NCBI RefSeq assembly: GCF_031877795.1
Contig: NC_133954.1
Coordinates: 8,709,256 to 8,773,255, forward strand
From: Strix aluco
Lineage: Eukaryota; Chordata; Aves; Strigiformes; Strigidae
Length of the DNA stretch: 64,000 nt
Direction: 5' to 3'
Shown here in pieces: positions 1 through 64,000 of this stretch. A program made the position numbers and the translations under genes. Within the stretch, counting starts at the first letter, position 1; each line of letters begins with the position of its first letter. The notes under the pieces are model-generated. The model did no database searches. It was given only the letters and a program-made list of their open reading frames with translations, and was not told the origin of the DNA.

Positions 1-3000
1 AGAATATCAGCAGATCTGGAGGGGCTGCAAAGGGGAAAGGGGGATCTGGACCCCCCACTCTCAAATTAGCCATCCTGGAAGAGCAGTTTTGCTGGGTCCA
101 CCAAGTGCTCCTGGACTGAGACACATTGGGGTGCTGCCAGGGAACTGCAGAGTGGTCTCCTCCCTTCGAGGTGATGGGTGCCAGCCCCATCACTCACCCC
201 CCGGCCTCAGAAAACACCCCAGGACCTCGATTCCCCTCGTGTGAACTGGATCCCACCCCTCTCCTTTTGCCCATCCCGTCCCCCCAGGCAGGGCAGCTCC
301 ACCTCTGGCAGGGCAGATGCAGTGCTCGCCCCCAGCACCCACCCCCAGGGACCCAGGGCAAAACACCCAGCCCAGCCACGCTCTATCGTGTGCGATGAAG
401 AACACGGCAGCTGCCATCCTGAGCCCTCCTGCTCCAAAAATCCTCCCTTTCCCAGGCAAACCCCCAGGATAGGAGCAGGGAAAGGGCTGGGAGACACAGA
501 CCCAGCGCAGCCAGGTGGTAACGGCACAGACCATCCCCTTCACAAGGTATTTCCTACACCAGGAACAAGCATCGGTGCTGCCCTTCCCCAACACTCGCCC
601 ACAGGACCAGGACTTGCCGAAATCCACGGCCGCTGAGCCACTCGGAGGGGGGATGCACACTCAGCCCAAGGCTGCTGCACGGCTCCTCGTGAGCATTCGG
701 GCTAATGAACACGAACGCATCTGTTAGTTGCTAGCAGTAGGGCTGTTTGGGAATGTTTTGATTAAATATTTTTCATCGAAAATTCCGACTGGTTGAGATT
801 GAATTTGTTTGCCTGAAATAATTGGTGCGGAGAAGTTTTCCAGTTAAAGGAAAAGGACCGAGGAGAAAGGCGTTGGAATTTTACTTCCTTTAAACTGTAA
901 CACGTTCTGTTTCACAATTTAACTTATAGGGAAAGAATGTTAAGAGAAGTCAAGTCAATGTTTTGAAGTGGTGGGAAGAAAAATGTTTCAGTAATCGGAT
1001 AGATCTGTGGATTTTCCACTGGATTTAAAAAACAAAACATAACAAAAAAAACCCCAACCACACCTTTTTACCCTGACTGAGAATGGGAAAACACTGAAAT
1101 CTCAATCCTTGCAGCAAAAAGACTGCCCACCTCCAGAAAGCACCAGTAACACCCAGCCAGGGCAGGTCCTGGCCTGGTCGTGGCTGGTGGCCACCACAAG
1201 ACACTTCGTGCAGTTCATCCACTTCATCCGTCGGGTCCCTGGGGGCTTTGTTGGGACGAAGCCTCGGGCTGGGCAGGGGGAGAAGCTCCTGCATCACCCC
1301 AACCCCCAGATCGATCTCAGCCTCAGAGCAGGGTCTGGCAGCGGCAGGGGGAGGCAGCAGCTTCCCAGCCAGCCCTGGGATGGGGAACGGGGCAGGAGAG
1401 AGACTGTCCCTCCTCAACAGCCCTGACCTGCTGTCTGCCACCATGGCCCAGGGGACACCGCCACCCCCTCCCCAGGGACCAACGACCCCCTGACTCCAGC
1501 TCCCTGAGGCCACACATCCCCTATACAGGGAGGAGGCAGGATCCTATCCTGCCCAGCCCGCCCCCCTTCAGCACTGCAACACCAACACCTCTCCGCCAAA
1601 GCACAACGGAGAAAATGAGCAAAAAACCCACGAATTTCTGGGCAACGACCCCCTTACCTGTGCGTGCAGCCCCCAGGAGCAGGCAGCACAGCCCTGCCTG
1701 CACTTGCCGGGCAGATATTGCCACCGTGTGGGCAGGGCTCGTAAGCACCAGCTGCATTTCGGGAGAAATGCTGAAAACTCTTAATTAGGTTCCTTCCGTG
1801 CTAAAAAAAATTGCCCCTCACTGGTTGAACCCCCGCCCCGTCCCCGGGAAGTTATTGCTGGGCAGCCCCGCCCAGGGCAGGGCTGGTGCTGGGGGGTGAT
1901 GGAGGGACCGGTGGGGTGAGGGCATCGTCACCCGAGGGTTTGTGGACCCCATGGGTGCTCCCAAGGCAGCTGTGGAGGGTGACTGAGGAAATAAGTTCAT
2001 TATCAGCCGGTTTAATTGCACTGTGTGGGGTTCTGAGTTCCCCTGGGATACGGTTTGTGGGTGGGGAGGATTGGAAACACCTGAGAGTAAAGGGGACAAA
2101 GGGTAAAGTGGAAAATAAAGACACGCTCAAGGTGATGGGGAGGGCCTGGAGGGGCAGCTGGGCCTGCTGCCTCCCCCTCCAAGAGACCCCGGAGCGACCC
2201 TCCCAGCTCTGCTTGCTGGTGTTTCACCGGCGCCTGCAGAGACCCCACGAGTGCTTGGGAAAGGGGGTGAGACAGACCAGGGAACGCTTCTGCAGGCAAT
2301 AAAAGGCCAATTGACCCGCTGAAAACACCCCGCGGGTCTGGGCGCTCGTAGCGTGCTGGTGGGCAGCACCCAAGGAACAGGGTGGGTGGGTGGCTTTGGG
2401 CCAGAAACCCGGCAAAGCCAGGAGCAAAAGTCAGCCCGGGCATCACCGGCCTCACGCTCAGACTCCTTCATCTCTAAGATTGGTGCGTGGGGAAAGGAGA
2501 GGTGCTGGGGGACCCCTCTCCCAGGGAAATGTTGCCAAGAAACCTGCGAGGCGGTCGGGTGGTCGTTGCACCGAGAACGACGGCCGTGGTCCCTCCTGGC
2601 TTTAAAGCCTGTGGGAAAGTATATATAGCAGTTAAATAAAAAGCTGCTGCTATATGAGCAGATGGATTAAGCAGAGACACGGGAGATATATATATCTCTA
2701 TAGAGATAAACGTGTGTGTACGAGTGTGTGCGCTCAGACACACGGTCCCCGCTGAAGCCCCCAGATTGCGCACGGGACCGGGACGGGACTTCGTGCTCCG
2801 ATTTCATCTCTCTGCCTTCACGCTGCCAGAAAACACTCGGGGGATTCGACTGCAGGATTGAGGCTCTGGGGGATTGGGAAATAGTAATAATAGTTTATTT
2901 ATTTGTTTTTATAGCTTTTTCATTTAATAGCTTGTTTGTTTTATTTTTAAACACAACAGCGGTGAAATGTGACTGGGTGGGAGCGGGGCAGCGGCTGTTG

Positions 3001-4932
3001 CTTGAGGAGAAGCAAATGCAGAGGAGAAGGCGTGGAGCAAGGTGGAGAGGGAAGGGGGAAGAAAATGGGGAGCTGGGGGTCTCTGGGGTGAGGTGTGGAA
3101 GCAGCTTGGGGCTCCCTCCATCAGGGCAGAGGTTACACCTGAAGCAAACGGCCAGAAAACCTGTTCCTGCCAGTGACCAGCAGGACTGGATGTGTCCAAA
3201 AGCCACCGGGATTGTGCTACAAAACCAACCCCGGGGCGACGTCGGGGTACCTGTGTCTGCAAACCCAGCAGCGCAGCCCTGGAGGAGAGCTGCACCACTC
3301 TCAAAAAAACCCCAAATTTTGTGCATCTGAAGTGTTTTATAAGCACCATTTTTGTGTTGGTCTCATTATTTCAACAATAAATTTTCCACCGAAAGAGCTG
3401 AAACGTTGCGAACACCAACGTGGACGCGCATAGGCAGAAATAAAGCGCCGCAGTTTATTCTGTTTCCCTGTGGCTGAAGGTCTCTGGGTAGGAGAATCCT
3501 CGTGGTGGCCCCCCCAGTCCTGGGGGGGGCGGTTCTTCCTTGCACTGCAGCTCCTGCTCCCACACAGGGCTGTGGCAAAGGGACACCCAGAGCGCGAGTG
3601 TCCCCGCCGGCTGTGACCACGGCAGGCGTTGGGGTGTCCACCCTGGTCCACACGCTGCTGGGCTGGGCTGAGCCTGCGGTGGGGTGTCCCCCCCAGGCCC
3701 AGCACCCCTCTCACGAGCTCCTCCAGCCCCTCCATCACCCTGAGCAGCGGCTTCACCTCAAACTAACCCGGCTGCTTTGCTCCAACACGGCCCCTTTTGC
3801 CGGCAGAGCAGCGGTGACAGCAAACTCTGGCAGGGAAGAAGGGAAGAGGAGCAAAATAATTCTCCAACCACCTCCAGCACCTCATGGGTGACCAGGTTTG
3901 CAACCAAAAAGGTGCTACAAGGCAGGGGTCTGCTGGGAGCTCCCCCCCCCCAGGTCACAGCCCAGCCCAACAAAGCACCGCGGGGCTGCTGCAAATTGGC
4001 AGGAGGGGCCGGTACAAAACATCAATGCGAAACGGCCGATGCGGGTCCAGGAGAAGTCCAGCCTCGCAAGGACAACCCCACGCTAATGCTTTCGCAATAA
4101 ATTCGACAGCAGCTTCTTTCTAGCAGGCTTTTGGTAGGCGTTTGACCCAACTCCAGTCAATCTAACATCGTTACGCTGCAGTTAATGTCAGTTTGAAAGT
4201 GCTTTTATAGCTGAAACGCTGCTGTACTTAATGTAAACACCGAGGTTATGAGGATTCTTGCATTGACACGGGGAGGTTGTACTGATTAGCTTAAATCACT
4301 GTCATGTGGTATTAGTTAAAAGGATGTAAAAAGCAGCATCTGAGGCCTCGTCTGCGCTGCAGCGCGGGGCTCGTCGCGGAGGAAGGAAGCGACGGGGCTC
4401 CTGCCACCGCTATACCCTCGGGGACCCAGGGGTAGGTGCATGTACAGTGGTAAATTGGGGGTTTTTGCAACAGGACGGGGATGGTTTCGTTATGACGCTG
4501 ATAAAAAGCACACAGAGAGCAGCGCTGCCAACACAACCCATGCTGGGACCCCAGCACTCCCGTACGGGGACCCCAGGAGCTCTGGCACAGCAAAAACCCC
4601 CCAGGCTGAGCAGGTGCCACGGGTGATGCCGGCAAGTCCCGCAGCACATCTCGGCGGGATCCTCACCCTGCAGCACACGGGTCTCCCCAGTCACGCCATG
4701 ACAGGGGCCAGGGACACGGCTTCTGTCCAGGCGTCCCCAAGGTCACCAAGATAAACCATCGCCAGGCACAAGTGTGGTGCCCTGGGACTGTGGCCACTCC
4801 GCCGAGGGACCAGTGGCCCATCCCTCCACCCAGCGAGTGTTTTACATCGAAGGAAAAATCCTCGAGCACAAGTAGGGCCATTGGGCCCCTTGGCTGGGCT
4901 GTGGCAGGTGACGGACAATAAGAAATATATAA
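1..4932. other. Intergenic, no gene supported
   Basis: Alternating GC-rich and AT-rich unique sequence. The many short overlapping ORFs have no recognisable domains and compete on all frames. AT-rich, high-complexity patches at 725-1025 and 4110-4330 might be regulatory. A small hairpin-like TATAGCAG...CTGCTATA lies near 2625-2655. In human the next gene on this side is SRCIN1; no exon of it is recognisable here. Confidence 0.5.
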
Positions 4933-5017
4933 AGAAGAGACCAGCACCAACCTCTCTACAATGTCCTCTACAGCTCCCTGAAAGGACGTTGTAGAGAGGT
5001 TGGTGCTGGTCTCCTCT
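4933..5017. repeat. Near-perfect 35-bp inverted repeat at the CR1 5' end
   Basis: Arms 4933-4967 and 4983-5017 pair at 33 of 35 positions (one T/G and one A/C mismatch) around a 15-nt loop. The right arm is ordinary CR1 sequence; the left arm is its inverted copy, so the element starts with a snap-back. Confidence 0.85.
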
Positions 5018-5299
5018 CACAGGGAATTAGTGACAGAACGAGAGGGAACGGCTTTAAACTGCAACAGGGGAGGGTCAGACTGGACATGAGGAAAAAATGT
5101 TTCCCCCAAAGAGTGGTCAGAGAGTGGAATAGGCTGCCCAGGGAGGGGGTGGAGTCCCCACCCCTGGGGGTGTTTAAGGGCCGTTTGGATGAGCTGTGGG
5201 GGGATGTGGGGTAGAGGAGAACTTGTAGAGTCGGGCTGAGGGTTGGGCTCGATGATCCCGAGGGTCTTTTCCAACCTGAATGATTCTGTGATTCTGTGA
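4968..5299 (+). mobile_element. CR1 LINE 3' end, plus orientation
   Basis: Recognisable avian CR1 3' segment (CTACAGCTCCCTGAA, AGGCTGCCCAGGGAGG, GGGCTCGATGATCC, TTCCAACCTGAATG) ending in the terminal octamer repeat ATTCTGTG ATTCTGTGA at about 5283-5299. It is heavily 5'-truncated, with no ORF left. CR1 copies insert without a poly-A tail, as here. Confidence 0.9.
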
Positions 5300-8200
5300 A
5301 ATAGGGCCTTGGTGAAGTTTTCTAGTTGATCTGGGTGGAGGCAGGATCAGACCCGCGGCAGGAATGCTCTCCCGTAGGAAATCAGGTGGTGGGAGCGAGG
5401 TGAAGGGCTGCAGCGGGAGGTCGCTGCTCTTTGCTGGCAGGTCCGTGTCTCGCCGGGCACCCTCCGAGGGCGGAGGAGTGGGGTGGGAGCGCTGGAAACC
5501 CTTCCCCCTGCAGAAAATAAACCACCAAATTGCATCCCCACCCTCACCGCAAACATCACCTCACCCCTCCGCCTGCCATCCCCCAGCGTGTCCCCTCCAT
5601 GTCCCCTCCAGGCCGGGGCATCGCCCCGACCCCCACCTTCACCTTGTCCACTGGGAAAACGCAGCAACGTCCTTCCACGGCTGGGGCTGGGCTGGGGTTT
5701 GGGGGTTTTTTTTGAGCACATTTATAAAGATCTCATTGTTGAAAGGAAAAATGGGATCTCCTTTCCTTTTACCTTCCAGGGCAGCCCTAACCCCTCTCCC
5801 CTCGTACAAAAACACACAGGAAAGGGGTTTCTTTTCTGCTTGATTAGATTCAAAGGGATCTTTGTCTGGGGGTAGGTAGAGAAAAGCCCTCCCCCACCTC
5901 CCTTTTGACCCTCAAGACTCTGTCTGGTTTTGTTTTAAACCAAGAGAGACAGAGCTACACCCTTGGGATGTTATAAATATATATACCAGGAGGGTGGGGG
6001 GGTGGCGTCATTCGATTTTCCTGGATGGCAGCTCCAATCCAGCCGACCCCGCGTTTCTCCCCTGATCTCCGGAGCGCAAAGCCGAGGTTTGCCTCCAGAT
6101 GCACGGGGGTTTCCCAGAAGCAGCCCCCCTCCCCCTAAAAGCCTCTCCTCTCCTCCAGTTGCCATGTTATTTAATTATTCCAAAAAGCTCCTCAAGAAGA
6201 AAAGCCATCAGCAGGGTCAGATCAGCACTGGGGGGGGGGGGCGGGGGGGAGTTGCAACCCCCCTGCTCTTGGGGGGGCACCAGGAGGGTCCTGCTGCCTC
6301 CTGCCCAGGGGAGCTGCTCCCCCCACAGCCCCAGTACCCCTCACCCACCCCAAAAGAGATCACGGGTCTCTGCGACAGCACATTAAATTATATATAAGTA
6401 CATGTGGACATACGTGCTCCATGCGAGTAGCTGAGTGCGTGTGTGCGTACGTACGTGAACACCCATAAACCAGGCGAACGCAGCTGCTCACATTACTACC
6501 TACAAAAAGTTTGTAATGCAGAAAACACACCACGGACTCCCCGATACCTTTTTTCCTGTCTAGATTTTTCTCACATTTCCAAAAAAAAACCCCCAAAAAA
6601 TTTAAAAAATCTATTTTGCAAACCGCGTACCTCTCCTTATCTTTACTGGCAATTAATTTCAAGGAGGGGTATTCAATTTTGACGAGGACTCTAAAGATGT
6701 TAATATTTGAAGAGAGGAAAAAAAGTATGACATTAATTATTCAGGTATTAGTAGGTATGCTGACAGCATAGCCCAAACGATTTTCTGTCACAAACTGCTA
6801 TTAACAGATTTTTTTTTTCTCCTCCACAGAAGTGTTCTACAAATACTCGGTACCAGTGTTTTTCTTGAAAGAGTAAGTGCTGAAATTATCATTATAATTG
6901 TAGGAGCAGTAAGGATTAATAATGAAAATAACGGGGACCAGAGCTCACCACAGACGTGAATCTCCCCTGAAATCACGTGATTAAAAACCCAACGTACGAT
7001 ATTGCAAATCGTGGCGGTGCACTGAGACCACCCCCATGGGGTCCCGACCTCCACCCCGGGGTCCTGCGCCCCAGGGACCCTCATCCCGTGTGCTCGCACC
7101 CCAGCCATGCACCCTGGGGGTCACATCCAGCCATGACCCCCTATGTCTGCACCCCACTGTGCCCCCCATCCTGGCGGGGGAAGACGTTGCTGCTCCCCCC
7201 TTACCAGCTGAAAGGGGCTTCTCCTCCAGCCCCCCCAGGCGGCACAGCTGGATGGGCCACAGCTGGGGGAGCACAGCTGGTGCCACCCCGGGTTCACAGA
7301 GTTCATGCTGCTGAGATTTTAGGGTGAGATAGGGAAAGCTGACACCTGGGGAGCACCCCCCCTCAGCCGGGCCAACAGCCGGCCCTGCAGCCCCCGTCAC
7401 CTCGTTAGGGAGCCACACGGAGCAGGGCCAGGGGAAGTGGGGGGCAGCTGGGTGACACCCCGCTTCCAGCCGGCCCAGGGCCGCATCCTGCCTGGCCTCG
7501 GTCCCCCAAGGATGCTGCTTGCCAGCCAGTGCTCCCCGGTCGCCTCCTCCTTCCCCAGCTCCCTCGGTGCCGTTTCCTCTTCTCAGACCTAAAAAAGAGG
7601 AAATAAGAAAGGAAACGGGGGTGTCATGGTGTCATCCTGCCCCCTCGCCCCACGGCTCTGTCCACTCAGGACACACGGTGGGTGCCCAGCAGCCACCTTC
7701 AAGTGACACCCAGTGTCCCTGGGGTGATTTAGGGATGCAGGAAGCTTCATGTATGAATATTTCCCTCGGGGCACCTTTCAGGGCAGGGAATCCCACCTGG
7801 ATAAATGCAGGGAAAAATGGGAATTAGCAGGGAAAAAACTACAAATATGTAGGTAAAGAATGGGAGTTATTTGCAGGGTGGAAGGGGAGGAAGGGAGGCT
7901 CCGTTTCCACAGAGCACCTCTGGTCCTGCCCACACCCAGAGGGACACGGAGCAGGGCAGAAGCAGCCCCATGACATTCCTGCGTCCCCAAAACCTCCCCG
8001 CTCCCCCCAGGCCCTCCCTGCCCCGTCGGAGGTTTTTCACTTCCACGTGTATTTATGTATTTCTGCTGTTGGGAACCGACGGGGGGTATCTGAGCACGGG
8101 CCCAACAGGGAGAATGGCAGCAGAGGGGCAGATCCCCAGCACCCACAACCCAGAATAACTCTATTTCCCAGAAAACCACCTTGGCTCAGGGTTTACCAGC

Positions 8201-10969
8201 CTGGAAGCAGCTGGTGAAGGGCTGGGGAGGGGAGATGGCAGCACCCCACATCTCTGACCTGCCGGCCTCCCCACACTCCCACCGGATTTTGGGGGACAAG
8301 CTGGTCCTGCACACACTTCATCCAAGCATCCTGCTCCCCAAATCCCGACAACAGGGGGGTCAGGTTCACCTTTTTCCCCCGTTACTGATGTTTCTGTTCA
8401 TGCAGCACTGGGAAAAGTAACCCCAGTATTTGCGAGCGAGACGATAAATATATAAAATTAACTAGAGCTAAGAACATAAAATTCTAAATCTACCAGCAAC
8501 ATTTTTGTTCTTTTCCTTTTTTCATCCCCCAAAGTAATCTCCGATGAGAAGTTAAAGAACAGTTCGAGAATAATCCTCAACTTAGATCTTTACTGCGAGT
8601 CAAGGAGGGCTTTTCATCGCGTTAGAAACCACAGACAGCAAACCCTGGGCCTCGGTGCTTCGGATCCCGCAGGCTGCTCGGGGAGGATTGATTTCAGAGC
8701 ACATCCCGATGGGTCACTTCTCTTTTATGACGAGCCGCTTGCATGCAGGATCCCGAGTTTCCTACGCAACGTCTTCAGTTATTTGGGGGGGGGGTTAACC
8801 ACTGTAACGAATGGTTAATTACAAGCAGTCGTCTGGGCGGTTGCTGGTATTTCCAGCTGATTAAAGGGCTGGATGAGCCCAGTGTGTAAAACTGTAGGAA
8901 AAAATTCAATTTAAGGTAAACACCCTGAGTGTGCAGGGTCCTGGTGTGCAGAAGGGATGGATCCTCCCGGGGAGAGGGAGTGGATCCGGGCATGCTGCAG
9001 GGAGGCCGAGGGGCAATTGGGGTGAAATGGGGGTAAAATGGGTCAGAGGATCAACACTGCCCTGAACCCCCCCCACACACCTTCTGGGACCCCCAGACCC
9101 CTCCTGGGGGAGCAGCCCCCGAGGGGGAGAAACCCCCAGGGGTCACCCCAGCGCTTTGGGAACCCCCTTCCCCACAAACCCAGCGTGGATCCGTGCTGTT
9201 TGCCGGGCAGGGTGGTGTGAGCCAGCCCAAAGCCAGGATTTAATTTCCTTTCTCCCCCCCCCGGGTCTGGGAAAGGGAGAAAACCGGAGCCACACACCGG
9301 CCCGAGCAGGGCTCCTGTCCCCGGCCCAAACCTCCTTTTTCTGACAAAGGACAGGCAAAATCCTCCCCCGGTTTTGGGGAGGGGGAGGAGGATGAGCACA
9401 GTTTCCCATATGGCCTCATTTAGGGTAATTTCTTTCAATTGCTAAAAGCATAAACTCCACCTATTGAGCCCGTAGATTTATATGGAACAGCTGAAGGATC
9501 CTCCAAAGCGCTTTGTGGGCTGGCTGGGAGGGCCGGCTCCCACCTTCCAGAAAGGTTGGTGGATAATTTCTTTTTTTCTTTTTTTTTTTTTAAACTCATT
9601 TTTTGCTTCCCCACCACCACTGCTTTTTTTTTTTTTTTTTTTTGAAGAGGGAGATATTGATAACATGGGAGTTAGAAAGAGCCTCATAACTCACAATAAA
9701 CCCTTGTCCATTCTCTTCTATTGACTACATGTAAACATGGTAAATGAAAGGCCTTTAGTGACACTTAATCCCTCACCCCCTCCCCGCTCCTTCCCTGCCC
9801 CCAGCCCAGCCTGCCCTGGGAGGGGGTTACGCTGCTTTTTTTCTCACAGCTTGCTGTTTTACTGAGCCCCTCCTCTGCTATCTAATTTATCATTAACACC
9901 CTGACACTAAACTAAATAAATGCAGCAGCTTCCCTCGGCTCCCCCCACACCTTGCTCCGGGGCTACAGATTTTTTCTTCCCTCCCCCCTTGAGTTTTTGG
10001 GTATGAACCAGCCGTAAATGTACAGGCTTTGGAGGAGGGGGGGACTCAGAGCCCCCTCCCCGGCAGGTCCCGTGCTGGTTCCTGCAGATAATTAACGTCA
10101 TTATTAAATTACCTTCTTTAAAAGATAATAATAATAATAGCAGGGTCATTTGGCTGCGATTAGACCTGGTGCGGTCTCGCCGGGGTCGCTGCCTCCTGCT
10201 CGGGCTGCTCCCAGGCTTTGCCTCTCGAAATTTTAAATGTTTTTAAATGGGAGTCATTTTGAGTTGGATTCCTTTCCTCCCTGCCAGAAAGGAGGGGGGG
10301 AAAAAAAAAACCCTGCAAATAGGTTTCAAGCGCCGCGTTCGTGATTTACAGATCGATATTCTTGTGCAATTTGGGTTTCAGTGATTTTTAAGGGCGGAGG
10401 AGGTTTTTACCTGGCCCCCTGCAAAAGCGAGGTCATCAGATGATTTTGTGGCAATCGAATAATACCTCGTTATTAATCACAACTAATGAGGTCCCGGCTG
10501 GGGGTACGTTTCGTTTCTCTTTCCATTTTTCTCGGTTTGGAGAGATAATCTTTCTGGCTGTGAAAGAGCCGGGTAAACGCTTCCCAGGGCAGAATTTCAA
10601 CCTTCCCCACTCCAAAATGACAGACTTCAGGCCCATTTCAACACACTGCACAGATAAAAACCCCTTCCAGTCTTTGGGTCGCTTGTTCTGATTCACGCTG
10701 GGGTTTGTGTTTGGATCTGGCTCTGCCAACGCTGCTTCAACGGGATCTTCCAGACTTTAGCCATGTTTCCCTTTGGCAGAGATTTTAAAAATATATCTGG
10801 AGTGCTCCTTCCATAAGGGGCACTAACTCCTGAGGCCCTCAAAATAGAAACACATGTTTGGGGAACAGTCTCTGCCCTACAAATTAGAGGGAAGGAGCTA
10901 TTGATTTCCTATTAAATGTTGAGGAAAAATGTTTCTTTCAGGCAAAATTTGTCCACAGAAACGCTTAAC

Positions 10970-11500
10970 ACACACCCCCCCCCAAAGCCGCCGAGCACAT
11001 GCGTGCACAGTCACACACTCACACAGGCGACGGGCCCACACGTGCCTTCGCGCAGCCGTAGGGCACGGAGGGTTGTAGCCACGCGGAGCCGAGGCCGTGG
11101 CCACAAACACGCGGGGACACGCTTGCGCACGCAAACACGCCGGCGAGCAAGCACGGAGCCGGCGTCCCCCGCGGGTCTGGCACACAGGAGGGTGCCAGGC
11201 CCATGGAGGGGGGGGGATGTGAGCAGAGGAACGTGCTTCCCGAACCACGTAAATAAACACGCACGGCCAGATGTGCACGGCCACAGCTGTACGTAGACGG
11301 GCGGCACAGGCTGATACACGCACCCTCCGTGACACGCAGGCACACGCACCCCCTCGGTGGGGGCACACACGCGTGCTCTGGGTGTACAAATGCATGTCCC
11401 CCCTCAAAGCGAGCACCCCCGGGAGCACCCACACCTCACACACACACACACACACACACGTGCACACCAGCCAGCCCCCACCCCCTGGCACGCACCCACA
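10970..11500 (+). repeat. CA/CG-rich low-complexity tract
   Basis: About 500 nt dominated by ACAC, ACGC and GCAC steps, giving long spurious ORFs rich in Cys, Val and His. A smaller relative lies at 12740-12960. Alternating purine-pyrimidine runs are Z-DNA-prone. No gene is supported. Confidence 0.6.
11436..11462 (+). repeat. (CA)n microsatellite
   Basis: Pure CA dinucleotide run of about 12 units inside a longer CA/CG-rich tract. Confidence 0.8.
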
Positions 11501-13041
11501 AAAAGGGCCGAATATCAGCCAGTTCTGTAAAAAAAAAATGTATTTATTTCTCAGCCTAGATTCCATATTGCACGCAGGAATTAACACTTTCATCGTCATA
11601 TACTTACAACAACTTCAAATAAATAAAGATACAGTAAATCTAAACAGAAAACCCAATACATGGCTGGAAAAGGCTCTTTCCTCCCCTGGGTGGTTATTTT
11701 TAAATGTGTGTTTTAGGCCAGGGCATGGAGGAAAGGCAGCATCGGCCTCTGGATGTGCCCAGCCTGGGGAAATAACTCCCCTCCCCATCCACAGCACCCC
11801 TCAAAAATAAATTATCCCTGGGCAGAAGCATCCCTGGATCCGGGGGTCCAGCAGAGAAGCACCCATGAAGTGACCGACATTTTTAAACCCACTGGATGGG
11901 AATTTTTAATCCAGCAACGCAAAGAGAGAGCAAAGGTCCCTGAAACGCCCAGCCCCAAAAATAAACCCTTACAAACCGTGATTACAAAGCACCACACCAT
12001 ATCCAAGCTGAGATTTTTCCTGAGTCTAAAGCAGGCTGCATTTTTAAAAGCAGCACCCTTTCATAAAAGTTTTCTTTATTTTTTTTTTTTTTTACAACAT
12101 ACTTTCGGTTTTCTCCTACCTAGACAAATATTTTTATGGAAAAAAAAAAAAAAAATCCGTTTTTGCTTCGTTTGCACCCGTTTGGAAATAAAGCAATGTC
12201 ACTAATGTCATTAGAAAGGTGCCTTTATATCCTTTATGCTGTCCTGGCGATGCGAGTTGATCTTTTGCTCAAAACCAGAACTACTTTGTATCGCTCGAAC
12301 CGCTCCCTCCTCCCGGCTCATTGTGTCCCGCAGAGGTATTGCTTCTTCCAACCAACTACCGCTTGGGTTTGTTCATTTTTTAAGTCCAAAACAGGCTATT
12401 TCAGATAACAGTTTGAGTTTTCCTTTTTTTTTTTTTTTAATTTTTATTTTTTTCGATTTACTCTCTATGCATCGCCATCCCCCTTTCCAGTCTCTTACTG
12501 AAGGATCGCTAGGAAGATTACTCTTTTCTTTTTTTTTTTTTTTTTGGATCGCTTAATTTCCTTGAAACATGTTTAAAAACAAATGGGGGGATTATTATTA
12601 TAATTTTTTTTTTTTTTTTTTTTGCTGTGAACGGGATGGTTCTGCTGCTTGAGGAGCCATTCAAGGTGTGTTTGTGTGGAAAGTTTTGAGGTATTTTGTA
12701 TTGTTTTCACAGCCCTGCTACAACCCCCTTGCATTATATACAGATATCTACACCTACACACGCACGGACCTACGTGTGCGAGCAGATAAAGATGTGCGGG
12801 AGTGGAAAGTCTGCGTGTGCGCCCACACAGCCTGTAGTAATAGCTGTGGTTTCCGCACACCCGCACGTACAGCTACACACGGAGAGAAATCTCCGCGGAC
12901 CCGCACACGCGGAGGTGTCCGCCTGCCCGCTCACCCGCCCACCCCACGCGCGCACTTCCCGAGGTGATTATATCCCTTAGAAAATATTCCTGAGTTATTT
13001 GGCTGTTACTGCCCGCGGCAGATGAGCTGCGGAGTCTGGGG

Positions 13042-13088
13042 TTTGCTGCTTTTTTTTTTTTTTTTTATATATATATATATATATATAG
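13042..13088 (+). repeat. Poly-T followed by (TA)n
   Basis: About 18 T followed directly by about 11 TA units, just past the proposed EPOP poly(A) site. Confidence 0.85.
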
Positions 13089-13209
13089 ATTTTTTGCATT
13101 CATTCCCAGCGCGGATCTCGGGGGTTTTTTCTGCCCGGTCTCCGCGGGCGCTTTGTGCGGCCGGGGCTCCCTCCCGCGGCACCGCTCCGTCCCACCCACC
13201 CACCCGCAG

Positions 13210-13227
13210 TTTATTTTAAATTTTATT
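13210..13227 (-). terminator. EPOP: Candidate EPOP poly(A) signal, two AATAAA plus G/T-rich element
   Basis: The minus strand has two AATAAA hexamers (13227-13222 and 13215-13210), followed at once by GGGTGGGTGGGTGGG, a G/T-rich downstream element. This is a textbook cleavage and polyadenylation layout and the first complete one downstream of the EPOP stop. A further AATAAATA on the same strand at about 11548 is a possible distal site. Confidence 0.4.
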
Positions 13228-14159
13228 TTTCCTAGAAAATACATTTTTAACCCGATCCGGATTTAGGGGAGTCGGGGAGGGAGAGCGAGCGATCGTGCTC
13301 CGCGCTCGGCAATGACACGGAAAACGGGCGCGTGTCCCCCCCCACGCGTGTCCCCTGCCCTCTCCCCGGCTCTGCCCTGCGGGTCCCCCCCCGGGGGGCC
13401 AGGCCGAGGGGAGCAGGGGGGTTGTGGGGACATGCGGGGCAGAAAACCCCCCATTTGTGTGATTCCTGTGTGCGCACCCCGAGACAGCGATGCGGAAGCA
13501 AACTCCCCAAAATCGGCTTTTCTCGCTCCTACACACTCGCAGGTTTGGGATTTGGTTTTTTTTTTTTTTGGTAACCGGCCACGGCCACGGATATAAAACC
13601 TGAATATTTCGGAGAGAGAAGAAATCCCCCTCTTTTGCTCGGCATGGGAGCAACGGGAGGTGGGGTGAAGTAAACAAAAAAACGCAGTTAACCAAAAAAC
13701 CCGCTAAAAACCCAAGTAAAACAAACATTGCTTTTAGCAACAATTCACCATCTCCAAGAAAAACAGCGCCTAATAGATACAAAATACGCTTGACCTTAAA
13801 AATGTCTTTTTTTTTTTTTTTTTTACCCACTGATGGAATTAAACCAAAAAAATCAAAACGGGCCGTGCCAGATCTGAATATTTTCTTTTGAATTCTGCGA
13901 TGATTCTCCTTTTCCTTCCCTTTCCCTTCCCTTTTCACGGGAAGCAAAGGACGCTGTGAAGGGATTTTTTTGGGGGGAGCCAATTTTTGGAGGAAAAATA
14001 GAAATTCCCGAGCGGGCACTGCGTGATCCCCGGCCGCGGGCTGCGAATATTTTCTGTTGTAAAGAAGGGGGCGAAAAAGAAACACACACACCCCCCAAAA
14101 AAAAAAAAAAAAAAAAAAAAAACACCAAAAAAACAAACCAAAACCAAAAAAAACCCAAA

Positions 14160-14480
14160 AACCACACATCAGCTTTGATTTGCCTCACGTTTCCAAAACA
14201 CAGCGGACTTCAGAGAGCCCGTCGGGCTTTGATGCCAAAGCGGGGTGGAAATCACATCAGAAATAGTCAAAAGAGCCAGTGACAAAGCCACTGGTTTGCA
14301 AGAAAAGTTAAAGTGGGATATGATTTCCTCTGCAGAGGAGAGAGACATCCGCATTCTTCCCCGCATTCCACTCCGGAGCTCGGGAGAGATCAAATTGTCC
14401 ATCTGTACTCTATTGCTAATGCTCCTGGATCCTATTTCTTGTGCCCGTAAAGCTTTTACAGGCCTGCTACCTTTAGGCTA
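14160..14480. promoter_or_regulatory. Possible conserved element with TCF/LEF-type sites in EPOP 3' flank
   Basis: High-complexity, balanced-composition block between homopolymer tracts. It holds CTTTGAT at 14173-14179 and 14227-14233 and ATCAAA at 14389-14394, matching the TCF/LEF core. Conservation is suspected from texture only. Confidence 0.25.
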
Positions 14481-14520
14481 TCGGAGTTTGGGTTATTATC
14501 CAGCAAACAACTCACTTTTT

Positions 14521-14552
<32 letters not shown>

Positions 14553-15234
14553 ATACGTGCAGCAGTTTCAAATAACTTCCTCTCAAAGCCTCCTGTTTTC
14601 TTTTAGTAAACAGAATTTCCTGGTCTTTTTAAAGTCGGTGTTTTCTTCCTGTCTCTTAAGCAGACAGAAAACATTACATTGCTATTAATATAGTTATTTG
14701 GAATAGCTGCTCCCAATTTCTCCGGGATTGACTCGGGCCGAAAAGGAGTGTTTATGCTGCATGACATCATTATTTCTCTCTGCGTGTGATTATTATTAGT
14801 TTAATCCAATGCCTTTATGGAGGAAAAGGCAGAAATTAGATCTATTCTTTCCTGGGTTTTTTGGCATAGGGGGGTGGGAAGGGGCGGCGGGAGCGGGGGC
14901 CGGGGCGAGCTGTGCGCGGCAGCGGGAGCCCCGGCCCTCCCCTCCCCTCCCAAATGCGCGGTTCATCCCAAATCCCTTTGCTGGGAATAACCCATCGCTT
15001 TTGGCAGCGGGGCGGGGGGGGGGGAAGGGGAGCGTCCATCCACCGCCCCCTCGGTTTGATCGCGTGTTTTAGCTTCGCCCCTTCAAACTCATTGCGAAAC
15101 TAATAGCGGACCCTGGCAAATACACGGACAACAACAACAAAAAATAATCCTCCCCCCGCCGAGCAGAGCGGGGAAACCCCCCGTCCTGCCCCCAGCCGAA
15201 GCCGTGCACACACTCACTCGCACCCCCCAGAAAC

Positions 15235-15423
15235 GCTCCCGCACCCCCCCACCCCCCCCCCCCCCGCCCCGGATCCCGCACGGCTCCTCCGAGCATCCAC
15301 CTCCCTGCCCGGGACCCTCCGGCTCGGGGGGCCCCGGGGGCTCGGCGGGACGGAGGGACCCGCTCCCCCCCCCAACCCCCCCCGCCCCACCCCCGGGCCT
15401 CCCCCCCACCCCCCCGCCCACCC
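15235..15423 (-). other. EPOP: G-quadruplex-prone G-runs in proximal EPOP 3'UTR
   Basis: On the transcript strand this is a series of G-runs of 4 to about 16 separated by one to a few bases, starting about 50 nt after the stop codon. It meets the simple four-G-tract rule many times over, so the mRNA could fold into stacked G-quadruplexes. Confidence 0.6.
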
Positions 15424-15475
15424 TGCATCTCTCATCTGTTGCATGTAAACCTTTCCTCCGGGCCGTCCGCTGTCC

Positions 15476-17680
15476 TTAGAGATCCTCCAAGCTATAGCCC
15501 CGGAATTTGAGGCTGGGGGGCACCGGGATGGCGTTGCCCCCCAGGTGCCAGCTCCACAGCGGGTGAGTTTTGGAGAGGGCCCAGGAGTTTTTGACCCCCA
15601 AGGAGGAGGCAGGACACAGGTCCCCATCTTCCCCCACGACCAGGGAGGGAGTACAGGGGAAGTTGCCCATGAGGCTGAAATTCCGAGGCGGGGTTGGCCC
15701 GGCGCTGCCGAGGCGTTTGCAGGGAGTGTTTCCCTTTTTGGCATTCCTCCTCGGAGTCTTTTGTGGCCTCCCTTTAGAGGAGCTCTGTTGCCTTTCTGCC
15801 TCAGCGCCTCTGGCAAGGCGTCTGCGCTTGGCATTCCTTTCCGAGCCATTGCCTTTCAAAGCTTTGTTTGACAAGGTGCTGGGGCTCTCTGCTCTTTTGG
15901 AGCCGGGGGATTTGAGCTCTGCAGCTTTACAGGACTCCGTCCTCCCTCCGTGGCGTAAACTTTTCCCGTCCAGGTTGAACCCTTTGGCGTAACACCACAG
16001 CTTGGATTGCCGGATCAGCCGGTCAAAGTGCTCCCGACGGGGCTCCCCCGTTTCCCCCGGGGGGGTCGGGCCGAGGCTCCCCGCCAGCTCCTGAGCCGGG
16101 GGCTGCGGGGCCGAGCCCGGGGCCGGCTCTTGGGAAGGCGCTCGCCCAGCTAAAGCTCCGCTTTGCCTCTCTGCCTGGTCACTGGGGCCTAACGAGGCTC
16201 TATTGTTCGAGGCATCTTTGTGCAAATCCTTCCCTTTGGCGCAGGGCTCCGCGTCCCCAAAGCCTCCCTCCTTTTGTTGCGGAGCCCCCCCAGGGGTGCT
16301 GCTCGGGGAGGGAGGGGGGGAGGAGGAGGAGGAGGAGGAGGAAAAGGAGGAGGAGGAGGAAGGGGAGGCCTCCTGCTTTGCGTACAGCTCCGGCAGCGGC
16401 TGGGCCCCCGAGCCCAGGGCTGGAGCCGGGCTCAAACTTTCCAAAGTTGATGCTCGCAAAGTCCTGGCCCAGAGCTGCTGCGAGAGGAAGAGGAGGTTGG
16501 GGTCGGGGCGCAGGGCTTTGCCCACGCTCGGGGGGGGCTCGGCGGGGCGCTCCTCGCCGAGGGGCTCCCGGGGGGGCTGCGGCTGGAAGCGGGGCAGAGC
16601 CGCCTGCCTGTACCGGGTGCTCTGCACCGAGTCCCCGCTGCACAGCGAGCTGCTCTCCGACTCCGAGGAGCTGCCTTCCTCGCTGCTGCACGAGCTGTCC
16701 CCTTCCTCCTCCTCCTCCTCCTCTTCCTCCTCCTCCGAGGAGTCGCTGGAGGTGGCGGGACTGGACCCCCCCAAATCCAGGCTGGAGTCCGAGTCGCTGG
16801 AGTAGCCGGCGGAGGTGCCCTGTCGCTTGGAGCCGGGGAAAACGGAGGAGCGGCCTTTCCGGGGGGCCGCGGGCCCCTTCTCGGCCGGGAAAAGCCCCTT
16901 CCCGCAGCAGGGACCCCGCTTGCGCCGGCCCGGCTGGGCGAGCGCAGCCGCCTGCGCGGCGGGATGCGCGGCCGCGGGGTGCAGCAGCGCCAGATCGCGG
17001 GGGTACCCGGCCAGGACACCGGCAAAAAACCCACCTCGGTCCCCCAAACCGCAGCTCCTCCGGCCGCGGGGGGGTTTCTCGAAGGCGGGGAAGGCCCGGT
17101 GGAAGGGCTGCGGGAGCAGCGCGGCCGGCGCCGAGCGCGGCTTGGGGAAAGCGGGGGGCAGCTTGGGGCGGCCGGGGGGCGCGGGGGAGCAGCAGCCGCC
17201 GGCTCTGCAGGGCGGCAGGAGCTGGGGCCGGGGGCAGGGGAAGAGCTCCCCCGGGGCCGGCAGCAGCAGCTGCTCCCTCCTCTTGCTCTTCCTCTTCCTC
17301 TTCCTCCTCCGGGGGCTGAGGCTCTTACAGGAGGTGCAGAGAGCCTCCAGGTCCGCCTTGGAGATGAGGGAGCATTTCACCGCGCGGGTGGGCACCGAGT
17401 TGATGGCTTTGAGGGTCCGGAGCTCTTTGAGATCGCAGCGTCGGCTCTTGATCTTTAAGGTTTCCATCTTCTTGCTGATGGTGGTCCTGGGGATATCCTT
17501 AAACAGGTCGCTGAGGACCTGGGCCAAAGCAAACATCTGGGTGCCATTGATCTGTAAGTATCCCAAGTTTATCCCTTCGATTTCTTGATAGCCAGCATGA
17601 AAATCCCCCGGCCTGGCTTCCCCATTGTAATCCATGGTGGCTGGAACAATTCCGAAGGTCCCTTCGCAGGTCAGGAACAT
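15476..17680 (-). CDS. EPOP: EPOP, Elongin BC and PRC2-associated protein, long form with N-terminal SKI/DACH domain
   Basis: Intact 734-codon ORF. Residues about 28-119 (GYQEIEGINLGYLQ, IPRTTISKKMETLKIK, CDLKELRTLKAINS) form a SKI/SNO/DAC-type domain as in the paralogue SKIDA1. A basic stretch, RRRKRKRKSKRR (124-135), looks like a nuclear localisation signal. A Ser/Glu region (295-350) contains an unbroken Glu run, and Pro/Ser-rich linker follows. Residues 551-568, HFDRLIRQSKLWCYAKGF, are the block I recognise from mammalian EPOP. The C-terminus, NFPCTPSLVVGEDGDL (673-688) and HPLWSWHLGG (706-715), is shared by EPOP and SKIDA1. Known of the family: EPOP is nuclear, joins the PRC2.1 Polycomb complex and recruits Elongin B/C at CpG-island promoters. 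Human EPOP is about half this length and lacks the DACH-like part. The first in-frame ATG (17680) follows an in-frame TGA; the ATG at 17635 has a perfect Kozak context and may be the true start. SKIDA1 is the alternative, but the 551-568 block and MLLT6 linkage favour EPOP. Confidence 0.88.
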   Translation of the reverse strand: MFLTCEGTFGIVPATMDYNGEARPGDFHAGYQEIEGINLGYLQINGTQMFALAQVLSDLFKDIPRTTISKKMETLKIKSRRCDLKELRTLKAINSVPTRAVKCSLISKADLEALCTSCKSLSPRRRKRKRKSKRREQLLLPAPGELFPCPRPQLLPPCRAGGCCSPAPPGRPKLPPAFPKPRSAPAALLPQPFHRAFPAFEKPPRGRRSCGLGDRGGFFAGVLAGYPRDLALLHPAAAHPAAQAAALAQPGRRKRGPCCGKGLFPAEKGPAAPRKGRSSVFPGSKRQGTSAGYSSDSDSSLDLGGSSPATSSDSSEEEEEEEEEEEGDSSCSSEEGSSSESESSSLCSGDSVQSTRYRQAALPRFQPQPPREPLGEERPAEPPPSVGKALRPDPNLLFLSQQLWARTLRASTLESLSPAPALGSGAQPLPELYAKQEASPSSSSSFSSSSSSSSPPPSPSSTPGGAPQQKEGGFGDAEPCAKGKDLHKDASNNRASLGPSDQAERQSGALAGRAPSQEPAPGSAPQPPAQELAGSLGPTPPGETGEPRREHFDRLIRQSKLWCYAKGFNLDGKSLRHGGRTESCKAAELKSPGSKRAESPSTLSNKALKGNGSERNAKRRRLARGAEAERQQSSSKGRPQKTPRRNAKKGNTPCKRLGSAGPTPPRNFSLMGNFPCTPSLVVGEDGDLCPASSLGVKNSWALSKTHPLWSWHLGGNAIPVPPSLKFRGYSLEDL
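15479..15688 (-). other. EPOP: Conserved EPOP/SKIDA1 C-terminal region (residues about 665-734)
   Basis: The last 70 residues carry two blocks conserved between EPOP and SKIDA1: FPCTPSLVVGEDGDL and HPLWSWHLGGNAIPVPPSLKF. From published work on EPOP, its C-terminal part contacts the PRC2 core (SUZ12), so this is the likely Polycomb-binding end. The intact block and the stop directly after LEDL show that the gene is not truncated. Confidence 0.7.
17324..17599 (-). other. EPOP: SKI/SNO/DACH-type domain of EPOP (residues about 28-119)
   Basis: This segment encodes the DACH-box-like fold shared with SKIDA1 and the SKI/SNO/DAC family. Visible family features are the LGYLQI strand, the QMFALAQVLSDLF helix, the IPRTT turn, and the CDLKELRTLKAINS helix followed by CSLISKADLEALCTSC. 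DACH-box domains bind DNA or protein partners in SKI and DACHSHUND; the role here is unknown. I see no equivalent in mammalian EPOP as I know it. Confidence 0.8.
17633..17642 (-). promoter_or_regulatory. EPOP: Optimal Kozak context at EPOP codon 16
   Basis: On the minus strand the second in-frame ATG sits in GCCACCATGG, a perfect match to the Kozak consensus. The first ATG, 45 nt upstream, has A at -3 but T at +4. If scanning favours the perfect site the protein is 719 residues, starting MDYNGEARPG. Confidence 0.6.
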
Positions 17681-17776
17681 TTTGCAAGGAGCATTTACTT
17701 TGTCTCTTTCAAAGGGGGCATTGAAAATAAGGACATATTTGTTTCCACTCCCTGATCACACACATCCCTACCCCTC

Positions 17777-17842
17777 CGGAGAGGTGGGGGAGGGGGGAGG
17801 GGAGAAAAAAAAAAAAAAAGAAAAAAAAAAAAAGAAAAAGCA
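17777..17842 (-). promoter_or_regulatory. EPOP: Long pyrimidine tract upstream of EPOP ATG, possible 3' splice site
   Basis: On the minus strand a run of T and C more than 60 nt long (two poly-T blocks, then CTCCCC repeats) ends in CCGGAG at about 17774, just upstream of the coding exon. This resembles a very strong polypyrimidine tract before an acceptor AG, with branch-point-like TTGAC and CGACTGC further upstream. A noncoding first exon would fit SKIDA1, whose coding sequence lies in a late exon. The AG is not CAG or TAG, so an unspliced 5'UTR is equally possible. Confidence 0.3.
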
Positions 17843-18259
17843 GTCGATCTCCCTTTCAAACGCTCCAGTCAATGGTTTGCAACATCTTCCAAACACCCAG
17901 TTCCTCCGCCTGTACCGGGGCTTGACTCCTCGTCTTCCCCCTCCCCAGCCAAAAAAAAAGAAAGAAAAATAAAGAAGTCAAACATCTTGCATCCTCCAGG
18001 CTCCCCACGGCCACCTCCCACCCCGCGGCCGCGCACCCCACCTTCCACTTCAAAAATAATCTCGGGGGGGGGGGTGTGGGGGGGGGAAGGAATCAACAAG
18101 CACAGACCCCCCCTTTGCTGTTCGAAGCCACTGAGATGCTTAAGCAAACAAAGCTCCCGACAAGGGGAGGGGGGGGGGGGGCGGAAAAATGGTAGCGGAG
18201 GGGGGGGCTGGGAGGCGGGGGAGCCCCGGGGCTCCGTGCGGCTCCCACCTTCCGCGGGC

Positions 18260-18370
18260 TCCGCACTCGCGGCCCCGCCGCCGCGTACGGTATATCCTCG
18301 GGAACACCCCACCGCGCCGTCCCCGCCACCCGCCAGCTGATTGGGCACTCCGGGCCTGTGATGTCATAAA
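18260..18370 (-). promoter_or_regulatory. EPOP: Putative EPOP core promoter (CRE-like, CCAAT, TATA-like)
   Basis: Read on the minus strand, this CpG-rich segment has TGACATCA (18366-18359, a CRE variant), then a CCAAT box (18344-18340), then GGATATA (18297-18291), in the order and roughly the spacing of a vertebrate core promoter. That would place a start site near 18265, about 600 nt upstream of the ATG. The motifs are read directly; the promoter role is inferred. Confidence 0.4.
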
Positions 18371-18740
18371 ACCCCAACATTTCACACGCACACCCCCGCG
18401 CAAAACCTCAGAAACCCTTGGGCGGGCCGCGCAGCACCGCGCAGCACCGCGGCTCCGCCGCCCCGACACCCGGGCGCACACAATAGAGGCAGCCTTGGGT
18501 GGTTTGGGGTTGTTTGGTTGTTGGGGTTTTTTTTCCTGAAAAAAAAATAATAATTACAAATTACGCTGTCTTTTCGAGGTGATGGTAGCGCGGGTGCCTC
18601 CGCATTGTTTCCGCGGTTTAGCTTTTTTTTTTTTTTTTTTTTTTTTCCACGTAGGGTTGTTTTAAGAGAGGTTGCTGCGCCTTCCCAAATCTGCCCGGAT
18701 TCCTCTGGGATGGGGGGTGTGCGTATATATTTAATAAAGC

Positions 18741-18935
18741 GTGAACGATATTCCTCTAAGCGAGTTGTTCAAAACGATTGACTCCGCAACAATTCATCCT
18801 TCAACCCGGAGTGGAATGCTTATTAATTGCCAATTACTGTATTTATTATCTGGAGTGAGCACGGGCTGGAGCGCGGTATCAACAATAACATCGGCAATAT
18901 GTACAAATAAAAGCAATGCAAAGATATTTATATTC
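18741..18935. promoter_or_regulatory. Possible homeodomain-rich regulatory block upstream of EPOP
   Basis: AT-rich, non-repetitive segment with TTATTAATTGCCAATTACTG (two homeodomain ATTA-type cores), AACAATAACA (SOX-like) and GCAATATG, flanked by homopolymers. Inferred enhancer only. Confidence 0.25.
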
Positions 18936-20599
18936 CTTTTTACTCACACACGTTCTTTATTCACTTCGCATCTTTTTCTTCCAAACTCTTTCTTTAAAAA
19001 AAAAAAAAAAAAAAGGGAAAAAAAAATTCTTTTGCATGCCTTTGCGCTGCTTAACTTTATTTCAAACTTTAAGTCCCAAGATTTCTTCGGCATTTAGTAG
19101 CTCGCTCCTGCCTTACAAACCAGGCGATGTTTTCCCAAAAGCAGGGCTGCAGATTTCTGTCTTCAAGGGGGGAAAATTAAAAAAAAAAAAAAAGCCAAAA
19201 AAAACCCCCAACCCCTTACCCAGCCCGGAGCTCCATTGTCCCGTCCCCTCTATTTCTTTATAAACCTGAAGCTACTTAAGCGAAGTGAGTGGAGCCGCGG
19301 AGGCTGGACCGAGGGATTTTAACTCTCTGCTCAGGAGGCTAATTTTGGGGAAACAGTTACCTCGGAAACCTTTCTGGGGGAAGGGAAGCTGCAGCTCTGC
19401 AGCGCATGCTGTTCCCTTTCAAGCTTCGTCTGTCTCCCACATGAGAAGTTGCTTTTAGTCTTCCTCGCCTTTTTTTGTGGTTCAAATGGCAAAATCTGAG
19501 TAATTTGATAATAATAATTTGTTAAACTATATGTACAATCAACCACAAATGATCCCGATTTAGAAACAATCCCAGAGGAGGAGGAGGAGGAAGCGCATTC
19601 CTGAGTATGCGTGTAAAAAAATTTAAAATAACTCCAACATCGCCTTTAATTTGGGAGCGGAGATCACCTGATTTGCTTTTACCTCCTCGCCGGCTGACGG
19701 GGAGCGGAGCCTCCCGGTGCCAATCCCGATTCTGCCGGGGGAGGAATCACTGCCGGGGGGTCCCCCCTCCCCAGCACCCATGGGCGCGCACCCCCCGCAA
19801 ACGCTTGGCCTTGCTGCGAGAAGCAAAGCCCCCGTTTGCCAGATCTGGCTGCATTAAACCACCACATTTCACCCTCGTTTTCCACAGGCAAGAGTTTCCT
19901 GTGAGTAAAGGTCTGCCGGCCAACACAAACACCAAATTCCTCTTTGTTTGGGCAGAGGGGAGGGGGGAGAGTTTGCATCGCGATGGACGGAAAGTGGCCG
20001 GTTAGGGGATACTGCAGCTGGGGGCTGTGGCGTGGCTCGCTGCGAGGGGCCACAGAAAGTCCTGTTTGGAGCCAGCCTGGAGTTTCCCTTCGCAGATCTG
20101 AGGGAGATCCTGGATATTTTTCTTTCCACGGAAAGCCAGAGCCATTTTACCTATAGGCTGAGCTCTGCTCCGTGCCAGACTGGAGGAGGGGAGCGTGGGG
20201 TGGAGGGAAGGACCTGGCAGAGAATATCCCTGCCCCATGCGGCTGATGCAGCCGGGGAGGGGGGGTGTGCGGGGCGGGGGGGGGGGGCTGGTAAAGAAAA
20301 TACAAGTTCGAGCAGCGCACTAAACTGTTCCCAATCGCTTGTGGGGCTTTAGAGGGGACCTGGAGCCCCCGGCTCGCCGGCCAGGAGGAAACAGGGCTCA
20401 GAATCCGCGCAGAGGCGAATGTATGGATACGTCATTTCCCAGGAAATCTCTGTCGATAGGAACACAAATAGGCAATATTTTGGCTATGGATAAAGTTCAA
20501 TAGTGTGTGTGTGCGTTGACGTCTCTATAGGGACGCAGACAGCCCCATGTGGGACATACAGATACTTTACAAACCCGTGTATACATACGTATATATATA

Positions 20600-21700
20600 A
20601 GTATAGTGGTGGGCAGGGTACTCGCGGCCAGGGCCGTGGTTCAGAAGCAAAAGCGGTTTAGTCGCTCCATAAGCGCCCGGTGCTTCTGCTATAGGCGCCC
20701 TTGCTGCTCTCGCCGTGGGTGCCCCACTGCCCCGCTATAACGCTTTCCTTTAGAAACGTATAGACGAGCTGGTCGTTATTCGGTGCACGGCGGCTTCTAC
20801 ACGGCTTTATTGTCCGGGTGGCCACAGGCCTGACACGGAAATGGCCACGGGATGGGCTGCTGCGTGGGTCCCACGCGAGGGCTGGGGGCGAGCGGGGCTG
20901 CACCCACCCCCAGCGATGGATATCTGTATATGTGTGTATCTATTTGTATATTTGTGTGTCTGCGTATTTGTATATCTATTTATTTGTATATCTATTTGTG
21001 TATCTAAATATTTCTATATCTACATATTTGTATATTTGTGTATCTATTTGTATATCTATATATTTGTATATCTATATATTTGTATCTCTGTGTACTTGCA
21101 TCTCACCCCAGCTGCTGCTCCCGAGGGTGGAGAAGGGGGGGTTCCACCCCCCCGGGAGGGTAGGACAATAACCCGGGGGTCCCCGCGGTAATCCCCACCC
21201 GTGAGCCATCACCGGGAGATTTCTCCCTCGTACCTGCCGGGGCTGGTTGTTTCCGCGGGAGGCAGTACAAGGGATCGGGTTCTGGGGGTACCCCCACTTC
21301 CAGGGGATCCTGGAGGCGCAGGACCCCCCCTCCCTCCCACCCCTCTCCCCTCGGGGAGCGGGGGACTTCTCAGGTGAGATTACCCCGGTAAACTCATCCC
21401 CACGCACCGCCCCGAGTGGGCTCCGGTGCAGATAAAGGTGCGTTTCTGCCTGACGCGGAAGTGCGCACCCCACGGCGCTGCGCGGGGACGGGGGGGATCC
21501 ACGCGTGTCCGGGCCTCCGCGGGCTGCGGACGGGACAGGACGGGGGGGTCCGTTCTGCGCGGGTCGGGGTCGGCTCCGCACGCCCCTCCCGGGGCTCTCG
21601 GGCGGAGACGGAGCAGGAGCCGCTGCAAACCTCTTCCGCGGCCGCGGGGTGCAGCGCGGCCGCGCAGCAGCGCGGATCCCTCAGGCTCCAGCTGGGGCTT
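20600..21700. other. GC-rich, CpG-containing block 3 kb upstream of EPOP
   Basis: CpG-rich except for the AT minisatellite at 20921-21095, densest at 21380-21700. No recognisable coding content. Possibly a distal promoter or part of the EPOP CpG-rich domain. Confidence 0.3.
20921..21095 (+). repeat. Imperfect 10-12-nt TATTTGTATATC minisatellite
   Basis: About 175 nt of degenerate TATTTGTATATC/TATCTATTTGTA units, all pyrimidine-purine alternating and very AT-rich, set inside GC-rich flanks. Confidence 0.8.
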
Positions 21701-22971
21701 CCCGTGGGGTTTCCACGTTGGTTTCTCGGTGCTTTATTTTTCTGTTTGGCCTGGTGCAAGAGCATCAAAGCTTGGGGGAGGAAAATAAAAATTAAAAAAA
21801 TCATTGAAAACCCCAAATATGAGTTGCGCCGGTTAGGAAGAAGTTTTAGGGGCTGGGGCCCTTCTGCGTGGGTTGTGCACGGTGTACGCGAGGTCTCTCA
21901 GCGCGGGTGGGGCGGCTGGTTTTGGCCTGGCAGCTCAAATCTCGCTTGTGGTTCTTACACCCCTCGCAGAGAACAGGAGAGGGGGGAGATACCTAAAAAA
22001 AAAAAAAAAAAAAAGCAGGTGCCAGCGGGAAAACAGGGGAGATGCTGCCGGTGGGAGTGAGGGCAGGGGGTGAGTGGGAGGAATTCACAGAGCAGCTGGC
22101 ACTTCAGCAGGATACATCAGATTTACCGTGAAAAAAAAGTGATTAGAAATTAATATTGGCCTAACGGAATTATTTCAATTGCAAAGAATCGATTCATTTC
22201 TCTTCCTTTTCTTGCGAGAAACAAATCCCAGAAAATGAGGTGGCCAAGATGATGCCGAGATCCCTCCACGCAGAGACCCCTAAAGCCAGGGACAGCCCGG
22301 CCGTGCCCCTGCACCTCTCGGCAAATGCTCCCACGGCGGATCCCAGCTGGAAACCTGCGGGGGGAGGCTGCGATTTCCCACCTCCCCACTGCTCGCTGGG
22401 GCAGGATGGGCCTGGTGCTCCCACCGGGACACTCGGGCCCTCTGCGGGGATGGCAAAGCCCTTTGGCTCAGAATCGAGGGGTGTTTCCAAGGAAAATATT
22501 GAGATTTTGATATATTTTTCTTGAAATTTCGGTTTGTGAAAGACCTGCAGGCAAGCCCATCGCTTCGGGGGGAGCTGAAAGCCGCCCAGCACCAGGCACT
22601 GGTTAAACCCCCCAATATTTTGATCAGAGGCAGTTACTCCTGACAGGCTCTTAAACTGTCCGGGATGAAAATATTTCTACAAATCACTTGGTTCACTGGC
22701 TTTTTAAAGGTCTCTGGTACATTTTACAGGCTACAGGAGGGAGCTGGAGGAGCACACCCAAACCCCACCGCCCCGACCTGCAGGACAGACGGATGGACGG
22801 GCCAGGGCCAGCCTGGAGGGAAAAAAATGCCTCTTTCCCTTTGGGGTGGGGGGTGGCTTTGTAATTGCTCTCCCTGCTCCAGGACCCCCCCTTTATGCTG
22901 CCAGGGATTGATAAAATGCTCTCGGATGCACTCAAGGGCAGAGATATTCCCTCTCATTCACACGGGATAGG

Positions 22972-23055
22972 GTTATTTTTCAAGATTCCCTCTTATTTTT
23001 CAGGATTTCCCTCTTATTTTTCAGGATTTCTCTCTAATTTTTCAGAATTTTCCCC
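22972..23055 (+). repeat. Four tandem 21-nt repeats, TTATTTTTCAGGATTTCCCTC
   Basis: Copies start at about 22972, 22993, 23014 and 23035. Each contains a pyrimidine tract ending in CAG (CAA in the first), like a 3' splice site. Confidence 0.8.
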
Positions 23056-23182
23056 CTTTCTCCTCCATGAGCAGTTTGTGAATAATACTCAATGAAACCA
23101 CTGAAAAAATGTCTCTCCATTCTCTAAACTTTGGGCGCATTGCATCACTAATTAAAAATATTTTAACGAATCCTACTATTCC

Positions 23183-23210
23183 TAAACCGATACTTGAATT
23201 TATCGGTTTA
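23183..23210. repeat. Perfect 10-bp inverted repeat, TAAACCGATA / TATCGGTTTA
   Basis: Arms 23183-23192 and 23201-23210 with an 8-nt spacer, in a unique AT-rich block. Could be a paired protein-binding site or a small hairpin. Confidence 0.7.
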
Positions 23211-25139
23211 TGAATTTTAATATTTATAAGAGGCTTCTGGAAAACCAGTGGCTGAGGAGAAGAGAGGAGCGAGTGGCTGTGCAGGGCGGCCGGGCTGGGA
23301 TAATTTGCAGTGAATCTGCTGCGATGCACAGGCCGTTATTAGTAGATGTTTAGTTCTTTTCGGTTTTTGGTTTTTTTTTTTTCCTTTAGGTGCTACCCCA
23401 GTTCAAACAAAAGCAGTATTTAGTGACAATTTATAAAGATGCAAATCCCCTCTTCTCTCTTTTGTCTCAAAATACAAAGACAGAAAAGTGGGTTTAGTTT
23501 GAAAATAAGCTCGGCTTGCGGGGCCGCAGGCTGCGGCCATCCCTGCTGCTGCTGTTGTTCCCTTTTCCTCCCCGTAAAACAACACGATTCTCGGGGAAAA
23601 AACACCAAAAAAATAAATCGAAAATGTGCTTTCTGATGAAAACTGTTTAAACTACCAGAGAGGCCTAGGAAAAGCAATAGATTGCATCAGACCAAATGGT
23701 GCTGCTCAGGCCGCGTTTAAAAGGTTTTGAGCCTTGCTTGGGGTAAAACCGAGAGATTTAAGGCAAAGCCGGGGCAGGTCCCGGCGAGCGGATCCCGAAG
23801 GGATGGAGAAACGAGTCGTTATTTTTTTAATCAGCTGAGCTGTGTTTGCTCCGGAGCTCCTTCGCGAGGTTTTACTGGCGTGGGAGGAGGGTCCCAGTTC
23901 AGGGAATGAAAAACGCGCCCGTCCTTCCCCTGGCTTCAAACATCCCAAGGTCGCTCGTTCAAACTTTCTGCTTTATTTCCATCTTTCTTACTAAACAGCC
24001 TTTCACCATCCTCTAACAAAGAAACCACATTTTTCTAGAGAGCAGCTGAAGGAAATTATACAGTAATAAACACTGCCGATTGGAAAAAAAAATAATGTTT
24101 GTTTGTTTTCCTAAGCAAATACAGCTAAATACTTCCAAGAGGGTTTCTTCTCCTGGAGAAATCCTTGCGAAGAGGCTTGGAGGAGGGTCCCGGTGAACCC
24201 GGCAACTTCGAGGGATGCGATGGGAGGCTGGAAGGGGAGAACCTCCATTTTCCGGCTGCCTTCAACGAGCCTATTTTTTCCCCGATTATTTAAAAGATTA
24301 TTTTTGTGGCGATAGAGAGAAGTGTGTGTCCTTTAAAACAACCCCCCCAAATCAACAGCCTTCTAAGAAAGAGGAAAAAAAGAGTTTGTAGATGGAAGAT
24401 TTCATGCCTCAATTTTAAAGCCAGCAGAGAATTCGCATTAGTCTTCTGTCGCCTTTTGATGTTTCCTATATTATGTTGTGATTTGGTTGTTTTCCCTCTT
24501 CTTGCTTAATCCAGGCTCTTACTCCTTTTACGGGAACAACTACTAATAAAAAATTTTTTCAGATTAGTAAATTATAAGCCCAGAACTTTTTCTTTTTAGC
24601 AAATTTCATCTGAAGAAATCTTAAATCACGGTTGGGGTTTTTTTTTTTTTTTTTCCTTTAAATCTAGCCCAGCTAAACCAGGGAAAGTCTCTTATTATGT
24701 CTAACCTATTGATTTACTACTAACACAGGATTTTGTTTGCTAGTTCAGTTTAGAATTAAAAGAATGCTGGAAAATATTTTTGTTGCTAAGATAAGCTTAA
24801 ACCAAAACTCTTCCTTGCCCTTCAGTAAGTGCTGGTATGGGGACAAATTAAAAGCCATGCAAGAAAGCCACAATCTTTTTATAAGACGGAGAATGGTCTT
24901 GGATATTGCCTTTTCCCTCAAAGAGCATTTTATATTCTTTGGGCAACATTTATCAATTCTTATTTAAATTGCACTCATACCTACAACACTTATTCCTTAC
25001 CTTTTAAGTGTTATCTTTAAAGCAATTATGATTTAAAATTCCTCCGAGACAAATACCCTCAGAGCATTTTTAAACTGTGTAAAGTTTCATGTTGTCAAAC
25101 TTTAAAAGGGAAAAACTTTTTTTTTTTTTTTTTACCTTT

Positions 25140-25420
25140 TACAAAGTATTTCTCCTGCCTGTTATTGATTGACAAGTTTATTATTATTATGAATGGATTC
25201 TCCCATTTCCCAGTCCTCTTCAAGGCCTGATGTGGATTGAGAGCCTGACCAGTTGCTTATTGACCCATGATGGCTATACAATGACCCTGCTGCCCCCAGC
25301 CTGACCCTGGGACCCCCGAAGGACCCAGCCCAACAGAACAGGGCTCAGATATGCAAAGTTGGAGCTTTATGAGCTTTGGGGAGGGGAGGGGGAGATGGCA
25401 AAGTGGGCGAGGGTTTCATT
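25140..25420. promoter_or_regulatory. Possible regulatory block with PBX/MEIS-like site
   Basis: Contains TGATTGACA at 25166-25174, nine of ten bases of the PBX-MEIS/PREP composite motif, followed by homeodomain-like TTATTATTATGAATGG and an ATGCAAA octamer core near 25353. Inferred. Confidence 0.22.
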
Positions 25421-26397
25421 AACAAAAATGTGTTTATTGTAAATAAAAAAGGCAAAGGGGCTGTTTAAAGGAACATGTCCTAAAGGATCGCAGCTCCCTT
25501 CTGGATGGGGAGTGCTGAAGCCTCGGAGCCCTTTTTATACCCACACACACCTAATTGGGACAATAAAAGGAGAAAAGCTGACGCTCGCTCTGCTGAGTTT
25601 CTTGGCTGCCTGGGTGATACTCAGTAAGCGTTGCTCCATTTCGAAAAGTGACCGAATTTGCTCAAGTTGGAAATGGCAGCCTCCTTTAGGGAGGGAAACA
25701 AGGAAGCCCGTGGAAAGGCCCACTCGCACCGCAGCTACTCGCCCTCCCTCGTGCGTCCCCGGTGCGGGTGTCTGCGCCCCGCCGGCGTGCGAGGCCGTAC
25801 CCTCGTTCTGTGCCGAGGTCTGGTGCTCGTGCAGGGAGAGGAAGCAAGGCCTTTGGAAATGGGGTCAGCAGGGATGAGTGAAATAAAAAAGGTTAGAGTG
25901 GATATCAGCGTTAATATTCACCCTTTTGTCTCTTCTCCCACTAAGTGAGGAAATGAAGGGGAAAAGCATCTCCTCCTACCCTCGAAAGGCAGCTCCTCTG
26001 CTCCGTTACTGTACAGGGTTTGTGGGCGAGCTAATAATTATTTGTGAGAGCTGGTGTGTAGCCCAGAGAGTGTGGGTTTGTGAAACAGCATTTTGCTCCA
26101 TTTCAGAAAGTAAGGGGATCCGCTCCCCACCCTCACTCCCTCATTTAATGGGGATACAGTTGTTTAAATAATTTCCCTCTTCCCAAAACAAATGCAGGAG
26201 AACGAGAGCTCATTTTTTATCCTAATTGATGGATCGCTGAAGACAAGCCTTTGAAGAAAACGGCTGTCAGCAGTGGGAGATACCCAGAGCATCTGGGTTA
26301 GATAGGTATAAAGCAAAGAGCAACCTGCATTCTTTGCGAGGCTGGATGCTCTCAGATTATAAACCACGGCGATTGCTTTTGATTTCACCATAAAAAA

Positions 26398-26417
26398 CAA
26401 CAGCAGCAGCAGCAGCA
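26398..26417 (+). repeat. (CAG)6 microsatellite
   Basis: Short CAG run in intergenic DNA; not in a supported reading frame. Confidence 0.75.
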
Positions 26418-26555
26418 AGTTGTTCTGACACTCTCAAAACATCTGGATTGTAAAGTTTGCTGGTTTCTGGCAACAGCAACAATAATAATAAAATCTCTCA
26501 CCGTACGGGCAGATCCCCAGGGTTTCGCCAGGGTTTCGGCTCGACCCAGCTGAGA

Positions 26556-26586
26556 TGTACATTTGTACATGTACAGAAAATGTACA
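26556..26586. promoter_or_regulatory. Cluster of four TGTACA motifs
   Basis: TGTACA at 26556, 26564, 26570 and 26581, four copies in 31 nt. TGTACA resembles the steroid-receptor (AR/GR/PR) half-site. Function inferred. Confidence 0.3.
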
Positions 26587-26902
26587 TTCGTGTGCACATC
26601 CCAAAGCCCTCCCCGGCGGTGGGTGCAGGGGATAACGCACCAGAGCTCTGCGCATCCGAAGAGAAAAAGCTCTGGCAGCTCCTAACCGCGGGGCCCACGC
26701 ACCTGAAGGCAAGATCTGGGGGTTATACTGAGTGTGTGTGTTTAAATAGCCTGAATTTTGATGGAAATCTTGGGTTGTGGGAGAGTTTCACACCAAACCT
26801 GGGGTACAGAGGTACAGAGTCACAGCAAACTCTCTTGGGGCTCAAGGAGCCCTGGACCGGGGTGACTCGGGGACTCGAGCATGGCCCCAACGGGTTTGTG
26901 CA

Positions 26903-26953
26903 CCCACGGACCCAAGGACCCACGGACACACGGACCCACGGACCCACGGACGG
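26903..26953 (+). repeat. ACCCACGG octamer minisatellite
   Basis: About six copies of CCACGGAC-type 8-nt units with small variants (CCAAGGAC, ACACGGAC). Confidence 0.8.
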
Positions 26954-27096
26954 AGGTGTGGGATCTCCGTGCCCAGCGCGACCCGGGCAGGAGCTGCTCT
27001 ACCTGCTATTGAGCTGGGTTAAACCCTGGAATTTGGGATGAAAAAAGTTTTTATAGGGCTGAGAATTGCTCTCAAGTACTTTCCGCGCGTTACTCC

Positions 27097-27123
27097 GGGG
27101 GGGGGGGGGGGGGGGGGGGGGGG
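27097..27123 (+). repeat. 27-nt G homopolymer
   Basis: Uninterrupted G-run at the left edge of the orphan CpG island. G-quadruplex-forming; its true length is uncertain. Confidence 0.85.
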
Positions 27124-27389
27124 AGGTTCCATCTGTTTGTCTTTATTTGATTTTATTATTATTTTTTAAGACCGTGGCATCTCCCAGCTGCCAAATGGTT
27201 CTCGGTTTCCTAAGACTTAAAGGAAGAGGAAGGCACCGAGCTGGGAAACAATAAAATAGAAAATATTTGCCTTTCGCTCCAAAATGGACATTTCAGCTTC
27301 AGCTCCACTTTCTAGGAATCGCCTGGCAGAAATGTCCCGCTCCGTGGGGGAGGGACGGGAGAGCTTGTGGCTGTGTCCCCCCTTCCCCT

Positions 27390-29110
27390 GCAGCTCCTGC
27401 AGCCGCCTTTGCCTCGGCGGCGGGGGGGGGTCTCTCGTCCCCAAACAGAGATGAAACAGATGATTTCGGGGAGCGGCTTCGGGGCCGCTCGCAGGTTATC
27501 CCTAAAAATCGAGGTCCCCGAGGGAGCGAATACCGGGGCGGGGGGGACACACCGGGTCCCGGGGCGGGGGGACACCGGAGCCGGGGCCAGCGGTGCCCGG
27601 CCGGGGCGAGCGGCTATCTCACGGGGTGAGCTGGGTCGGTGGGTACCGCGGGGGGGCCTGGGGGGGGTGCAGGGCTGGGGGTGCCCGGCTTCGGCCGGGG
27701 GTGCTGCTGGAGCCGGCTCTGTCCCGGCTATTCCGCCTCTTTCCACTGATTTTTCTCTTTGGTGCTTGTCAGAAGGGACCTATAAAAACACGCCCCCCCC
27801 TCGCCCCCCCGGTTGCTCTCAATACACTGGCAGGAGTGTGCCGGCCGCGGGGCTCTGGGTGCTGCACCCACCCCCCCCCGCCGCAGGAGCGGGGCATGAA
27901 AAAGCGGGGTGACAGCGGCGGTCCCCGTCCCCGGCTCCATCCCTTCAGCCCAGCGTCCCTTCACTGCGCCTCCCCCCGCCCCGGGCCAGCCGCCTCCCCA
28001 GCCCCCCCTTCCCACGCCCGCACCTCTTGGCACCGGCTCCGAGCTCAGCCTCGCCGGCAGCTTTCGCCTTTGCCTCCGGAGATACACTTAAAAAAAACCC
28101 CAATAAATAAATCAGAGGAGCCTCTCGGCTGTCCCTTGCCCGGGGGGGGGGGGTGGGGGTGGGGGTGGGGGGTGTGTCTGTGCCCGCCGCTGCCCCCGTT
28201 CCCTGCGGGACCGGGCTGGCTTTTGAGTGCGTCGCGTTTTATCTCTGCTAAACCCGGTTTACTCCCGGGGAAAGCTCGGCTTAACTTCGGCTGCCGGGAT
28301 GGGGCAGGGGAGAGCGGGGGCTGGGTTGGACAGACAGGGGAGCCCAGAGGAGGATGGACAGATGGACAGACGGAGGGGATGGAGGGAGGGAGGGAGGGAG
28401 GGAGGGAGGGAGGGAGGGAGGGAGGGAGGGAGGGAGGGATGGGTTGGTGGGAGAAATAGTCGAGGACTAGTTCTGCCTCTCGCGGTCATTCCCATTTCTG
28501 AACGGTTTCACACCCCCAGAAAAGCCGACACATGCCCCCAGCCATGACCCCCCTTCCTCGCCCTCTCAGGTCAGAATCTGCCCGGGGCTAGTCCCCGTCC
28601 CTGCCCGTTGCCCCGGGGGCGCGGCCGGAGGATGGGGGTTTTGGGGGGCTGGGGCTCGCCCGCCCGCGGGCTCAGACCCCCACCACGGGGCAGCCGGGCT
28701 GGGACGGGGGGGCCCGGCCCGGTGGGGAAAGGCGAGATGCGGGCGCCCTCCGGAGGTTTCCCACCGCCAGCCTGGCCGCAGGGCACGCGTTTGGGGATAA
28801 AAAAGGGCATTTTTAGGCTTTGCCCAGCAGAGGTCCCCGGCTGCCTTCCCACGAGCAGCCGGGCGGCTCGCGGGCACCCCGGGCCAGTCCCGGGCCGGTG
28901 CAGCTGCCTGCACCCACCCGGCAACGCCGTGATCCCCCCCCACCCCGATCCCCAGGGCACCTGCTCAGCCCCCCCGGCTCTGAGCATCACATCCCGGCGG
29001 TGTCAGGCGCTGGGGACCCCGTGGGGCTGGCACAGACCCTCCTCCGGGCGGGCGGGGGGTGTGTGTGTGTCTCCTCCTCCTCCACGGCAAAGCTGCCGGT
29101 TTACCCGGCA
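27390..29110. other. Orphan CpG island between EPOP and MLLT6
   Basis: About 1.7 kb of high-GC, CpG-dense sequence with many GC boxes and G-runs, not associated with either recognised gene (9.7 kb upstream of EPOP, 9.9 kb upstream of MLLT6). The ORFs in it show no recognisable domain and contain the simple repeat. It could be the promoter of an unannotated transcript or a Polycomb-type CpG island. Confidence 0.45.
28376..28440 (+). repeat. (GGGA)n tetranucleotide array
   Basis: About 15 GGGA units, nearly perfect, in the orphan CpG island. Purine-only strand, quadruplex and triplex prone. Confidence 0.9.
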
Positions 29111-29429
29111 GAAATAGAAATTCCTCGCACGGGAGAAAGAAACAGCGGGGGGGGAAAATCCCCTTTCTCGGCACACTTCGTGCCGAGATGCATGGCAGGG
29201 CACGGAGCAAGCAGCCTGACTGTGCAGAGATCGCTGGGAGCTTATTTGACTGAAGTGGGCAGCAAAAATCAGGGCAGGGACCTGGAAATACACCCGCTGG
29301 GCTGGGGAGATGCGGTTAAAGCCATGCGGGGGGAAAATGTGCCCACCCCAACACCACAATTGCCCTGCAGAAAGGTGGGGGGGGGGTGTGCAGGGAAAAG
29401 CACCACTAAAACCTGCCACGTCAGAGCTG

Positions 29430-30420
29430 ACACTTAGAAAATCACATTAGCCTAAAGCCTTTCTGCCCCCCGAAGTGACACAGTTCTGTAAACCGAGTTG
29501 CATTTTCAATTTCAGGTCTTCTCACTATTTTTATAATCCCGCTGTCAACGAGCCAAAACAGAATGAAAGAAAGAAAGAGAACAGAGTGGGTTTGTCTATA
29601 TTAGGAAATTACTCTAAATATACCGCTGTGTTTGTGCAAACCTTTCATCCAGACCCACTACTACTTTATACTGTTCTTACGGCAGATTATTTTAATTTAG
29701 CAATTAACCAGATCGAATTAAATGAATGTAAACTGGATTTAGTGCACTTGAACAGGTTTTGCACCTGTGAAATTCCTCAGCATAGGTGAGTCAGCACATC
29801 ACATGTACAGATTTGCTCCAAAGCAGCCTGCGACGGCCTTGCTCTCAGAGACCTTTATGCACCGATTTTTGAGTTTTAGAAATGATTCCCGTTCCTGGGT
29901 CTCTCAAGTTAAGCGCAAAAATATTTGAGCGTCGAGATAGATAGATATGAATCACGGCTAAACTGATTTATTCCAAATATTACTCATTAATTAGGCTGAA
30001 ACCATGAGCCTAATTTTGATCCCTGAGCTCTCATTGGGACATGGTGCCGGTGACTTCACACACTGTTTTGGAGGTAAACCTCAAGGGTGTCAGAATTTGG
30101 CCATCTTTTATTTTCCAGGGGACAAGCTATGACTCACCAGTGACTAAGTAACAGGTTACAGCCTCAACATTTCTGATGAGTAATAGGGTGTGCGAGAGGA
30201 TCTAACCCATTCTGTCAGTCACTAAGTAGACACATGGTTAAAAGGCCGATCCTGACAGCGAGGCAGATCGGCAGAGTCCCTGATAAATCACTGAAATTAT
30301 CAGTAAAGGAAACAGTTTCTTCCTCTGACAAATAATTAGGACATTTATCGTAAACAGGCATCTCAGACTGGTCCATGCAAATCTCCTAAGAGCAGTAATG
30401 AAGGGTTAAAGGTTTGATTA
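29430..30420. promoter_or_regulatory. Possible distal enhancer / conserved noncoding block
   Basis: About 1 kb of AT-rich, high-complexity sequence directly right of the orphan CpG island. It includes TGAGTCAGCA (29787-29796, AP-1/Maf half-MARE), CATTAATTAGG, ACAAATAATTAGG and several GATA-like ATC cores. Its texture differs sharply from the GC-rich flank. No coding potential recognised. Confidence 0.3.
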
Positions 30421-30634
30421 TATTTTCTTTTCCGTTTTTGCAGCTCTTGCTAAGAACCAGAGCTACTCACTGGTTGATAAACACAAAGTGCACCCTGTGG
30501 CTGCCTCAGCCCCCACGGGCCTGCGGCCACCCTGCCCCACACTGGGCACCCACTGTCCCCCGTCCCACCAGCCCTGTGGGGCTTTGGGGGGGCTCAAGGG
30601 GCACGGTAGGTTTTGTAGTTTTGAAAATGGAGAG

Positions 30635-31325
30635 ATCATAGAACCACAGAATGGTTTGGGTGGGAAGGGACCTTTAAAGGTCACCTGGTCCAACCCCCTG
30701 CCATGGGCAGGGACATCTTCAACCAGATCAGGCTGCTCAGAGCTTCATCAACTGGCCTTGAACCCTCCCAGGGAAGGGGCAGCCACAGCTTCTCTGGGCA
30801 ACCTGTGCCGGGGCCTCACCACCCTCACAGGGAAGAATTTCTTCCTTAGATCTAATCTAAATCTCCCCTCTGTCAGTTTAAACCTGTTACACCTCATCCT
30901 ATCCCTACACCCCCTGATCAAGAGTCCCTCCCCCCTTTCCTGTAGCCCCTTTCAGTCCTGGGAGGCCGCTCTAAGGTCTCCCCAGAGCCTTCTCTTCTCC
31001 AGCTGAACCCCCCCAACTCTCTCAGCCTGTCCTCACAGGGGGGTGCTCCAGCCCCCCGAGCATCTTCATGGTCACCTCTGGCCCCACTTGAGCAGGTCCG
31101 TATCCTTCTGATGTTGGTGCCCCCAGAGCTGGACCCAGCACTGCAGGGGGGTCTCCTGAGAGCGGAGCAGAGGGGGAGAATCCCCCCCCCTCGCCCTGCT
31201 GCCCACACTGCTCTGGGTGCAGCCCAGCACACGGGTGGCTTTCTGGGCTGCCAGTGCACGATACTGGTTCAGGGTCAGTTTTCCACCCACCAACACCCCC
31301 AAGTCCTTCTCCTTGGCACTGCTTG
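30635..31325 (-). mobile_element. CR1 LINE fragment, minus orientation, with ORF2 remnant
   Basis: Starts with ATCATAGAACCACAGAATGG, the reverse complement of a CR1 3' end, then ACCTGGTCCAACCCCCTGCC and the rest of the 3' region. It continues about 690 nt into the reverse transcriptase reading frame. Few lesions are visible, so it is fairly young. It lies midway between EPOP and MLLT6. Confidence 0.9.
31072..31325 (-). pseudogene. CR1 ORF2 (reverse transcriptase) C-terminal remnant
   Basis: Minus-strand reading gives GVLVGGKLTLNQYRALAAQK and then a degraded QLWGHQHQKDTDLLKWGQR, which I recognise as the C-terminal end of avian CR1 ORF2 (usual pattern EKDLGVLV...CALAAKKA...). The N-terminal part of the ORF is absent because the element is 5'-truncated. 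It is not a host gene. Confidence 0.75.
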
Positions 31326-31354
31326 CAAGTGGTAGGTGGTGGATAGATGTGGGT

Positions 31355-31488
31355 GTGGGGAGGGATGCAGGAGGGATGGAGGGAGGGATGCAGGAGTGGT
31401 GGATGAAGTGATGGGTGCAGGGAGGGATGCAGGGGGGGATGCAGGGGAGGATGGAGGAAGGGATGCAGGGGGGGATGGAGGGACAGCC
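31355..31488 (+). repeat. GGGATGCAGG/GATGGAGG minisatellite next to CR1
   Basis: Roughly 12 degenerate GGATGCAGGGAG-type units starting about 30 nt after the CR1 fragment. Confidence 0.8.
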
Positions 31489-32510
31489 GTGCTGCAGGGA
31501 GGTGCATTGCCTCTGCCGTCTGTGGGGTGGGCGAGGGGCGTCATGGGGCCGCCTGCGCTCAGGGCCGCCCGGTCCCGGGCCGGGGCTGCTCTGGGGCCCC
31601 CCCGCCGTCCCCCGCTTCCTGCCCGGCTCCCGGGAGCGCGACGCCGCCCCCGCTGCCTGCGCACCCGCGGCCCCGGCGCTGCGCGGGGGCAGGATGTCGT
31701 TGCCTGAACCTCAGCGCTGCAGCTCGCAACCAAAAAAGCCGCCGATCGTTTCCTGTCAATATTCACGGGGCTTTCTGAGCCCCGACGGTTCCCAGCCCCG
31801 GGCAGGGGCCGGGCTGGCCCACCGGGCACCGGGCAGCTCCACCACCAAGCCCCGGCATCCACTCCGGGGGGTCCCGGCAGCCCCTCCCCGGGCCTGCAGC
31901 ACCCAGAACACCCCCCTGGGCTGTGGGTAAAGATGTTTTGGCAGAAATCTTAGGGAGCGGGAGGGGTTGGGGTGGGAGCTGACACCCCTCCCCAGCCCTG
32001 GGTGCTCTCCGGTGGAAGGTGTGAGCAGCAGCGCGGAGCTGACGCAGCTCCACGCGCGACGTGTTCTGTGATGGATCCTTCTGCACACTGGAAACCAGCT
32101 TGAGAAGTCATTATATACATCTATATAAAAGTATATACAGAGGCAGTTTGGGTGGAAGGAAGCAGAAAGCCTCACCCTGTGCAGGTTTAACACCCCGGAC
32201 CGTTGCCAGCCTGGCCACGGGGTGGTGAGGGATGGTGGCCTTTGCCCCCCCAGTTGCCCCCCGCCTTGCTGTGCCACAGGGCTGGTCCCACGCGGGATAT
32301 TTTCAGCCCTGGGAAAATCACTTCGGCCTGGAACAACGACTTGGTTTTGTGCCGTCACTGCAGGGCTGTTACCTTCAGGCTTTTACCTCAGGTTTCCTGT
32401 CTTAAAGGCAGTTTCCGATAGCGCAGCCAAGAACTGAACATACAAGTGCAAGCTAAGCTGATGCAACGCTCCAAACCCATGCAAGGACGTCAGAGCAGAG
32501 CGTTTAATTA

Positions 32511-32530
32511 AACTGGTTTGTAAACCAGTT
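32511..32530. repeat. 20-bp palindrome AACTGGTTT-gt-AAACCAGTT
   Basis: Nine-base arms with a 2-nt spacer. The half-site resembles grainyhead/LSF family binding sequences; the factor is inferred. Confidence 0.65.
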
Positions 32531-33710
32531 AAATGAGAGCAACTGGTGGGTATAGGCAAAGCTTCAACCCTGCCGACTGTTTTCTAAAGGCGCTAAAAAT
32601 GCGGGAACGTGCGGAAAAAGTCCCAAGGCACAAAGGGAAACAGGTGCCTAACTCCCATTAAAAAAAATCCGTTTGTGATTATGAATCCCCACTTTCACAT
32701 CAGGACCCAGGCTGAAGACTCAGGGCCTGTATCTATGACGTACCAAACACTCTGCCACGCCAAAGCACCCCGGGACAGTTTAAATGCTCTCCGAAGCCTT
32801 GGTCCTGCTCCGCACACATCGGCAGAGGTCTGGGCACACCGAGAGGTTGGAGCAGCTCCAAAGCTTGTTTTGGTTTTAAAGCCAGGGCATCTGTTTAGGT
32901 TCCTAAAAATGAACTTGAAAGCCTAAGTACAGGCTCCTTAGAAATACTCTTGGTTTCTGGACACAGACCACATCACTTACTTCTCTAGTAATTGTTGTGT
33001 ACTTTCACTGCCTAATGTAAATAATAATAATAATAAAAATAATATGACACTAATAAGTCCTTGGTTCTGCCTCCCCGTAGGGAATTAGCCTAATTGGTCT
33101 CTTGAAGTTCCTTCCAAAGCAATGTTTATGTGATTTTTATGACTATCCCATTAGGTTTGTTAAACTGGACTTGTTTTAGAGATGTTCCTCAACTACATGG
33201 TCTGTAGCACATTCTCTCTTTTGCAGGAAAAAGTGAATAAACAGCTAAACCACTTTAAATACATGACCCAGAGGAATTCCTGTCACCCCAGCGGGAGAGG
33301 ACAGTGAGGTAAGCGGGCTGGAAAGTGGTCGTAAATACGGGTATGTCACAAAAGCGTGGGAGTTTCGGCTTTTAGGGCGAGAAGAGACAGAGCGATTCTA
33401 ACAATCCCTTCAAAATATTTCCACTCATAAAAGAGTAATTTAGTACCAAAAGCAAATTTGTCATCTTCCTGTACAATGACCTACTATATTAATCAATTTT
33501 ACTGTTTTGAATGCATCAAAACCATGAAGACAAATATGATCCACTGTCTTGTTTGATTTAAGCTGCTAGAGGAAAAAAAAAAAAAGGCAGGCATAGAAGA
33601 TATTTCAGTTGCTATTTTTTTCCTTTATAAGTCACTAATGGCACTCTTTCATTTCAAAGTTGTTAATGACATCACTGTTTCCTTTCAAAGTCCTTAATGA
33701 CATTGTTTAA

Positions 33711-33870
33711 TGAATAATAACTTGCACTTATATAGTGCTTTTTCAGATAAACAACCCAGAAGTGCTCTGCAGTAGGGAATTGGTCAGACAAAGAGGGAAA
33801 ATGAGGCACAAAGGGAGGAAGTGACTTGTCCAAGGCCAGAAAGTTACTGACGAAGCAAAGCCCCCGGGGG
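33711..33870 (-). mobile_element. MIR/CORE-SINE-like old repeat
   Basis: Contains AAATGAGGCACAAAGGGAGG and AAGTGACTTGTCCAAGGCCA, the familiar reverse-complement tail of MIR-type SINEs, preceded by GCACTTATATAGTGCTTTTT. Diverged, ends approximate. Confidence 0.45.
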
Positions 33871-34859
33871 TGAGTGTGTTTGGCTCTTGCCTTTCTTGAC
33901 TCTCTGAACCTTTCTGAGGGTGTTTGTACATTAGAAATGCAGCATTTAGCCCATAATGGAGCAAGCACAGAGTAAAACTATAAGCGCCGAGTCAACAATC
34001 TGTTCTGAAAGCTGACTGTTTCTTTTTCTTTTGGGAATATCTTCACTAAACAGAGTTGTTTCTTAAGAAAAGATCCCTCGACAAAATGCTTTCCGTAGGG
34101 ATATGAGCAGGGCAGAAAAGAGAGGAAAAGCGTGGGGCTTTTTGGTAGGTGTGGTTGATGAAGAGCAGGGGCAAAGGTCTCACTTTCTCTCCCTCGGGAA
34201 CCACACGCTGCGGCGGCAGCTGAAGCTCCTGTTTAAACAGAGCCTTTGCCTTTGCAGGTCGCAGTCCAGACTCCCAGCTGCCAGCCCTGCAGGGCACGAG
34301 AAGCCTTTGCGGACCTCAGTGGGATTTTTCCTTGTCTGACGATGTGAAGAGAGGCCCAATATACTGCAGGAAAATGTGCACCAGAGGGCTGACTGATTGC
34401 AACTGCGATTTCATTGGATGGGAAGACCTCTCCCCCATCTACGGCGTAGAGAAATACCAAGATTTGGACCCCTTGTCCCTCCTGCCTTGTGCATATGAAC
34501 CTTTTGTTGCTAGGTAATAAAATCAATTTTTGGTGAAGAGAAGTGGGAAAAGTTTATATCATTTATCAACCCACCACATAGGTTGCGACACTCCACAACT
34601 AGCTGGTTAGCAGCATTATATGTGGGAGAGGAAAAAAATAAATCAGGGTAAAGTTTTGTGCATGCCACTGAGTCACATTTGAGGACTTGTCACTATCGTT
34701 ACCAACATTCTCATTTTTGTTCCTATTACAATTATTATTAATTATGATGATGGAACATGCAGGGACTCTGAGTACCATCAAGACCCTACTGATCCTGGAA
34801 TAGCGCAGAAGGTGTGATAAATTGGCTTCCCCTCCTTGAAGGTCTAATAATCCAGACAG

Positions 34860-34950
34860 AGAAGAAGGGAAAAGCAAAATAATTTACCTAATGTCTTGCA
34901 ACAGGTCAGTGGCAGAGCTGGAGCCCATCTTTCCAGATTCACAGAAGAGT
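34860..34950 (-). mobile_element. MIR-like old SINE fragment
   Basis: Carries the MIR-type stretch CAGGTCAGTGGCAGAGCTGG followed by AGCCCATC, with a diverged 'taacttgcccaaggt' segment before it. Confidence 0.4.
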
Positions 34951-37900
34951 TCCCTGCCATAGATGATCTACCTCTTCAAGGAGGGACACTTGTTGGCCTT
35001 GAAATTTGACAGCTAGCATAATCCTTCCTGATGTTTTGAGACACTGTGGTATCCAAAACAAAGGATACAGAGAAAAACATCACAAGCAAAGCTTTAAAGA
35101 AAGCCCAACTAAATTATTTTGTTTAAATAACGTGTCTAAATAACGCGTGTGGTCTTCTCGCTGTTCTAGTAAGCGTGCATGGAGAGATGAAGGAGCTCAG
35201 GGTATATGCGCCGGTGAGATGGATGAAAAGTTTGGTCTGAAATGAGAAAACAACTTTCTAAAAGAGATATGGTCTGGAGAGTTCTCCGGTTCTGTCACGT
35301 TCTCCCTGGTGGCTGCTGCTAACGGAGGATAAGACTTCGTGCTGCTATCTGTGGAACTGATCCTGCAGTGCCAGCTGACAGATTTATACTTTAAAGTAGC
35401 GGTTCTTGCTAGTGACTCGAAGGAATTTGGCTGCCTAGTGAGGATTACTACTCTTATCTGCACAATTCCCTCTTCCTCCAACCTGCCCAAGGGGAACAAG
35501 ATAAAATCTGACAGAGCAAACAGGTTCGTTAAACAGGGGCACAGATTTGCCTGTCCGTAAATAGGCAAGTTTTAGCCCTCCTTGGACCCGGATAAATTAC
35601 AGTCCTTACTCATGATAACCTCAAGTGACAGCTTCCCCATAAATGAAGGAAGGAAGAGTCTTCATTCCCAGGAGAAGCCGTTGGGAAAGGCTGGGACACT
35701 GTGCAGAGAGGCAATCTATCACTGCAAGCCATTAAGTCTGTGCATGCCAGTGTTTCCTTGCATCGACCCTTTGTGTAAGCTGGGCCATAAGCACTTCTCT
35801 AATACAGATCAGTATTTACATTTCCTAAGAGCATGTGGAGTTATCATAGGAAAGATAAATTTTCTTGCCTTTTTTTTCTTTTCTTTAATATAGCATGTAT
35901 GTATTTTATAGATAAAATAGCTGAAGTATGAATAAGCTGGAAAATGCAATAATATGGCCTTACACCCCAGTAAGAGTATTTTATTTATTGTATCTCAAGA
36001 ATTTCCATGTCAAGCACTTAGATGCTAAATTTACGTTATTTTTAAATAGTAATCAAGTAAATGCAAAGGATCCCCCTGCAAATGAAAGATCGTCTGTAAC
36101 AAAGCCTCTGCAGATGGAGATAAGGCCAACAGCTCTGCTCATGATGTATGAGCCTGTGCAGAAGCCAGTTCCCTTATCCACAATTTTCTAGATATAGTAG
36201 TAAACGACTAAGTTTAGTAACAACTTCTGTAACTTAGGTCTGCAGTTATGACTGAGATACGCGAGGATAGTGGTTCCCATGAGTCAGTACTTTAATTTTG
36301 CCTGCTCCCTACATATGGCCACATTTTAAAAACTCTGACTGATAAAATAACAAATGAATAATATAAATTAAATATGGCCATGTCTCAGTTTTCACAGTTG
36401 TAACTTTCCCCTAAATTTTTCTCAAGAAACCATCCTGCCCTTTCCTCTCTGGCCTAGCCTTTCCTCACCACAGGGATTAGTTATGTAAATTGGAACTTAA
36501 TCCCCTAAAGGCAAATTTGCAGTTCAAGTCCAAGTGTCTGCTAGCATGGCCAACTGGAACCAAGACCGTCAGGGGATGGCGGATGTTTAGCATTTTGTCC
36601 TGTAGCCTAAGACAATCCTAAACCGCAAGGATCTCCTTCAGGTTACAAAGGCAACCAGCCAGATTTTCCCCCTTTTCTTTTAAACAAGTTCATAATACAA
36701 TAGATAAAAGAAAAAAGAAGAGGGGGAGAGGAGGGGAAACCCTCCCAGAAAAGTGAGCTAAGGCTGAGTGAATTTCCAGCAATGTGGTGAACGTATTGTC
36801 TGCCCCTGTGACTCTCAAAGGAATGTAATAAAAGGAAGACAGCAACCCAGCAGGCAGCTTCTCAGGGAGCCGTCTGCCTTCCAGCCCCTTGATGTAACGC
36901 TTGAACAGGTGCAATATAAAGGATGCTAAACTGGTGATTATTAGGGCTGCGGGAATGGGTTTCCTCTCTGCTCTCTGATGAGAAGATTTTTTTAAAAGAA
37001 ACTATACGATGGGATACGCTGACCTTTCAAAGACTACCTGTCGCAAGGGAAGCTCTTTGAGCAAGAAGAGGGTCGCCAGTCTGAGGCGTTGACACTGTTT
37101 CTGGTCTTATTGAAGCTGCTGTAAATCAGGACTAGTTCCCGCGGAGTCACTGCAGCGATGCGCTTGCAGGCAGGAGAGCAGAACTGCCGAGGTTGTGTTC
37201 CAGGGAGGCATCTTTCTGCAGAAACCCTGATGGCTTCGAAGACTGACTTTCAGGTAAAGGTGTGACCTCCTGGCTGCTCACGTACGTGCCAGCATCTGAA
37301 AACAATTTTAAGTGCCTACTCCTGGAAGCGGAGAGAACAGCTTTTGATTTTTTTTCTCGGTGTTTCCTTCACTAATGCGACCATCTCTCTTCAGCACTCA
37401 CAACCCACAGAGAATGAGGAAAAAAAGATTTGAGGGAGCCTAGTGATTCCATGAACCCCGTACATTTCCCAAGCAAGATACAAGCCTCTCTCCTTTTGAT
37501 CTAATTTACGGCACTTCTTTTTTAAATCACCAAGGATTTAGAGGAACAGAACTGAAAAGTAGTAATGCAAATCAGGCACCTTTATATGCACCTTTTTATT
37601 GACGTTCCTCCATCAGCCCTACAAAAAGCCCTACTATACTGCATAGCAACTTAAGAGGACATATTTTTATTTATCAGTGCAGGCAAAAAATTGTTCAGTT
37701 ACACCTTCTACTGTTTCTTTGCCCAGTCTGGCATCAGGCACTTCCTTTTCTTCCTGAGGTCGCTGGGTAAGGACCTACACCAGAGATCATGAAGCCCAGG
37801 CTCTGTTCCCTCAGAGCTGCTCTGTCTCCTCGGGCGGATGATTTCAGGTAGAGCTGGAGCTGTGGGAAGGTGTTACCTGGATTCTTTGGGTTCCTCCTAG

Positions 37901-38835
37901 GCCTCTTTTCTAAGATTTAATTATTCTTGTGCTCTGTACTTGGGTTTTCCTCATTTCTCCTTGTCTGTTCTGGGTGATGTGGCCAAGGCAAGGGCTGTTT
38001 CTCATGATACACCAGGAGCCTCATGATACCGTGTGGGCTTACAGGACCTGCAGGTGCAATCCCATACAGCTACTCACTGTACAGTAGGATTATTTCTTTT
38101 TTACTGGTTTCCAGGTGATTTCTGATACTTGTCCTGCTGGGCATAAACCTCCAAGGGGGTATTTTTCTCCCTAAAGAGAACAAAACAGGTGCCAACGGGT
38201 TAAAAGCTCCTGCAGAAGGAGCCTGGGAGAGCAGGACAGGCGGTGGCGCTCGCGGAGCCCGAGCTGTCAGAGAGGAATTGCGGAGATAATAGGATTTGCG
38301 GAACGGTCCCAACTCATCCCTCCGGAGCGATCCATGTTGCCTGGCTCGGGCACGCATCCAGCGGTTTGCACACACGGGTGCACACTCGGATTCCTGCTCG
38401 GTTTGCTCGGGAGAGGGGAGAGGGGGGAACAAAAACATGAAGAAAGAAGCAACATAAAGCGGCTGGAGCGGGGAGGGGGCGGTTTAAAAAGAAATAAATA
38501 ATCTCACACGCAGAGAAATGCACCCGCCCCAGCCAGCCTGCAATCCCTGAACCTCAAATTTTACAGGAGCGTGCGGGCGGCGCAGCCATGATTGTACATG
38601 GGGGGGGGTGTGGGGGGGTGGGGGGTGTGTGTGTGTGTGTGTCCGTGTCCGTGCGTGTGCATGGGAGCGGGGCGGGGGCGCGCCGCCCCCGGGTGCCCCG
38701 TCCGTCCCCCCCCGTCCCCCCCCCCCCACCCCGGAGCCCCGCCCGGCTCCGCGCCGCCGCCCCGGGGGGTCGGACACCCCGCGGCCCTTGGCGGGGCGGC
38801 CGTGTGAAAGGCAGGCTGCGAGCGGGGAGGGGGGG

Positions 38836-38914
38836 CGAGGAGGAGGAGGAGGGAGGAGGAGGAGGAGGAGGAGGAGGGAAGAGAAGGAGGAGGAGGGAGG
38901 AGGAGGAGGAGGAG
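38836..38914 (+). repeat. (GGA)n tract in MLLT6 5'UTR/promoter
   Basis: About 80 nt of almost pure GGA/GGGA triplets ending some 40 nt upstream of the ATG. If transcribed it forms a purine-only leader able to form G-quadruplexes. Confidence 0.8.
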
Positions 38915-38955
38915 TGTGTGCGTAGAGGGAGGCGGGGGGGGGGAAGGAAACCCTC

Positions 38956-38967
38956 ATGGAAGTATGA
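38956..38967 (+). promoter_or_regulatory. MLLT6: Three-codon uORF whose stop overlaps the MLLT6 start codon
   Basis: An upstream ATG at 38956 reads ATG GAA GTA TGA. Its TGA shares two bases with the MLLT6 ATG at 38964 (ATGA). The upstream ATG has C at -3 and G at +4, a weaker context than the main start. Such overlaps can permit termination-reinitiation or dampen translation; the role here is inferred. Confidence 0.55.
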
Positions 38968-39072
38968 AGGAGATGGTGGGAGGCTGCTGTGTCTGTTCTG
39001 ATGAGCGGGGCTGGGCGGAGAACCCGCTGGTGTACTGCGACGGGCACGGCTGCAATGTGGCGGTGCACCAAG
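38964..39072 (+). CDS. MLLT6: MLLT6 coding exon 1
   Basis: Encodes MKEMVGGCCVC through VAVHQ (36 residues plus one base), the first half of PHD finger 1 with ligands C8, C11, C25, C30 and H35. Start chosen because MKEMVGGCC is the known MLLT6 N-terminus; A at -3. Donor AAG|GTAAGC. The CpG-island context fits a first exon. Confidence 0.95.
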
Positions 39073-42000
39073 GTAAGCACCGGCCCGGCCCCCCCCACAC
39101 CCCCCCCGCCACCACCGGGGCCGCCGCCGCCGCCTCCCCCGCCGGGCGCCCCGGGGAGGCCGGGGGGGGGCGGGAGTGCGGGGGCGGCGGAGGGGGGGGG
39201 GGGGGCTTTGTTTTATCCCTATTGTTCAAAATAACGGTGTCGCCGCTGGCCTGGCTCGGCGGAGGAGCCGGGGGGGGGAAGCGGGGGGCAGCGCGGTGTG
39301 CCGAGGGCTCGGAGTTGGCCGTCAGCTGCGCCCCCGGGGGGGGGGAGGCGGGGACGAACCTCTCGGGGGGTGCTCGGTACCGGCGGGGAGCGCCGGCCGC
39401 TTCCTTCCGTGGAGGCGGGGGGGGGGGGGGGGGGGGGGTGTCGCCCGGGGCGGTGGAGCCAGGTCCTCTTGTCCCCCGGTGCCCCGGGAAGGGCGGGCGG
39501 CCGAGCCCCGGGCCGGGAGGAGGGCAGCGCCGGGCCGGGGAGCGCCGCAGCCCCCCCCCGGGGCTCCGGTGCCCCGGGCTCGGGCCGGTGCCGCACATGG
39601 CCCCGGGTAACCCCCGGGGGCGGCCGCGGGGCCCGGAGCTGGCGCTTGCAAGGGCAGGGAGGGAGGCAGCCCTTCTCCTCGCAGAGCTCTGGGCTATTTG
39701 CATTTTAAATGACTCGGAGCACGCCCCTAACACACGGTATCGGGCCGGAAAGTTTGCCCTCGGGTCTCCGAACAAAAATAAAAAATTAAAAATTCCCCCA
39801 AAATATATATTTGCTTCCGTTCCTCTCCAGCAGAAAGGCACGGTGATTATCCTGGCTGGTTTGTTTTGAATAACGCGAAGGTTTCTGGTCTCATCTGGCG
39901 GGTCTGTTTTTCCATCTATTATTATCCCATCCCTCTAGCAGCGCATCTCCAGCCTCTTCCTGTATCATCTCTCCCTCGGTGTCTTGATGCGCGCTCCTGC
40001 CTCCAGCTGCGAATGTGTCCTGCCCTGCCTCTGCCCGCCTGTCAGGCGCAGGTCTCTGGGTCTGTAGGTTGGGCTTTCTGTTGCTTTTCGTACGGTTGGT
40101 GGATCCCTGCTCGCGGCTGTAGTAACAAGTCGCTTACAACCAGGTGACTAAAGGGGAGATAGAATGAGGAAGCGAAGCTCGCGGGGGATTTCTTGTCATT
40201 CGGAGGCGATGCTTGGGTCTCTCCTGTCATCAGGCAGCCTCGCCAGGGTGGCTCCCAGTGACCCGGCAGCATGTAAGGGTCTCTCTGGTTTAATTTTGCT
40301 GCTCTAAGTCTTTCATTCTTCCCATTATTTATCAAACCCTACGCTAGAAAGTAGATTTCTTCATCGCTCTCTTTTGGGGGGGAGATAAAGGGTGTTGACA
40401 TCCTTATGCCCGCTCCCAAGATTAATATAAACACTTTTGTTTGCTGGCGAGAACAGTTTCAAACGGGCAAGAGCAGGTTCAAACGGGCAGTGCTTTTATT
40501 CTTTTCAGGTGCCTGTTTCTAGGCCCGTGCAGGTACGGAGTCGGGATGTGTTCGCCGCTGCGGTGGGGGAGCGGGCGCGTGGCGTTGTCTTGGTAGAGTT
40601 GGAACGTGTTAGAAAAGTCTCAGAGAGGGCACAGCTCGCGTGTTTGAAAACCACAACTGTCTATTTAGGTCCTGTAAGAGTCCTTCAGGATATAATAATT
40701 CGAAAGGAGTGTAGCAGTGTGTAGTGGATGTTCTTCAACCTTCTTTTTAAAGGCTGCTCATCAGCCTAGCCGTAGTGGGGTGTTTTGGTGGGCTTTTATT
40801 TCTTAAATAGAAACAAACCTCTGCAGGGGATCATCTGGGTCATCTAGTCTCGTTCCGTGCAATCACACACTGGGTTTGGTATCTCTTTGTACTGCTTGAA
40901 TATCCGCAAAACCAAAGTTACCTTTTGAAATGATTGTACAGTTAAATAAAGAACCCTGTATTTTTTTAAAACTTGTACCATAGCTACGCATTAGGGCTGA
41001 TTTGTAAAAATATCAGTGCCATTTCTCTGATGATGGTTAGAAATCTTACCTTTCCAGTAAAAAACTGAAAATGTTAATGAAAGCATCTGTTTGGAAATGA
41101 AGACTCTAACGGGATAGTTAAGAACATGTACAAACTGTATTTTCAACTCTGCCTTACTTATGTTCTGCATTTTCCCTTGTTTTCTTCCTTTTTGAAGCAG
41201 TGGGCACAGAAGCTCGTGCTGGCTCCAGCTGAGTGCTTGCTTTTGGCCCTAAGCCCACTGCTAAAGATGGACCCAAGGCTCCTCTGTCGTTGCTTTCATG
41301 TAGTTTCTATTTTCTTATGTGTATGCCTTGGCTCATCTTGCAGTCAGCTCTTCTGGTTTAACTCTACAATTGCATTCGTTTTCCTGGCTGATGTGGAATA
41401 ATAGACATCAGAGAGATGGAGAGAACCTATTGCGGGTTGTGTTTGGTCCACCCCCCAGGGAACATCACAGGATTGCTTCCAGCAGGATATTTTCAGATGC
41501 TTTGTCCAACCTAGTTTCAAATGTCTCAAGTGACTGGGATTCCATTCCAACCGTCAGCTCGCATTTGAAGGAGGAATAAGGAAGATATAATTTGTTCTTT
41601 CCTAGGAGACTCATACCCTCGTCTGAGATGCATACCCTTACTTCTTACTACCATCTTTACCAGCCTCTGTGGCTTTAAACCCACCTGTGTGGTAGCTAAA
41701 AGCCCTTTTAGGGTCAGAAACGCTTCCTTTGGGACTCACAAAGACCATCCTTGGATGGTTAGAGGGAGAAGATCGCTGAAAAAGGTGAACCATCTTCAAG
41801 CAGCATTGCCCCATCAGAGAAGGGAGCTGATTTTAAAGAAAAGGGAGCTGCAGCTTGCAGAGGGAGACCCTGAGAGCATCAGTAGCGATGTAGAACGCAA
41901 GAGGGACGCATGGTATAGCTGGATAAAACCGGCAGTTTTGTTGGGTGATCAGCTGGAGGCTTGTGTTAACACAGAACCCGTTCCTGGGAGTAGTCCTAAA

Positions 42001-45000
42001 AAGCCTGAATTCAGTGATCCTGAGAGCGTGGCTGCGGCTGGACGTGACTTACAGACCTGAGGGCGTGCAGGATAAACGGGAGTTTTGCCTGGTGTCTGTC
42101 TGAATTCTCACCGAGCTAATTTCCTTCGTGATGCTGAGATTTTATCTTAGTCCTGTTGATGGTTAAGGTGCTTCATAGCCATCCATTTCATAATTTTATA
42201 TTTAGATCACTAGTGACACTTGGAAAGTTAAAGGGTAAGAAATTTGTCCGTTTCTGTTTGCTAGACCAGAATTAGACGCAGTTTATGAAGCACTGGATTT
42301 CCACTTAGGCCAGATTTTCATTGGAATTTTTCACACTGGGCATGAGCTTATTTGGAAGCTTGAATAAATGTGTAACACTGGACCTCTCGCAAAAGGCTGT
42401 CTGCTCTCGGTGGGTATGGAAACTGGAAAGGGGAATAAAATGCTGCGTAGATGCAATGTTTGGTTTTGTCGCCCATCTCTGACTGATAACAGCTCTGGCA
42501 AACCTTTATATACACCTGAGAAATGAAACAGTCAATTTAAAGATGGTCTAATGAACTCTCTTTGCTTTTCTTCCAGCTTGCTATGGAATTGTCCAGGTTC
42601 CTACCGGACCCTGGTTCTGTCGGAAATGTGAATCTCAAGAGAGAGCCGCCAGGGTGGTGAGTATGCAGCACACTTGTACTTACACTAAGTAGGTTTGTTC
42701 GATGCCTTTCACGTCTCTGCTGGGAGCAGTGTGGTCCCCTGGCAAAAGTGGTAGAGCCTGGCATTTCAGTGACTGTAATCCCAGCTCTGCCTGTAACCTG
42801 CTCTATCTCCTTTAGACAATAGGAATAATTGTATCAAATGATTTTATACAATGCTGCTAGCCATTTTGATGAAGATGCTGCCAGAGGTGTTTTTAAGCAA
42901 GTTACCAATGTCAAAATTTTTGAGTCTAGAGACCTCAATCTCCTAAAAAATTAATGACGTTCTTCTAAAAGGTGGTTTCCCTGCTGCTTTTTCTGTTCAA
43001 CTCCTGAGGAAGTTCTGGAGTGGAGGAAAGTTGGCATCACCTGAGATGATGCTGTGCTGTCAAAGTTATCATACTGACTGACAGGGTGGATTGGCATTCA
43101 TATCTTGCAGCAACAGTCTCCTGCATAAAGTCTTCTGCATTTGTAAAACAGCCGAGAAAATGACAGGAAGCTGGATCAGGGTTTAGTTTCTGTCTAAGTA
43201 GCAATTTAGCGGTATAGAACACTTTACAAATGTTCTTAATTAATTCTGGCATTTCCCGGTGAGGCAGGAAAGTGGAAACAATCAGGCCAGGACTGCCTCT
43301 TAGGTCTGTCTATGTGGCAAAGTTATTTGTGCAGTAAAGTAGGCTGTGAGTTTATAGCACACCAGCTACCCTGCAATAACTTCCCATGCGAGCCCTTACC
43401 CGATACGGCTGCACCAACCAACTGCCGAGGTGCCGGGATGGAGATCTTTAACGTGTTAGTTATGCCGTGGATGCTGCTTGTGCCACACAGTAAATCTGGG
43501 CCTGCTTCCCCGCTTCGCTTCCTTAAGGATGGATTGAAGTTAAACTTTGGCTTTCCTTAAGTACAGAAGGCCTCAGTCAGCGCAAACAACGTTTATTAAT
43601 GCCTGCACTGCCTTCAGAACTGGTTTAGCTAAACCTTTTTTAAAGTACACACCTAGCGAAGCTGCTGTAGGTGACCTCTGAACGTGTGGATCTGTGCAGG
43701 CCTGAGCAAATAGCCTGCTCCATCTCAGCTGGGCTCTCTGCTTGCTGCAGTACAAAAGTTTAATCTGTTTCACAGATGGGCGAAGAACTTGGCAAAGATG
43801 AGTGAATGGGGGAATTAGGTATCTGTGCCATGCTTTCTACACTGCATTAACTCATTCCTCATTGGAAGCGGGAGTGTAAACAAGACCAGACTTTCAGACC
43901 TGAGCTCTTTTCCCATTGTAAGATGCTGCTTTTATGTGCGCTGCAGTAAAGAAGATCAAATGTGTCTTTGAGTGGGTTTACATCCTGCAGATAGTTTCAT
44001 AGCAAAGAAAGGAATTTGGATTTCATGGGCCTCCTTCCCCCAGCTCTCCCAACCGTGCAGGCAGAGAGAAGCTCTTCAGCGTTAGCTACGATTCAGTGTA
44101 GGCTGTAGTAACACATGTACACACAGGCCCTCCTCACCTGCGCTCACTGCAAGGACTGTAACTTTTTACTTGCACATCGTACACTTCAAACTGCCTCCAA
44201 GGTATCAGGAAAACAATACCCCTGCAGGTGGCTCCTTGTTTAACTTGCCCTCGGTGAAATCCGTTAGACAATACGTGATGGGCTTCAGTCATGCCACTCA
44301 GTCCTGTGGCATTCAGCCCTGCTACTATAATAACTGAACAGTGATAATCTTCCTTCCTAAGCAGAGCTGGGGATGATTTCCTATCTAAATCCCTCACCTT
44401 TTCAGTTAAACACCAGCAGTCATAGCAACAGACACGCAGATGGGTAAATACTTAAAAAGAATCTAGTTCTTTGATGTAGGGAACGGCATGATCAGAGTAA
44501 GGGAAATGAGTCAGGTCTTAGGAGAGCTGTGCATGGCTCTGCTACACGCTGAGTTTGGGTTCCGTGGTCCAGTGAGGCAGGAGGGTGTGACTGCCCTGGG
44601 GTGTCACTGCACCTCTCTGTGCCTGGCTTTCTCCAGCTGTAAAAGGGACATTATCAGCCTGCAGACACTGCCTTGAGAATCTTGAATGAGAGGTGCTGCT
44701 GTTTGAGCACTAAAAGCACTGGCAACAGCAGCAGAGCGAATTCATATTTGTATTTCTTTCATAATGACTGTGTGGCAAACTCCTTTGAAAAACAACAGTG
44801 TGTTTCTTCCCACATCTGCCTTCGTAGAAGAATCTTAAAGCAGCTTACAAGCTTTGTCCATAACAAACATGCTTATTGGCTAAATATTGATACTTTTGCT
44901 TTGAAAATGAGATACAGAGGCATGGAGAACAGTGCACTCCTTAGCGAGTGTTTTAAAACATAGGTCTGATTTCTGCATACCTTCTTTAGAGAGATGGACT

Positions 45001-48000
45001 CCATCTGCTCTTCAGCTTTGGAAAGAGAGCGCAGGAGCCCTAACTCTCAGGCAGCAGGTGGTAGATCCCGGAGTTAGAAACCCCAGGGGGTCAGGAGCTC
45101 TAACCTTACCCAGCACAACCTGGTTTAAATCAGCCAAACTCTGCTCTTTTCCCAGAGTTGAAATAAAAACCCTGGAGACAGCCTGGGCCTATGCAGGTTG
45201 AATAAAAGGAAGAGGTACCGCTAATCCTGCTCCTAACCCCTCCTCAGATGCTCAGGTCCCCGAAGGATGCTGTGGATGCTATTGTGCTTACAGTAAGCAA
45301 CTGAAAGCCCATCCGCTTTGTAATCAAATTGTCTAGGAAGCCCGGTGAGCTGCAATGGCCAGAGGGCACTCATGTGAGGGATCATGTGAAGGCTTTAGCT
45401 GTCATTTCGAGGCAGGGCTATTAAAAGTCTTGTGTGGGGCCGATGGAGCTGTTAACCCCTCTTGTTACAATCAGAGCTTTGCTAATCGCATGGTGGGAGA
45501 GCCGCTTTGATCTGAGGGGTGGAGGGGAGAGCAGAGGGGCCTTTTCAAGTGCAAATTTCTTATTACAGTGTCTCAGTTAACCCAGTTCTTTTTCTGTCTT
45601 GGCTCTGTCGGGCTTTCCATAGTAATTGTGAGAGCAGCTCTCTGGCCCTCTGGCAGCCCAGACCTAACCAGGAGTGGTGAGAAACACCTCCTGTGGCCAT
45701 CCATCCGTTTTTCAAACTAAGTTGCAGGGAAAGCGAGACAGGCCGCTGACGACCACACTGGTCTTTGTCCCCTCATCTTATTTATACGTTATCACAGGGA
45801 TTTCGTGCTTGCCAAAGGTGCTTGTTTGACAGCCCCACATGCTTGACTCCCACGAAAGCCTTGGAGGGTCAGGCTGAGCCTCCCTGCTGCCCGTTGCGTT
45901 GCCGTCCTATTTATTGTGCTTGTCTGTCCAGGGGGTGAAGTTTCGACAGAGGAAATCTTGCTTGGGGAAAACCACCTTTGTGGAAGGTCCTTGGGGACTA
46001 CTCAGTGGCAGAGGCTTTTGCTCGTGGCCAGTTATTGCTCAATACGTTGGTGTTTGTCGCAGCAGGGAGCACCTGCCCCGTTACGCTCCCCAGAGCCGAG
46101 CACTGGGAGTGAGGCACGAGCAGGCGAGAACGCCAGGTCCCGCACACTCATAGTGGCACAGCCCGCTGTCTCACTTTGACACCCAGCGCCTCATTTCAAA
46201 ACTTTCTGACAAAGCACATTTTTCACAGAAAAACGGGTTTTTTGTTTTGTTTTGGTTTGGGTTTTTTTAGCAAATCAAGCATTTCTGCTGGGGAAGGAAA
46301 AGGTTTGCGCCTCACAGGTTTTCAGGGCTTTTTTAAAATCAAAGAAAACAGAAAGCACGTAGAAATTTTCCCCGAGTGATGCCGTGAGAAGACAGCGGCC
46401 GTTTTCAGGTGGCTCAGCCTGGGAGGAGCCCTCAGGGCTGGGAGCGTGTTCCCCCATGCGTGGCAACGCGCCCTGAAACCACCCCACCTTCCACCAACCC
46501 TTCGAAAGGGCGTCATGGCCGGGGGAGAGCCCTCATCTGGAGGCTGGTGGTGGCTGGGCAGGGCTGAAATGAGTGAGGTGGGGAAAATGAGTGTAGGCCG
46601 TCTGCTGAGAGGCGAGGAATGGCGCCGAGGGCCATGGCGCTGGGTTTCCCTGGCTCGTGCCATCGTGTCTGGCCAGACCCTCCCCGTCCCCTCGCCGGGT
46701 GTGCGTGGTGGTGGGGTGAGGCCCGTTCCCACCCCGGCCATGAGGGAGACCCTTCAGCAGGTTTGGCCTCGGAGGCCCCCCTGCCCTTGGGCCTGGCGTG
46801 AGGGGGCCCATCTCCAATCGCCCTGTGGCTGCTGCCCCATGGTGGAGGAGATGGTGTGTTTCCCCCTCATGCTTTTCCCCAAAAGCAGCCATTAGTGACT
46901 GGGTCCCTCACAGCCCATCATGGTGCCAGGCTGCGGCCTCTTGCCTGGCGTGTTGGCGCCGAGGGAGCTTCCTCCGCCCTCCCGGGTGGCAGGGACTCTC
47001 CAGCGCCGACGCTCCACTCATGCCCCCTCCATCACACCTCAGCCACCCCCGAGACTGGGTTTGGGGGGCAGCAGGGTGCCCATTCGCCAGTCCCAGCCGT
47101 TGGGGCCGGGCTCGCCATGGCTCCCCATGTCCTGCCTGCAAAAATGTCACGACAGCTTCACCCGCCTCTCATGAGACTGGAAAAAATATCACAAGAGAGG
47201 AGGAAGGAAGGAAGGAAGGAAGGAAAGAGGCAAAGATAGATAATGGCTTATTTTTATTTGCGTTCTGCTCTCTGAGTCATGGTTTTCAGTTTTACTCCCC
47301 AACCACAAAGTCTAAAACTTTTTTTTAAAAAAGCCCCATGAAAGTCAAGGTTCACTTGTAGCCCTGTGGCTCTTGGGCTGAGGCTTTAAATACGTCCCCA
47401 TCAGACAGGGTGATATCGAGCTGTGTCAGAGTATCTTTTTGCACCCAAACTGCTCTCAGCCCTTCTTCCACTTCCTCTCTTTGAAAGCAGCCCCATCTTT
47501 CATAACCATGTTGTAAATGAATCATCTCTTTTCTGGCCCCACGCCCCTGGGAGTTAGATTAAACTTGTTGTTTCTGCTTAATTTCAAGAGATGTGAACTG
47601 TGTCCCCACAAAGATGGAGCCCTGAAACGGACCGACAACGGAGGTGAGTACCTCTGCGCAGAGCCGGGTATGTCACACAGAGCCTCTGGGGACTCGGCAG
47701 CTGTCCCAGGCACAAAATAATTAATTTCTGAGCCTGTGTCACCAGAAAGGGAAGGCTGGAGGCTCCAGAGGATTGAAAACACTCTGCCTTTTTCTTACAA
47801 AACTTCCCTTTCTGAAGCTTCTATGGTGAGAAGACCTTTCCCTGGGGGGGAGAACCTGCCTGACCTCTGACTGGCATCAAAGCCCAGCCCCTGAAATGTG
47901 CAGTTTCTTGAGTTTAACCTTGCAGGAATCGGTGCCTGATCTGGCATTGTTTACAGAAATGTGGACGTTGCAGAGTTATTTGCTGCACGCTTGCACAGCA

Positions 48001-51000
48001 GCAGTGTGATCCTCAAGTTAACAGAGCCTCAGCCTTGAGTCCCCATCCGAGAGCAGGGACTAGGACACAGTAAAGATGTTTTTCTCTGCAGGATTTATGT
48101 GCTCATCGTTGATCTTCTCAGCCTCTGGGGCTGTGAAGTACTGGGGATTCTGATTTCAGTTGTCAGAGCTTGCAGCTGTCAATGCTACTGGCTGTATAGA
48201 TCAAACTTAATTTTTCTCTTTCTTTTTCAGAAAGGCTTCTGCACCTGCCTGCCACTCACCTTAATACCCAAAGAGTTAGATTAGGCAAGGAGGTCTTTAT
48301 TCTGATAGATCCCATATTTAGAGAAGTGCTAAATCCAGGTTATTTTGTAGAAGCATCTGCTAGAGCAGGTCATAAGTGCCAAGAGTCTTAGTGCAATAGC
48401 ACAAGTATCATGTTGGGGGATTGTTTTATCATAACATAGCATCTTCTTCCAAACATGTTACTGCGTGGTTTGGTCAGGTCTGTGTAGACAGGCATAAGAA
48501 GTGTTACAGCTGTGTCACTGTACAGAATTATACAGCTGTATGATTCTGTAACCATGGAGTTTGGTTCTGCCTGCCCAGGTGACTCCATCCTAACTGGAGC
48601 TAAATCCTTCCAGCGCAGTAGCCATACTGGTCATGGATCAGCCCCCAAAGGCTCCTGACTTTCAAACTTTCTCAGTTCTGTCCTGACCAGATGGAATTTC
48701 AACTTACACATCTGATTTGGGAAGCGTCTTGGTGGATTTAGATTTTAATCTAACTTGGCTTGCTGAAAAAGAGCCTTCTTTAGCCGTTGATAACAGCCAA
48801 TAAAGGGAGCTTTGTTTCCAGTGGCGTGGGACTACACGTCAAACCTGTCCCATCAGCATCATTTACTGCTTGGATGCTTTTCTTGGGTTTGGTTAGGTCT
48901 TCAACTCCAGGCCTCAAGTCCTGAGGGGGTGCTTTTAAGAACGATGAGCGTTGTACACTTTTCCCAAAGAAATCTCTGCTTTCCCATTTAATCTGGAGGT
49001 GGTATCCGTCTATCTTTCACCCACAAAGGACTTGATTCCTAACCAAGTTACAACAGGCAGTATTTCAAATCTAACATCTAACTTAAGTTGGCTCCCTTCC
49101 TACACTCTCTTCCTTCTCTCCCTCCCATGCTTGTCTGCAGCCCTGCCTAAGTTTAAGACTCTCTTGGGTTGCTCCATGTGAATCTCCTCTCTCTGTCTTG
49201 TTTGCTTCCCCAGGGTGGGCCCACGTTGTCTGTGCTTTGTACATCCCAGAGGTGCAGTTTGCCAATGTGCTCACCATGGAGCCAATTGTCCTGCAGTATG
49301 TACCCCACGACCGCTTCAACAAGGTAACGCCACCTCTTTCTAGTGCTGCCCCAAAGCGCGCTTGCCCCACCTTGGCTTTTTGGGGTCATCTTATGCTACC
49401 ACATCTCCTGTCCAACTTATTTTAGTTTCCAGTTACTCAGATTCCTTTAAAAATAACTAACAAAGTAAATCTGTGTTCTTGCAAATAACTTCTTGGTCCT
49501 CCATTTCTCTCTTCTCCAACTCCCTGCAACTTGAGCAATCTCCGCCTTGGAGTTGCGTGTTGGTGACTCCACGTTTTGATCTGACACAGTTGTTATTTGG
49601 GGAGAAAAAGAAGATGTGTGAGCTTCGTGCATGCCACTGAGAAATAACCCAGAGCTGTTGTCGTAGGAGGGAGATGACTGGACACAGAGTTATGAGTTCT
49701 CAAAGGCTTTGCCTCCTGGTGAACAGTGAGAGTGAAGTAGATGTTTTGTCTGCCTCTTTGAGTGAGCACTTTTCCTTTTTTTTGCAGACCTGCTACATCT
49801 GTGAAGAGCAGGGCAGAGAGAGCAAAGCAGCCTCGGGAGCGTGCATGGCCTGTAACCGACACGGCTGCCGGCAAGCTTTCCATGTCACCTGGTGAGTTCC
49901 CCACGGCATCACCCCAAGAATAGCCCCAGCTATTGGTTTTGCTGCTGTGGCTTTGAGGCGGCACTAACTGGGTGGTGTGGGGAGTTGGGCTGATCACCCT
50001 GGGTTGGTTTTGTGCAAGGGGTATCTCATCCTTGTTCAGTTTGTGAGGGGAACTTCCCCAGGAAGGCTGAGGTTTCACCAGCGAGCCTTCCCTGCTGAGA
50101 ACGAAGGCTGGGGATTTCCCTAAGACTATGTGGAATCCAAGAAGAGAAGAGGTGACTCACAACCCAGGAATGTTCCTTCTCCAGCAGAGCACATGCAAAA
50201 GTATCATCTAGATGATGTGATTTGAAGGGCTGATACCCTCACGTACCCTCGCAGCCTGAAAACAACATTGCCTATTAGCAGAGCAGGGAGATTCCCAGCT
50301 TTACATGGATTCTTTGCCCATGACATGTCTTTTGTTGGAATTGTTACTGGTCTCCCAGGCCTCCCTTAAGAAAAACAAAAATCGCAAGACAATGTGGTAG
50401 AAAAGTACTGACCATTTTGAAGAGCTTAATATGAACTAAAAATAGTCTGAACTTTTTTCCCTTCCTTGCATACCATTTGCCAAGCAGAACAGGAAACTTC
50501 AAGACCCTGCCTGGGTACCCTGAACTATTCTTTGCCCTTTGATGGGATATGTGGTCTGGCTGTACAATTTGCTTTATCCTCCTTCTAATTGCATGTATTT
50601 CAGTGCCCAGATGGCCGGCCTCTTATGTGAAGAGGAAGTGCTGGAAGTCGACAATGTCAAATATTGTGGCTACTGCAAGTACCACTTCAATAAAATGGTG
50701 AGTTTCTTCATCCCTGCAATGGAATTATTTTGTCACATAAAAGGCATTGTCTTCCTCCTAGACTGTATCTGTGCTCAGAGCAGTAAGAAATGCCACAAAC
50801 ACATAAACGAGGTCTGCAGCCTGCTTCCCTTTCCGGCCAGAGTCACTTAGGAATAAAGATTAATTTATATTTTTCGTTTCTGTAGCATCTTTAAACCCAT
50901 TTTCAAAAGTAGGTGTTGAATGCTTCCCATCTGTTTTGGCTTCCCTGACCCACTCTGTGTGGCTGAAAGAGAAGTCCCAAGAAAGGAGAGCAGCCGTGAT

Positions 51001-54000
51001 GGTTGGTGCTCCAGGGACTTGGGGGTGTAGCGCAGACACCCTGGGCAGGAGGGTGTAACACAGAGCAGCCAGACCTTCTGCCTGAGGACAGAGGCAGCCC
51101 AGAAGAGACATGGAGTCATTCACTGTTTGAGGGATATTGGGGCAAAGGACTTCCCCCCCCTATTAATTACAGTACCGAGAGGAAAGAGAGGAACTCTTTT
51201 CCTGTTCTGCATAATTAGTAGACACCTGCTCTCCCCCCTCCAGCAAAAAGGAAACTTGATCCTCTCACTACAGCTTTATGTCTCAGTGGCTCCTTTGTTG
51301 CTGGCCCTCCCCACTTTCCTTCCCGCTTATCAGTGCTGTCACATACAGTGACTGATGCCTTGAGCTTCCCCTCAAAGTCAAACTGGAGGACACCTTCCCT
51401 GCCCTTCAGGTACCCTCAGTATCTGACACAAGTGTAGCTCTGTATCAAGTTAACTGATGCCGAGATAGATAGCAGGACTTCTGCTGGTGCCTGGAGCCTG
51501 AGAACAGGGCATCCTTCCGCACACAGCCCACGCCCCGCTCAGGACTGAAAGCTGGGCGCTGCCCTTCAGGAGTGGCTTCTCTAAGCAGCACTGCTGCTAC
51601 CATTTATCTTGTTGTTTACAGAATGGTCTCTGAGCAGCTGTGCCTTCCTTGTGCAAGTGTCAGTGTGCATGGGCCACCGAGGATCTGGGAGTCAGGTCTA
51701 CATGCTGTTTGTAAGCCCATTGCCACGGTATCCGCTGTGGTCCCCGTGTTGGGAACCAGGCTGGGCATCTGGTCCAAAAAGAGTTTGGTCTTGCGTGTGG
51801 TAGGCAAGCCATTTACTGGAACTTTGCTCACTGTAACAGTGAAAGCTGGACTCTGTAACACTGTTTCCTCTCTCTCTTTTTCTCCTCTTCTCCAACTCCT
51901 CTCTGCTTCCCCACTTACCTCAGAAGACCTCACGTCACTCTGGAGGTAGCTCCTTCATTGCTGGAAGAAGGAGTCGATCCACATCCCCCGCTCAAGAGAA
52001 GCATGTATCCCACCACGAAAGGCCAAAGAAGGTAAGATCTGCACAGAGTTTGTCAGTCCAGAGAGGCACAGTCATGTGGGATGGAGGTGAGAAGGGGAGA
52101 AGTGTGCAGAGAGCACTGACAGCTCCTTGGGTGAGCCCTGACTCCACAAAGAATTTCACAGTCAGAGATCTGAATAGTCGCTGCGTTTTTAAACAGGCCC
52201 TTAGAAGGGTGTATGCAAACAGAGCAGCGCAGCCGTGGGGAACGTGAGGCTGAGTTTGCATGTTCAGGTTATGCCAGAGGAGTCCTGGCACAACACACCT
52301 GTGAAACGTGCAGCTTCCCCCTTCCTGTCTTGTGGCCAGTCCACTTTGAGTCTGACATTGGACTGTGGTTTCCAGCTACCGAGTTCATCTGTGTGGAAGT
52401 AGTTTGGGCTGTGGATTTAAATGCAGCAGCTCCAGAACATGAACTCGAGGTCGTTGTCCTCAGCTCCCAGAGTCCAAGTTTTAAAGGACAAAGAGATACT
52501 GATTAGTAATCTGCCTTGTGGCCAGCAGGTTGATTGTAGGCAAGAACAATAATTAGTGTGAACTAGGTAGTACTTTGTTAGTCAGATTAACCAGCCACAG
52601 GGATTCCACCTTCAAGTCTACCTGTGAAAATAAGTTTGTCTTTGTTAGGCAATTATTTAGAAGAGCATCGCATGCCAGATCTGACTGGTACAATAGTTAT
52701 TTCTCTAACTCTGCTGGTTAAGATGTACTCATGAAAACTGCTGCAGTGTTATAGGACATGTTAACAGCACACCAAGGTTCATAATTAACCAACTGACTCA
52801 CGTGACAAATGCTCATATTTCAAGGAAAAGCAGCAGTGAACATGTAAGGCAGAACCGCAGCAGACTCCTGGGTTCTGACAGGGGTGCAGGTTCCAGCGTG
52901 GAAGGGTCTGTACCAAAAGAAACGAGGAGGCCAAAGGCTTGTGAGGTATTTGTTACTTATAACAACAAATAGCCCTAAAATGCAGGACATGCGTTTTTTC
53001 TGAGGTTTCAGGTTCTAAGGCAAGTGGCAGCAGAATAAGAAATCTTTCCTACCCCTCAATGGATACAGCTTTCGCAACAGCAAGAATCCACAACGTAGTA
53101 CTGCCACCCTCCTTTGCACCCCGTCTGTCCAAAGCAGTGGGGTAGGATCTAAAGCAGAAATAACTTTTACAGGGGTACTGTCAGCGCGGTCAGATAGTTT
53201 TTAATACTTTATGGGCCAGATCTTGGTTTTTGCTAGCAGAAATCCTGGATTACTCTACCAAGCAACCCCTGGATACATTTCTCTATAGTCAAAAACCAGA
53301 TTTACCTTGTTGTATAAACACGATTGATGATACCCCTGCAAATCACAGCATGAATCACATTTTAAGTCTTGCCATAGCTGTCTGGCTGTTTACTACTTTT
53401 TTGTTTGTTTTTGTCTTGTTGCAGTAGGCATCCTCACAATGCGTAAGTGATTTTGAATGGTAATGGTAGTGACCCACACGCAGAAACAGCCTGATGACAC
53501 TCCGGTGGGTTATGTGGGCTCAGTCTGATGGATCCCAGCCCAGTCTCTGGAGGACAAGGGCATCCAGGCTTTCAAAAGCAGTACGGCCATCCCTTAATAC
53601 TGACTGACACCCTCCTGGCACGCCCGGCTGAGAGTCCATAAACTGTGTGGGCAGGAAAGCCATCTCCCTCTCTATTTACAGAGGTTATCCCGCAATATCC
53701 AGTTTGAAAGGCTGCCCACCATGCCCATTACGTGTTTGGGAAGGTTGCCCAAACCGTACCTGATACGTGGGCAAACACGGCGAACCTCGCTCACGCTGCC
53801 GACACCGCCAGTAAATTTCCTACTGCCGACGAGGCTGGAGCGTTTGGGGAGTATTTACTCCTCTTGTGTGTTCAGCTGCTGCGAGCAGAGGAGGAGGCAG
53901 GAGGGAGAAAGAGCATCTGTGCCATGGCCGGGGAGCGAGCGCTTGGCACAAGGTGAACGGCTGTACTGGAACGTGCTATTTTTAGCCAACAAACAGGCAG

Positions 54001-57000
54001 AGGGGGTGGGGGAGAGGGCAGGATCGGGGTGATTGACAGCAGCTCAGCTGTAATTATAACTGACAGACCGTGCGAGTCCAAGGCTGGGGACCGTACGAGG
54101 GTTTCTATATTTGCACAGCTTCTGGTGGCGGGGGTGGGAGCGCAGTCACGTGCCTGGCAGGTAGGAGCAGGGGTGGTGCTGCTCCCCGGCTTTGGTTGGA
54201 AAGCAGGTCAGCGCCAGGGGGAGAGCGAAAACAGGAGGAATATGGATTTATTTATAGGCTTCTCAGTGGCGCTTGCCACTATTGTTAGCCTCTGGGTTCC
54301 TCACAAACGTGCAGGGACTCCGTCGCGCTGCTGCCTCACCCCTCTCCCCTCCTGATGGCTCGTTGGGTTTGTGAGCAGCCGATCCCGTGGAGGCCCCTTC
54401 CAGGGCTGGGATCGCTTGGCACGGCCGCAGCGCGAGTGCAAAATCAACTCCTTCCACTTAGAGAGGGGGAGTCAGCACGGAAAGGGGTCCGAGGTGTGCC
54501 AAGCAGCTGGGATGGGCAGGGTGAAGAAGGCACTCTCGGCTTCCAGGGGCGTTGGGTAGTCTGCAGGTCTGGGAGCGGCTGTGAAGTGCAGGGAGGGAGG
54601 ACGGGGTGCGAGGCGGTGTGGGAACAGAGACCTTTCAAAGGGGTACCCGAAGAGGGGGTTGAACTATTACTTCCCACATGGTTTTGGAGTACGTGACTAG
54701 CAGTGCATGATCTAATTGCACATGTTTCAGGGGAACTGGGCGTGCTGCTGTGCTGACCTGAAGTAGAACAGCTTTTTCTTGAGCCTGTCCAGCTGTGCAG
54801 CCGGCTGGTCCCGTCCTCCCAGAGCCGGAGGCGTTGCAGGGGGGCTGATCACTCAGCGGCAGACCAGAGCCTGTGTGTGAGTCCCCCAGCTGCAGGTGCT
54901 CCTGGCTTTCTGCTCCAGAAGGAGCCTGACAGCTCCCTTCCAGTGCAGGGCTGTGGCTGTTTGCTTAGGCTTTATGGAGGAAAACCCTGACTGAGCTAAT
55001 GACTAAGTGAGGGGCACAGGATTTAACCGAGTGGCTTCAGTAAGACAGCAAAGACTTGGGATTTGGACTTCTAAGCCCTGCTGTAAAACAGTTCAGCATT
55101 TGTGAAGAGTCTTGTTCTCTGTGGAACAAGGGACAATTGTGATGTGGGACTGCAAGCCAGCGTCGGCATCCCCCGCCTCTTGCAGGCGCAAATGATGCCA
55201 GCCCAAGCATTTCCTTCTGTGCTGTCCTGAAAATGGGAAAGCTCCAGGCTTTGGGTTCTCCTCAGAACATACCAAGCCTTAGCAAAACCAGCCGCATTTA
55301 TTTCTTCGGGGTTGGTATTGCAGTGGTTGTGCTCTACCCTGTGGGAGCCTTTGGAGTGTTTGTTTAAAAAAAGAAAGAAGAAAGAAAACAATAGCTAAAT
55401 ACCAAGAAAATGCTGGATGACGCACAGGGGTTGAATGAAGTACAGATGTTCTGTCACCTATATTGTCTGCTTGAAACGCGCAGAAAAAAATTACCACGCT
55501 CCGTGGAATGAAATTTGTCACGCCAGGAGCAGACGGGAGCACATGCAGTAAAACATTTTTAGGCGTATACCCCATGGAGGGAGACACTCGTCCGGTGTTA
55601 TTCTTACTGAACACCTGGAAGCCATAAGGGAAATCAGGGGACTTTTAAATTGGGTATGGGATGTTGTTACAAGAGGAACAGTCCCTGCCCGGTGACATGG
55701 GAAGGAGAGGCAGGCGCTTGGAGCAAACAAGCCCACCTGCAGTTGTTCCTCAGGTCTGGGTACAGAGCCAGTTCTCCACAATCAGAACACACCTTGAGCT
55801 CCTGAACTGCTTCCCTAGCCACGGCGGGGGACGACTTTATTGGGGTACAGGGACTGTGTCTGTCCTGCCCCCCTCATCCCTTTAGCCCCAGGCAGGGCGG
55901 TGCATGAGCCCCCGGTCCCGTGGCGTCAGAGCAGATGCACGGCAGAGCCTGCCTCCCCGCTGCCACTGCCTGTCTGTCTAGACCCGATGCCAGTGGAGGA
56001 AATGAGCCAAGGATCCAGCCCGGCAGATTTAGCACACTGGAGAAGTTGTACTGGGCTGAAATCTAAACCCAGTGGGTCTGTGAGGAGCTTTGTGTTTGCG
56101 TTCGGGTTGGTGACGGAGCTCTGCCTCTTGGAGTTTTGTGTCCACGCAGGCACCGCAGGGCAAAGTGGGCATTTTTTTCGAGTGGGATGCAGGTGGGTGC
56201 TTACAGGAGCAGCACAGATTTTTGGGGAGGGAGTACTCCACCTAAACCTGCCCTAATCTACCTCTAGTAGCCGTGTTTCGCAGCATCCTTGACCGGCTTT
56301 CTGTGACCTTTCATTATGTGGGTGTTTAACCGCCCCCAGCAATTCCTTCCATCGGCGGGCGTGCAGCAATAATTTGAGAGCACACAAAGCCCCGCCAGGA
56401 CTGGCCGCCTGTCCCTGTGTAAAAGCTCTCATGCACTCCGAGGGTGACTCAAGGCAAACCCGTGAAATCCCCACCACAGCCCCGGAGCAAGTGAGGTTGC
56501 CGGCAGGGGCTTAGCGTCCCTCTGCCCGGTGCTGCCTTCCTCCTCACCGATGCTGCCTTCCTCCTCGCTGCGGCTGCCATGGCTGCAGCCCAGAGCCAGG
56601 CCTCCTCCTCCGGGTGAGGGAGTTCAGAGAGCCTGGGAAAGAGGGGAGGGAGCAGCAGAGCCCACTTGGCTCTTCCCAGCTCCCGGCTCTTCCCTCCCTC
56701 CTTCCCCTGCCCAATCTACTTTTAATGATCCAATTGCTGGTGTCCAGCAGATTAGAAAGAGGGGGCTCGGGGAAGGGGAGACGGCGGTGGGGGGAGCAGG
56801 AGGAGCTGTGCACAACCCTTTTTGGCAGCGAGAGATCCTGTTTCGTTCCTCCTGGGCTGAGGAGCTCGAAGGGAGATTGTGTCGCCGGCACGCCCCCCCC
56901 CCATGCAGCCGCGCTCCCCCCGCCGCAGGCCTGGCCTGCTCCATGCCCACATGCCAAGCCCCAGCTGCTCAGTCCTGCATGGAGAGAGTTTGTTTTCCAT

Positions 57001-60000
57001 GAAGTTTCTTGCTGGGGGCAGGTTCACGTTCCCTGCAGACCGCAGCTCGCCCAGCCAGCCAGCCTGCTGCAGGGAGCACCGAGCGGCTGCAAGGTAGGGC
57101 TCGGCTTTTGCTTGCGAAGATGGGACGGGGGGTGTTGAAAGGCTTCCTGCTCTCACAGAGCGTCCTCCCTCCTTCCTCCTCCTCTTCCTCCCCTAAATCC
57201 CACTTCATGGCACAGCCAGGCAGGTCTCTGGGGGCTGCTGGCAGCCTGTGGAGTTTCCTGGAAGGAGGATTTGCAGAGGAGGGTGCCTGTGTGCCGGGGA
57301 GATGAAGCGTTGGACGCAGAAGAGCCAGGTGGGGAGGGGACATTTCAGAGGCAAGGGACCGAGTGCTGCTTTCCCCCTCTTGCCTTGCCCTCCCCGCCCT
57401 TTGCGCTCTGTGGCTCTTGCAGGAAGCATTTGGAGCCTTCCGGTTCCTGGAGAGAACCCACACGTTTAAAAGCCTCTGGTGCAAGCTGGGGGACGCCCAG
57501 GGTTGTCTGAGGGCCTGTCGACACAGCCAAGATAGCCAGGAGTGCCAGGGCACCCCAACCGTCTCAGCGCCGTGGTCTCGGCCGGCAGCCAGCGTAACCT
57601 TCCCATCGGTGCCGTGGTCTGGGGGCAGCCCGGCCCGTCTGCAGAATGTCTGTGGGACAACGGAGTGAATTGTCCTGCCCGTTTAACACAGGGCACCGCG
57701 TTTCTCCAGTAATATTGAAGAAGGTGTCAGATGCTGTTGCCTTTCTGAGTAGCCAAAAGTATTAGAGGGTAACTGAAGGGTGGGAGGTGGGTGCTGCTGG
57801 GTGTGCGAAGGCAGCGGACACCCAGGCTGCAGCCCGGAAGGCTCGTGGCAGCCCAGTCCTGTGGGATTCTGCTCTGCCCGAGCAGAAGTGACACAGCACA
57901 GAGAGTGGTGTGGGAGCGGGAGAAGTGCTTGGTGAGCTCAACAGAGGAGCAAGGTGTGCCCGTGGGCATGGCCTGGGGCTGCGTGCAGGGACACCCGGCA
58001 GAAGTGGTGGGGAGCTCCTCGTCAGGCTGCGGTGGTTCTGGTTTCAGTGCAGTCCTTTGAGCAGAGCACGAAGACTGGTCTCTGTGGGACAGATTTGCTA
58101 AATAGTTTGAGTGCAGTTGCTCCGCACATGGAGTTGGGGCCAGATCTTCAAAAGAGCTCAATACCCAGCGTTTAGCTTTTTGGAAAACCTGACCCTTTAT
58201 TCAAGCATCTAAATGGGAGCTGAGACATTCCAGAAATCTGGTCCCTATTGTGCAGGCTGGGTTCTTGCTGAATACGTACATATGTACGCACTCCTACATA
58301 TAACCAGAGGACTGCTCAGTTAGCTGTCGTAGGCTCTGCGCTGCCGCCAGCGAAGGGAGGTTTTTCAGACGGGAGACAGCCAGGATTTTGAAGCTGGAAG
58401 ATGTGAGTTCGGTGGTTGCCATCACAATGTAATTGTGGGAGGTTTTCTGGTTCACTGTGGTGACAGTCAGGACATTTCTCCCTTTCCCCACGCATGTGCA
58501 CGTGTGTATGTGTATGTATGAGATGTGTAGGCTCATTGTCATTAGCCAGAGTGGTTTGGCTCTGCCTTGTCTCATCCTGACCATGATACGTGAAATTAAA
58601 TCATTACGGTGCTGTCTTGCTGGCGTTTGCAGCAGCGCATCTTATTGCCTCCTGTTGCGACTTCATGATTGAAATGCATTTGAGATTCAGGGTCTGGACA
58701 TGAGGGAATAAGCTCTGTGGTATTCAGAAAGTTTAAGGACCAGGGTTTGTGCAGTTATTTGGCAAAATGTATTGTAATGAGGTGTCTGGCTTCTGTTTTC
58801 CATTTCTGGCTTCCGTGAGTGGCACTGGCAGCATCTGCAAGTAGGCGAGCGTGTGTCCAGGTGGGGTGGGGATCCCTGACTTTTCCTTCTGAATTTATGG
58901 ATGACTTTCTGTGAAATACCAGCAAGTTCTCTCATCCCCTGTGTGCTGGTTTCTCCATTTGTAAAATGAGATGTAGATATTAAAAACCTCTATTCAGCTC
59001 GTTGAAACTTTCTGCTGTGTGCTATTAAGTGAGTGCAAATTGTTACTACCACTGGAGTACTGAACGCTGACGTGCACGTGGTCTGTAACAAGCTGCTTCA
59101 CTAACTGGGCACAGGTTCCCCGTCTTCCTGTCCTAGAAGACCCATGAGACTTAGATAGAGTTTATAGCATGAGAAGCCCCCAAGTATTTGAAACATTATG
59201 AGATTTAGTAAAGATTTAATTTTAATTTATCTTTCAGCACTTAGTCTGTAGAAATCACATTTTCAAGCTTTCCTTGTTCACTGCCAAAGCTGAAAATGTG
59301 TATTAAAGAAAGGGGGGAAAAAAGGAAACAGAGATTCTTGTAAAATACTGTAGCTCTCGGAACAGAGGCTTTAACAGATATGTCAAACGCCAGGAGTCTT
59401 GTGATAAAATTATGGATATTGGCAGTGTTGGTTGGGCACTCGGCAAGTGCAGTGAAGCTCTAGGCTGCATTTGTCTCCTTTTTTCGCCAGCTCATCCCAG
59501 TTAAAGCTCCTGCGGTGTCACGGCAGGTTTACGCTGGCAGGGTCACTGGTGGCTGCAGCATGGGCTTCCTTTTCAAGTGCAGTGGAAATTCAGCCAAACC
59601 CACACTGGAAGGTGCTGATTTCTGGAGCAATTTTGCTTCACCTCCACTTCACTTCATGCCAGCCTTCTCCAGCCTTTCTCTCTTGCCCTGTCCCTCCTCC
59701 TGCCCATTTTTTTTCCCATTTAGTGTATTGTTTCCTGAGCTAATTATGCCACTTCTCCCCAAAAACACACAGCGGAGCTCATATATTTGCTGCAGTTGCA
59801 TCTTCCCCTGACAGCATCCCAACTTTGGCATGTGCTGGCAGCCGTAGCCTCGGGGCTTTGCGTGCGTGAGGAAGCAGTCAGCATCTTTCTGGAGAGTCAG
59901 TGAATTTTGATGTGACTGTTCTGTTCTGAACGCACCTTCGGTCCAGACTGAGGACTTCAGCTTTTAGAATAAAACGCCCGTGCAAGGGAGGTGAACCAGA

Positions 60001-61251
60001 ATAGGCATTTTTTCCCACAAAAAGGTCTCAGAGACAGGAGGATGGATTTTTCGAAGCCCTGCATGTCATGCAAGTGTTTATCTGACTGGTCCACGCACCA
60101 GTGACCACACTGGGAGCTTTGGAACTTGGTAAAGAAGTTTCTTCAGCTTCAGTAAAGGCAGCCACATCTTTAGCTGACATGGGTAGCATGGAAAAGCTCC
60201 TGCAGTCAGCTGAGTGTGTTCCCATGGGAACGTGCAGCTGAGGAAGACAAGGAGGAAGCAGGAGTGTGTGATGGAGCGTGTTCTTCAATCCATCCATCCT
60301 GTATGCCAGCTGGCCTGGGCATCCTCAAGCCTGGGGTCACACAGGCCTGTGTTTTCAGTCACGGAAGACATCTCAGTTTTAGCATAAACATCCAGACGGC
60401 ACTGTATAATAACCTCCTTGGTTACTGTCCATTCCCCAGGAGAATATAAAGTCAGGGCAGACAGGACTCAGTGTTTCTCAGGCTGTGATTTTTCCATGTT
60501 TGCAATTTGAAGAATCCTGTGTTTCTGGGGTTTTAGTGAGAGAGAAAACAGGATGAAGAAATCAAACTGAATAGTCTGTCTCCTGTTAGCAGAGATGGAC
60601 CCAGACCAGCTGTCGCTGCTGGGAGGGGAGATGGGGGGGATCTCTAGGTTAGGTTCAAGCCTAGGTTCTGAGGTATCTGCTGACTGATCTTTTTACCTGT
60701 GCACATGCAACATGTGCTGAAATCAAGACTCTCCCCTTGTCTGTACAGGGTGGATCTGAGAAACCCTTGAAGAAGGTGGAGAGCGAGGGTAAGGGGGCAC
60801 AGAGTCCCTTTGGGGAAATAACAAGAGGAAAGCTCAGGTTTCTTGAAATCAGCCAGAGCTTGTTAAGTCCTTCCCTATCATCTTACCATAAACTGATTTG
60901 GGGGCTTCTGTTGATATTCTGCACTCCAGATGTTGGCTGCAGCTGGGATAGAGATAGTGGGACGCTCCCAGCCAGAAGCTGGGATGTGGGGGAAGGGATA
61001 CTGGGCTCGTGTGGATGGGTGGAGAAGGAAAGAGGAATATGAATGTATGGTTGTAAATCCACCCCTACACACCCTGCTTTCTTTTCCCTTACAACTGTTA
61101 TTCTCAGCAGAGGAAAAGTTAGCCTTCCAGTACTCTCTCGTTTCTTTTGCAGAGTCGGAAGGACAAAGAAAGACCTAAACAGAAGCACAAAAAACGTCCG
61201 GAGTCTCCCACCAGCCTTACCCCATCCTCAGTGCCCGTCGCTGCGGAGAAG
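38964..61251 (+). CDS. MLLT6: MLLT6 (AF17), N-terminal 253 residues in eight exons; gene continues past the window
   Basis: Joined exons: 38964-39072, 42577-42656, 47589-47643, 49214-49323, 49788-49891, 50604-50697, 51924-52031, 61153-61251, giving 759 nt in one unbroken frame with GT-AG introns. Residues 8-54 are a PHD finger (C8, C11, C25, C30, H35, C38, C51, C54). Residues 65-180 are the zinc knuckle plus extended PHD (WAHVVCALYIPEV, TCYICEEQ, HGCRQAFHVTCAQ). Residues 185-253 are a basic, Ser-rich linker. NVLTMEPIVLQYVPHDRFNK and EVLEVDNVKYC, then MKTSRHSGG, mark MLLT6 rather than MLLT10. Known of the family: AF17 and AF10 are nuclear DOT1L partners in H3K79 methylation, and the AF10 PHD-knuckle-PHD module reads histone H3 around unmodified K27. 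The octapeptide/leucine zipper that binds DOT1L would lie beyond the right edge, as would the stop codon. MLLT6 is also an MLL (KMT2A) fusion partner in human leukaemia. Confidence 0.95.
39417..39438 (+). repeat. 22-nt G homopolymer in MLLT6 intron 1
   Basis: Uninterrupted run of 22 G in the CpG island just after exon 1, flanked by other G-runs. Its length is uncertain in any assembly. Confidence 0.85.
40815..41585 (-). mobile_element. Possible old CR1/LINE fragments in MLLT6 intron 1
   Basis: Two patches resemble eroded CR1 in minus orientation: GGATCATCTGGGTCATCTAG at about 40828, and a stretch with TTTGTCCAACCTAGTTTCAA near 41501 followed by ATGTCTCAAGTGACTGGGAT. They are too diverged to define ends. 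Confidence 0.35.
42577..42656 (+). CDS. MLLT6: MLLT6 coding exon 2
   Basis: 80 nt after TTCTTCCAG, before GTGAGT. Encodes ACYGIVQVPTGPWFCRKC and ESQERAARV, completing PHD finger 1 (C38, C51, C54). Phase 1 in, phase 0 out, which continues both neighbours exactly. Confidence 0.96.
42745..42860 (+). mobile_element. MIR-like SINE fragment in MLLT6 intron 2
   Basis: Reads AATCCCAGCTCTGCCTGTAA ... TATCTCCTTTAGACAATAGG, matching the plus-orientation MIR order (classic 'cggctctgccacttac ... cctcatctgtaaaatggg'). Confidence 0.4.
43195..43300 (-). mobile_element. MIR-like SINE fragment in MLLT6 intron 2
   Basis: AACACTTTACAAATGTTCTT, then TTAATTAATTCTGGCATTTC and GTGAGGCAGG, resemble the reverse-complement 3' part of MIR. 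Strongly diverged. Confidence 0.3.
44540..44662 (+). mobile_element. MIR-like SINE fragment in MLLT6 intron 2
   Basis: GTCACTGCACCTCTCTGTGC followed by CTGGCTTTCTCCAGCTGTAA is a clear MIR-type pattern in plus orientation. Confidence 0.5.
47194..47226 (+). repeat. (GGAA)n microsatellite in MLLT6 intron 2
   Basis: About six GGAA units. GGAA arrays can bind ETS factors, but this one is short. Confidence 0.75.
47589..47643 (+). CDS. MLLT6: MLLT6 coding exon 3
   Basis: 55 nt after TAATTTCAAG, before GTGAGT. Encodes RCELCPHKDGALKRTDNG, the C2HC zinc knuckle between the two PHD fingers. The acceptor is AAG; an alternative AG two bases downstream would break the frame. Confidence 0.94.
49214..49323 (+). 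CDS. MLLT6: MLLT6 coding exon 4
   Basis: 110 nt after TTCCCCAG, before GTAACG. Encodes GWAHVVCALYIPEVQFANV and LTMEPIVLQYVPHDRFNK, the start of the extended PHD. The LTM, QY and RF choices match MLLT6 rather than MLLT10. Confidence 0.96.
49788..49891 (+). CDS. MLLT6: MLLT6 coding exon 5
   Basis: 104 nt after TTTTTTTTGCAG, before GTGAGT. Encodes TCYICEEQGRESKAASGAC, MACNRHGCRQAFHVT and two bases of the next Cys, the zinc-binding core of the extended PHD. Intron 4 before it is only 464 nt, the shortest here. Confidence 0.96.
50604..50697 (+). CDS. MLLT6: MLLT6 coding exon 6
   Basis: 94 nt after TGTATTTCAG, before GTGAGT. Completes Cys153 and encodes AQMAGLLCEEEVLEVDNVKY then CGYCKYHFNKM, the end of the extended PHD with its last Cys-x2-Cys and His. 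Confidence 0.96.
51924..52031 (+). CDS. MLLT6: MLLT6 coding exon 7
   Basis: 108 nt, phase 0 at both ends, after CCACTTACCTCAG and before GTAAGA. Encodes KTSRHSGGSSFIAGRRSRST then SPAQEKHVSHHERPKK, a basic Ser/Arg linker after the reader module. It is shorter in Gly than the human protein, which carries a long poly-Gly insert at this point. Being symmetric, it could be skipped without a frameshift. Confidence 0.94.
58140..58250. repeat. Old amniote interspersed repeat fragment
   Basis: CCAGATCTTCAAAAGAGCTC ... GCATCTAAATGGGAGCTGAG resembles a widespread, highly eroded sauropsid repeat ('ggccagattttcaaaagtgct ... aggtgcctaaatgggagttgag'). A shorter relative may lie at 32640-32665 (AGGTGCCTAACTCCCATTAA). 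Family not determined. Confidence 0.3.
58931..59035 (+). mobile_element. MIR-like SINE fragment in MLLT6 intron 7
   Basis: GGTTTCTCCATTTGTAAAAT followed by GAGATGTAGATATTAAAAAC, then CGTTGAAAC and GCTATTAAGTGAG, match the MIR 3' half in plus orientation. Confidence 0.5.
61153..61251 (+). CDS. MLLT6: MLLT6 coding exon 8 (last in window)
   Basis: 99 nt, phase 0 at both ends, after CGTTTCTTTTGCAG and before GTACCA. Encodes SRKDKERPKQKHKKRPESPT then SLTPSSVPVAAEK, a lysine-rich likely nuclear localisation segment and the start of the Ser/Pro-rich central region. The donor AAG|GTACCA is the weakest in the gene. No further MLLT6 exon is recognisable in 61252-64000. Confidence 0.93.
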
Positions 61252-64000
61252 GTACCAAACCCCCAGGATGTGAGTGTGTGAATGCAGAGTGGGGAGGGAG
61301 GGCAGGGGGAAACCATCGACGCTGGCTTTCCTAGAAGTGGGGTGGACAGGGCAGAAGAGCAGAGAAAGGGCTTTTGTCCGTTTATTTTGATTCCTGATTC
61401 GTCACATTCTCGCTCGCTCTGCCTGACTCCCCACCTCGACGCCCACCTTGGGAATTTAACACGGCAGCTGTCTTGATTTCTGTCAGCACTGACGACACAA
61501 TCATGGAGCTAAACTCCCAAGTGATTGAGCTGTAAGTGCCAGCCTGTTTTGCAGCAGATGTTCAGATTTGAAGCTCTTGCGGAATAGATAAATATCCATG
61601 CTTTGGCCTTTTCTGCTGCCACATCATAAACAGCTCAGGCAGGTGGATAAGCAAGGCAAGGCTTGTGGGAGGATGTGTTAGCCTTTATTAGACAAACTGA
61701 TGTAGCTGAGGGGAAAAAAACCCCAGACAATCTTGCAAGCACAGAAGATCTTCAAAGTGCGTAATAGAGGTAGCTTTTCTGTGTGAGACAATGGGAGGTT
61801 GGTTTCTATTTAGTTCCTCCATTTCAGGGAAATTCAGGCAGAGGGGCACAGTGTAGTGGCCTGTTTCGCTCCTGAGGTGTAGAGGCAGCCCAGTGCCCTG
61901 CTGGGAAGATGTCACTTGTGTGGGTTTGTCTTCTCAGGGCCCGGGGTGTGTGGGGCTGGCAGGGCGCAGTCGGGATGTCGGTGTGTGTCTGCTCTTCACT
62001 GCTGAAATCATGCTGCTGACATGGCCTCTTGCACCTGGCTGTAAATCAGGAGGGCCCTGAGCTTTCTGTAATTTGTGCCAGCCCCGGACTCCACTAATGC
62101 AGAATAGACACAGTGGAACTTGCCTCGAGATTGCATGCAACCAGGTGAAGGCCAAGTCTGCAGTTGTTCAGGGTCAGGGAACAAGTGAGGTTACTCCAGC
62201 ACCTGGACCTTTAGAGTTGTACTTTCCTCTCTGAGTGGGAATGTAAATTAATGCAACTCCTCAGCAGGGCTGTTCTGGTGTAAGTGAGAGTAGGACTGGG
62301 GCCAAGCTCCTGCTAGAACAAATAAACAACATGTCCCAGGAATGTCCTTTTGTGCACAGAAATGCTACTTGGAAAGGCTTGGGTGTCCTTTACGTGGCAG
62401 GACTGCCTTGTGAAAATGAGAATTCACAGGCTAGCAGTGTCTGCGTGTGTGAGAAGCACTGCAGGGGCAGTCTGGAAGAGCGAAAGCTCCTGCCAGTCAG
62501 CACGGGGTTGCTTTGGGTTAGGGCTGAAGAGGATTTTCTCTGTTCTGTGTGAGGCCAAGCCTGGAAGCAGGGAGTAGGTGTAGGTCAGAGCTGAAATGGC
62601 AAAGCTGGTCTCATGGTTCTCAGGCTGGGAGAAGCAGAAAGTTACAGCGGGACAGAGTGGAGGAACAGCCTCTGAGCTGCAGTCACTCTTGATTTTACCT
62701 GTGCTCATGTTAGGGCAGCTCAGCTCTGGCTTTTGGGAACAGCAGATTCACCCAGTTAACAGAGCTGTCAGGAACCGATGGCCTAAGAAGATTATTTTCA
62801 AGCTGCACTGAAATCCAAAACCTGACTCTTGGCCAGCTTAGAGCGGTTGTTAGACAATTACCCACTGTCTCCTCCAAAGCCCTGCCAGACCTTTATAAAT
62901 AAGGAGGGAAGGGTGCAATTCAGTTTTACAGGCAGCTTTCAACTCTTTGTAAGCTAAAATTCAGGAGATCCTAATTACTGTAGCTGTACTTGAGTGACAG
63001 GGTTTTAGTGTTTCCCTAGGGAGTTATTATTAATCCTCATAACAGAGAGTGTATTTCCCTTGCTTTTTTTTGTGCATAGATCCCAAAGTATTGTTCAAAC
63101 TCTGTTACCAAAGGTACTCACTCCAGACCAAATGTAAGAGCTGCTCAGCAGCGTGCTACAACCCCGCACAAACCCCTTGGGGTGGTTGTATGAGGCTGGC
63201 TGGAGAGTTGCACCAGTGTAACATTGCACAGGTTAGACTAATGTAAAACTAATGTAAAACCTTGAGACACATTAATGGAGCATGTCCAAACAGGTTTCTT
63301 CTTGGAAGCCAAAACCATCCTTGTCCTTTCTGGATCGTACATTAGTACAGCTCTTCCCAGTAGAGTGCACTGGGGAGATGCAGCAAACCAAAAGCTGACG
63401 TTCACGGTGTGACTACGCAGAAGAGCGTTGCTAGTCCCCGCTGTGCCGTGGTTAGAGTCTGAAGAGAGCTGGGGTCTCTTCCTCTCCTTACCACTTACAT
63501 GATCTTGGGCAAATAATTTATCGCCTCCACGGTGTTCTCCAAGTTACCCAATGGACCAGACCATAAACTCCCCAGGGATAATCTTGGGACAGATGGTCAT
63601 GTCCAGGCTCCTGGGAGAAGGCCAGTGGCCCGGAGCAGCCGTGCAGAGCCGCAGGAGGCTGGTGCAGCCCTTGGTGTCCGTGCCAGACCCTTGCTGCCAG
63701 CTCGCCGTGCTGCTCATGCTGCAGCCAAAGTGGCACCACACACAGCGAGCCCCAGGCTCCCATCCTGGCAGTGCCGGAGCAGGGGTTGGGCGGGGGGCAC
63801 CGAGCATCACCAGTGTTTTGGAGCCAGCAGTGAGGAGCAGGAGCATCAGTCAGGCGGATCAGCAGGAGGGCCCTGGCACCACTTGCTCCTTGGGCACCGG
63901 GGCTGCGGGCAGACTGCAGTGTGGCACCAGCCACCGGGCCGTGCAGAGGCGTTACTGGTAACTGAAGCCACGCTCCAGTCTGCTCCCGGTTTGTTTAGCC
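61252..64000 (+). other. MLLT6: Start of MLLT6 intron 8, open at the window edge
   Basis: No sequence resembling the next known MLLT6 block (Ser-rich, then a Lys/Ser stretch) is present. A MIR-like fragment lies at 63440-63535. A 45-nt segment with splice signals (61487-61531) opens with an in-frame TGA. Confidence 0.7.
63440..63535 (+). mobile_element. MIR-like SINE fragment in MLLT6 intron 8
   Basis: GTGGTTAGAGTCTGAAGAG ... TACCACTTACATGATCTTGG and GCAAATAATTTATC follow the MIR 5'-to-3' order in plus orientation. Confidence 0.5.

Follow-up and report, generated by a model that had tools for sequence, protein, structure and literature searches.

A SKI/DACH-domain gene of Strix aluco: probable EPOP counterpart and probable ancient block-duplicate of SKIDA1

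The window analysed here, 64,000 nucleotides of DNA from Strix aluco, contains a long open reading frame whose product joins an N-terminal SKI/SNO/DACH homology domain to a C-terminal region common to EPOP and SKIDA1. The question raised by the locus is which of these two genes it corresponds to. SKIDA1-like genes, encoding a SKI/SNO/DAC domain and a conserved tail, have been described in some fish and in the majority of amphibians, reptiles and birds (Fischer et al. 2022; PMC8864842), so that the existence of a SKI/DACH-bearing gene of this kind in birds and reptiles is already in print. The same account presents EPOP as mammal-specific, with only the tail in common and the N-terminal part proposed as replaced. 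A zebrafish review raises the possibility of orthology between skida1l and EPOP (PMC9916924). Among passages of the open-licence literature on these genes, we found no gene-order argument equating the SKIDA1-like gene with EPOP. Print leaves the origin of EPOP open, and the neighbours reported here bear on that origin. We consider it highly probable that the gene is the sauropsid counterpart of EPOP and a block-duplicate of SKIDA1, its product most likely being a putative accessory subunit of PRC2.1.

Reading frame and parts of the protein

The frame at 15476-17680 on the reverse strand is intact, running uninterrupted for 734 codons in a window that contains zero N letters. The open frame that encloses it extends to 759 codons, whereas the longest of three frames had a median of 206 and a maximum of 389 codons when this stretch was simulated 300 times with a first-order Markov model; the ORF first noted here is confirmed as real. 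Of the 734-residue product then proposed, the frame stands but the start at Met1 is the less likely one: the in-frame ATG at 17635 has the context GCCACCATGG, compared with GCAAAATGT at 17680, so translation probably starts at Met16 and would give a product of about 719 residues. The features of the protein, numbered by residues of the full ORF, are as follows.

15476..17635, reverse strand: probable coding sequence of about 719 residues, counted from Met16 (ATG contexts, stop-free frame)
17324..17584, reverse strand: SKI/SNO/DACH homology domain, residues 33-119 (PF02437; PDB chains of SKI, SKI-like and Dachshund; likeness to the bird's own SKIDA1)
17276..17323, reverse strand: basic stretch SLSPRRRKRKRKSKRR directly after the SKI/DACH domain, residues 120-135 (sequence)
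16631..16798, reverse strand: serine/glutamate-rich acidic stretch, residues 295-350 (sequence; similar stretch in own SKIDA1)
15977..16030, reverse strand: block HFDRLIRQSKLWCYAKGF, here called the HFDRL block, residues 551-568 (sequence)
15485..15682, reverse strand: C-terminal region common to EPOP and SKIDA1, residues 667-732 (match to 9xzi_D, 36/65 identical)

A profile check for a DACH-type fold, suggested along with the original prediction, finds Ski_Sno_DHD (PF02437) at residues 33-119 (E 4.4e-15), and the same domain matches PDB chains of SKI (1sbx), SKI-like (3eq5) and Dachshund (1l8r). At the other end, the Pfam family PF15223, named EPOP, is found at residues 625-729 (E 2.1e-23) and the EPOP chain 9xzi_D matches residues 667-732 (E 3.5e-18). 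These matches, together with the stop-free ORF, bear out the predicted union of a SKI/DACH domain and a PRC2-facing tail in one frame. The protein accordingly has both the N-terminal SKI/SNO/DAC domain and, as judged on sequence only, the conserved C-terminal PRC2-binding region of the SKIDA1-like group. NCBIfam, whose families are bacterial and archaeal, gave no match. Since all parts lie in one stop-free frame, as they do in the bird's own SKIDA1 (also a single open frame, of 892 codons), it is unlikely that the N-terminal domain and the rest of the ORF belong to separate transcripts.

In the mechanism that we propose, the C-terminal tail would dock on SUZ12, as homology to EPOP suggests; the mammalian EPOP tail is described as both necessary and sufficient for interaction with PRC2 (PMC4860827). 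The SKI/DACH domain and the strongly basic stretch behind it may contact DNA or a partner protein, given the fold family and the charge, and this contact would choose where PRC2 acts. The net charge of the domain is +6, as in own SKIDA1, compared with +3 in Dachshund, 0 in SKIL and -3 in SKI, and residues 120-140 carry a net charge of +10. Both values agree with DNA contact, but are no proof of it.

An isolated hydrophobic stretch, LLFLSQQLWARTLRASTLES (residues 396-415; window 16436-16495, reverse strand), stands amid the low-complexity middle of the protein. It has no match in the PDB up to E 10 and may represent a short motif for binding.

Two loci and their neighbours

The window protein has five matches in the bird's own genome (1.41 Gb, 202 contigs): the window gene itself on contig C24, SKIDA1 in two parts on C1, and two weak matches on C22 and C9 that we read as SKI and SKIL. 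The full SKIDA1 lies at C1:124242100-124244685 on the forward strand, in a block of its own, and the window gene is therefore separate from it, as had been predicted and as befits a member of the SKIDA1-like group. That the window gene is nevertheless just SKIDA1, or was copied from it recently, and not a counterpart of EPOP is very improbable. The two proteins do have the same domain layout, and 60/109 residues are identical over the SKI/DACH part (residues 25-133 of the window ORF). Against this, two loci exist, each with its own neighbours, those of the window gene being the neighbours of EPOP (see below), and the profile scores differ: own SKIDA1 scores 573.9 bits against PF15223, matching profile positions 37-414 of 414, whereas the window gene scores 83.9 bits over positions 295-414 only, most of the long SKIDA1-type C-terminal half being unmatched in it.

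The breadth and strength of the SKIDA1 match mean that PF15223, its EPOP name notwithstanding, amounts to a profile of SKIDA1's C-terminal half; 9xzi_D and the window gene match just its last 60-120 positions. The Pfam label therefore misleads about family identity, and we rejected it as proof that the window gene is EPOP, own SKIDA1 fitting the profile far better. When the tail alone is compared with PF15223, own SKIDA1 scores 156.8 bits, the window gene 88.5 and EPOP 79.6, so that by tail scores the window gene and EPOP are roughly equidistant from the SKIDA1 profile.

Plain identity in the tail was likewise rejected as proof of kinship with EPOP, being near-equal across all three pairs: 36/65 for the window gene and EPOP, 35/63 for SKIDA1 and EPOP, and 37/63 for the window gene and SKIDA1. 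In these comparisons EPOP is represented by 9xzi_D, a chain for which the species is not given. Among 64 aligned tail columns, 27 are alike in all three proteins; 10 are exclusive to the window gene and EPOP (one of them a shared gap), 5 to SKIDA1 and EPOP, and 10 to the window gene and SKIDA1. In an unrooted comparison, these exclusive columns lean weakly toward pairing the window gene with EPOP. The case for an EPOP counterpart is carried by gene order rather than by tail residues.

Two exons of the nearest recognised neighbour lie within the window.

38964..39071, forward strand: PHD exon of the neighbour, assigned to MLLT6 (AF17) (PDB AF-10, E 4.4e-21)
50608..50700, forward strand: later PHD-region exon of the same MLLT6-assigned neighbour (PDB AF-10, E 2.4e-10)

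On C24, the window gene (8724734, reverse strand) is followed by the first of these AF10-family exons (8748219, forward) and, further along, by PCGF-type RING and RAWUL domains (8804178-8808541, reverse), a PSMB motif marking a PSMB3-type exon (8817155, forward) and a PIP5K-family gene (8825349-8829322, reverse). A PIP4K2-type gene is thus about 100 kb from the window gene, with PCGF- and PSMB3-type genes between. The block around SKIDA1 on C1 runs in parallel: a PIP5K-family gene (123715580-123746968, forward), a RAWUL domain (123858893, reverse), an AF10-family exon (124223949, reverse) and SKIDA1 (forward). The order given for C24 is that of the recognised neighbours, and PCGF2, BMI1, PSMB3, PIP4K2A/B, MLLT6, MLLT10 and SRCIN1 are names that we assigned to family-level matches.

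The AF10-family exon at 38964..39071 has one other copy in the genome, 97% identical and on C1, so that its two genomic matches (2/2) lie beside the window gene and beside SKIDA1. The window gene on C24 and SKIDA1 on C1 each stand head to head with the MLLT-type gene beside them, at a distance of about 21 kb and 18 kb respectively. Other families in the blocks are more widely spread, with 17 PIP5K matches on 6 contigs and 9 RAWUL matches on 7, so that these have further copies beyond the two blocks.

On the other side of the window gene, an exon at C24:8657518-8658123 (reverse strand) is presumably that of SRCIN1, which lies on the corresponding side of EPOP in a horse gene list (see below); Pfam did not name its family. 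Scanned for motifs, the window itself gave no hit; in a scan of C24, three motifs matched, once each, and a CISD3-type motif was not found there. Searches for extra pairs of block members gave 13 genomic matches to PF00880, all on C6, and 15 to PF13832, in neither case on C24 or near SKIDA1; for a SRCIN1/KIAA1217 pair, the single PF03915 (AIP3) match, on C1, fell short of the family cut-off, and C24 had no match.

In horse, a gene list that we take as map order reads PIP4K2B, PSMB3, PCGF2, CISD3, MLLT6, EPOP, SRCIN1 (PMC11238448). Pig and cattle lists share many of these genes but arrange them differently (PMC10734178, PMC12075139). With single gene names assigned as above, the window gene lies next to MLLT6 in the PIP4K2B-PSMB3-PCGF2-MLLT6 block, the position of EPOP. 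Because its neighbours match those around EPOP in the horse list and the SKIDA1 block runs parallel, the simplest reading makes the window gene the counterpart of mammalian EPOP by position and a duplicate of SKIDA1 from an old block duplication, and the original naming of it as a sauropsid EPOP agrees with the neighbour families that are seen directly on C24. The parallel blocks show the pattern of an old block duplication, from which we infer that the duplication was part of early vertebrate genome doubling. The results support the view that EPOP and the SKIDA1-like gene are one locus, in a block duplicated with its MLLT-, PCGF- and PIP4K2-type genes. A single locus would offer a test case of how a PRC2 accessory subunit traded a domain that may bind DNA or a partner for a connection to Elongin.

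The route to mammalian EPOP

If the window gene is the counterpart of EPOP, the SKI/DACH domain would have been lost in the mammalian line. This had been put forward as the simplest reading, and the joined sauropsid ORF and the gene order are both in keeping with it. By a modest degree we favour the view that EPOP is a shortened descendant, in which the HFDRL block and the tail were retained, the SKI/DACH half disappeared and an Elongin BC-box was gained later. Mammalian EPOP would then have gone from a domain-guided to an Elongin-linked PRC2 subunit.

Much here depends on the HFDRL block. Mammalian EPOP may also carry HFDRLIRQSKLWCYAKGF, which the original prediction called EPOP-specific, and, if it does, this would contradict the printed statement that only the C-terminus is common. 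Own SKIDA1 offers no significant counterpart to the block (23% of 300 shuffles do as well), and neither Pfam nor the PDB matches it up to E 10. The latter result is uninformative, because PF15223 is SKIDA1-based, an EPOP N-terminus also drew a blank in Pfam, and just the two ends of EPOP were found in the PDB. Short letter strings of the block or of the BC-box were not found in the open-licence literature, and viral and prokaryote contigs, searched for vertebrate relatives, gave pattern matches of which none was confirmed as a relative. Between human and opossum, EPOP is described as having three regions of raised homology, one of them central (Liefke and Shi 2015; PMC4860827).

A somewhat less likely course, and one also compatible with an EPOP counterpart, is the published view that EPOP occupies the same locus with its N-terminus and middle taken from unrelated sequence, so that only the tail is common. 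Replacement of the N-terminal part is stated as possible in section 9 of PMC8864842. It is also favoured by the 17 printed letters of the EPOP BC-box, which match the window protein no better than chance, 98% of 200 shuffles reaching the observed best; on the same result we rejected the idea that the BC-box arose from part of the window protein. Should mammalian EPOP carry the HFDRL block, this would be a second common part and would speak against wholesale replacement.

The original prediction also had the window protein bridging Elongin BC and PRC2, and this part finds no backing, the strict BC-box that serves EPOP for Elongin BC being absent: scans with the BC-box consensus gave 0 strict matches in the window protein and 0 in own SKIDA1. 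It is most doubtful that a degenerate BC-box lets the protein bind Elongin BC, with the bridge predating mammals. TLRASTLESL at residue 407 does fit the consensus with threonine replacing cysteine, but a relaxed pattern gives only 3 matches where 1.86 are expected (500 shuffles, 29% of which reach 3). The BC-box is, moreover, called mammal-specific in print (PMC8864842). Its later gain by a shortened EPOP remains the reading that we prefer.

Relation to known genes

Three known genes invite comparison. SKIDA1 (C10orf140) is like the window gene in having a SKI/DACH domain, a serine-rich acidic stretch, the C-terminal region and a single open frame. It differs in its locus, in the segment corresponding to PF15223 positions 37-294, which is unmatched in the window gene, and in having no significant counterpart of the HFDRL block.

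The SKIDA1-like gene (skida1l) resembles the window gene in its SKI/SNO/DAC domain, in its conserved C-terminal region and in being a second gene beside SKIDA1. The likeness is one of description (PMC8864842; PMC9916924, note to Table 1), not drawn letter by letter, and the passages of these two sources on the SKIDA1-like gene mention neither gene order nor the HFDRL block.

Mammalian EPOP (C17orf96) differs at the N-terminus, where print gives it a BC-box and the window protein has a SKI/DACH domain and no strict BC-box. What it has in common with the window gene is the C-terminal region and, by the horse list, the neighbours from MLLT6 to PIP4K2B.
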